From positions 1 to 35,069 of the IMG/VR virus record IMGVR_UViG_3300044697_000068: DNA of 35,069 nucleotides, one strand, 5' to 3'. The notes under the pieces are model-generated. The model was not told the origin of the DNA. It saw only the letters and a program-made list of their open reading frames with translations, and did not search any database. This document shows positions 1 through 35,069 of the stretch, one piece after another; positions within the stretch are counted from its first letter, which is position 1; each line of letters begins with the position of its first letter. This stretch comes from a virus. The position numbers and the translations under genes were made by a program.

Positions 1-127
1 AGAGCCTAAGACCGCCATCTCTTCAATAGCTAGTTTGTTGCTTGTCTCGAAAATGGTGATGGCTGAGGAGACTGATACCGCATAGTCTATGCGTTGATGG
101 ATACATTGGTACAACGGTACAATTGTA
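1..127. repeat. terminal direct repeat (left copy), circular closure
   Basis: The first 127 bases are identical to bases 34943-35069. An exact terminal overlap of this odd length is typical of an assembler k-mer overlap on a circular molecule and not of a biological terminal repeat, so the real circle is about 34,942 bp. The repeat lies inside parA. Confidence 0.93.
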
Positions 128-642
128 CTTTTGTTCAAATATTCCATGACCTCTTTTTCGGCTTTTGTTCCCTTGATGCACCCATTTAAAACATAAAATG
201 TTTTGGGCGATTGGGTGGATAAAACAGCATGCCGAGTACTTATAATTTCTACGATATCTTTGCTTGCCCATACATCAAACGGGGATGGTTGCAATGGAAT
301 TAAAACTAAGTCAGATATGCTAATAGCAGCCCCAATGATTTCATTCAAAGTGCCAGGCGTATCGATGAACACATAATCGTATTCAGATTTTTTTAAAATT
401 TCTGGTATTTGTAAGATAGCTGATTTTTTATCAGCAACAGTCATATTAAGAAAAGCACTACCCCCAGCATCATGCCAATCCCTCATAGAACCTTGTGTGT
501 CAGCGTCTACCAAAAGTACTTTTGTAGCTTTGTCATTCTCTACATTTTTACTTTTGTACAATTGTACATACCTAGCCAAGTTAATACACAGGGTTGATTT
601 ACCAGCCCCACCTTTTGAGTTAATTAGTGAAATTATCTTCAA
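1..642 (-). CDS. parA: ParA-type partition ATPase (5' part; continues at 34942)
   Basis: ParA/MinD-family ATPase that drives plasmid segregation along the nucleoid. It starts at a TTG (640-642) behind a GGGGGAGAG ribosome site. The in-window part encodes residues 1-214; across the circle it ends at 34916, giving 222 aa. Visible motifs are the deviant Walker A KGGAGKS (residues 10-16), Walker A' VDADTQGS (45-52) and Walker B VFIDTPG (91-97). There is no N-terminal helix-turn-helix, so it resembles the short type Ib ParA proteins that pair with a small RHH partner rather than a large ParB. The 53-aa gene upstream overlaps its start by 23 nt. Its TGA stop overlaps the ATG of the RHH gene at 34919, so the pair is translationally coupled. 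Window truncation is artificial. Confidence 0.93.
   Translation of the reverse strand, partial: MKIISLINSKGGAGKSTLCINLARYVQLYKSKNVENDKATKVLLVDADTQGSMRDWHDAGGSAFLNMTVADKKSAILQIPEILKKSEYDYVFIDTPGTLNEIIGAAISISDLVLIPLQPSPFDVWASKDIVEIISTRHAVLSTQSPKTFYVLNGCIKGTKAEKEVMEYLNKSTIVPLYQCIHQRIDYAVSVSSAITIFETSNKLAIEEMAVLGS
117..567. repeat. palindromic repeats inside parA
   Basis: GTACAATTGTAC, a perfect 12-bp palindrome, occurs at 117-128 and again at 556-567. A 14-bp palindrome CAAAAGTACTTTTG lies at 511-524. The string TACTTTTGT is shared around all three sites. All lie within the parA coding sequence. They could be binding sites for the RHH partner or simply reflect codon choice; function is not shown. 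Confidence 0.4.
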
Positions 643-781
643 GTTCTCTCCCCCAAACTTTGTCTTCTAGTTCATCATAGGCATCTATGATTTGTTCTTT
701 GTCGTATCCCCAATGGATAAGCTGATGGATTAGATCACATGCTTCAGCATCATTCAACAGAGCATTTTCACTTTTGCGCAT
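620..781 (-). CDS. small protein upstream of parA (53 aa)
   Basis: ATG at 779-781 follows AAGGGATGAA, a good ribosome site, and the frame runs 53 codons to a TAA at 620-622. The product is acidic and probably helical (starts MRKSENALLNDAEA, contains EQIIDAYDELED). It overlaps the parA start by 23 nt in another frame, so the two are probably co-translated. I do not recognise a family. The position next to parA suggests a maintenance role, but nothing in the protein proves it. Confidence 0.6.
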   Translation of the reverse strand: MRKSENALLNDAEACDLIHQLIHWGYDKEQIIDAYDELEDKVWGRELEDNFTN

Positions 782-807
782 TTCATCCCTTATAAAATTA
801 AATCAGC

Positions 808-835
808 GCTGCCACCGTGTGATCGAGATGGCAGC
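808..835 (-). promoter_or_regulatory. hairpin between the 72-aa gene and the parA cluster
   Basis: GCTGCCA (808-814) pairs with TGGCAGC (829-835), a perfect 7-bp stem with a 14-nt loop. On the minus strand it is followed by an AT-rich but not purely T tract. It could be a weak terminator, an attenuator or a processing site lowering expression of the downstream par genes. Confidence 0.4.
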
Positions 836-858
836 TTAAGGACGTCCAATCCACTGAT

Positions 859-1077
859 TTATTTATCTTGATTTGCTTTTGGCGTTAAGTCAATTTTTCC
901 GTGCAAACTCTCTGGTGGAAGCTTGAGGGCTATTTCGACCTCATCCTCAATTAATTCTTCGACTTCTTCCTCTACAGGATTGTCAGGGCCGAGATATTTT
1001 GTGCTGACGATGCCAACTATGCCTAGCACAAGACAAATCCCTATCATGGCGGCTACATGCATAACTATCTCCTTCAT
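859..1077 (-). CDS. small phage membrane protein (72 aa)
   Basis: I place the start at the ATG at 1075-1077, which overlaps the TGA of the upstream gene (ATGA) and follows AAAGAGA, rather than at the ATG at 1095, which has no ribosome site. One transmembrane segment covers about residues 5-24 (AAMIGICLVLGIVGIVS). After it come the motif KYLGPDNPVEEEVEELIEDE and a C-terminal IDLTP. Small phage and plasmid proteins with a membrane helix, a GPDNP-like turn and a C-terminal acidic helix are common, but I know of no assigned function. It is the fourth gene of the rep-par operon. Confidence 0.7.
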   Translation of the reverse strand: MKEIVMHVAAMIGICLVLGIVGIVSTKYLGPDNPVEEEVEELIEDEVEIALKLPPESLHGKIDLTPKANQDK

Positions 1078-1271
1078 AAATTCTCTTTCAGGCATAAATG
1101 TAACATTCGTGTAAGTTTGTGGGATAGCTCTTCCATGTCTCTTTGGATTTCTGCATGCATCAGATTCATGATGCGGGCCATCTTTGCCTGGGTCAGCAAT
1201 TTCTCAGGAGAGTCACGATGTTCCCCGTGAAACAATGAGCTAACTTTATTCATGATGTACTGCTCTCTCAT
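1074..1271 (-). CDS. hypothetical small helical protein (65 aa)
   Basis: Soluble, helix-rich and His/Met-rich (MNLMHAEIQRDMEELSHKL). The start overlaps the stop of the gene before it and the stop overlaps the start of the next (ATGA type at both ends), so it sits in a tightly coupled operon between the putative rep gene and the par genes. No family recognised. Confidence 0.65.
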   Translation of the reverse strand: MREQYIMNKVSSLFHGEHRDSPEKLLTQAKMARIMNLMHAEIQRDMEELSHKLTRMLHLCLKENL

Positions 1272-1453
1272 TTCTTCATCCTTGATTCACGATTGTGAAT
1301 TTTGAGGTAAGCCATCTTTTCATAATGCCAGATTCTAGCTTGTAGCCAAGCCTCATAATTCAACTGGTAAAGCTTAGTATCATCCTTATCAAGCTTAGCC
1401 TTCTCGGTAGCCCATTCGGTGATTTTTTCCCTTTCCTTTTTCGAAACTGCCAC
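1268..1453 (-). CDS. hypothetical small charged protein (61 aa, GTG start)
   Basis: The frame opens with a GTG at 1451-1453, two bases after the TAG of the rep gene. It encodes a Lys/Glu-rich helical protein with several aromatics (AWLQARIWHYEKMAYL). Its stop overlaps the next ATG. The tight spacing indicates coupling to the putative rep gene. No family recognised; an accessory replication or copy-number role is possible by position only. Confidence 0.65.
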   Translation of the reverse strand: MAVSKKEREKITEWATEKAKLDKDDTKLYQLNYEAWLQARIWHYEKMAYLKIHNRESRMKK

Positions 1454-1455
1454 AT

Positions 1456-2238
1456 CTAGCTCGCCTTGGATAGTCCAGCTTCAAGGCAAAGCTTATTGAA
1501 CATCTGAACTGAACGAGTTGAGAGGATGGAATTGTATTCTTTAGCCGTATCAAGGTCGTCTATGCTCAATATTTTGCCCGTGGTGAATGGATCAACGTAA
1601 CCGTCAATTTGCATTGAAATCTTGGCATCCAGCTCAGCCTTGGCTCTTAGGCGGTCAATGGTGGCCTTTTGCTCGCTGATTTCCTGACTTGTTTTCAATC
1701 CTTTCATGATTCCATCCTTAATTTGCTTGATGAAGTACTTAACGATGCCTCCAAGGCTCTTAATTTCAGAAACACCCTTTAATTTTTCTTTGACTGCTCT
1801 AATTTCAGATTCATTTAGCCCTTCTTGGGCACACATTTTGTCAACGCGATCAGGAGTGGGGTTAGGAGGGGATGAGGTTGGGTTGGTATTAACAGTATTT
1901 ATATAAGGTATGAGCCCCTTATCTCGGAAATAAGCTAGAAATGCGAGTTTGAATGACTGACTTAATTCCCACCCTTTCTTGAGCATGGTAATCAGCAAAC
2001 CATTGCGTCCCTTGTTCTCAACTTTGATTTCTCCTGCAGCTTCACGTTCCCTCAAAAAGCTATAAACGGTTCGGGTGGTACACTCAGCACGTTGTGCCAG
2101 TTCTGAACTTTTAAAAAACATACCTGTAGAGGATGAGTTCAATAACTTATACCAGAGATGGGAAAGTATGCTTTGACCGAAATGGTTGATGTTAAGCGAC
2201 GGATAGGTGTTGATGTGGCCATTGTGAGTTGGTATCAT
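1456..2238 (-). CDS. winged-helix protein, probable plasmid/phage replication initiator (260 aa)
   Basis: The N-terminal third holds a winged helix-turn-helix: FKSSELAQRAECTTRTVYSF (about residues 42-62) followed by a wing (IKVENKGRNGLLI). Then comes a Pro/Ser/Thr-Asn linker (about 115-130) and a helical C-terminal half. This is the general layout of lambda O-like and other theta replication initiators: DNA-binding N-terminus, flexible linker, helicase-loader contact. It heads the operon that leads to parA and follows a leader with hairpins, as expected of rep. No other replication gene (polymerase, primase, helicase) is in the genome. AAAGGTG precedes the ATG. A transcriptional regulator is the main alternative. 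Confidence 0.6.
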   Translation of the reverse strand: MIPTHNGHINTYPSLNINHFGQSILSHLWYKLLNSSSTGMFFKSSELAQRAECTTRTVYSFLREREAAGEIKVENKGRNGLLITMLKKGWELSQSFKLAFLAYFRDKGLIPYINTVNTNPTSSPPNPTPDRVDKMCAQEGLNESEIRAVKEKLKGVSEIKSLGGIVKYFIKQIKDGIMKGLKTSQEISEQKATIDRLRAKAELDAKISMQIDGYVDPFTTGKILSIDDLDTAKEYNSILSTRSVQMFNKLCLEAGLSKAS

Positions 2239-2342
2239 GGCAACACCTTTGGTATTTCAATGCCTTGGGTTCTCATTTGGTTGGTTCCTTTGAGAGTTTG
2301 AGATTCTGAATACGTCCGCCAAGAAGGTATTTAGAATCGGTT

Positions 2343-2383
2343 AAAAAAAGCTTAGAACAATAAAAATAATGAGCTTAAGCTCA
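2343..2383 (-). promoter_or_regulatory. possible attenuator/terminator in the rep leader
   Basis: A perfect 14-bp palindrome TGAGCTTAAGCTCA lies at 2370-2383. On the minus strand AGCTTA (rc of 2376-2381) can alternatively pair with TAAGCT (rc of 2349-2354), which is directly followed by seven Ts (rc of 2343-2349). Two mutually exclusive hairpins, one with a U-tract, sit about 105 nt upstream of the rep start, as in transcriptional attenuators of rep genes. Confidence 0.35.
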
Positions 2384-2477
2384 GATTGTTTCCATTTGTG
2401 TTGTAGGATTTCTGAGCAAGGATGCGCTCTTTTTTCGCCTGCCCTTGATTTACCTGTCTATTAAACTTTAATCTCAT
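2352..2477 (-). CDS. possible leader peptide/small basic ORF (41 aa)
   Basis: ATG at 2475-2477, 41 codons, TAA at 2352-2354. The N-terminus is basic (MRLKFNRQVNQGQAKKER) and the C-terminus hydrophobic (SLFLLF). The ribosome site (AGAAG) is weak. The ORF ends exactly in the possible attenuator, so it could be a leader peptide for rep. It could equally be chance. Confidence 0.25.
   Translation of the reverse strand: MRLKFNRQVNQGQAKKERILAQKSYNTNGNNLSLSSLFLLF
2445..2472 (+). promoter_or_regulatory. candidate promoter, rightward
   Basis: TTGATT (2445-2450), 16-bp spacer, TTTAAT (2467-2472) reads toward the 61-aa ORF at 2518 and would give a leader of about 40 nt. Confidence 0.4.
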
Positions 2478-2499
2478 AATTATTCTTCTATTTGAAACT

Positions 2500-2579
2500 G
2501 TGGGATAAGGTTAACTCATGATCGCATCTATTTTCCAGTGTGCGAACGACGATCATATTGAAAGTTATCATTATCCCAC
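2500..2579. repeat. inverted repeat over the start of the 61-aa ORF
   Basis: GTGGGATAA (2500-2508) is matched by TTATCCCAC (2571-2579), and ATGATCG (2518-2524) by CGATCAT (2550-2556). The intervening bases also partly pair. The left arm holds the ribosome site AAGG (2507-2510) and the ATG (2518). As RNA it could hide the start site; as DNA it could be an operator. Confidence 0.55.
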
Positions 2580-2703
2580 TTTAGATTACGTAGTTATTTC
2601 GATTCCTAATTCATGCGACTTCATTCTCCCAGATGCCTGGCACCCAGAAAATAAAGATGACACTTTGGTTGACAGTTATTTTTCGTACTTAATAATTGTT
2701 TGA
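2518..2703 (+). CDS. isolated plus-strand ORF (61 aa), uncertain
   Basis: ATG at 2518 with AAGG seven bases upstream and a candidate promoter at 2445-2472. The product is neutral to acidic with no clear domain (MIASIFQCANDDHIESYHYP). It is the only plus-strand gene between two leftward operons, and its 3' end overlaps the convergent gene ending at 2676 by 28 bp. Its isolated, opposite orientation beside the rep leader would suit a regulator or a counter-transcript region. No family recognised. Confidence 0.4.
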   Translation: MIASIFQCANDDHIESYHYPTLDYVVISIPNSCDFILPDAWHPENKDDTLVDSYFSYLIIV

Positions 2704-2924
2704 CAAAGTACCCATCCTTTATCCATCTTGAGGTAGCAAGGGTCGCCATGTGGATGCCAACCATCAGCCCAGAGCTTATTCATATCGATATCAGGCTTCT
2801 CCCCTAGATTAAGCATCAAAACCTCGTAGCCAGCCATCTTGGCGATTTTAGGGGACTTTGGCTTCTTTTCCTTTGGAATGGCTTTCACTTTCTCTTTAGT
2901 CTTCAATGCCGGTTTCTTTTTCAT
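2676..2924 (-). CDS. hypothetical protein with Lys/Pro-rich N-terminus (82 aa)
   Basis: The first 30 residues are strongly basic (KTKEKVKAIPKEKKPKSPK). They are followed by a compact domain with WADGWHPHGDPCYLKMDKGW, which resembles small phage or host DUF1737-like domains where a Trp-rich segment sits near the C-terminus. AAGGAAAATCAAA precedes the ATG. It is the last gene of the leftward early operon and overlaps the gene before it by 29 nt. Function unknown. Confidence 0.65.
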   Translation of the reverse strand: MKKKPALKTKEKVKAIPKEKKPKSPKIAKMAGYEVLMLNLGEKPDIDMNKLWADGWHPHGDPCYLKMDKGWVLCQTIIKYEK

Positions 2925-3216
2925 TTTGATTTTCCTTGTATTTAATAAAAACCACTAAAAACAATCTTTCTTCAGGAACTTCCTCAAAAGGATGAGAAGT
3001 CAGCATGATTGGATCGCTCAATTGCAACCAATCCGTTCCTCTGAATTCATCCAGTTTTTGCCTAAAATCACGGGCATCAGATGATTCAATAACCCAATAT
3101 CCATCAACATCACCATTATCATTGGCAAAAGTTAAACAAATTTGAATATATTCTATTTTTTCTTTTTCTAATTTTTCTCTGGCTTGTTTTGCCATAAAAT
3201 AGAAATCAACACCCAT
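2896..3216 (-). CDS. hypothetical protein (106 aa)
   Basis: Soluble alpha/beta-looking protein containing an acidic Asp/Gly segment (NDNGDVDGYWVIESSDARD). GAGG lies six bases before the ATG, which supports the first Met. It overlaps the preceding gene by 11 nt and the following one by 29 nt. No family recognised. Confidence 0.65.
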   Translation of the reverse strand: MGVDFYFMAKQAREKLEKEKIEYIQICLTFANDNGDVDGYWVIESSDARDFRQKLDEFRGTDWLQLSDPIMLTSHPFEEVPEERLFLVVFIKYKENQNEKETGIED

Positions 3217-3433
3217 CTTGAGCCTCTTCCTTGGGTTGCTCTTCCACTTTCATTAATACCTGCAAATTAGCCTTCATCAAATCGCTATAAAGCATTACCT
3301 GATTTGGACCCACATAAAAACCTATCAAATCACCATGATAATCAAAAACAAATTCCCCAATTGATAATGGCTTTTGTCGTATGGAAGCTTGTTTTTGATC
3401 TAATATAATTGCCACGTAATCCTCAGCTCTCAT
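3206..3433 (-). CDS. hypothetical small protein (75 aa)
   Basis: The start overlaps the stop of the gene before it (ATGA). Short beta-rich core (IGEFVFDYHGDLIGFYVGPN) and an acidic, Lys/Glu-rich tail. No family recognised. Part of the leftward operon of small genes under the RHH regulator. Confidence 0.65.
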   Translation of the reverse strand: MRAEDYVAIILDQKQASIRQKPLSIGEFVFDYHGDLIGFYVGPNQVMLYSDLMKANLQVLMKVEEQPKEEAQDGC

Positions 3434-3768
3434 TTCTTGTTCTCCATTTCAATACATTCCTTAATTGCCATCCGCATATCGTCAAAATTATAATGATAAA
3501 ATTCATCAAAGAATTGTTCAGCTTGCGCAATTACTGCTTGTCTTAATTGGTGCATTGTATTTTTAGCATAATGATTAGATATTTCATCATTTGTAATCGT
3601 GCAATAACTATTCAAGGCAGGATCCATCCTGATTCGTAACGATAATGGTTTCTGCATGCAATCTTTTAAGCACCCATAAAAATCACTTAACTGGATATCA
3701 ATAATATTAGACTTGAATATTTCATCGCGACTAATTGTAGCCCTAAACCAACATCTTATATTTTTCAT
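3430..3768 (-). CDS. hypothetical protein (112 aa)
   Basis: Starts immediately after the upstream TAA, with GGGGTGGT as ribosome site. The product has a beta-rich N-terminal part and helical C-terminal half with many Met, Cys and aromatic residues (QFFDEFYHYNFDDMR). No known motif. Its stop overlaps the next ATG. Confidence 0.65.
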   Translation of the reverse strand: MKNIRCWFRATISRDEIFKSNIIDIQLSDFYGCLKDCMQKPLSLRIRMDPALNSYCTITNDEISNHYAKNTMHQLRQAVIAQAEQFFDEFYHYNFDDMRMAIKECIEMENKK

Positions 3769-3966
3769 TTACCACCCCATAATAATTATAACGGACATAA
3801 AATAAAGCGAAGCCAATATTCCATAAGCCCATGTTAATGTGTTTATTTGTCGTTTTTGTATTAATCTCAATTCTTTAAGAACATCAATTTCCATTTGCTG
3901 AACATCTAACACGGCTTGTAAATGCATTAACTTTTCGTTAATGGGGTCAAATTCATTCCGTAGCAT
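3769..3966 (-). CDS. small membrane-anchored coiled-coil protein (65 aa)
   Basis: An N-terminal helical stretch with heptad-like leucines and isoleucines (about residues 8-38) is followed by one C-terminal transmembrane helix (WAYGILASLYFMSVIIIMGW). This is a tail-anchored layout. It overlaps the previous gene by 14 nt. Tail-anchored early phage proteins can act in superinfection exclusion or host membrane takeover, but nothing here shows which. Confidence 0.65.
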   Translation of the reverse strand: MLRNEFDPINEKLMHLQAVLDVQQMEIDVLKELRLIQKRQINTLTWAYGILASLYFMSVIIIMGW

Positions 3967-4123
3967 GATTCTCTCCCATCAGCATCTTACGTATTCCCTC
4001 TAATAGCTCATCTATTTCATTCATATAATAAGGAATATTAAGCAATTCAGCCTTGGTGTTGAATTCAATGGTTGTAGGCTCTATACCTTCGCAAGCATTA
4101 GGAATATGGCGTTTAATCTTCAT
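3953..4123 (-). CDS. hypothetical small protein (56 aa)
   Basis: ATG at 4121-4123 overlaps the TGA of the upstream gene (ATGA); the frame ends at a TGA at 3953-3955. Translation begins MKIKRHIPNACEGIEP and includes the acidic helix YMNEIDELLEGIRKML. The perfect coupling on both sides is the main evidence for it. No family recognised. Confidence 0.6.
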   Translation of the reverse strand: MKIKRHIPNACEGIEPTTIEFNTKAELLNIPYYMNEIDELLEGIRKMLMGENHATE

Positions 4124-4293
4124 TGTTTAACATCTTCTTTCAATTTATAGGTATAGCCGTAAATCTCACCATTAGGGCCTGTCTTTACTTCTTGCAGCTC
4201 ATAACCTTTTTCAGTAAGCCATTTTCTATAATCATCAGACATGAGATTAACGCCAACATTAATTATTTGAAATTTCTTTTCTATAACTTCCAT
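4120..4293 (-). CDS. hypothetical small protein (57 aa)
   Basis: Starts at the ATG at 4291-4293 directly after the upstream stop, with AGGGAT nearby as ribosome site. Translation includes DDYRKWLTEKGYELQEVKTG. Lys/Glu-rich with likely alpha-beta fold. Its stop overlaps the start of the next gene by the ATGA pattern. No family recognised. Confidence 0.6.
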   Translation of the reverse strand: MEVIEKKFQIINVGVNLMSDDYRKWLTEKGYELQEVKTGPNGEIYGYTYKLKEDVKQ

Positions 4294-4599
4294 TTAATTA
4301 TCCCTGGTTATTTCATACGGCTTTTTATCTTTATAAATTAAATACCTCTTTCCCTTGTTTTTTATTTCAAAGCAAGTGTAGCCGTGCGCTGTTTTATATA
4401 TCCTGAAAATTCCCTTGGAGACAAGTTTAATCATATATCTGCGTAACATTTTGGGGCATATCCACACAGAAGTTATAGTATGCACCCAATGCATGAGTGT
4501 TTCTTTGCCGCAACCACGGACAAAACAATGAGTAGCTTTAACATAAGTTATGAAAATAGCCTCTTCGATGAAATCATCTAAAACAATATTAGTCGTCAT
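4294..4599 (-). CDS. hypothetical protein, possible winged-helix (101 aa)
   Basis: Contains ICPKMLRRYMIKLVSKGIFR followed by YKTAHGYTCFEI. The pattern of a recognition-like helix, a 'lvskGifr' turn and a beta hairpin resembles winged-helix domains (domain end, glycine, wing). The N-terminal half is helical. A small DNA-binding regulator is possible but uncertain. Overlaps the upstream gene by 11 nt. Confidence 0.55.
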   Translation of the reverse strand: MTTNIVLDDFIEEAIFITYVKATHCFVRGCGKETLMHWVHTITSVWICPKMLRRYMIKLVSKGIFRIYKTAHGYTCFEIKNKGKRYLIYKDKKPYEITRDN

Positions 4600-5086
4600 A
4601 ATCTATCGTTCTTCCAATCAAGTCTTCTATTTCCTTCAAAACAAAACTAGCTCGATAATCTTTATATTCAAGATCATGATATTCAATATTTAACTGAATT
4701 AATTTTTGTATTTTTTCCTCAATCCCATCCATGAAAATAAAAACTTCATCCTTAGGCATTTGATCGTGCCTAAAAAGTTTGTGCATAATGTCAGAACATA
4801 TTTTAGCTTGAAGGTCTTCACATTTTGCGCCCACCTTATCTAACTTTTTCTGCTTGCGTTCCTGCTTCTTCTTTAAAACTTCATCGGGAGGACAGCCGAC
4901 TAATAATTTTTGTTCTAAATCATCTTTATCTTGCTCTAGTCTCGATATTTTTCTTCTATATTCACTATCTATAGCATCTAAAGAAACTTTTTTCAGTTCT
5001 TCCCCATAGCGCAGTATTTTTTTAAAGACTTCTTTGTTTTCTATATCTATATTTAATTCCATTAATAAAGTATCAGTAACTCTCAT
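4589..5086 (-). CDS. coiled-coil protein (165 aa)
   Basis: I take the ATG at 5084-5086, which overlaps the upstream TGA (TGATG), rather than a TTG one codon earlier. Central region of about 60 residues is Lys/Glu/Leu-rich coiled coil (YRRKISRLEQDKDDLEQKLL and KKKQERKQKKLDKVG). It is the largest gene of the leftward early operon. No enzymatic motif. Coiled-coil early proteins often act as inhibitors or scaffolds; no specific function can be assigned. Confidence 0.65.
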   Translation of the reverse strand: MRVTDTLLMELNIDIENKEVFKKILRYGEELKKVSLDAIDSEYRRKISRLEQDKDDLEQKLLVGCPPDEVLKKKQERKQKKLDKVGAKCEDLQAKICSDIMHKLFRHDQMPKDEVFIFMDGIEEKIQKLIQLNIEYHDLEYKDYRASFVLKEIEDLIGRTIDYDD

Positions 5087-5406
5087 CAATGCTCCTTAAC
5101 TTCTCTAAATTTTCCGTCTCTAGCAAAGCCGTATGCCATTTCGACGGCATTAGCGCAAATCTGTTCAATTAGACGGTCGGCTATTTTTCTCATTTTGAGA
5201 ATCTTAATAGAATGGCAAAGGATAAAAGCCGATAATAAATGACAAACTTGAGCTTGGAACATGCCATCATCATCTAGCTTATCAACATCTAAGGCCGTTA
5301 ATGTTTGTTGCATATCCAGCAACATATTATCGGCAAGCTTTTTAGCTGTGCGTTGAGCCAATTCGCTGCTACATCCTGGGCAGATAAATGGATCATGTTC
5401 CTTCAT
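5086..5406 (-). CDS. hypothetical helical protein (106 aa)
   Basis: The N-terminus carries a CPGC pair (FICPGCSSELAQRT) but no second Cys pair is clear; isolated Cys residues follow in the helical region (QVCHLLSAFILCHSIK, QICANAVEMAYGFARDG). Helix-rich protein. Its ATG overlaps the stop of the RHH gene (ATGA), so the two are coupled, and it may work with that regulator. No family recognised. Confidence 0.65.
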   Translation of the reverse strand: MKEHDPFICPGCSSELAQRTAKKLADNMLLDMQQTLTALDVDKLDDDGMFQAQVCHLLSAFILCHSIKILKMRKIADRLIEQICANAVEMAYGFARDGKFREVKEH

Positions 5407-5576
5407 TTTGACTTTTTCCTATGCTTCGCTATCCACTCTAATATCAGCCCTCTGGCAATCGTAGCCATTCGACTGAATTCCAAATGCGCCAGCTTATCAA
5501 ATTCTTCATAATCTTTGGGCTCAAGTCTCACAGAAACTTGCGAGGATCTCGTTTTCTCTTCTTTCGGTCTCGCCAT
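5403..5576 (-). CDS. ribbon-helix-helix (Arc/CopG-like) regulator (57 aa)
   Basis: ATG at 5574-5576 gives 57 codons. The sequence fits the RHH fold: a short beta strand SSQVSVRLEPKDYEEFDKLA beginning about residue 11, then helix A, a turn (HLEFSRM) and helix B (ATIARGLILEWIAK), ending in a basic tail. RHH dimers bind paired operators through the strand. It is the first gene of the leftward operon and lies beside the divergent early promoters, so autoregulation and control of the rightward operon is the natural inference. It is the best candidate for the switch regulator of this phage-plasmid; no CI-like HTH repressor was seen. Confidence 0.75.
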   Translation of the reverse strand: MARPKEEKTRSSQVSVRLEPKDYEEFDKLAHLEFSRMATIARGLILEWIAKHRKKSK

Positions 5577-5598
5577 TTAATTTTTCTCACATAAGTAT

Positions 5599-5627
5599 TT
5601 GACATTCGAAAACGCATAATATAGGAT
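5599..5627 (+). promoter_or_regulatory. rightward early promoter
   Basis: TTGACA (5599-5604), exact 17-bp spacer, TAGGAT (5622-5627), reading into the 5658-11323 operon with a leader of about 25 nt. Confidence 0.65.
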
Positions 5628-5644
5628 TGTCTCATATTAATCAA
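5616..5644 (-). promoter_or_regulatory. leftward early promoter
   Basis: On the minus strand TTGATT (rc of 5639-5644), 17-bp spacer, TATTAT (rc of 5616-5621), reading into the RHH gene. Its -10 box abuts the -10 box of the rightward promoter, so polymerase can occupy only one at a time. Confidence 0.65.
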
Positions 5645-5657
5645 GCCGAGGTTTAAG

Positions 5658-5780
5658 ATGTACGACCCAGAATACGATGAATATTATGAAGAAGAAGTTT
5701 GCGAGAAAAGCGAACAGGACGAATGGTACGAAGATGATTGCCGTGAACGTGCTAGAGATATGCAGGATTATTGCAAATGA
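5658..5780 (+). CDS. very acidic small early protein (40 aa)
   Basis: ATG at 5658 with GAGG six bases upstream. The 40-aa product has 17 Asp/Glu against 5 Lys/Arg, plus many Tyr (MYDPEYDEYYEEEV) and three Cys (residues 15, 28, 39). It is the first gene behind the rightward early promoter. Small, highly acidic first-expressed phage proteins are sometimes DNA mimics that block host restriction or nucleoid proteins (T7 Ocr is the model). That is inference from charge and position only; there is no sequence family I recognise. Confidence 0.6.
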   Translation: MYDPEYDEYYEEEVCEKSEQDEWYEDDCRERARDMQDYCK

Positions 5781-5884
5781 GTTATTTTATATCCCCTCAT
5801 ATATGGAGCAATGGCGATAATTTACTGCTTTTTTTCCTGTTGGGTAGCATAGCTGGAAGCTTAATTTATAGGAATATAAAATGA
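5777..5884 (+). CDS. single-span membrane peptide (35 aa)
   Basis: ATG overlaps the previous TGA (ATGA), and its own stop overlaps the next ATG (ATGA). The peptide has one hydrophobic helix (LLLFFLLGSIAGSLIY, about residues 16-31) with a polar N-terminus. Double coupling supports that it is translated. Function unknown. Confidence 0.55.
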   Translation: MSYFISPHIWSNGDNLLLFFLLGSIAGSLIYRNIK

Positions 5885-6078
5885 GAATGATATCCGCTGA
5901 TGAAGCAACTGCATTAAAAGAAGAAATTCAAGCTGAAGCGGAAAACTTAATGAATACTTATTTAAAGAATACAAACGAAATTACAATGGAAGATATGCGA
6001 AACAATATTGAATGGTTCCTCAATCAAACGAATCATACTATTTTTAAATTCCTACTTGGTGGCCAAGATGAGCGATGA
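5881..6078 (+). CDS. hypothetical acidic helical protein (65 aa)
   Basis: Start coupled to the preceding stop and preceded by AGGAAT. The product is an acidic helical protein (SADEATALKEEIQAEAENLM). Overlaps the next gene by 11 nt. No family recognised. Confidence 0.6.
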   Translation: MRMISADEATALKEEIQAEAENLMNTYLKNTNEITMEDMRNNIEWFLNQTNHTIFKFLLGGQDER

Positions 6079-6430
6079 AAGGCCAGATGTAATATGTGGA
6101 ATTTCTTTGTGGCAATGTCAGCGATGTGGTTTTTTTTGCCAAGTTGGGAAAGATAAATATTACCTACTTAAAAACAAAGATAAAGAACCAACTTTAATTT
6201 GCGATAATTGTGTTAATCAAATATTAAAAAGGTCAAAAATGAAACTTCCTGAAGCTCATAAAAATAAAATTGCAAACGAAAAAGCAATGGAACATTGGCG
6301 TCAAATATATGGTAAAGGTTCTATATTCCCATTTCCAGATAATGCTTTAATGATCGAAATAGCCATGAAAGAATTTTTTGAAGCTGGTTTTAAACAAGGT
6401 TTGGAGTTTTTTTACAATGAGTCTAACTGA
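6068..6430 (+). CDS. zinc-ribbon protein next to the exonuclease (120 aa)
   Basis: I place the start at the ATG at 6068 (MSDERPDVICG), inside the tail of the previous gene, rather than at the ATG at 6008, which would overlap it by 71 nt. The first half has two Cys pairs, CQRC and CDNC, a likely zinc site. The second half is helical with aromatics (MEHWRQIYGKGSIFPFPDN). It overlaps the exonuclease start by 14 nt. A nucleic-acid-binding accessory to recombination is plausible by context. Confidence 0.6.
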   Translation: MSDERPDVICGISLWQCQRCGFFCQVGKDKYYLLKNKDKEPTLICDNCVNQILKRSKMKLPEAHKNKIANEKAMEHWRQIYGKGSIFPFPDNALMIEIAMKEFFEAGFKQGLEFFYNESN

Positions 6431-7325
6431 ACAACAACTAGAACAACGCTTAGATTACATCACAGGCTCTGATGCGGCGGTTATATGTGGTGTATCTCCT
6501 TGGGGCAACATTATCGACCTTTGGCGTCAAAAGCTGCGCCTGGAAGAACAGGAAGACATTTCTTGGAAGCCTACAGTAAAAGCAGGCAACTATCTGGAAC
6601 CTGTTGTTGCACAATGGTTCAGTGATGAAACAGGCAAACTCTGTGAAGTTGATACGGAATTCAAAATAAGCAAATCCAACCCTTTTATGGCTGGAAATAT
6701 CGATAGGAAAATAACAGGTGAAAACGCTATCCTCGAATGTAAAACAACAAGCCGCGATGATAACTGGGGCGCTGACGGTGATAATACTATCCCCGATTAT
6801 TATTTGTGCCAAGTTGCTCATTATGCTGCTGTTTGTGATGTTGACCGTGCTTATATCGCTGTCCTTATTCGTGGTAGCGATTTTCGTTGGTATACCTATG
6901 AGCGCAATCCTAAGCTTGAGGAAATCATTATAGCCAAGGAGAAAGCTTTCTGGGAATGCGTGAAGACAGAAACGCCGCCTGAACCAAGAACGCCCGATGA
7001 AGTGATAAGCCTTTATAGCGTCGCAACCAATGAAGATCCATTGATTGTTGATGACAGCATTGAGGAATATATCGATCAACTTATTGTAAATAAACAAAAT
7101 CTCAAATCGCTAGAAGAAGCCATTAAGATTTGCGAAACTCGTATAAAGGTATACATGAAAGATCATGATATATTGCACGGTAGAAATGGAAAACCAATAG
7201 CCACATGGAAAAATGCAAAAGGAGCCGTTAGATTCGATGCGAAGAAGTTCGCAGAAGAACACGAGAAACTATATGAACAGTACCTCAAAACCAGTGAACC
7301 AAGCAGACGATTCCTTATCAAATAA
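6417..7325 (+). CDS. YqaJ-type (lambda Exo-like) recombination exonuclease (302 aa)
   Basis: PD-(D/E)XK nuclease that resects double-strand ends to give 3' single strands for its annealase partner. Motifs in order: GSDAAVICGVSPW near residue 17, GNYLEPVVAQWF near 60, AGNIDRK (metal Asp) near 96, AILECKTTS (E-x-K core) near 108, and QVAHYAAV near 136. That is the full YqaJ catalytic set. The start at 6417 (MSLTEQQ) was chosen because it aligns with the family N-terminus and overlaps the previous gene only slightly. RecT follows at once, giving the usual exonuclease/annealase pair for concatemer or circle formation and recombination-dependent replication. Confidence 0.88.
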   Translation: MSLTEQQLEQRLDYITGSDAAVICGVSPWGNIIDLWRQKLRLEEQEDISWKPTVKAGNYLEPVVAQWFSDETGKLCEVDTEFKISKSNPFMAGNIDRKITGENAILECKTTSRDDNWGADGDNTIPDYYLCQVAHYAAVCDVDRAYIAVLIRGSDFRWYTYERNPKLEEIIIAKEKAFWECVKTETPPEPRTPDEVISLYSVATNEDPLIVDDSIEEYIDQLIVNKQNLKSLEEAIKICETRIKVYMKDHDILHGRNGKPIATWKNAKGAVRFDAKKFAEEHEKLYEQYLKTSEPSRRFLIK

Positions 7326-7350
7326 TAACTACTATATGGGTGATATGAAT

Positions 7351-8178
7351 ATGAATTTACCGGCAAATCAAAAGAGTACTAACCAACTCGCCAACGTACA
7401 AAATCTTCTACAAAAATTGCAGCCACAGTTATTGAAAGCGCTACCGAAACATCTGTCACCAGATAGGATGACCCGTATAGCACTGACCGAATTAAGAAAA
7501 ATCCCAAAGCTCGCGACATGTGACCCAATGTCCTTTTGCGGTGCGATCATGATGTGTGCTCAGCTCGGTTTAGAGCCAGGCGGCGCTTTAGGGCATATCT
7601 ACCTCATCCCGTTTGACAATCGTAAAAAGAATATCACTGAAGTGCAAGTAATCATGGGCTACCGAGGCATGATTGAGCTTGCTAGGCGTTCAGGCCAGAT
7701 TGTGTCCCTAGCAGCTCATGAGGTCTACGAGAATGATACCTTCGAATTTGAGTACGGTTTGCAAGAAAAGTTACGCCATGTCCCTTCCCTTTCGGATAGA
7801 GGCAAGCTGGTTGCCGTTTATGCCGTCGCACACTTCGTAGGAGGCGGTCATCAGATTGAGGTGATGTCCAAGCCAGATGTGGACAAAGTACGCGCCAGAA
7901 GCAAAACGTCGGGCTCTGGGCCATGGGTTACTGACTATGAAGAAATGGCGAAGAAGACCGTGCTTAGAAAGTTATTTAAATATCTTCCTGTTTCTATCGA
8001 AAAGCTGCAGCAAGCTACTTCTATCGATGAGCAAGCTGATATGGGCGCTCAAGACATGAAAGACATCTTTAAGGAAAACGTAGGTGAGGAATTCGTCGTT
8101 GATTATGACACTGGCGAAGTTATTGACGCTGAACCTATTGCTGAACAAGCAAATGCGTTGGCGGACAAATTGAAATGA
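7351..8178 (+). CDS. recT: RecT-family single-strand annealing protein (275 aa)
   Basis: RecT anneals complementary single strands produced by the exonuclease. Family landmarks are CGAIMMCAQLGLEPGGALGH followed by YLIPF, QVIMGYRGMIELARRSG, the VYAVAHFVGG strand and SKTSGSGPWVTDYEEMAKKT. Several ATGs are in frame; GGTGAT at 7339-7344 sits six bases before the ATG at 7351 (MNLPANQ), which also gives the usual RecT length. Longer frames opening at 7213 would run inside the exonuclease gene. Ends in an ATGA overlap with the next gene. Confidence 0.9.
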   Translation: MNLPANQKSTNQLANVQNLLQKLQPQLLKALPKHLSPDRMTRIALTELRKIPKLATCDPMSFCGAIMMCAQLGLEPGGALGHIYLIPFDNRKKNITEVQVIMGYRGMIELARRSGQIVSLAAHEVYENDTFEFEYGLQEKLRHVPSLSDRGKLVAVYAVAHFVGGGHQIEVMSKPDVDKVRARSKTSGSGPWVTDYEEMAKKTVLRKLFKYLPVSIEKLQQATSIDEQADMGAQDMKDIFKENVGEEFVVDYDTGEVIDAEPIAEQANALADKLK

Positions 8179-8396
8179 CAAACAATATAGTAAAAGTTCA
8201 AATTGCTTTAACAAGCAACATTAAAAACCCTCCTGCTTTAATTTATGATGAAGAGCAGGAAATTTTAATAGAAGTTCCTGCAGATAATAAATTAATAAAA
8301 AAGATGGGGGGGGAACATAAAAAGTATTTCTATTATGAAATAATAGATGAATGTGAAGTTAAATTGCTCAACGAAGCTCCTTGGCAGGATTGGTAA
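8175..8396 (+). CDS. hypothetical protein after recT (73 aa)
   Basis: ATG overlaps the recT stop (ATGA). The protein is beta-rich with NPPALIYDEEQEILIEVPAD and a C-terminal ECEVKLLNEAPWQDW. No known motif. Coupling to recT suggests co-expression with the recombination genes. Confidence 0.65.
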   Translation: MTNNIVKVQIALTSNIKNPPALIYDEEQEILIEVPADNKLIKKMGGEHKKYFYYEIIDECEVKLLNEAPWQDW

Positions 8397-8400
8397 AAAA

Positions 8401-8613
8401 ATGATTGAAAAAACCATCACCAAAGAAAATGCATTTTCAATATTTCAGCAAGGGAAATGCCCTAAATGCGGCGATGACTTGCCCTGGACCGCATGTGATG
8501 GTTACTCCTATGATTTGTGCTTTGAGGCTATATGTTGTGGGTATGCCCATATTCTGACGCCTCAAGCAACTGAATATAGCCATTTAATGAGAGAATATCC
8601 TTATGAGCCATAA
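8401..8613 (+). CDS. small Cys-rich zinc-ribbon protein (70 aa)
   Basis: The start is at 8401 (MIEKTITKENAF), just after the previous stop; the longer frame opening at 8347 lies inside the previous gene. CPKCGDD near residue 20 and FEAICCGYAH near 44 look like a zinc ribbon. The C-terminus is short. Such single zinc ribbons are common in phage early regions and usually bind nucleic acid or protein; no specific role visible. Confidence 0.6.
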   Translation: MIEKTITKENAFSIFQQGKCPKCGDDLPWTACDGYSYDLCFEAICCGYAHILTPQATEYSHLMREYPYEP

Positions 8614-8815
8614 CGAAATCCCTTCACCCGAAATAATTAAAGCGCGGGCTAAGGAAATGCGACAATCAATGGGTGGCGATATATCACATTCTCAATGCTT
8701 AAATGAAATTGTTAAACAATATGGATTTAAATCTTTTAGTGGATATTTATATTATTTAAATCCAGAACGAAAGAAAGGCGATGGCAATCCTATTATGGAA
8801 AGGAACAGGAAATAA
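8603..8815 (+). CDS. small helical protein with SHSQ motif (70 aa)
   Basis: Begins MSHNEIPSPEIIKARAKEM and carries ISHSQCLNEIVKQYGFKSFS (about residues 28-47). The pattern 'SHSQ-hydrophobic-E-hydrophobic-A/V-QYGF' recalls a short helical module found in plasmid and mobile-element proteins (ISHSQALE...GY..W). If so, this is a free-standing copy. It overlaps the previous gene by 11 nt. Role unknown. Confidence 0.6.
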   Translation: MSHNEIPSPEIIKARAKEMRQSMGGDISHSQCLNEIVKQYGFKSFSGYLYYLNPERKKGDGNPIMERNRK

Positions 8816-8817
8816 AA

Positions 8818-8913
8818 ATGTCACTATTATTGAGCGCATTGATAGGCGTATGGATTGCGGTAGGTCTTATTTTGTGTGGTTACATCGGAATGAGAATGGG
8901 AAAAGGAATATAG
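8818..8913 (+). CDS. single-span membrane peptide (31 aa)
   Basis: ATG at 8818 behind AGGAACAGGAA. The peptide is almost entirely one hydrophobic helix (LLSALIGVWIAVGLILCGYI) with a short basic tail (MRMGKGI). The good ribosome site and tight spacing to both neighbours support it. Function unknown. Confidence 0.5.
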   Translation: MSLLLSALIGVWIAVGLILCGYIGMRMGKGI

Positions 8914-8915
8914 AA

Positions 8916-9095
8916 ATGGAAAATAATTACATATGCGAATCAAGCAATCCTATGTCATTAAATTTAATAGTGGAAACCGTAAAAGATAAAATTATTTCCA
9001 TACAAGGGCCTGGGAAAGCATGTGTTTCTATAAAAACAAGAGAAGAAGATTTTGAAATAAACATAAAGGTTAAAATAAATAAGGATGATAAATGA
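8916..9095 (+). CDS. hypothetical small protein (59 aa)
   Basis: I use the ATG at 8916 (MENNYICESSNPM), two bases after the preceding stop, with AAAAGGAAT upstream. The earlier in-frame ATG at 8781 would run through the membrane peptide gene in another frame. Beta-rich, with the end EINIKVKINKDDK. Stop overlaps the next ATG. No family recognised. Confidence 0.55.
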   Translation: MENNYICESSNPMSLNLIVETVKDKIISIQGPGKACVSIKTREEDFEINIKVKINKDDK

Positions 9096-9301
9096 AACCT
9101 GAAGATAAAATCCAGTATAAAATCTCAATCAATGAAATGTTATTCAAAACCATTGAACTGGCATACAAGGGATTCGTAGTTGGCGAGCAAGGGAAATATT
9201 TAAAAATAGTTCAACAATCGCTAGCAAGCATCCTAGAAGAATTAGAAGCATCTGAAGAAAATGAACAAGAAATAGAGGAAGAAGAACCCAATGCCGATTG
9301 A
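9092..9301 (+). CDS. hypothetical acidic-tailed protein (69 aa)
   Basis: Coupled start (ATGA). Helical body (NEMLFKTIELAYKGFVVGEQ) and a highly acidic tail (SEENEQEIEEEEPNAD). The final residues overlap the start of the next gene by 11 nt. No family recognised. Confidence 0.6.
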   Translation: MKPEDKIQYKISINEMLFKTIELAYKGFVVGEQGKYLKIVQQSLASILEELEASEENEQEIEEEEPNAD

Positions 9302-9563
9302 ATCCAAGATTGAACGATTGACCAATGATGAGTATATCCCATTGATGGATTTGCTAAGGCAATTCATTAAAGATATTAATATTTTGAATGAGAGACTTTC
9401 TCTAATGTTTTCCTGCGCTCTACTAGAAAACAATGCAAATCTAAGAGACGCCTCTATGCAAGCAACAGCTCAACTCAATCATTTAATGATTGCAGCATCT
9501 AAAAATCTATATAAATTATCTCCAAGCAAGGAAGAAGCAAATGCGAACATTAACGCTGAATGA
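9291..9563 (+). CDS. hypothetical helical protein (90 aa)
   Basis: Preceded by GAGGAAGAAG. Entirely helical with regular leucines (PLMDLLRQFIKDINILNERL), so probably a helical bundle or coiled coil. Its 3' end overlaps the start of the microcin-like gene by 23 nt, linking the two translationally. No family recognised. Confidence 0.6.
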   Translation: MPIESKIERLTNDEYIPLMDLLRQFIKDINILNERLSLMFSCALLENNANLRDASMQATAQLNHLMIAASKNLYKLSPSKEEANANINAE

Positions 9564-9759
9564 GATTCATGAAGTTGACGGCGGTAAGTTTAAGTTTCAT
9601 TTTAATGTGTTTCAGGCCGTGTTTATGGTCTTCGTAGGTGGCCTGACTGCAGGGCCAGTAGGAATAGGTTATGCTGTAGGAACACTCGTAGCCACCCAGG
9701 GTGTTGGTCAACTTCATGATATGGGTGTGCAGGAATTTAATTGGGAGCCATTACAATGA
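9541..9759 (+). CDS. double-glycine leader peptide, microcin-V-like bacteriocin precursor (72 aa)
   Basis: The N-terminus MRTLTLNEIHEVDGG is a textbook double-glycine leader, almost identical to that of colicin/microcin V (MRTLTLNELDSVSGG). Cleavage after GG would release a 57-residue peptide with a hydrophobic, Gly-rich core (GGLTAGPVGIGYAVGTLVAT), as in class II microcins and other Gly-zipper pore formers. I chose the ATG at 9541 over 9490 because it begins exactly at the leader and has GGAAG upstream. No C39 peptidase or ABC exporter is encoded in this genome, so export would need host machinery. The next gene is a two-helix membrane protein, the usual form of an immunity protein. An alternative reading is a holin-like hydrophobic protein, but a holin would not need this leader. 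Confidence 0.7.
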   Translation: MRTLTLNEIHEVDGGKFKFHFNVFQAVFMVFVGGLTAGPVGIGYAVGTLVATQGVGQLHDMGVQEFNWEPLQ

Positions 9760-9944
9760 AAAATAAACTACTTCTCGTAGCATTCGGCTTTGTTTTTATG
9801 TGGACCATCGGGGAAGTGTTTAATGCTTCCCATGCAGAAAACTTAATGCTTACATTCTTTTCAACTATTGGAATAGCCATATGGCTCGGCGTTCATCATG
9901 AAATTAAGTCGTTTTTGAATGAAAAGCTGCATAAGGCGCACTAA
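9756..9944 (+). CDS. two-helix membrane protein, candidate immunity protein or holin (62 aa)
   Basis: The ATG at 9756 overlaps the stop of the microcin-like gene (ATGA). Two transmembrane helices: about residues 4-21 (KLLLVAFGFVFMWTIGEV) and 31-47 (LMLTFFSTIGIAIWLGV), then a basic His-rich tail. A small two-span membrane protein coupled to a class II microcin gene matches known immunity proteins such as Cvi. The same topology is also that of class II holins, so a lysis role cannot be excluded. Confidence 0.55.
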   Translation: MKNKLLLVAFGFVFMWTIGEVFNASHAENLMLTFFSTIGIAIWLGVHHEIKSFLNEKLHKAH

Positions 9945-9971
9945 TTTTTCATGAATAAGGGATTATTACGC

Positions 9972-10145
9972 ATGGACCAGTTTTATTTTCTAACAGCTAA
10001 TTCGTTAATTTGGTTGGCAATATTGGTTAATCATTTCCACCACAAAAAGCACCTTAAACATATTGATAAGGTTCATAAAAATATTGCTAATCAAATGATG
10101 GATATTTCATTGATGATGGAGAAATTAAAAAAGGACGTGCTATAA
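9972..10145 (+). CDS. membrane-anchored coiled-coil protein (57 aa)
   Basis: Start at 9972 (MDQFYFLTANS) because AAGGG lies 10 bases upstream; the ATG at 9951 has no ribosome site. One N-terminal hydrophobic helix (FLTANSLIWLAILVNHF) is followed by a His/Lys-rich amphipathic helix (KKHLKHIDKVHKNIANQMMD). This is a small inner-membrane protein with a coiled coil, compatible with a small i-spanin, holin partner or bacteriocin accessory. Family not recognised. Confidence 0.55.
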   Translation: MDQFYFLTANSLIWLAILVNHFHHKKHLKHIDKVHKNIANQMMDISLMMEKLKKDVL

Positions 10146-10149
10146 AGGG

Positions 10150-10380
10150 ATGACTAATGAAGCAAAGATGATCTTTAGCATGCTTGTATTTGTGGTTTTG
10201 GTAGCATTATACATCAAGCATGAAAACTGTAAAATGTACGAAAAGTTAAGACTGGATAATGGATTGAATAGGGTTTATATACCAAGGGATGAAAATGAAA
10301 AGCATAATACTTGTAGCTTGTGCGCTAATACTATCAGGTTGCAGTTGGAGTCGTCCAAAAACTGTGGTGGTAGAAAATGA
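10150..10380 (+). CDS. single-span membrane protein, candidate i-spanin (76 aa)
   Basis: N-terminal transmembrane helix (MIFSMLVFVVLVALYI, about residues 7-22) and a polar, Cys-containing C-terminal part. A lipoprotein gene begins inside it in another frame at 10295. An inner-membrane protein with an embedded outer-membrane lipoprotein gene is the Rz/Rz1 spanin layout. The periplasmic part is short for a spanin, and its C-terminus is constrained by the overlapping frame. The start at 10150 has AAAGGG directly abutting, so the ATG at 10168 is an alternative. Confidence 0.5.
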   Translation: MTNEAKMIFSMLVFVVLVALYIKHENCKMYEKLRLDNGLNRVYIPRDENEKHNTCSLCANTIRLQLESSKNCGGRK

Positions 10381-10432
10381 AATGTATGAATGCCAGATAT
10401 ACTGCCAGGTGCTTAAAAAGGATGAAGGATAA
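10295..10432 (+). CDS. small lipoprotein, candidate o-spanin (45 aa)
   Basis: AAGGGATGAAA precedes the ATG at 10295. The signal peptide MKSIILVACALILSGC ends in a clear lipobox (LSGC), giving a mature lipoprotein of about 30 residues (CSWSRPKTVVVENEMYECQ). It overlaps the upstream membrane protein gene by 86 nt in a different frame, the Rz1-in-Rz arrangement, and its TAA overlaps the next ATG (TAATG). It lacks the proline-rich character of lambda Rz1. An alternative is a plasmid entry-exclusion lipoprotein. Confidence 0.6.
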   Translation: MKSIILVACALILSGCSWSRPKTVVVENEMYECQIYCQVLKKDEG

Positions 10433-10728
10433 TGGCTGAGGATAAGGAATGGCGCAAAGCCGAACTTTATGCAAAGAAGTTATTTCAATTTCTGACAGTG
10501 AAAGCAGATCACCTTCTGAAGAAAGAAGATGCCGTAATATTCGTAGCAACATGGCAAGCACTATCTTCAAGAATGATTTGTACTGCCCTTCTCATGAATG
10601 AATTGCATGGAATAGGCCAAAATGAAAGTGAACTTATCAGCTCAATGGTTGATTTTGCCGTTCAGTTTAAGAAAGAACATTATGAGAACATTAGAAGGTT
10701 ATGTGATGAAGGAAAAAACGCTAGTTAA
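10432..10728 (+). CDS. hypothetical helical protein (98 aa)
   Basis: AAGGATGAAGG precedes the ATG, which overlaps the lipoprotein stop. Soluble, helical, starts MAEDKEWRKAELYAKKLF. Contains WQALSSRMICTALLMNELHG. No family recognised; its position after the membrane cluster gives no firm clue. Confidence 0.6.
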   Translation: MAEDKEWRKAELYAKKLFQFLTVKADHLLKKEDAVIFVATWQALSSRMICTALLMNELHGIGQNESELISSMVDFAVQFKKEHYENIRRLCDEGKNAS

Positions 10729-11074
10729 TGTAGAAATGATAAGGTCTGACGATGTCTACGCCCTTCTATCCAAAATTAATGGGGTGAAAGATTATCTGCA
10801 AAAAGGATATGACCTTATGGGGCCTATTCAGTTTGTTAATAATCAATATGTTCAATATGTGGCTAAATATGAATGTAAAGAAGTTAATTTGCCCCATGAT
10901 GTCATAACGCTTATTGAGGGCAACAAAGTAACGGTAAAGAATGAAAAAGGATGGTGTATCTCGCTAGAAATAAAAAACAAATCATGCATAACAGAAACAT
11001 TAAGAATGGCATCAGAACTATTGAGATTTGGTTATACCTATCTCCCCAAAGAATGGCTAAGAGAAGTGAAATAA
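10706..11074 (+). CDS. hypothetical protein (122 aa)
   Basis: The start was placed at 10706 (MKEKTLVNVEMIRSDDV) with AAGG nine bases upstream and a 23-nt overlap with the previous gene; the ATG at 10622 would overlap it by over 100 nt. Mixed alpha/beta with NGVKDYLQKGYDLMGPIQFV. The layout (long variable strand region, QKGYDL...P) suggests a small globular domain of the DUF1737 type often found in phage early regions. Uncertain. Confidence 0.55.
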   Translation: MKEKTLVNVEMIRSDDVYALLSKINGVKDYLQKGYDLMGPIQFVNNQYVQYVAKYECKEVNLPHDVITLIEGNKVTVKNEKGWCISLEIKNKSCITETLRMASELLRFGYTYLPKEWLREVK

Positions 11075-11083
11075 GGTTAAAAA

Positions 11084-11323
11084 ATGGAAGAAAATGCACC
11101 AAAAAGGAAACATTGGTTACTTATGTCATCAGCCGTCGTTAATGGCAATCAGGTAACAAAGATAATTTCCTGGGATTTCGCCACAGAGGAAGAAATTGTT
11201 ACTTTCTATAAAAAGGTATTACCGCCAGGCGTCCATTTTATAGCACCACTTGAAAATGTGATCACTATTGAAAACACAATCCAAACCGTAGATAACAAAG
11301 CAATTATACTTAAACCAAATTAA
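11084..11323 (+). CDS. hypothetical protein, last gene of rightward operon (79 aa)
   Basis: AAGG precedes the ATG. Beta-rich sequence with RKHWLLMSSAVVNGNQVTKI. Its stop overlaps the stop of the convergent late gene by 4 bp, so the two transcripts collide here and no terminator space exists between them. No family recognised. Confidence 0.6.
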   Translation: MEENAPKRKHWLLMSSAVVNGNQVTKIISWDFATEEEIVTFYKKVLPPGVHFIAPLENVITIENTIQTVDNKAIILKPN

Positions 11324-11808
11324 GCTGCGATGGAAGTCATTTTCTTGATTACATGCTCGAATATGGAAATGACTTCAGGCATCTGAGCCTTCCCTTCGGC
11401 TGTATTGTAATACTTCTTGTAATACTGCGCCATTGCAGCTGCATCAGTCTCTAAAGGTAGGCGTTCAGTAATCATACTATATTTCACACGAGCTATGATT
11501 GTTGCCCATCGCAAATTATAAATCAAAGCTTCTTTATCTGGCCATGATTCATACAGGCAAGCAGCCATACAAACCTCTTTCAGTTTGCGATTGTCATATC
11601 TATTGAGATAACGATAAACATCCTCATAAGTATCTGGCTCAATTTCGAATACGCCCAAAGCTGGGCCATCGTTAAATTGCTTCAAATACTCATAATTCGT
11701 TTCGATCATTCCTGTTCCCAGCATTAAGACATGTGAGGATGGGGAGAGCATCCCTATCATGCTTAACGCTGGAACCAGGACATATTTATCGAACTGCAAT
11801 AAATCCAT
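11320..11808 (-). CDS. putative lysozyme-like/transglycosylase-like phage protein (162 aa)
   Basis: Contains MIETNYEYLKQFNDGPALGV followed by FEIEP (about residues 33-57). An acidic residue before a 'GPALG.F.ieP' stretch is the pattern of lysozyme-superfamily and transglycosylase-like phage proteins, where the first Glu is catalytic. The rest is helical with LRWATIIARVKYSMI. It is the last gene of the late operon, after the tail fibres. It could be the endolysin or a virion-associated muralytic protein; no other lysis enzyme was found. No clear ribosome site before its ATG. Moderate confidence at best. Confidence 0.45.
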   Translation of the reverse strand: MDLLQFDKYVLVPALSMIGMLSPSSHVLMLGTGMIETNYEYLKQFNDGPALGVFEIEPDTYEDVYRYLNRYDNRKLKEVCMAACLYESWPDKEALIYNLRWATIIARVKYSMITERLPLETDAAAMAQYYKKYYNTAEGKAQMPEVISIFEHVIKKMTSIAA

Positions 11809-11814
11809 AAGGCA

Positions 11815-12465
11815 TTAAGCGGTAACTATATTATAGTTAACATTCACTACCAATGTACCATCACCTGTTGCAAATGGTGCTGTATTATTACTGATAAATA
11901 CACCCATGCCTGCAATATGCGCTAAAGTATCAGTATTATCAGGAGTCAATTCAAACATATTGCTTGCAACGTATCCGTCAAATGTAGCACCTGCCAAGGT
12001 TGTCGAAGCAGCGGGACCGGCCAGAGCGGCGGCATTGCCCCATTCAAGACCTATAGCGCCACCAGCGGTATATTGAACGGTACCAAAATGATAGACACAA
12101 ACAATGCGATTAAGAATAATTGCTCTAGTTAAAGCTGGAGCCCCGATAATTTGCACCGGCGCTGCGTCCATACCCATAATTTGAGCAGAAGTCAATGTAA
12201 CTTGGCTGCTGAAAGATCCTTGAGCGGGATCAAACGTTAAGGTAACAGGATTGTAAGTAAAGAATCCTTCGCCACCAATGTAAGCAATCAAAACATAATC
12301 ATCAAACTTCCATTGAAAATCACCATTTTGTAGAGTTTCAATTGTAGTAGCTTGAGCAGTTAAATACCCAGCTGCAGTAATAGTTCCTAAATTATCCGTA
12401 GTAACTACGCGGACGATATTTGGATCTAAAGCTCCAAAGTCTCTACTGATTGCTAAAATAGCCAT
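11815..12465 (-). CDS. tail-associated structural protein, paralogue of the 13052-13930 product (216 aa)
   Basis: AAGGAG precedes the ATG. The C-terminal 125 residues match those of the product at 13052-13930: both have a segment like TSAQIMGMDAAPVQIIGAP versus TAAQWNGMSAAPVQILPAP, a central QYTAGGAIGLEW versus QYANGGVVNLQF, and both end NTAPFATGDGT...NVNYNIVTA-like. The unique N-terminal 80 residues differ. The shared domain is probably a beta-rich C-terminal domain of a tail fibre or decoration protein. Likely an accessory tail or receptor-binding component. Confidence 0.6.
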   Translation of the reverse strand: MAILAISRDFGALDPNIVRVVTTDNLGTITAAGYLTAQATTIETLQNGDFQWKFDDYVLIAYIGGEGFFTYNPVTLTFDPAQGSFSSQVTLTSAQIMGMDAAPVQIIGAPALTRAIILNRIVCVYHFGTVQYTAGGAIGLEWGNAAALAGPAASTTLAGATFDGYVASNMFELTPDNTDTLAHIAGMGVFISNNTAPFATGDGTLVVNVNYNIVTA

Positions 12466-12486
12466 ACTATTCTCCTTGATTTAAAA

Positions 12487-12699
12487 TTAAAATATTTTAC
12501 CAATCTTTCGTCTACGCAATCTGTCCAAGTCATCAACACCTAGGAAACCTTCCTTTTCAATTCTTGGATCGGTATCATGGTATTGAGTATTTCGAGCAGA
12601 TTTGGCGCTATCGATATCGTCGTCATAATTAGTCTTAATCTTATTAGTACGATCGGTTTTTCTATCTGTATTAAAAGCAATTCTATCTTCTTTGCTCAT
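12487..12699 (-). CDS. small charged protein (70 aa)
   Basis: Very hydrophilic, Asp/Arg/Lys-rich (FNTDRKTDRTNKIKTNYDDD) and ends in RLRRRKIGKIF. Starts at an ATG overlapping the upstream TGA (ATGA). One of three small polar genes lying between two tail-fibre paralogues. Probably disordered. Function unknown; the late position suggests virion or assembly. Confidence 0.6.
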   Translation of the reverse strand: MSKEDRIAFNTDRKTDRTNKIKTNYDDDIDSAKSARNTQYHDTDPRIEKEGFLGVDDLDRLRRRKIGKIF

Positions 12700-12884
12700 T
12701 TGTGAAATCCCTCTAAAGTTTTGGCTAATCTTGCACGCTTGCCTAATTTTCCAGGTGCATGTTCAGCCTTCTCTAACTTCTTTTCTGGAATTTTCTTGCC
12801 CATTGGCACGTGGAGCGACTTATGAAGCGCCCCAGGCTTTTTAATGGCTCGAGAAATCCATTTTTCCCCACCATCTTTACTCAT
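12696..12884 (-). CDS. small basic conserved-type phage protein (62 aa)
   Basis: I place the start at the ATG at 12882-12884 (TAATG overlap with the upstream stop) rather than a TTG at 12893. The pattern KWISRAIKKPGALHKSLHVP followed by MGKKIPEKKLEKAEH and KRARLAKTL is one I recognise as a recurrent small basic phage protein (KPGALHK...GKKIP.KKL..A...KRA.LA.TL) of unknown function, usually in late regions. Possible roles are DNA-binding internal virion protein or assembly factor. Confidence 0.65.
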   Translation of the reverse strand: MSKDGGEKWISRAIKKPGALHKSLHVPMGKKIPEKKLEKAEHAPGKLGKRARLAKTLEGFHK

Positions 12885-13027
12885 TAGTAGCAATCCTTCT
12901 TAGATTTGCTGGACATCTTTTTAGAAGCCTTTGGAGCTTCTTTTTTGCCCTCAGATTTTGCCATCTTTTTATGATGCATCATTTTTTCACGATGATGTTC
13001 TGCGTGTTCTTTGTGTGACTTAGCCAT
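12884..13027 (-). CDS. His/Lys-rich small protein (47 aa)
   Basis: ATG at 13025-13027 with GGAGATTTGAAA upstream; TAA at 12884-12886 overlaps the next ATG. Almost all residues are Lys, His, Glu, Ser or Met (MAKSHKEHAEHHREKMMHHK), giving a strong positive charge at acid pH and metal-binding potential. Probably disordered. Forms a cassette with the two following polar genes. Confidence 0.6.
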   Translation of the reverse strand: MAKSHKEHAEHHREKMMHHKKMAKSEGKKEAPKASKKMSSKSKKDCY

Positions 13028-13051
13028 TTTCAAATCTCCATTTTAGGTTAA

Positions 13052-13930
13052 TTAAGCAGTAACGATTCTGTAAGCAACGTTAATTTTCCATGTGCCATCA
13101 CCAGTGATGAATGGCGCTGTTTTGTTGGACATAAACAACCCTTTATTCACGGTTGTAGCTTGCGCTTTAGCAGCCGCTGAAAGTCCTGGAACGACAATAC
13201 TACTAGCAGCAAGACCAGTAATGGTAGCGGCAGCCGTGTCAGCCGTGACTTGTACACCAGCTCCCGTAACGGTGGAATCGAACTGCAGATTAACAACGCC
13301 TCCGTTTGCATATTGTGCAGTTACAAAGGCCATGTCATACCAGACATTGTCCACCATATAAATCAAACCTGCTCCTGGTGCAGGTAAAATTTGCACCGGC
13401 GCAGCTGACATGCCATTCCATTGGGCAGCTGTCATGGGAACCTGAATATATTGGATGGTGTTTAAAGCCAATGCGCCGCTCGTTAAGCCATTAACAGCAA
13501 TCTGTGTAGGCGTAATGGTATTGTTAGCTAATTGTGTGCCTACAATGCCCGCTGCAGCATTAATCTGCGCGGTTGTAATAGCTCCCAAAGCAATCTTGGC
13601 TGCAGTAACCGCTAGGTTCTGGATAGCAGCTGTATTGACCGAATTTGGGCCAACGTTGATTGCATTAGTGACAGTAGTAATATTAGGTATTAAAGCTGTT
13701 ATTTCTAATTCAACGGTACTGTCAGAGCAAACACAGTAAAGCAAATCGCCAATACGAAAGGTTGTGTTTTGAAGCAATGTACCTGGATCGATATTAAAAT
13801 ATCCCTCCGCTGAAACAAATGCCACAGCATCAGTAGTTGTCAAATATCCCCACCATTGTGGTAAATTCCTTGGGGTATTAGGATTTTGAGCATTGCTCCA
13901 CAAAGTTAAATTAACAGGTAAAAATGCCAT
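13052..13930 (-). CDS. tail fibre protein with repeat stalk and paralogous C-terminal domain (292 aa)
   Basis: AAGGAT precedes the ATG. Residues about 95-165 form an Ala/Thr/Ile-rich repeat (AAIQNLAVTAAKIALGAITT, then AQINAAAGIVGTQLANNTIT), the kind of trimeric stalk repeat common in phage fibres. The C-terminal 125 residues are the domain shared with the product at 11815-12465 (MTAAQWNGMSAAPVQILPAP ... NKTAPFITGDGT). Together this suggests a fibre stalk joined to a terminal beta domain. A role in host recognition is inferred from gene order and architecture. Confidence 0.65.
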   Translation of the reverse strand: MAFLPVNLTLWSNAQNPNTPRNLPQWWGYLTTTDAVAFVSAEGYFNIDPGTLLQNTTFRIGDLLYCVCSDSTVELEITALIPNITTVTNAINVGPNSVNTAAIQNLAVTAAKIALGAITTAQINAAAGIVGTQLANNTITPTQIAVNGLTSGALALNTIQYIQVPMTAAQWNGMSAAPVQILPAPGAGLIYMVDNVWYDMAFVTAQYANGGVVNLQFDSTVTGAGVQVTADTAAATITGLAASSIVVPGLSAAAKAQATTVNKGLFMSNKTAPFITGDGTWKINVAYRIVTA

Positions 13931-13942
13931 AATGTAATATCC

Positions 13943-14968
13943 TTATCCAAATGAAAAGTTAATTAATGGCAAATATGCTTGAAAACTATTCGCCAAGCCT
14001 GACCAAGTTGGCAATGTTCCTGCAGAATAAGCGTTAGCTAAAGTTTGCAAGTTCATTCCAGGTGTCAATATATTTGAATAACCACCACCACTATTCCAGA
14101 GCGTTGTATTCATAATATTGTTTACTAATGACAGTGTAATAGCTGAACTGCATTGAATTGCTGCCCAGTAAAACTGTCCTGCATACATAGGAATAGTTGC
14201 TGCAAAATTTCCTGTCTTAACTCCCGAGGAAGCTGTCGCAATAGAAACTGCCGTTAAAGCAGCGCCAGATGGCACACTATTATAACCATTATCGCCATAT
14301 ACACCCACTGTAACTGTAGAAGCGGCCAATCCAACGCTGACACTAATGCTAGCGCTAGTTAACCTAGCATTAGTAGGTAAAATAAATGGAAAGCAAACAA
14401 CATTAGAATTTAATACCACTCCTTGGGTTTGAATCAAAGTAGTACTTTGAGTTACTCCTAATACGCCAGGTAAAACAGCATATATATCAGGTGAAATAGG
14501 TGTCTGATCTACTGGAGAAATTACATAGTAATTCGAGCCATCGCAATAAACTAAGGCTCCCCTCCCAGGATACAATGGGTAAGTTGAACGGCCATTGATA
14601 GAACCACTGGCGGGAATTAGAAAATTTGTTCCGAAAAGAGATAAGTTTTGATTTTCAAAATAACAAAACCAACCTGTTCCAGCTGTCGCTGGCGCTAATA
14701 GCGTATAATTAAAGCCAACTGATGACGTAGTAGAAAGATTGGAAAATATTACTTTTGCTCTATCCCCCGCAACCACATTATAGTTGGCATTTTGAGTGTT
14801 TATGCTTATTGAATTAGAAACAAAAGGTAAATTGCTTAATAAAGCTTGCTTTGGTTGACCCGCAGGCGAAGTCGCGCTATCGGCAAGCAAGACAGAATCA
14901 GCCCCCACGGGTGTAGACTTCACCGTTAAATTGGCAAAGTCCAAACTATTAAACCAAAATGCTGCCAT
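13943..14968 (-). CDS. tail fibre protein with duplicated N-terminal module (341 aa)
   Basis: The first 48 residues (MAAFWFNSLDFANLTVKSTP ... SPAGQPKQALLSNLPF) are nearly the same as those of the next gene, marking a shared adaptor module. The remainder is beta-rich (NYTLLAPATAGTGWFCYFEN; SISVSVGLAASTVTVGVYGD) and different, as expected of an exchangeable distal domain. Probably attaches to the virion by the shared module. Confidence 0.65.
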   Translation of the reverse strand: MAAFWFNSLDFANLTVKSTPVGADSVLLADSATSPAGQPKQALLSNLPFVSNSISINTQNANYNVVAGDRAKVIFSNLSTTSSVGFNYTLLAPATAGTGWFCYFENQNLSLFGTNFLIPASGSINGRSTYPLYPGRGALVYCDGSNYYVISPVDQTPISPDIYAVLPGVLGVTQSTTLIQTQGVVLNSNVVCFPFILPTNARLTSASISVSVGLAASTVTVGVYGDNGYNSVPSGAALTAVSIATASSGVKTGNFAATIPMYAGQFYWAAIQCSSAITLSLVNNIMNTTLWNSGGGYSNILTPGMNLQTLANAYSAGTLPTWSGLANSFQAYLPLINFSFG

Positions 14969-15482
14969 ATTAAGCCCCCGAGAATGAACCGTTTACTGAT
15001 TGTACGCCCCAGGTTAAACCGGTACCACCCTGATCCATATTCCTTAAGATAATGTTATTGAATTTGTTCCCCGCCGTCAGAGTTCCGCCCACGCCAGCCG
15101 TAGTAGTTTGGTCAATTAACTGAATAAACTGAGAAGCATTTTGCGCGATAACAAAAGCATTAGAAATGGCACCAACACCAAATATCCCGATGAATGCCCC
15201 AAATGGCGAACTGGCTGCAGCTGGGAGCGTTAAAGTACAAACACCACCTGCATATCGAACAAAATAAATTGTATCGATGGCCATCGCCTGAGTAGCCGCA
15301 TTCACATCGCCGAAAGCCGCGCCACCAATCGGTGTAAATGGCAATGAGCTGATCAAAGCCTGTTTAGGCTGACCCGCAGGCGAAGTTGTGCTATCAGCAA
15401 TTAAAATCGAATCCGCACCAATGGGCGAACCCTTCACCGTTAAGTTGGGGAAATCTAAACTATTAAACCAAAATGCTGCCAT
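14826..15482 (-). repeat. 143-bp diverged direct repeat encoding fibre N-terminal module
   Basis: Bases 14826-14968 and 15340-15482 are about three-quarters identical by eye and encode the same 48-residue module at the start of two neighbouring genes. Identical stretches include ACCCGCAGGCGAAGT and ACTATTAAACCAAAATGCTG. A tandem duplication with divergence, a possible site for recombination of fibre ends. Confidence 0.75.
14970..15482 (-). CDS. short tail fibre protein with shared N-terminal module (170 aa)
   Basis: The start is at 15480-15482 (MAAFWFNSLDFPNLT), matching the paralogue and preceded by AAGGAATAA; the longer frame from 15554 runs into the previous gene. N-terminal 48 residues are the adaptor module; the rest (YFVRYAGGVCTLTLPAAASS, IGIFGVGAISNAFVIAQNAS) is a beta domain of the kind that also ends the neighbouring 15494-16228 product (TLPAAA...QNASQFIQL). 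Likely an alternative or accessory fibre. Confidence 0.65.
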   Translation of the reverse strand: MAAFWFNSLDFPNLTVKGSPIGADSILIADSTTSPAGQPKQALISSLPFTPIGGAAFGDVNAATQAMAIDTIYFVRYAGGVCTLTLPAAASSPFGAFIGIFGVGAISNAFVIAQNASQFIQLIDQTTTAGVGGTLTAGNKFNNIILRNMDQGGTGLTWGVQSVNGSFSGA

Positions 15483-15493
15483 GATTTTATTCC

Positions 15494-16228
15494 TTACGTT
15501 GCAGAGACAATGCCAGAGGCAGTGCCAGTTAAAAATGTATTGGCTGTTTGGCAAGTTAAATCTACTCGATTGCCTCTTATCGCCGACACGATCGTACCCG
15601 TTGTTACAGTAGTAATATTATTTCCCAATAAAATGGATTGACCGGCTTGCTCGGTAATAGTGAATCCATTTCCACCCAGATCCCACACAGATATTCTATC
15701 CCCCACGACCATTGTTGTGGGCAATTGAAGGTTATTCAATGCTCCCACCCCATTTACCCAATATCCATTATTGGCAACCAAAGTTTGATTAGCAGTAATA
15801 GTTTGCCAAGTAAACCCAGTACCCCCAGGAGTATTCAATCTACCTGCATTATTAAAGTAATAGCCTGAAGTATTCGTGATGGCTATGAATAATGGGACTA
15901 CCCAAGTACCACTTGCACTTGGAGGGGTTAAAGTTAAACCACCTGGATTTCCTGCCCCATCCAGATAATACAAACTTCCCGGAACATAAGGGCCAGTAAG
16001 GATTGGAAGAAAACCTACCTCAGTGACATAGAACTGATTAACATCAATGACGCTACTTACTATACCAATTGTCTGAGCGGTCATTTGCGTATCATTGTGA
16101 GCGAGAGCATACAGAACACCGGTATAATAAATTACATTGTCAACCTGGAAATTATGACCGTTCTGGACAACTAGATGTTGCATAATTTCCGTCGTAAATA
16201 ATTGACTTATAGCTGTATAATTTATCAT
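15494..16228 (-). CDS. tail fibre protein with C-terminal beta domain (244 aa)
   Basis: The C-terminal half carries WQTITANQTLVANNGYWVN, LPTTMVVGDRISVWDLGGNG and ITEQAGQSILLGNNITTVTT. This repeated-beta pattern (W..I..NQT...NNGY...LP...GD...GG.G..I.Q.AGQ.I..G) is familiar from many phage fibres and appears again, degenerate, in the gene at 14970. The N-terminal half is a different beta-rich region. Receptor-binding role inferred. Confidence 0.65.
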   Translation of the reverse strand: MINYTAISQLFTTEIMQHLVVQNGHNFQVDNVIYYTGVLYALAHNDTQMTAQTIGIVSSVIDVNQFYVTEVGFLPILTGPYVPGSLYYLDGAGNPGGLTLTPPSASGTWVVPLFIAITNTSGYYFNNAGRLNTPGGTGFTWQTITANQTLVANNGYWVNGVGALNNLQLPTTMVVGDRISVWDLGGNGFTITEQAGQSILLGNNITTVTTGTIVSAIRGNRVDLTCQTANTFLTGTASGIVSAT

Positions 16229-16239
16229 TTCACACTCTT

Positions 16240-17703
16240 TTATGTATTAGGGATGCCGAACACGGTCAAATAAAATCCGCTTCCTGGTACAAATGCACCG
16301 GGACCATCTACTATCATTCTCAACCCATTAGCAACACCCGCAATTATTTGAGCTAAAGAAAGATCTGATGTATATCCAACTATAGGAAGACTACTATAGT
16401 CAGCAAAATCTATTTCTCCGCTGATATTTACCAATCCATTGGCTGTCGTTAACATGCAAAAACCAAATCCTAATTCAGGTTGATTAACTAATGGTGGCAC
16501 GACAAGCATTGTATTTGGGCTTGCAGTATTTCTCACAAATCCCCACCAAGTAGCCGTATTCACGCCTGCAGTGCTATTAACGCCATCTATATAAGCTGAT
16601 GCATTTCCAACTGTCCATACACCTCCTGAATAAATTTGAAAGCCAATACCGGATGGTGCGCCACCATTTGTAACTTGTATCGGATTTCCTGTAGACGAAT
16701 TAAAAATGATCCAATAAGCATGATAATTTCCATTTAATATAGTTTGGCTTGAGAATCCATTACCCTCATTTAAAATACCCAAGAACACTGGAGGGCTAGC
16801 GCCAGGTGCGCCAACGGGACCAAGCAAAGAACGTTGCGGGGTAATAATTCCGCCAGCAATCGCGTAGGGTATGTAAACAGGAACGCTATATTGATTTGAA
16901 GCAATTGGTTGAACGGCTGTTACTTTTCCTGCAACTGTTGGACTTAACCAGTAACGAATACCAGGATTGATCGGTGCGCCAATATCATCAGTAACAATAA
17001 CATTGATCGCATTGCCTTCAGTTTGATAAGTGAAGGTTGGATCGCCAGCGATTACCACCACACCTACTCTATCTGATTGAGCAAAGGTACCTGAAGCTAT
17101 TGCTTTGGCGTAAACGTTTGGCGTGGTTGTCGCGTAAATTACATCGCCTACAACAAAGCCGTTTCCTGGTTGAGTGACTGTGACCATGTTACACATATTT
17201 GGGTTTCCTTGATTAACGGCGACGACATATCCTCTAGCAGATAAAATCCAGCCTGTTGTTGGGCCATCGGCAATAAAAAGTGGTTTATTTACATATCCAG
17301 GAATTGTGGGAATATCGTAGGTCATTAACCCTGGTGTTGAGCCAGAAATGTACTGAGGTGCGCCAACAATGAATGGCAATAACCCTGGAACTGTCGTGGT
17401 AAATGTAGCGAAATCTACGCGGGTTACGCCGCCCTGAATTGTAAATTGAGTGGGAGTGGCTGCAATAACGAGCCACCAAGTTTCTGCATCTTGCTTGGAA
17501 TCTGCCAACGCTAATACATAGACTTGTGTTGCTACATCAATTCTTACCCATTGGCCAGGAATGAATGCGTTCGGTTGATCAATGACTGCAATATTGTCAC
17601 CACCGCCTCCATTTGGACCAATTGCGTTTGCACCGTCAGTTAAGCCAACCACTTCATCAACTGGCTCGGGTACGAATTGGCTAAATTTCCTTGTAAATAC
17701 CAT
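16240..17703 (-). CDS. large tail fibre/structural protein (487 aa)
   Basis: AAAGGAT precedes the ATG. The N-terminus MVFTRKFSQFVPEPVDEVVG resembles fibre attachment segments ('kFSqF.P......GLtdG'). The body has repeated beta motifs: GNGFVVGDVIYATTTPNVYA and PGIRYWLSPTVAGKV, typical of virion decoration and fibre proteins, and a Gly-Pro rich link (LGPVGAPGASPP) near residue 300. The C-terminal 180 residues are a distinct domain. Role in the tail complex inferred from gene order. Confidence 0.6.
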   Translation of the reverse strand: MVFTRKFSQFVPEPVDEVVGLTDGANAIGPNGGGGDNIAVIDQPNAFIPGQWVRIDVATQVYVLALADSKQDAETWWLVIAATPTQFTIQGGVTRVDFATFTTTVPGLLPFIVGAPQYISGSTPGLMTYDIPTIPGYVNKPLFIADGPTTGWILSARGYVVAVNQGNPNMCNMVTVTQPGNGFVVGDVIYATTTPNVYAKAIASGTFAQSDRVGVVVIAGDPTFTYQTEGNAINVIVTDDIGAPINPGIRYWLSPTVAGKVTAVQPIASNQYSVPVYIPYAIAGGIITPQRSLLGPVGAPGASPPVFLGILNEGNGFSSQTILNGNYHAYWIIFNSSTGNPIQVTNGGAPSGIGFQIYSGGVWTVGNASAYIDGVNSTAGVNTATWWGFVRNTASPNTMLVVPPLVNQPELGFGFCMLTTANGLVNISGEIDFADYSSLPIVGYTSDLSLAQIIAGVANGLRMIVDGPGAFVPGSGFYLTVFGIPNT

Positions 17704-17715
17704 CGTTCTATCCTT

Positions 17716-18063
17716 TTACGCTGGCACAGCCATTAATCTAATGCCGACATATGCTGAGGCATCAGGTGTAATAAAGTGTATCACGTCGCCACCCTTTACA
17801 GCTCTTTTTGTGCCATCAGAACCACCCCTAAATTCTTCATATTGATTCTGGGTTACCAGCCCCGCTCCTGGTACTGTTGCAGCTGCATTTTTACGAACAA
17901 ATACATTTGAGGTAGAAGTATAAGTAATAATCATCGTGTAATGATTTGCCGCTGTTCCTGGAATCGTATAGCTCAAGTCAGTATTAGTCGCTAAAGCTAA
18001 TTGCGCACAAACATCACTAAACGGGATAGTTTGTTCATAATTACTGTTATAGGAAATTGCCAT
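17716..18063 (-). CDS. small structural protein (115 aa)
   Basis: AAGGAGAAAAAAA precedes the ATG. Beta-rich (IPGTAANHYTMIITYTSTSN, VIHFITPDASAYVGIRLMAV), the size and character of a small phage decoration or fibre-cap protein. It sits between the large N-terminal tail protein and the fibres. No specific family recognised. Confidence 0.6.
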   Translation of the reverse strand: MAISYNSNYEQTIPFSDVCAQLALATNTDLSYTIPGTAANHYTMIITYTSTSNVFVRKNAAATVPGAGLVTQNQYEEFRGGSDGTKRAVKGGDVIHFITPDASAYVGIRLMAVPA

Positions 18064-18077
18064 TTTTTTCTCCTTAA

Positions 18078-20249
18078 TTAATTCACTATGCCTAAGCGAG
18101 CATCAACTACATAATGCAATTGAATCGCGCCTGATGCCCAATTACCGCCAGCAAATGAACCTTCGGTAACAGCCTGGTTATATGTAGTAAGCGTAAAATA
18201 CGTTGATTTGCTGCCTAGCGTTGGTGTCCAAATGGCAGTAGAAATATTGCCAGTTCCTTGGGCCGCACTTCCTGAACCAAAAACAGTACCTAGAACTTGG
18301 TTAATTGTTCCCGTGGCAGGGTTGTATAAATTTATAGTTGCGTTCGAAGTTCTTTTAACCGTCTTGTAATCAACCGAAAAGCTTCCTGCGACCATCCTAT
18401 AAGCCACGCCACCTTGCAGCCAAGCGCCTTGAGCCTTGCAAATTGAATTCACATTAGTAACTGTTGCGGGCACTGTTCCTGATGCATAGCTTTTTTCATA
18501 ATAGTGTTCGCAAGTTCTTAAGACTTCATCGACAGTTTGAGGCGCGGGTTTTGAAGGAATATCACCGGCTACCAAACTCACGGAATTGATTTCGATGGCA
18601 TCATTTACGGCCAAAGGAGCAAAACCGATAACAATAGCAAAGAAAGTAGCCAAATTAGCATCGGCAGCCACGCCATTGTCTATAGCCCATCCATTAAAAC
18701 CAAAGTCTTCAAGTGTTCCTGATGCAATATTGAATGTTGCGTTTTGACGGATATCTCTTGTTATCTCTATCCAGTTGGTACCACCTGTGAAGGTTGCTGG
18801 ACGGCCTGTCACTGGATCGAGCGTGGCAATAAACGTTTGGTTAGTTCCTGTCGCAACATTAGGCAAGTTAGCGTCTTTGGTATACCACAAGGATATGCTG
18901 CCAATAACGTTGCCTGCAGCCACGTTGCCCAAAGCAGCCAAATTAACTGACATTGCATCTTGAAGGATTTTTCGCGCTTCTATTTGCCCTAAATATTGAA
19001 TAACAGCAAACTGCCCTACTTGAGCTGCAGTCACCGTTAATCCGCCTTGAGCGCCTCTACTTACAGTTAAACCGCTATTGGCAGATTGAAATAGAATCGT
19101 TTGATCCCACGCATAATATGAAGCGTTAGCACCGACCGCTTGAGCCGCTACAGCTGAACCATTGAATTGTGCTGGATTAAGTGGAAAATCCCAACCTACC
19201 AAATAGCTTGGCGTTTGCTTGAATTGCAGCTTTGGATTGTAATAATGGAATAATTGGTCTTTTTGTCTACTGACCGTTTCTTGCTGATATTCATATGGTG
19301 TATCTACAGTCGACGCAACCAATTGGAAGCTTGTCAAATAGATGTCACCATTCGCTGGCAATAGCATTTGGAATTGAATATTCGCATTAGGTGGAATATT
19401 TGCATTCATCGTGCCAGGCAATAAAGCAACACTGGTATATTCTGTAAAGGTATTCGACAAAATATTATTGTTAAATACTGCTATTGGTTGTCCATTGGAA
19501 GCAATCAATCTAGCGGTAACAGGCGCTGGCGCAGTCTGAATCAATCCTGTAAAGGATAGAGAGACATATTTATTAGCCCATAGCATGCCATTAACCGGTA
19601 AGGTTTGGCTTAAAATAGGATTACCCGTCCAACCACCCGTTAAATTGATTTCTAATGCATATGGTGCATTCGTGGGGTTTGTAAGCCCTGGCGCATCATA
19701 TAAAGGGATTTGGTTGATTGTGACGTTACCAGTACCCGTCAAGGTCAAGAACCAATCAGGCGCAATCTCAATGGGAGGAGGATTAGTCACGTTGGTCAAA
19801 GTAAATGGGCTTTGGAAGTTCACTTCAACGAACTGTGAATTCGATACTTGGTTCGAAGTCGTTAAATTAGAAATGTTTTCCAATTCAGCATTATTACCAT
19901 TTGGCGCATAGTTTTCGACCAAATAGATTAATGGGTCATTCTGGGATGGTGGTAATAGTCCAAGGTTATGCCTAAATTCCAAACGGTAAATAACATTGGG
20001 ATCCCAATAGATGTTATTAGGAAGCGTGCCATTAGCCAAGAATCGTATTGGATCAGTCCAAGGCGTACCTGTAGGCGTCTGATAGACAGCTGCAGGCACA
20101 TAAGGAATTTGATTGCTCAATACCCACATATAGAACGTATCGTCGAATTGATTGCCGGTTAAGTCAACAAAAGACCAAACAGGATTAGCGCTCCTGGTAT
20201 AAGGACCGACGCCGCAAAAGCAATGGCTTGGAATCACTCCGTTATTCAT
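18078..20249 (-). CDS. tail protein with head-binding-like N-terminus (723 aa)
   Basis: I start at the ATG at 20247-20249 (MNNGVIPSHCF), preceded by GAAGGG; a TTG at 20264 is less likely. The N-terminal 110 residues contain DPIRFLANGTLPNNIYWDPN and DPLIYLVENYAP, resembling the head-binding domains that anchor P22-type spikes and fibres to the tail. The middle region has carbohydrate-binding-like beta segments and the sequence SYLVGWDFPLNPAQF. The C-terminal 150 residues are beta-rich. Likely the main tailspike or primary fibre; no lyase motif can be read. Confidence 0.65.
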   Translation of the reverse strand: MNNGVIPSHCFCGVGPYTRSANPVWSFVDLTGNQFDDTFYMWVLSNQIPYVPAAVYQTPTGTPWTDPIRFLANGTLPNNIYWDPNVIYRLEFRHNLGLLPPSQNDPLIYLVENYAPNGNNAELENISNLTTSNQVSNSQFVEVNFQSPFTLTNVTNPPPIEIAPDWFLTLTGTGNVTINQIPLYDAPGLTNPTNAPYALEINLTGGWTGNPILSQTLPVNGMLWANKYVSLSFTGLIQTAPAPVTARLIASNGQPIAVFNNNILSNTFTEYTSVALLPGTMNANIPPNANIQFQMLLPANGDIYLTSFQLVASTVDTPYEYQQETVSRQKDQLFHYYNPKLQFKQTPSYLVGWDFPLNPAQFNGSAVAAQAVGANASYYAWDQTILFQSANSGLTVSRGAQGGLTVTAAQVGQFAVIQYLGQIEARKILQDAMSVNLAALGNVAAGNVIGSISLWYTKDANLPNVATGTNQTFIATLDPVTGRPATFTGGTNWIEITRDIRQNATFNIASGTLEDFGFNGWAIDNGVAADANLATFFAIVIGFAPLAVNDAIEINSVSLVAGDIPSKPAPQTVDEVLRTCEHYYEKSYASGTVPATVTNVNSICKAQGAWLQGGVAYRMVAGSFSVDYKTVKRTSNATINLYNPATGTINQVLGTVFGSGSAAQGTGNISTAIWTPTLGSKSTYFTLTTYNQAVTEGSFAGGNWASGAIQLHYVVDARLGIVN

Positions 20250-20422
20250 ATCTAATCCCTTCAAATCCTTGTATCTACAATTTTATTCGTCTATCAACTG
20301 TGCTATTTTCTAACCCATCAATTACAACTAAATGACTAACTTATGTTCGAATTACTTGTGCTTATCGCCCTATACAACATTCATCCTCTTGCAGCCCTCT
20401 TGGCTGTCATCTGGTTTGGAGA

Positions 20423-22162
20423 TTAATCATAAAATTCATGATTTTCAGTCTTCATAAATGGTTCTTTATGAGCATTTGATTGCGCTATACTCTTACCGAA
20501 TATTTCCATAAACTTAGCCATTCTCTCTTGTTTATTGCTGATTTTATTTAAGTCAGCCATCATCGCGTCCCAATTAGGATTCGTTATGAAATCAATCATT
20601 TCTTTATCATATTTGCCTTTAGTTAAGGCATTTTCCATCGCATCTGTTACGGCTTGAATACTGCTTCTTGGCTTATTCATACTGGTTTTTTCCAGCGCTG
20701 CAGCTCCCCTAATTGTAGGAGGACTGATTAAATCACCAAAAATCATCTTCATATCCTTTAAGCGCTCCTGGGCTTCAGGAACATTTCTTAAGTTATGCTG
20801 TAACTTTTCAAACTTCTCTTTGCTTGCTAATGCTTTAAAGAAGCTCTTGCCTGACGGATCAGCCTTGTCAAATGCCTTTTCTAGCTTATCTCTTGTAATT
20901 TTGCGTTCAGCAAAAGAACGGGCCTCTTGGTAGCGAGGATCTATTTTGTCGATTTCCCCTACCAAATCCTTTCGGGCGTCCGTATAAATCTTTCTTTCAC
21001 CTTTGGGAGCCTTTTCTTCCAAGTCTGAAATGGCTTGTTTAACCAAATCCCAATATTCCACGCTATCTTTTGGAACATTTTTAAGCTTTTCTCGGTAAGC
21101 TGAACTAGAAAAAACATCTTTTTGAGCATGCTTAATAATTTCATTGTCTTTATACTTATTGATGAATTCTTCAGGAAGTTTTGTCTTTTTGGCTTCTTCA
21201 TAAAGCTTTTCCATTTTCGGCTTCATTTCTTTGCCGGAATAAATAGTATCCAATAATTCACCAATGGCCTTTTCTTCAGATGCAACCCTGTCTTTAGCCT
21301 TCTGATACATCATGTGGGAACCTTCAGAAGTATTTCCCAATGCGCCCTGACGACCACCTAAATATGGGTTTAGACTTGCTTCAGCGGGTGTCAAATAATC
21401 CAATCCAAGCCTTCTAGCAGCCTCTAATCTTTCCGCCGTGACTTCTGGGTTCATACCTTCAGTTAAGCGCTGTTGCATCATCCTAGGAGATGTCATGCCA
21501 CGAGCGCCTAATGCACCTGTGATGATTCCCGCCAAATCCGCAAACTGAGGCGAAACACCTGCAGCATTTGCACCCATCTTGCCTAATTCATAACCACCAA
21601 CAGCCCCAATACCTTGAGCTGCACGTCTTGCCCATGGGGAAGTAGATTTAGCAAATTCGCTTGCTGCTGAAAAAGGTGCCATTGTGGCTCCTGCAGTTAA
21701 TGCCGCCTCTCCTGCGTCTTCTGGGCCAGCCAAAGCGCCAGAATAGGCAGCCTGTGGTAATGCTTGCGATAAAATCTTATTAATGTATTTGCCCGCTTTA
21801 GGGATTTTATTAAGCCCTTGGCCAATCTTTCCAAGACTTGCTTCTGGAACGGCAAAGGCACCCAATAATTCAGGCAGTAGTTGCACCCCGATATCACCTA
21901 TATTCTTTTCTTCAGGCAATCCTAAAGCTTTGTCATAATCAAAATCTTTATAAACGCTCAATATATCAGCTGAAGTTTTATCGCCCATTAATTCTGCTAG
22001 ACTTGATGGGATATTAAGAAGCTTATTGCCAAATTTGGCCACACCTGCAGTTGGGTTCTTTATCCCATAGCGAAGCACCTTTTCTTTCAAAGATTCTTTC
22101 TTCTTCGATGGGGCTTCCAATGGCTTTTCCCAATCTTCAAGAGGGGTTGACCAATCTGTCAT
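20423..22162 (-). CDS. DNA ejection protein, gp16-like (579 aa)
   Basis: Coupled ATGA start. The N-terminal region is amphipathic with a basic stretch (SKKKESLKEKVLRYGIKNPT); the 150-230 region is Gly/Ala-rich and hydrophobic (AALTAGATMAPFSAASEFAK; IIGAVG-like), and the C-terminal half is a long charged helical region. That mix and its place as the third protein after gp10 match the P22 ejection proteins (gp7, gp20, gp16), which leave the virion and form a channel through the envelope. Assignment to gp16 rests on order and size. Confidence 0.6.
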   Translation of the reverse strand: MTDWSTPLEDWEKPLEAPSKKKESLKEKVLRYGIKNPTAGVAKFGNKLLNIPSSLAELMGDKTSADILSVYKDFDYDKALGLPEEKNIGDIGVQLLPELLGAFAVPEASLGKIGQGLNKIPKAGKYINKILSQALPQAAYSGALAGPEDAGEAALTAGATMAPFSAASEFAKSTSPWARRAAQGIGAVGGYELGKMGANAAGVSPQFADLAGIITGALGARGMTSPRMMQQRLTEGMNPEVTAERLEAARRLGLDYLTPAEASLNPYLGGRQGALGNTSEGSHMMYQKAKDRVASEEKAIGELLDTIYSGKEMKPKMEKLYEEAKKTKLPEEFINKYKDNEIIKHAQKDVFSSSAYREKLKNVPKDSVEYWDLVKQAISDLEEKAPKGERKIYTDARKDLVGEIDKIDPRYQEARSFAERKITRDKLEKAFDKADPSGKSFFKALASKEKFEKLQHNLRNVPEAQERLKDMKMIFGDLISPPTIRGAAALEKTSMNKPRSSIQAVTDAMENALTKGKYDKEMIDFITNPNWDAMMADLNKISNKQERMAKFMEIFGKSIAQSNAHKEPFMKTENHEFYD

Positions 22163-23256
22163 AACAACTCCCCTCCTTGCTGCATAAATAATTCTCGTCT
22201 ACTAGGATGTACGGTTACTTCTTTGCCATTAATGCGCCCTTTTAACATTTCGCCTTGCGCATTTGGTTTAACTTTAGAATTAGAAAGTAATTCATGCGCA
22301 GATGTTCTTCTGTGCTTAAGTTCACCAATCACTTCATTCAACCTGGCTTTATATGAGGTCTCTGATTCCAAGGGCTTTCTCTTAACCATCTGCTTAGCCA
22401 TTTGTAAGGCTTGGTCAGTCTTAGGCCAGCCAAAAGCAGCCATCAAACCATCCGCAATCGCATTAGACTGCGCTTCATATTTAGCATATTTATCAGGCGA
22501 AGTTATCGCGCCAGAACCCGCATATGGAATTTCCATTTTCTTTAATTGTTCAATTTGCGGAATAATATTATTTGCCGCCGTAATGACAGATTGATTAGCC
22601 GTGATCGTGGCTTTTGTGGGGGCGCTTAAATCGGCCTCCCCTTTCATGCTCTTTTTAATTTCTTCTTTTTCGCGGAACTGTTGGATATCAGCTGCCCTTT
22701 TTTGTTCAGGCGTTTGCTCATTTGGATCCCATCCCGTCAACTTTTTCATTTTAGCGGCCAATACTGGATGCATGGCTTGACCACTAAACCCTTGTTGAAT
22801 CTGTTCCATGCTAGGAGGCGCAACGTTCGGTTGCCCTGGTTGTGGCATAGGTTGCTGACCTGGCATTTGAACGCCTGGTTGCTGCATAGGTGATCCTTGG
22901 CCACCCATGAACTGTTTAACGAAATTCTGATCGAATTCTTTTTGGGCCTGCTCAGAAATAGCAGCATTGATTTGAGCCATTTTTAATTGGCGCTCTAATG
23001 GAGCCAAAGCTTGAGCTTGCCTATATTGATCCATGATAAAAGGATGCATAGCCGCTTTTTGCTTATATTGCTCGATAACATAAGGCTGCAATTCTGCAAG
23101 GCGAGCTTGTTGCTGCAACTGAATAGCATGAGTATCTTCATGGTGCTTTTGTTGCATTTCCATTTGACGCTGTCTATCTTGGCGTTGATGACCATGCAAT
23201 AAGCCTTCAAAGAGGCCGCTTCTATCAAGTGAAGGCATAGGGATATTCAATGGCAT
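22159..23256 (-). CDS. DNA ejection protein, gp20-like (365 aa)
   Basis: The N-terminal 100 residues are Gln-rich and helical (RQDRQRQMEMQQKHHEDTHA), followed by a Met/Pro/Gln/Gly-rich linker (QPGVQMPGQQPMPQPGQPNV) and a helical C-terminal half. Gln-rich, helical, middle-of-three position after gp7-like corresponds to P22 gp20. Ends in ATGA overlap with the gp16-like gene and begins next to the gp7-like gene. Confidence 0.6.
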   Translation of the reverse strand: MPLNIPMPSLDRSGLFEGLLHGHQRQDRQRQMEMQQKHHEDTHAIQLQQQARLAELQPYVIEQYKQKAAMHPFIMDQYRQAQALAPLERQLKMAQINAAISEQAQKEFDQNFVKQFMGGQGSPMQQPGVQMPGQQPMPQPGQPNVAPPSMEQIQQGFSGQAMHPVLAAKMKKLTGWDPNEQTPEQKRAADIQQFREKEEIKKSMKGEADLSAPTKATITANQSVITAANNIIPQIEQLKKMEIPYAGSGAITSPDKYAKYEAQSNAIADGLMAAFGWPKTDQALQMAKQMVKRKPLESETSYKARLNEVIGELKHRRTSAHELLSNSKVKPNAQGEMLKGRINGKEVTVHPSRRELFMQQGGELL

Positions 23257-23858
23257 TATTTACCCCCGCCTGTTGACCAGTAAGCACCAGTTTTGAGCAA
23301 ATCATTAAACATTTGACCAGGTGCGTTTTGCTTACCAAAAGCCATTTGAGCTGAATTTTGCCCCATTTGGTTAGCATTTTGCCCCATTGCCATTCCTGCA
23401 TTCGCGCCCGTTCCATAAATGCCTTGAGCCAATTGAGCCCCTGGCAAGTACATACCCATCAATTGATTGATGTAATTGAGTTGGTCTTCTGCGCCTATTT
23501 GGTTGGTTCCCGATTGAATAGATTTTATGGCAGGTGTTGAGCCTAAAACGCCCATAGCGCTAGCAGCATTCAAACCTTGATCCATGGCTCGCTCTTGCGC
23601 AAACTTTGCCGCATCGCTGGTTTGATATGAATTCATCCATTGATCGTACAGTTCCGTCGGATTCAATAATGATTTCATCGCATTATTTAAATCGCCATAG
23701 GCTTCTTGGCCTTGATTTACGTAAGGCTGATAATATCCTTGGCTTTGGTTGTAGTATTTATCAAGTTGTTCTTGAGCTTTTTTGTATCCTTTTTCAGGAT
23801 GCATAAAGCTACTGAATCCCTTGAATAAACCACCAATACCTAAATCGAACATTCCCAT
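23256..23858 (-). CDS. DNA ejection protein, gp7-like (200 aa)
   Basis: Start at the ATG at 23856-23858 (MGMFDLGIGG) with AAGGA six bases upstream; an earlier TTG is ignored. Gly-rich hydrophobic N-terminus (FDLGIGGLFKGFSSFM), helical Gln/Tyr-rich middle and an Asn/Met/Gly-rich repeat near the end (GTGANAGMAMGQNANQMGQN). Position just after gp10 and the small protein fits P22 gp7. Confidence 0.6.
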   Translation of the reverse strand: MGMFDLGIGGLFKGFSSFMHPEKGYKKAQEQLDKYYNQSQGYYQPYVNQGQEAYGDLNNAMKSLLNPTELYDQWMNSYQTSDAAKFAQERAMDQGLNAASAMGVLGSTPAIKSIQSGTNQIGAEDQLNYINQLMGMYLPGAQLAQGIYGTGANAGMAMGQNANQMGQNSAQMAFGKQNAPGQMFNDLLKTGAYWSTGGGK

Positions 23859-23867
23859 AATCAATCC

Positions 23868-24164
23868 TTAAGGAAAAGCTGCAGTTGTAAATTGAACCAG
23901 TGCACCACTAATCTTGCCTACATAACAAGGGGGAACATGGTCTGTACAATATAAAATTACACTATCAGGCAACGTGGCCGCCATAGCCAAAATCTGAGCC
24001 TGCGTAAATGAAGGTGGTGTAAAGTTTAAATTGAAGAAATTCTCCAAATCATTGGAGTTTTCATTAATACTATCAATTAAATTCGACACCCATACCTTAA
24101 AAAAATCAGTGAAGTTATCTTCAAGCATTGGCGCTGAGTCAATTCTGTCGAGCAATATAGTCAT
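23868..24164 (-). CDS. small phage structural protein (98 aa)
   Basis: GGAG precedes the ATG. Helical N-terminal half and a C-terminal strand region with AQILAMAATLPDSVILYCTD. Proteins with this 'QI..M....PDS.I.YCTD...P.YVGK..G.L' tail occur between the stabilisation protein and the ejection proteins in related phages. It occupies roughly the place of P22 gp26/gp14 but lacks the long coiled coil of a tail needle. Confidence 0.5.
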   Translation of the reverse strand: MTILLDRIDSAPMLEDNFTDFFKVWVSNLIDSINENSNDLENFFNLNFTPPSFTQAQILAMAATLPDSVILYCTDHVPPCYVGKISGALVQFTTAAFP

Positions 24165-25964
24165 TTAATTTGCTCCCCCACTTGCTCGTCTTCTATCTTG
24201 CACGGCACCTAATACAACAATAGGAGCAGAGCTAACACATACAAGCCTATAGCAACGATTACGAGAATATCCTAGCTCATACCATCTCATTCTCCATCGG
24301 TACTGGCCTAGCTGTGAGAACTCTCTTAAGTCAGCGTAGGTGAATGAAATACCGCCATCATCTGAATAATAAAGACCGATGTTTGGCTTAAATAAGCTGT
24401 TGTAATGGTTGTCATCAAATCCTGGGGTATTGCCATCCTCAGTAATAACGAAGACAGGTGTGCCATCTGCGGCAGCATCCTCAGTTATTACAAATATAGG
24501 GCAACCGCGATGGTCTGCATCTTCTGTGATAACAAAGACCGTGTTGTCAAATGGCGCATCATTTCGATAAAAGGTTCTATCGCCAAACACAAAGTCAATT
24601 TCGACATAATCCGTCAGGAATTCTGAATAATCTTCTTCGAATATTTGCTGCGTAATGAGTTCATAACGCATAGGATATTTAGTGAAGGCGTCGAGGTCTT
24701 GGCCACCCGCGCCAGTGGTTCTGACTTCATTGTAGTAAATATTACCGGCCATTTCATACATGGCGGTATCACTTTGGACAGTGACCAAATGCTTATTGTT
24801 GAAATAAATATGCCTTTGGATTCTATTTCTTTCGCCGTTAAGCTCAATGGCTCGTGCCCATTTCTGAATGCCAAAATTGTATTCGAGGGTTACAGCGCTC
24901 TCATTGATGTCCAATTGTCCATCGCCACGATATTGGCCAGCTGACACGCGATAGAAGATGGAATTCTCATATTGATATAAGAAGGCATCCGCTACGCCTG
25001 AAACGAATGGGCTGTCTCCTAATTGGTCAAAGGAGCCTTCTAGGAGCACATTCACCGCTTGTGAAGAAATATCTTGAGGCTGACCGCCTGTAGACATCAT
25101 GAATGACACCAGCCCGTTCTTGTTTTGAGCGAGCCAAACCATCATGCCAAAATCGATATCTAATGAATTTGGATCTGCAATACCAAAGTCAAAGTTATAA
25201 GAAGTGTTTTGTTTCCAAGGAAATGGATTGGTATTGGGAGTATTTAAAACATTCTGTGATGGAATGTTAGCCCAAACATCGGTTGTAAAGTCATTGAATA
25301 TATAAAGCTGATTATGAAGGACGCCAAATTGTCTGATAATTCCAGAAGCCAAATTGACTAGTGGTGCGCCTTCAGTGGTAAAAGCTTGGTTTAACAAATC
25401 AGCAAGCGTAAATGTTGGGGGATTAGGAACGCCCCCAAATTGAATTTTCGATAAATAAAACTGGGTAGTATTAGCCTCATTCACCACAAATCTATTCCCA
25501 AAAGCTGCCACATATTGAGGATGCGGGGGTTTATTTGGGTCAGTAACGAGGTTAAATGAGACTGCAGCACCATTTTCAATGATTAAGTACATTGAGGTGC
25601 CGGTCGTTAGCAACCCATAGATTTGTTGGCCTACCGATAAGTAATCAAAATCGCAGGTAGAGCCTAAAGGCACATTCCCAATAATAGTCTGATTGTAAAA
25701 TTTATCGACATGCACGACTGACGTACCATCGATTACATAGAAGTTATCTATAGTTCTAAATACTGCGCTGGGTTCGTTATTGAACAGCAACACATTTTGC
25801 CCGAAATAGCTGATGTGCTTCCTTCCCATCGCAGGGTACAAAGCTTGCATTTTCTTTGTGTCAGGAGCAGCAATCCCATACCAATTAGCACAGTCCATAG
25901 ATCCAAATTGAATGAATCTCTGTCTGTTATAATAGGTAAAGATGGGTAATTGCTCTACTGCCAT
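24165..25964 (-). CDS. packaged DNA stabilisation protein, P22 gp10-like (599 aa)
   Basis: gp10-like proteins plug the portal/gp4 channel to hold packaged DNA and form the tail hub. The N-terminal half is rich in beta strands (CANWYGIAAPDTKKMQALYP; DNFYVIDGTSVVHVDKFYN), followed by conserved-looking stretches (GLLTTGTSMYLIIENGAAVS). It is longer than P22 gp10 (472 aa). The extra part includes three tandem 14-residue repeats starting FVITEDA, FVITEDA, FVITEDG at about residues 470-511. Overlaps gp4 (TAATG). Confidence 0.8.
   Translation of the reverse strand: MAVEQLPIFTYYNRQRFIQFGSMDCANWYGIAAPDTKKMQALYPAMGRKHISYFGQNVLLFNNEPSAVFRTIDNFYVIDGTSVVHVDKFYNQTIIGNVPLGSTCDFDYLSVGQQIYGLLTTGTSMYLIIENGAAVSFNLVTDPNKPPHPQYVAAFGNRFVVNEANTTQFYLSKIQFGGVPNPPTFTLADLLNQAFTTEGAPLVNLASGIIRQFGVLHNQLYIFNDFTTDVWANIPSQNVLNTPNTNPFPWKQNTSYNFDFGIADPNSLDIDFGMMVWLAQNKNGLVSFMMSTGGQPQDISSQAVNVLLEGSFDQLGDSPFVSGVADAFLYQYENSIFYRVSAGQYRGDGQLDINESAVTLEYNFGIQKWARAIELNGERNRIQRHIYFNNKHLVTVQSDTAMYEMAGNIYYNEVRTTGAGGQDLDAFTKYPMRYELITQQIFEEDYSEFLTDYVEIDFVFGDRTFYRNDAPFDNTVFVITEDADHRGCPIFVITEDAAADGTPVFVITEDGNTPGFDDNHYNSLFKPNIGLYYSDDGGISFTYADLREFSQLGQYRWRMRWYELGYSRNRCYRLVCVSSAPIVVLGAVQDRRRASGGAN
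24430..24556 (-). repeat. tandem 14-codon repeat inside the gp10-like gene
   Basis: Three successive copies of a unit beginning VFVITED (VFVITEDADHRGCP, IFVITEDAAADGTP, VFVITEDGNTPGF), period 42 bp. DNA copies have diverged at third positions, so the protein repeat is under selection and not a recent slippage. Confidence 0.7.
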
Positions 25965-26680
25965 TAAATACCCGCCCTAACGCGCCATGCGCCGTTTAAG
26001 AGGGATTCTCTGTCGCCTACTATCGAAGTATTGACCTCACTAGCAGATTCCATGATGTCTTTAGCTTCCACGTAAGTTTGTTCCAAACGTGGAGTCCAAG
26101 CGGCGGCTCGCCCTTTATATAGCGAGACATCTCTAGCCAAAGCAAAAAGCAAATAACGGATGTAGTAGTCAGGTAAACCATCAAGTGTGTCATTGGAATC
26201 CAAATCCGTTTTCTGGAACTTGCCACGCAAATTAAATTCAAAGAATTGGCTTGGGGCAGGATAAAGCCGAATTCTTACTACTTCCACGTCTGGATAGACA
26301 ACGGCAAATCTTGGCAATCCTTCGAGTGGATCGAACTTCCAAGCTGCCAGGAATTCATCTCTATTTTGCTGAATTAATGGATAAGTTACCCCATCTAGTA
26401 ATAGCCATGAGCTATCGTAATTGGCCAATCGGCCTATTGTAATGTCTGGTAAAGGCACAAAAGTTGCAGGACCAATGACTACTTCGCTTTGATTAATAGT
26501 CAAAGGGATCGTAACTGTTGTCGCAATTGTGAGCATTAAACCGGTTGCTGCGTAAGATTGCATCAATTGATTCAATACGAGAATACCCAGCTCGAGATCG
26601 TCACCATGAAGAGGAACGGTAGGATTGCTGGCACTAATCAAACGGTAGCTTTGATGCACAAATTGACGAACAGTGGGCAT
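25964..26680 (-). CDS. head-to-tail adaptor, P22 gp4-like (238 aa)
   Basis: gp4-family proteins bind below the portal and start tail assembly. Typical features are the N-terminal helix with QSYRLISASNP and DLELGILVLNQLMQSYAAT, a PLTINQSEVVIGP strand region, and the C-terminal LPDYYIRYLLFALARDVSLY segment. The order after coat and before gp10 is exactly that of P22. AGGGGATTAA precedes the ATG. Longer than P22 gp4 (166 aa). Confidence 0.85.
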   Translation of the reverse strand: MPTVRQFVHQSYRLISASNPTVPLHGDDLELGILVLNQLMQSYAATGLMLTIATTVTIPLTINQSEVVIGPATFVPLPDITIGRLANYDSSWLLLDGVTYPLIQQNRDEFLAAWKFDPLEGLPRFAVVYPDVEVVRIRLYPAPSQFFEFNLRGKFQKTDLDSNDTLDGLPDYYIRYLLFALARDVSLYKGRAAAWTPRLEQTYVEAKDIMESASEVNTSIVGDRESLLNGAWRVRAGI

Positions 26681-26683
26681 TTA

Positions 26684-26899
26684 TTAATCCCCTTTCTTTT
26701 TAGTCTTTTGCTTCTCACCAGCTACTTGAGCAGAAGAAAACCAGGTTCCTGTTTGGACACATGCTTCGAATTCTTCCCATGAATTGGCAAGTTTACGGGT
26801 ACCATCTACGTGATAGATGAATGCGCGAAAACCTTCCTTGGGGACGATTCTATTGTCATATTTGACCATTTCTTGCTTTTTGATCGTTTCTTGTTTCAT
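26684..26899 (-). CDS. small protein between coat and gp4 (71 aa)
   Basis: I favour the ATG at 26897-26899 (MKQETIKKQEM) with GGGG before it. Short basic N-terminus, central domain with FRAFIYHVDGTRKLANSWEE and a basic C-terminus (KQKTKKKGD). Lies after the coat terminator and overlaps the leader of gp4. Possibly a small head-completion or decoration protein; no family recognised. Confidence 0.6.
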   Translation of the reverse strand: MKQETIKKQEMVKYDNRIVPKEGFRAFIYHVDGTRKLANSWEEFEACVQTGTWFSSAQVAGEKQKTKKKGD

Positions 26900-26919
26900 G
26901 CATTGCCCCATCCCTTAGC

Positions 26920-26957
26920 AAAAAGGAGCTGCCTTCACCGTTAAGCAAAAGCAGCCC
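26920..26957 (-). terminator. intrinsic terminator after the coat gene
   Basis: On the minus strand GGGCTGC (rc of 26951-26957) pairs with GCAGCTC (rc of 26926-26932), with an inner CTT/AAG pairing, followed by C and TTTTT (rc of 26920-26924). It sits 15 nt past the coat stop and would raise coat transcript over downstream genes. Confidence 0.65.
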
Positions 26958-26971
26958 AAATCGAGATCTGT

Positions 26972-28216
26972 TTACGAGCAGATCCGCACTGCAAATTCAG
27001 GGTTAATAGCAACACCGCAAATGATATCGATACGGTCGAGTTGCTCGTAATTCCTGATGTCAGCACCAAGAGAGTAAGTCATAGCAAGCTTGTACAAGTC
27101 GCTGTAACGGGTAACTGCCTCAACACCACCTTTCAATTCCTTGATTGGAGGAGCCGCAAAAACCACAGCCTGAGTATGGTAAGCCAAGCTAACGTTATGA
27201 TCGTCACGTAACAGAATTTGCGCGCCATTAGGGATAGCGGCAGAAATGTTTTGACGAGCACCAGCAATCACAATGGTTGGATTAACTGGAATGTTAGCGT
27301 TACCACCACCGTCAGATGGGGTTGTAGCTGTTACAACGAATTGAGCGCGTTGTTGTAGGGGTTGGTAGGTTAAAGGATTAACCATAAACACGCCTGCAGC
27401 ATCGTCAATTTCGATGATGTCACCAACGTTGAAAGCGTTAGGTTGGTTAGCAACAAGGCCAGTAACAGAAATAGTATTTCCGCCAACAATAGGGCCGTTT
27501 GTAACCGTTCCGCCGAGCTTAAAGCCAGCTGGGGGCGCGCCGCCTGCTTCACCAACACCAGCGATTTGACGATTCAAGAAGTTTGTCTTGAAGAAGTCAA
27601 AGCCTGATAGGTGACCAATGAATCCATCGATTAAAGCGCCAGTGTTAACGGAGTTGTTGAACACAGCGAATAAATCGTTGGATAAGGAAGCAGCGGTTCT
27701 AGGAGGAACTGCAGCATATCGCTTGCCGTCTTCAGGAATACCTAATTCAGTCATGTAGGCATCAGCGGTCAGAATCGTGTTGAAGTCCACCGGGACGCCA
27801 GGAGTACCGACAGCTTGATAGGTTTGAAGCTGGAAGTTTTGAGCTGCAATGAAGTTTTCTACCATGTTAGCTAGGCGTTTAGCTCTTGGAGCGTTAGCCA
27901 TTTCTAAATAGGGTTCATCGCGAGCGCGATCGAACGTTAATTCAAAGCCCGTGTATTCAACCATGGTACGGAATTGCTTGCTGATGGTTAACGGACGAAT
28001 TACTTGGACGCGCGCTTCAGAGACAGCGACCGCGCCTTCACCGGCGAGATATCTTTCTTCTAAGCGGTAATCAATCGTTTGACCGGTAGCAAATTTGAGG
28101 TTTTTGAAGTCACCTTCCAAGTTGCGGTTAGCAGTTCTTGCAAAGGCTAAACTGTTCCAGAAGCGTACAAATACGTCATCTAGAACGTATTGAGTTTCGC
28201 GAAATACATTAGGCAT
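26972..28216 (-). CDS. major capsid protein, P22 gp5-like (414 aa)
   Basis: HK97-fold coat. The start at 28216 (MPNVFRETQYVLD) has GGAG eight bases upstream; an ATG two codons earlier is too close to that site. Recognisable pieces: the N-terminal arm (FRETQYVLDDVFVRFWNS), the E-loop and spine region (RLEERYLAGEGAVAVSEARV; ELTFDRARDEPYLEMANAPR) and an inserted domain of about 90 residues (ISVTGLVANQPNAFNVGDII...), comparable to the P22 I-domain. Length close to P22 coat (430). It has its own upstream control region and a terminator behind it. Confidence 0.87.
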   Translation of the reverse strand: MPNVFRETQYVLDDVFVRFWNSLAFARTANRNLEGDFKNLKFATGQTIDYRLEERYLAGEGAVAVSEARVQVIRPLTISKQFRTMVEYTGFELTFDRARDEPYLEMANAPRAKRLANMVENFIAAQNFQLQTYQAVGTPGVPVDFNTILTADAYMTELGIPEDGKRYAAVPPRTAASLSNDLFAVFNNSVNTGALIDGFIGHLSGFDFFKTNFLNRQIAGVGEAGGAPPAGFKLGGTVTNGPIVGGNTISVTGLVANQPNAFNVGDIIEIDDAAGVFMVNPLTYQPLQQRAQFVVTATTPSDGGGNANIPVNPTIVIAGARQNISAAIPNGAQILLRDDHNVSLAYHTQAVVFAAPPIKELKGGVEAVTRYSDLYKLAMTYSLGADIRNYEQLDRIDIICGVAINPEFAVRICS

Positions 28217-28222
28217 CGCCAT

Positions 28223-28589
28223 ATCTCCGAACAAAATGATACACAAACCCGGTTAGGGGCCATTACCTTTTTGTCCGACGGGCGACAAGAATGTACACGT
28301 CTAAATGTGCTTAGGTGACGGGGTCTAAGACTTGGAGATACGCGTCATTAACCATTATGGCTGAGATTTATAAAAATACAAGCGTGTCAATAGATTTCCG
28401 AAAAGAACTTCGTAAATGGCCGATTTACGTAAATTGAGCTATTCGGAATTTCCTAATAGTTGAGTTATAGTGAGTTGATGACATTAACGGGGTCTTAAAT
28501 GACTTATCACCTAAAAAGTGAGGAACCGCCGAGGTGCCCCCTAATGTGGGGTGACATGTGCAAGGATGAAAACCTTGGTGTCGGCTTTT
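28223..28589 (-). promoter_or_regulatory. non-coding control region before the coat gene
   Basis: This 367-bp stretch has no convincing ORF. On the minus strand it holds TTGACA (rc of 28385-28390) with a TATAAA only 12 bases on (rc of 28367-28372), so promoter assignment is weak. Nested inverted repeats lie at 28396-28448: TTCCGA/TCGGAA (28396-28401, 28443-28448) enclose CGTAAAT/ATTTACG (28411-28417, 28423-28429). ACGGGGTCT occurs twice (about 28317 and 28488). At 28551-28589 short hairpins (CCCC/GGGG, CAAGG/CCTTG) lead to TTTTTT on the plus strand. Candidate late control region. Confidence 0.5.
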
Positions 28590-29021
28590 TTAACAGTTAG
28601 CGAAGTAGTCTATAATTGACGCTTTGGCCTCTTCCCAACTACGACAAATATCGACTTTATAATGGTATTTTTTTAAAAGCTCGTGGATTTCTTTCTGTTC
28701 GGTGCTCACCTTCCCTGTTTTGGTTTTCATTTCAATATAAAGACCGCCAACAAATTCAACTTCAATGAATTCTTCCATGCCAACGCCAAGTTTTCGTTTG
28801 AACTTATGAAGCTCAGTTCTTTTGGGAAGGGCTAGAAACAAGTCTGGAAAGCCAGGCGTCAAACCCATTTGCTTAAGTCGAGCCATGCGCTTCTCCCCCA
28901 CATTTTCCCCAAAGCTACCGAGGGTCAATAACTTGGCATATTGAGGATACTGCAAGCGAAACCAGGCCACGAATGCGACCTGGTGTTGTTCTTCTATGCG
29001 GGTTTTTCTTTTTCTAATCAT
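28590..29021 (-). CDS. VRR-NUC nuclease in the head operon (143 aa)
   Basis: PD-(D/E)XK nuclease of the VRR-NUC family, which often acts as a Holliday-junction or structure-specific nuclease in phages. Core motifs: LTPGFPDLFLALP (metal Asp) near residue 50, LYIEMKTKTGKVSTEQKEIH (E-x-K and TEQ) near 95-114, and YKVDICRSWEEA after it. It overlaps the scaffold stop (ATGA), so it is translated with the head genes, and precedes the coat leader. It may trim branched DNA for packaging. Confidence 0.82.
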   Translation of the reverse strand: MIRKRKTRIEEQHQVAFVAWFRLQYPQYAKLLTLGSFGENVGEKRMARLKQMGLTPGFPDLFLALPKRTELHKFKRKLGVGMEEFIEVEFVGGLYIEMKTKTGKVSTEQKEIHELLKKYHYKVDICRSWEEAKASIIDYFANC

Positions 29022-29926
29022 CGACGGCGACGTGAATCTTGAAGGGCTTTACGTTTGATAGCATCTGCAGCGATTTGCTGTTCAATGGTTGGTTCACGCG
29101 GTGCAGTCTTGTGAGGGATGGAATCATCTTCCTGCATTTTTCCGATAGGCTTAGGCGTTTTCGTATTTGCAGTGGGCTTGGATTGTCTCATTCGTTCCTC
29201 TAGTTTTCCTATTTCTACCATCTGAGCATATTGATCAGGGATTTGAGCAATACGTTGTAGTTCTTGTGGCGCTCGCTTGCTGGCAGCATAAAAGAAGGCC
29301 GCTGGGTCTTTCATTCCGCGTGAGGCTAATGTCATCGCATCAGTAATAGGTTGTTGCCCTACTACTGCCACATAATCATTAAATTTACCCATTCCGCTTC
29401 TGAATTTTTGCTCAAACTCAGCATGAGCATGCTGCTCTTTCATTTGCTGCGCTTGCTGGGCCTGTTTATGGCTCATTCTAGTAACAGTTTGCTCGACAAA
29501 AGTTTCAAGTTGCTGTTGCCAGGATTCCGAACTTTCAGCGTTATATTCAAACCCTTGCTGTGCGGCTTGCTGTACTTGAGCCTGACCAGGTTGTTGCTGA
29601 CCTGAATTTCGCTCAAGGCGTGCCAATCTATCCCTGACAGCTTGATTGATACGCTCATTAACTTCATCCTCGGTGAATGTCTTGGGTGGGGCTTTCTCAT
29701 TCCCATAATCATCAAGCTCAACTGCTTTTGGGGCCGCCTCAGATGTCTCAGGTTCATCAGAAGCATATTCATTAGTGGTTTCTAATGGTGCTGTTTCAGC
29801 TTGTTCAGAAGGCGTCTTCGATTCAACATCAACTTGCTCGACAAAGTCATTTTCCGGCGCATGGGGTTGTGCTCCTGTTTTCGCTGAGTTCAAGATATCA
29901 TCGATATTAGTCGGTTCATTTGACAT
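29018..29926 (-). CDS. scaffold protein, P22 gp8-like (302 aa)
   Basis: Capsid scaffold proteins are highly helical, charged and end in a basic helix-turn-helix that binds coat. Here the N-terminal 80 residues are acidic and Pro/Glu/Thr-rich, the middle is Gln/Ala-rich coiled coil (QQQPGQAQVQQAAQQG; RMSHKQAQQAQQMKEQHAHA) and the C-terminus is basic (IKRKALQDSRRRR). The length (302) is near P22 scaffold (303) and it lies between portal and coat. AAGGAAG precedes the ATG. Confidence 0.82.
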   Translation of the reverse strand: MSNEPTNIDDILNSAKTGAQPHAPENDFVEQVDVESKTPSEQAETAPLETTNEYASDEPETSEAAPKAVELDDYGNEKAPPKTFTEDEVNERINQAVRDRLARLERNSGQQQPGQAQVQQAAQQGFEYNAESSESWQQQLETFVEQTVTRMSHKQAQQAQQMKEQHAHAEFEQKFRSGMGKFNDYVAVVGQQPITDAMTLASRGMKDPAAFFYAASKRAPQELQRIAQIPDQYAQMVEIGKLEERMRQSKPTANTKTPKPIGKMQEDDSIPHKTAPREPTIEQQIAADAIKRKALQDSRRRR

Positions 29927-29940
29927 ACTTTTCTTCCTTG

Positions 29941-32115
29941 TTAGAAATGTTTATGGGTTAAAATCTTTGTCAAATTATCAGCATGAGATATGGCGTTATC
30001 ACTTCTAGTCCTATCAGTTTCGGCCATATATCTGAGTTTCTGCTCTTCTAGCTGAGCGGCGACTTCGAGCTTCTTCATCTCGAGTTCCATTTGAACCTGT
30101 TCTAATTTTGCTTGAGCTTCCTGCATCTTGATTTGCAAAGCTTGCTTCTCAAGCTCAATCTTTTGCTGTTTGAATTGCACTTCTGCCATGAGCGCTTGAT
30201 CTTGAGCACTTGGTCTTTGTTCTTCTTGAGGCATTTGGCCTGTTTTGCCAGCTTCAAGGATAGCGGGAGGCACGAGGGTTTTAAGGCGATTTTTAATTTC
30301 AATTGTATTCATTAACGGCAGATTTTCAGCATATAAATCGGCAATCAGCGAGAATATGTTTGGATTACCCTTTAGAACAAGGTTGAGACTGTCCAATGCT
30401 TCAGCTTTTTGGCCTTCATATGAGGGGCCAGCTTGTAAAATGACCTGGAATTCACCCTTTCTAACATCATTTTTAATTTTCTCGCCATATTCGTCTTGAG
30501 CTTCATTGATTTTGATGTTTTGACGCCCTCTATCGGGGGTCATTAAATTCATAATACGTTGCGTATCATAAACCCTAGGGATCATTTGATTCACAATGGT
30601 TCCACCAGCTGTAATAGCCATATTAATAGCATTAAAAGCAACAAAAGTTGAATAGCTTCCCTGTCTTGTTCGTGCATCGATGGCGGCTCCTGAGACTTCG
30701 TTACCGACTTGGCCTAACCGTGAAGGATAAAGACCGCTTGAGGTATACATATCGTCAATGGCACGTTGATATTGTTGAATTAGGGAAGTTGAAAGTTCAG
30801 GGGGCCGCACTTGTTCTGGTTTAGCACCACTAGGGGATTCGTCATAGGTGAGCATTCCCTTGATGACTGTGGGGTCTTTCCAATGCTGTTGCGTATCCAA
30901 AGATTGCACGTTCTTCTTCGATCCAACCCATTGATCCCATCTGCTCACCTTGAGCAAGTATGCGCATTGAGTACCAAGGTAATTGAGGTATCTTTGAGCA
31001 TCTATGGCATCCATCAAGAACGGACGGCACATTTGTTTACCGTTTTTATCGAAATAAGAATTTTGGTCTACGAATATCAATGGCAAATCTTCTGCAGGGA
31101 ATTCACTTTCTTCAAGGATATATTCGCCAGCAATACGTCGATGAATGATGATTGAGGATTTAATCGACTTTGAATCTTCAATTCTAACCGGCATTCCTTC
31201 GTCATAGAGGGTCATGAAGTCCTCTTCGACAACAAATTCCTCTTCGACTTCAATTTCTCCCCCAGGGATTTCCTGCATATTTTCCATCATCACTGGCATC
31301 ATATGGTGAGCACGTGATGACTCTACTAATTCATCCATTTCAGCTTGGTTAAGGATGCGACCATTGGATAATTTGTAGAGGGTATCAGGCACCATCTTTC
31401 GCAAATAGTCATCAATTAGTGTAATGCCATTATCATCTGACCATGTGAAGGGATTCTCAGACGATTGATTCTCGGTTGATAGTGCAATTTCTTCTTGATT
31501 TTGATTAAGTGGGCCAGTTTCTTTTTTGACTTTCTCTTCGATATCTTTGCCATAAATAGAGCGGAATTTCTGCCTGGTCATGCGTGAAATATAGCCACAT
31601 CTCATGCCGTCAATTTTGTTAGGGTGTTCTGCCCCAATATCCCAATAACAGCGTGTAGCATCTTTAAATGAACGATAGACAATGTTTTGATCGAACGATT
31701 TAGTGCCGATGTAATCGGTGTCCACAAGGAAAGCACCAAAGCCACCAACGAATGATTGTTTGGCTGCGATTTGATATATACGCTTAGCATCTGTCGATAG
31801 CATCGTATCTTTGACAATGACCTGTCGAATTTGAGCGGTTTCTTCGTCACAATCTGAGGTGGGAACTACTTCTAATTGCGGGGTGTTTTGCTGTTGTTCA
31901 CCGAGCAATGTATTAATTAAGGTGGCCAGCTTATTGAACTGAAGGGGAACTTTGTTGTTCTTAAGCAACATATCTTCTTCATCATCTTCCCATTGTCTGC
32001 CCAATATGAACGTGTGCATCTGATGATACAGATCAATGTTCCACTTAAAATGCTCGCGCCACTTCTCTACTGCAATTCGTGCCTGTTGTGTTATTTTTTC
32101 TGCTTTCTTTGCCAT
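29941..32115 (-). CDS. portal protein, P22 gp1-like (724 aa)
   Basis: Dodecameric portal through which DNA is packaged. Length 724 matches P22 portal (725). N-terminal region has VEKWREHFKWNIDLYHQMHT and QWEDDEEDMLLKNNKVPLQF; the core includes QFNKLATLINTLLGEQQQNT and a NEVSGAAIDARTRQGSY stretch. The C-terminal 80 residues are a long charged coiled coil (KIELEKQALQIKMQEAQAKL), as in the P22 barrel. Sits between large terminase and scaffold. AAGGGAT precedes the ATG. Confidence 0.9.
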   Translation of the reverse strand: MAKKAEKITQQARIAVEKWREHFKWNIDLYHQMHTFILGRQWEDDEEDMLLKNNKVPLQFNKLATLINTLLGEQQQNTPQLEVVPTSDCDEETAQIRQVIVKDTMLSTDAKRIYQIAAKQSFVGGFGAFLVDTDYIGTKSFDQNIVYRSFKDATRCYWDIGAEHPNKIDGMRCGYISRMTRQKFRSIYGKDIEEKVKKETGPLNQNQEEIALSTENQSSENPFTWSDDNGITLIDDYLRKMVPDTLYKLSNGRILNQAEMDELVESSRAHHMMPVMMENMQEIPGGEIEVEEEFVVEEDFMTLYDEGMPVRIEDSKSIKSSIIIHRRIAGEYILEESEFPAEDLPLIFVDQNSYFDKNGKQMCRPFLMDAIDAQRYLNYLGTQCAYLLKVSRWDQWVGSKKNVQSLDTQQHWKDPTVIKGMLTYDESPSGAKPEQVRPPELSTSLIQQYQRAIDDMYTSSGLYPSRLGQVGNEVSGAAIDARTRQGSYSTFVAFNAINMAITAGGTIVNQMIPRVYDTQRIMNLMTPDRGRQNIKINEAQDEYGEKIKNDVRKGEFQVILQAGPSYEGQKAEALDSLNLVLKGNPNIFSLIADLYAENLPLMNTIEIKNRLKTLVPPAILEAGKTGQMPQEEQRPSAQDQALMAEVQFKQQKIELEKQALQIKMQEAQAKLEQVQMELEMKKLEVAAQLEEQKLRYMAETDRTRSDNAISHADNLTKILTHKHF

Positions 32116-32126
32116 GATTTAATCCC

Positions 32127-33662
32127 TTATAAAAACATGCCCGCCGCTTTTTCAGGCAATCGATTAACAGAGAAACTATTTGCGTTTAAATATTCTCCGA
32201 CGTAAAAAGTTAAAGCTAGGGCATCTGCTATATCAGGCGACTTCATCCCTCGTGCCTTTAAATCTTCTTTTGATTCAATCTGCAGTTTACCGCCTGCATT
32301 GCGATGATGATAACCTAAAGACGTTAAATCAGTCATAAGCTCGTCAGAATCAGGGATTTGCACTGGCATTTCTTGTGCTAGCCATTCCTTCATTTGATCC
32401 CAAAGCTCTGCTCGTAGGTTGAGATATCTCTCTTTATCATTAGATTTTCTGGCAACATTCACAGGTTCAATGATATCCCCGTGTCCAAGTTCGATTAACC
32501 TATCGCAAATCGGGCCGCCAATGCCTATTGAATCTATGCAAACTTTGGCTGGTCGCTCGCGATTAATGAGGTTAACGATGTGATACACAATCTCGGTGGA
32601 TTTCATATTGTGATGTGTCTCAACATTGTAAGCTAGTCGACCACGTCTGCGTATAATAGCGAAGCGATCTGTGTCTGAAACGGCGGGATCGCAACCTATG
32701 ACAAGGGGTGATGATGACTCTACTTTGTTCTTGCGTGCTTGCAATACAAGGTTGGCCTTAATTAACCTGTCTTCTACAGGATTTCTAAACGCATCAATCG
32801 AAGTCATTGGATATTCTACAGAGAATCGTTCTACTGCAAATTGATGATCATTTGAAAATTCTTTTAGCTTTCGTCTTCGCCAATACAAATGAGCAATTGT
32901 AAGCCCATTCTCAGCATGCAAATGCATCAATTCCTGTTCTTCGTCACTAAGAGAGGTGGTTTCTAAGTCTCGAGCATCAGCTGTATATTCGTCTTGCCAA
33001 AACCACGGGATGAAAATAGCCTGAAATTCTGATTCGCCGCTAATGGCAGAGAGCCACATGTTGTGAAAATAGTTGCCCATCCCCTGCGCCGTCGACTCTA
33101 AAATTATTTCAGTGCCTGGCTCGTTACTGACGGCCTGCAAAACCCCTTGTGCGTGCTCTTCTGCATTAGGCCAATAAGCAACTTCTGAACCATGAAATAG
33201 TTGTATGGTTTGTGAACGACCAGCACCTTTGCTGCCTGCGGTCGCAACAGCATAGCCAGAGTTCAACGATTTAAAGTTAAGCTCTTTTGCGCTTGAAGTG
33301 TCGGCAACGGGAACTAATCCCTTTGGCAGTAATTCATAATAATTTTTGGTGATGTTGAAAATGTTTTTAGTTGCTTCAGCTTGGTGGGCTAAAATGAATG
33401 CCTTCTTGCCTCGTTCGGTAGAAACTTTTTTGAAATAGCGTGCTTGTGTATAGGTGGAATAACCACCTTGACGCCCTTTCACTAAGACGGCTCTTACCTT
33501 CCCCGTTATTTTTAATTGATTCTCTAATCGTTCATGAAGGAAGTTTTGCCCGCGCCAAAATCTAAATGGCTTCACAAGACCAGACTTGGCTCTTACGCGT
33601 AGAAACTTTTCAGCAAAAATTGGCAATGAATTTAAAGCCTCGCGCAGTTTCTCATTACTCAT
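32127..33662 (-). CDS. terminase large subunit, P22/Sf6-like (511 aa)
   Basis: ATPase-nuclease motor of DNA packaging. Walker A-like VKGRQGGYST (residues 61-70), Walker B region with catalytic Glu (TIQLFHGSEVAYW, Glu160), motif III-like ILESTAQG (188-194), and the nuclease site VIGCDPAVSDTDRFA (Asp325), CIDSIGIGG (Asp377) and KSPDIADALALTF (Asp477). Length resembles P22 gp2 (499). Four bases after the small subunit stop, with GAAGAG as ribosome site. Confidence 0.93.
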   Translation of the reverse strand: MSNEKLREALNSLPIFAEKFLRVRAKSGLVKPFRFWRGQNFLHERLENQLKITGKVRAVLVKGRQGGYSTYTQARYFKKVSTERGKKAFILAHQAEATKNIFNITKNYYELLPKGLVPVADTSSAKELNFKSLNSGYAVATAGSKGAGRSQTIQLFHGSEVAYWPNAEEHAQGVLQAVSNEPGTEIILESTAQGMGNYFHNMWLSAISGESEFQAIFIPWFWQDEYTADARDLETTSLSDEEQELMHLHAENGLTIAHLYWRRRKLKEFSNDHQFAVERFSVEYPMTSIDAFRNPVEDRLIKANLVLQARKNKVESSSPLVIGCDPAVSDTDRFAIIRRRGRLAYNVETHHNMKSTEIVYHIVNLINRERPAKVCIDSIGIGGPICDRLIELGHGDIIEPVNVARKSNDKERYLNLRAELWDQMKEWLAQEMPVQIPDSDELMTDLTSLGYHHRNAGGKLQIESKEDLKARGMKSPDIADALALTFYVGEYLNANSFSVNRLPEKAAGMFL

Positions 33663-33665
33663 TTA

Positions 33666-34151
33666 TTACTCTTCGTTTAATAGTTTTTCTATTTCTGATT
33701 GACCATCTTGTTTATTATCTGCAGGAGGGGTATTGCCATATTGTTTAGGCAATAATTTAGACGCTAACCATTTTCTTGTATCTATTCGTAAGCGTGAACG
33801 TTGAACATGTTCTCCGTTTAATTGCCAACCTATATTTTCTCCTTTATCACCGAATTTTTCCATCCAATCATTTTGACCATCATCAGCAATTTCAAGCAAT
33901 TCTTCAGCCAAAATATCGGCTTGTTTTAACTTGGCTCGCGCGTATTGTTCTGAAAATGACTCATGAATATATCGCCATCTATAAATAGTATCGACACAAG
34001 GCAATTCTGGATAAAGTTCACAAATTCTTCTAATGCCAAAAGTATGTGTTGCAACTTTTTCGCAAATTAAATTAGCAATTTCTTCATTAAATATAGTGGG
34101 GCGACCTAACGGGGTCTTAGTCTTTTTGGCAGATTTCTTTGGTTCAGACAT
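33666..34151 (-). CDS. terminase small subunit (161 aa)
   Basis: DNA-recognition subunit of the packaging motor, like Sf6 gp1 and similar in size to P22 gp3 (162). Contains an N-terminal HTH (GRPTIFNEEIANLICEKVAT ... YPELPCVDTIYRWR), then SFSEQYARAKLKQADILAEE and the family stretch LRIDTRKWLASKLLPKQYGN. AAAGGGATTTT precedes the ATG. By analogy with P22 a pac site may lie in or near this gene. Confidence 0.87.
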   Translation of the reverse strand: MSEPKKSAKKTKTPLGRPTIFNEEIANLICEKVATHTFGIRRICELYPELPCVDTIYRWRYIHESFSEQYARAKLKQADILAEELLEIADDGQNDWMEKFGDKGENIGWQLNGEHVQRSRLRIDTRKWLASKLLPKQYGNTPPADNKQDGQSEIEKLLNEE

Positions 34152-34165
34152 AAAATCCCTTTAGT

Positions 34166-34188
34166 AAAAATGCAGCAAACCGCTGCAT
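34166..34188 (-). terminator. intrinsic terminator upstream of the small terminase gene
   Basis: On the minus strand ATGCAGC (rc of 34182-34188) pairs with GCTGCAT (rc of 34170-34176) across a 5-base loop, followed by TTTTT (rc of 34166-34170). A classic Rho-independent terminator between the 61-aa gene and terS. Confidence 0.75.
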
Positions 34189-34206
34189 GATTGAATTAGT
34201 GCGGGT

Positions 34207-34305
34207 AGGTCGTTGTGGATTCCCCGCTACTCACACTTACTGACGACCTCAGTGCATTTCCCCATCGGCAAGGATCCGCTATGTGAACTCTGTCATTCAA
34301 CAGAG
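34207..34305. promoter_or_regulatory. structured non-coding segment before terS
   Basis: AGGTCGT/ACGACCT (34207-34213, 34243-34249) encloses TGTG/CACA (34214-34217, 34232-34235). A second hairpin CTCTGT/ACAGAG (34288-34293, 34300-34305) follows. No ORF with a ribosome site was seen. Candidate pac site or structured RNA. Confidence 0.4.
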
Positions 34306-34324
34306 GGCCGACAACATCAAGACA

Positions 34325-34510
34325 TTATGGACCAGCTTGTTCGTTGCGATGTTCGCCGCGCATTTCGCCGTCCGCTTCACCTGGCATGCAATATTTAGGC
34401 TGCATGTCATACTGCTTTTTTACCATTTTACCGTACATAGATGGCACGCCATTGTAATGCGTGTTATCGAGACGGCCTTCACTGTAGTCTTTAACTTCGC
34501 GATCGCTCAT
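34325..34510 (-). CDS. small hydrophilic protein, first gene of late region (61 aa)
   Basis: I start at the ATG at 34508-34510 (MSDREVKDYSEG), preceded by AAGGGGAAATAAC; an earlier frame from 34543 has no ribosome site. The protein is very hydrophilic, with EGRLDNTHYNGVPSMYGKMV and a charged tail (GEADGEMRGEHRNEQAGP). Probably disordered. It precedes the late terminator and terS. Function unknown. Confidence 0.6.
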   Translation of the reverse strand: MSDREVKDYSEGRLDNTHYNGVPSMYGKMVKKQYDMQPKYCMPGEADGEMRGEHRNEQAGP

Positions 34511-34552
34511 GTTATTTCCCCTTGTTGTGGTGTAATTACCCAAGACCAGTTT

Positions 34553-34583
34553 ACTATAAACGTCTAAGTTAAAGAAATGTCAA
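34553..34583 (-). promoter_or_regulatory. candidate late promoter
   Basis: On the minus strand TTGACA (rc of 34578-34583) and TATAGT (rc of 34553-34558) with a long 19-bp spacer, reading into the 61-aa gene and the late operon. The -35 box is in the inverted repeat 34575-34642. Confidence 0.4.
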
Positions 34584-34642
34584 GTACTTTAGGGTGGCAC
34601 CTTAGCTTGGGTTTTGGGTGACACCCTACTATTTTGACATTT
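34575..34642. repeat. symmetrical inverted-repeat region between partition and late genes
   Basis: AAATGTCAA (34575-34583) mirrors TTGACATTT (34634-34642), and AGGGTGGCACC (34591-34601) mirrors GGGTGACACCCT (34616-34627) with one mismatch. Each inner arm is itself a palindrome of form GGTGNCACC. Candidate centromere (parS-like) or operator for an RHH protein. Confidence 0.65.
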
Positions 34643-34663
34643 ATAACCGCTAGTGGTTATAAA
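34634..34663 (+). promoter_or_regulatory. candidate rightward promoter with embedded palindrome
   Basis: TTGACA (34634-34639), 18-bp spacer, TATAAA (34658-34663). Between and over them TTTATAACC (34640-34648) is mirrored by GGTTATAAA (34655-34663). It points into the RHH gene from its 3' side, so it would make an antisense RNA, or it is an operator only. Confidence 0.45.
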
Positions 34664-34703
34664 CAATCTCTAGTTTATATGTGAGTTATTTAAATTTCAT
34701 TTG

Positions 34704-34919
34704 TCAGTAATCCTTGTTGTTTGCAATATAGCTCGTTAACATCTCAATGAACATGTCTCCTATGCTCATATCTTTGTTTATACCGATCCGTTTCAATTTT
34801 TTGTATTGCTCGGTCGGCACATAAAAGTGAACCTGGGATTTTCGTTTTGACATTACTGCCTGGGCTGCAGCATCAAAGCCAAGGTTGATACCAGCTCGCC
34901 CTTTTTCTAAATTCTTCAT
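34704..34919 (-). CDS. ribbon-helix-helix partner of ParA, centromere-binding protein (71 aa)
   Basis: The C-terminal 45 residues form an RHH fold: strand SQVHFYVPTEQYKKLKRIGI, helix, then SIGDMFIEMLTSYIANN. The N-terminal 25 residues are a basic flexible arm (MKNLEKGRAGINLGFDAAAQ), which in ParG-type proteins stimulates the ParA ATPase. Its ATG overlaps the parA stop (ATGA). ParA plus small RHH partner is the type Ib partition system. It probably binds the repeats at 34575-34663 and represses its own operon. Confidence 0.78.
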   Translation of the reverse strand: MKNLEKGRAGINLGFDAAAQAVMSKRKSQVHFYVPTEQYKKLKRIGINKDMSIGDMFIEMLTSYIANNKDY

Positions 34920-35069
34920 TCGCCGAGTTCCTTTAATAAAAGAGAGCCTAAGACCGCCATCTCTTCAATAGCTAGTTTGTTGCTTGTCTCGAAAATGGTG
35001 ATGGCTGAGGAGACTGATACCGCATAGTCTATGCGTTGATGGATACATTGGTACAACGGTACAATTGTA
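34916..35069 (-). CDS. parA: parA 3' part (second terminal copy)
   Basis: The same gene as at 1-642; this end shows the C-terminal 50 residues and the stop (tail VLGSLLLKELGE, TGA at 34916-34918). Bases 34943-35069 duplicate 1-127. Only one copy exists on the circle. Confidence 0.9.
   Translation of the reverse strand, partial: TIVPLYQCIHQRIDYAVSVSSAITIFETSNKLAIEEMAVLGSLLLKELGE
34943..35069. repeat. terminal direct repeat (right copy)
   Basis: Exact copy of bases 1-127; see the left copy. Confidence 0.93.

Follow-up and report, generated by a model that had tools for sequence, protein, structure and literature searches.

Divergent sigma70 switch regions of phages, which govern early/late or immunity decisions, combine two outward promoters with two similar palindromes and a further palindrome lying over one of the promoters. 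Late promoters of the P2/Ogr type have no -35 element and carry TGT-N12-ACA some 55 bp before the start. Partition sites of type Ib, such as parH of TP228, parS of pSM19035 and the direct repeats of pCXC100, lie beside genes for a small ParA and an RHH protein. Type Ib centromeres are built from short direct and inverted repeats and are usually located upstream of the operon, and RHH centromere-binding proteins double as repressors, with the parS sites of pSM19035 overlapping promoters (PMC5016525).

The region described here, positions 34553-34663 of IMG/VR record IMGVR_UViG_3300044697_000068 (the window, analysed over its whole length of 35,069 nucleotides), lies at the junction between a pair of partition genes and the late operon of a virus. 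An earlier first-pass annotation of the same DNA had described this region as a highly symmetrical control or centromere site that might join plasmid partition and late gene control. The analysis favours a late-operon promoter-operator and places the candidate centromere elsewhere, within parA.

Genome context and the conserved late operon

The window is a virus contig whose first 127 bases are identical to its last 127, so that the genome is circular or circularly permuted and measures 34,942 bp once the 127-bp terminal repeat is counted only once. It encodes TerS, TerL, portal (phrog_156), scaffold, coat, head-closure and ejection proteins, a set that identifies it as a P22-like podovirus, and RecE/RecT-like genes lie within its rightward early block. 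No integrase was recognised among the window proteins tested, and the presence of ParA and an RHH protein suggests a phage-plasmid lifestyle. Searches with the 71-aa RHH protein, with ParA and with the whole region returned no close relatives. About 40 bp separate the control region from the first gene of the late operon, which follows it downstream.

34325-34510, minus strand: 61-aa open reading frame with its ATG at 34510, first late-operon gene, followed by TerS, TerL and portal

Homologues of the 61-aa protein occur in about 80 IMG/VR contigs and in one Legionellales contig, BMAG01000039.1 (L109). A profile search based on an alignment (A1) of 11 homologues, 53-71% identical to the window protein, retrieved 108 viral stretches and, as the only bacterial contig, BMAG01000039.1. 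The core of the protein reads HYNGVPSMYG...QPKYC.PG...RNEQ.GP. Pfam gave no match for the 61-aa protein, PHROGs none for a longer 72-aa reading, and phage and plasmid records none for the 61-aa protein. Strong conservation of this first gene of the packaging operon indicates that the region fronts a conserved late operon.

BMAG01000039.1 is a 36.5-kb contig from a Legionellales single-cell genome and carries both the 61-aa late gene and a ParA-RHH pair. Its source, the soil single-cell genome BBSC-SA01, has been classed as Legionellales (PMC7453286), and this order is likely the host group of these phages.

Promoter boxes and palindromes

Five elements make up the region.

34553-34583, minus strand: P-, proposed late promoter, with TTGACA at 34583-34578, a 19-bp spacer and the -10 box TATAGT at 34558-34553
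34590-34604, no strand: first operator-like palindrome, TAGGGTGGCACCTTA, with a single mismatch to TAGGGTGNCACCCTA and 6 bp away from the -35 box of P-
34614-34628, no strand: second operator-like palindrome, TTGGGTGACACCCTA, with a single mismatch to TAGGGTGNCACCCTA and 5 bp away from the -35 box of P+
34634-34663, plus strand: P+, outward promoter-like site, TTGACA (34634-34639), an 18-bp spacer and TATAAA, matching the consensus at 11 of 12 positions
34640-34663, no strand: 24-bp near-palindrome TTTATAACCGCTAGTGGTTATAAA, operator-like and present as a single copy, spanning the spacer and -10 box of P+

The mirrored, outward-pointing TTGACA boxes, the two GGTGNCACC palindromes in inverted repeat and the 24-bp near-palindrome over the second -10 box, all proposed in the first-pass annotation, are present and, as it claimed, exceed chance. 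The two copies of GGTGNCACC, at 34593-34601 and 34617-34625, are the only ones in the genome, where first-order shuffles predict 0.2. Together they build the inverted repeat TAGGGTGGCACC/GGTGACACCCTA, with 11 of 12 positions matching and the arms 15 nt apart. Because the region holds two copies of one self-complementary 15-bp near-palindrome, TAGGGTGNCACCCTA, with centres 24 bp apart, this inverted repeat arises automatically. In TTTATAACCGCTAGTGGTTATAAA, 11 of the 12 arm positions match, which makes it the best palindrome with 12-bp arms in the genome; a shuffled genome would be expected to contain 0.3 of this quality. For paired palindromes the region scores 24, compared with at most 18 in 20 shuffles. 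Operator-like palindromes beyond chance expectation are a feature of divergent promoter-operators.

The same holds for two outward promoter matches inside about 110 bp. P- also matches the consensus at 11 of 12 positions when read as TTGACA-19-TATAGT, and both P- and P+ are among the five such sites in the genome at spacings of 16-19, a class for which about 1.9 are expected. A promoter scan lists neither P- nor P+, because it required T at position 6 of the -10 box and allowed no spacer longer than 18. The whole forms a near-dyad: -35 box, 6 bp, palindrome, 9 bp, palindrome, 5 bp, -35 box. No TGT-N12-ACA spacing of the P2/Ogr type was found in the region by reading, and perfect TTGACA boxes stand there instead. 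Genes to be driven are found on one side, that of the late operon; P+ runs antisense into parB/parA, with no open reading frame of at least 40 aa close downstream. Since P+ has no gene to drive, the region counts as a late promoter-operator that has an additional outward promoter match, and falls short of a full divergent operon pair.

An exact search of IMG/VR with the core of the 24-bp palindrome gave eight matches, every one inside an open reading frame. Pairs of GGTGNCACC 10-20 bp apart were also sought in IMG/VR; those among the matches listed lay in unrelated repeat contexts, most of them G+C-rich.

The corresponding region in relatives

The stretches before the 61-aa gene were compared across 75 IMG/VR loci, the window included. 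Of the 75, 34 have an extended -10-like motif, TRTGNTAYNYT, compared with 3.6 in shuffles. Palindrome pairs built on a CAAnnnTTG core and separated by 17-20 bp occur in 28 (1.2 in shuffles; one in 74 control coding stretches), and the spacing is exactly 19 bp in 22 of these 28. In the loci read closely (such as L097 and L109), the pairs overlap the -35 and -10 boxes of a promoter that faces a leftward gene block, away from the late genes. The outer arms of the pairs differ between phages and stay largely palindromic, a pattern that would be expected of operators whose regulators diversify in specificity. The window has no CAAnnnTTG pair and carries the TAGGGTGNCACCCTA pair at the corresponding place. 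Its palindrome sequences were found in no relative examined; position and general layout are kept, the sites themselves are not.

The closest relative by portal is L044, with 85% identity over 127 aa (45% in ParA). Its gene order is parA, RHH gene, a divergent gene block, the control region, the 61-aa gene, TerS and TerL. The divergent gene block is absent from the window, and no homologues of its proteins were found there. Apart from the 10-bp GTAATTACAC near the ribosome site, the window region shares nothing with that of L044.

Several further elements were observed upstream of the 61-aa gene. Immediately upstream of the ribosome site, 44 of 78 loci (L030-L109) have a near-invariant palindrome, TTATTAATCGATTAATAA (core TTAATCGATTAA), with apparently compensated variants in L035, L058 and L074. 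A DnaA-box-like inverted pair, TTATCCACA...TGTGGATAA, lies beside the late promoter in L030, L036, L059, L099 and others, and a GATTTTGTGGATA-like motif occurs in 27 of 75 loci. The leaders of L037, L043, L048, L070, L081 and L082 hold a structured-looking, partly conserved element of about 115 nt, AGGTGCACGA...GGCCGTAATAG, which has no Rfam match at the gathering score. In L053, a tRNA-Val(CAC) occupies the late-operon leader position.

A proposed late-operon switch

On balance, it is reasonably probable that 34553-34663 serves the late operon as its promoter-operator, where early/partition genes meet late genes, with P+ probably an orphaned divergent promoter. This reading draws on elements that are rarer than chance and on the conserved first gene of the terminase/portal operon downstream, as well as on the promoter-like motifs and paired palindromes that relatives carry before the same gene and on the gene order of L044. 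Several features weigh against it. The better -10 box of P- sits at a spacing of 19 bp, the alternative at 17 bp (TTTATA) being poor; the 24-bp spacing and inter-promoter site of the window differ from the overlapping 19-bp pairs of its relatives; P+ faces no gene; the palindrome sequences recur in no relative examined; and no gene for the regulator was recognised.

In the mechanism proposed, a dimeric DNA-binding protein on the two TAGGGTGNCACCCTA sites, about -50 and -75 from each start, would switch late transcription. P+ would be closed by a second protein, or by a second binding mode, at the 24-bp palindrome. It is probably a remnant of the divergent promoter that drives the leftward block in relatives; as that block is present in L044 and missing from the window, P+ would have been left facing the back of parB, where it may now yield at most antisense RNA to parB/parA.

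The regulator may be one of the two small RHH proteins or an early protein that lacks annotation. Pfam and PHROGs searches of the early open reading frames recognised no CI-like repressor or late activator, and family searches gave weak RHH hits. Like the sites of the window, the Arc and Mnt operators of P22 are phage palindromes, and an Arc-like RHH protein of 57 aa is among the products of the window. The promoter of its gene contains no GGTGNCACC, and nothing therefore points to autoregulation through this site. The region marks the likely late-gene switch of a little-known podovirus group and supplies defined candidate operator sequences.

Partition genes and a candidate centromere

The partition genes and their repeats are arranged across the contig join.

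34704-34919, minus strand: 71-aa RHH protein, ParB/ParG-like, based on weak Pfam RHH hits, a structural model and Foldseek
34916-34942, minus strand: 3' end of parA, a gene of 223 codons with a TTG start at 642 that crosses the contig join (phrog_164)
1-642, minus strand: main part of parA
99-138, minus strand: array 1, five 8-bp units of consensus WTGTACAA within parA, candidate centromere part 1
515-569, minus strand: array 2, about six 8-bp units of consensus WTGTACAA within parA, candidate centromere part 2

In the model of the 71-aa protein, a strand-like segment is followed by two helices; the top solved structures in Foldseek include ORF56, ParG, Arc and CopG, at moderate model confidence (pLDDT 67) and with no E-value under 0.05. 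A PDB sequence search with the RHH alignment returned nothing.

ParA was found in 7 of 36 searched relatives, one of which is a whole bacterial genome, with its phage-contig ParA in L237. In those read in detail, an RHH-like gene of about 68 aa follows ParA, and most of these carry 8-bp tandem repeats (ACATCAAG and variants) over the parA start and at the RHH end. Loci with iterons at one or both of these places are L231-L235 and L237; L044 has them at 661-705, with ATAcAGAT at the RHH end.

In the window, the only two strong 8-bp arrays of shared consensus lie in parA. They score 30 and 29 of 40, whereas none of 60 order-2 Markov genomes exceeded 26, and array 2 falls at a 9-aa insertion that the homologues of this ParA lack. 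Synonymous recoding of parA, repeated 2,000 times, brought the top array up to 30 in 0.15% of cases and the runner-up to 29 in none, figures that flatter the WTGTACAA arrays, as the consensus was derived from the same data. Across 34553-34663, at most 15 of 28 positions match at any lag of 6-12, compared with 20-22 in most relatives' arrays and 19-20 in the parA of the window. No periodic repeat array is present in 34500-34760, which holds only the two palindromes. Because the region lacks periodicity and the two strongest 8-bp arrays are inside parA, the centromere likely lies in the parA arrays and not in 34553-34663.

The 71-aa RHH protein could instead bind the palindromes as a parS/parC site, perhaps repressing late genes in the manner of omega of pSM19035, a reading that appears unlikely. 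The region does adjoin the ParA and RHH gene pair, as type Ib centromeres do, and it follows the RHH gene directly, as first annotated, with the RHH stop at 34704 about 40 bp away; relatives with par genes, and L044, have 8-bp repeats at the end of the RHH gene, in a corresponding place, and RHH proteins that bind centromeres also act as repressors. Against it stand the lack of 8-bp periodicity in the region, the confinement of the strong arrays to parA, and palindromes that do not resemble the WTGTACAA consensus. The idea of one site that joins partition and late control is thus not borne out, since the par-linked arrays lie elsewhere. The control half of the original description is supported by position, promoter matches and the analogous paired operators of relatives; the centromere half is not supported, as the region has no iterons. 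A joint-site reading in which the 71-aa RHH protein, besides binding the parA iterons, would also bind the TAGGGTGNCACCCTA pair and silence the late operon during the plasmid state, so that losing the partition complex would switch the late genes on, is very improbable.

Possible RNA structure and antisense transcription

The leftward RNA of 34540-34685 folds better than its shuffles (z -2.75), and its two hairpins alone give z of -3.3 and -4.0. Located where the par transcript ends, such hairpins might act as a terminator, processing site or attenuator that separates early from late expression, but this function is improbable. Neither hairpin is followed by a U-tract, as the leftward strand continues with AAAGUAC and UGUCAAAA; a terminator scan found no intrinsic terminator in the region, nor is there a G+C hairpin with a U-tract, and Rfam gave no match in the region at E up to 1. 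Consensus promoter boxes flank the hairpin, and each GGTG hairpin arm is itself palindromic; such self-palindromic GGTGNCACC arms are explained by protein binding and not by an RNA hairpin. Use of P+ as a working antisense promoter that silences parAB under repression through the 24-bp palindrome is decidedly improbable: TTGACA-18-TATAAA is among the best promoter matches of the genome, the palindrome lies exactly over it and no sense ORF follows closely, but P+ is explicable as the leftover of a divergent operon still kept in L044.

Comparison with known systems

The promoter-operator reading places the window close to the divergent sigma70 switch regions of phages, with which it shares two outward promoters, two similar palindromes and another palindrome over one promoter. 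It differs from them in an operator unlike that of any relative examined and in that no repressor gene was found beside it. The divergent regions of L097, L109 and L043 stand, as in the window, before the same conserved 61-aa gene and contain paired palindromes of about 15 bp. In these relatives, the palindromes have the CAAnnnTTG core and 19-bp spacing, overlap divergent -35/-10 boxes and serve real divergent genes, whereas the window has TAGGGTGNCACCCTA at 24-bp spacing, palindromes between the -35 boxes and no divergent genes. The group therefore shares the position of its control site and not the sequence, which fits diversifying regulator specificity.

Compared with type Ib partition sites, the window has the same small ParA and RHH neighbours, but 34553-34663 lacks short tandem repeats, and the candidate repeats lie inside parA. 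The site is unusually symmetrical yet of a familiar type, and the iterons within parA are the more interesting by-product, as they point to a candidate centromere within the gene for the partition ATPase.
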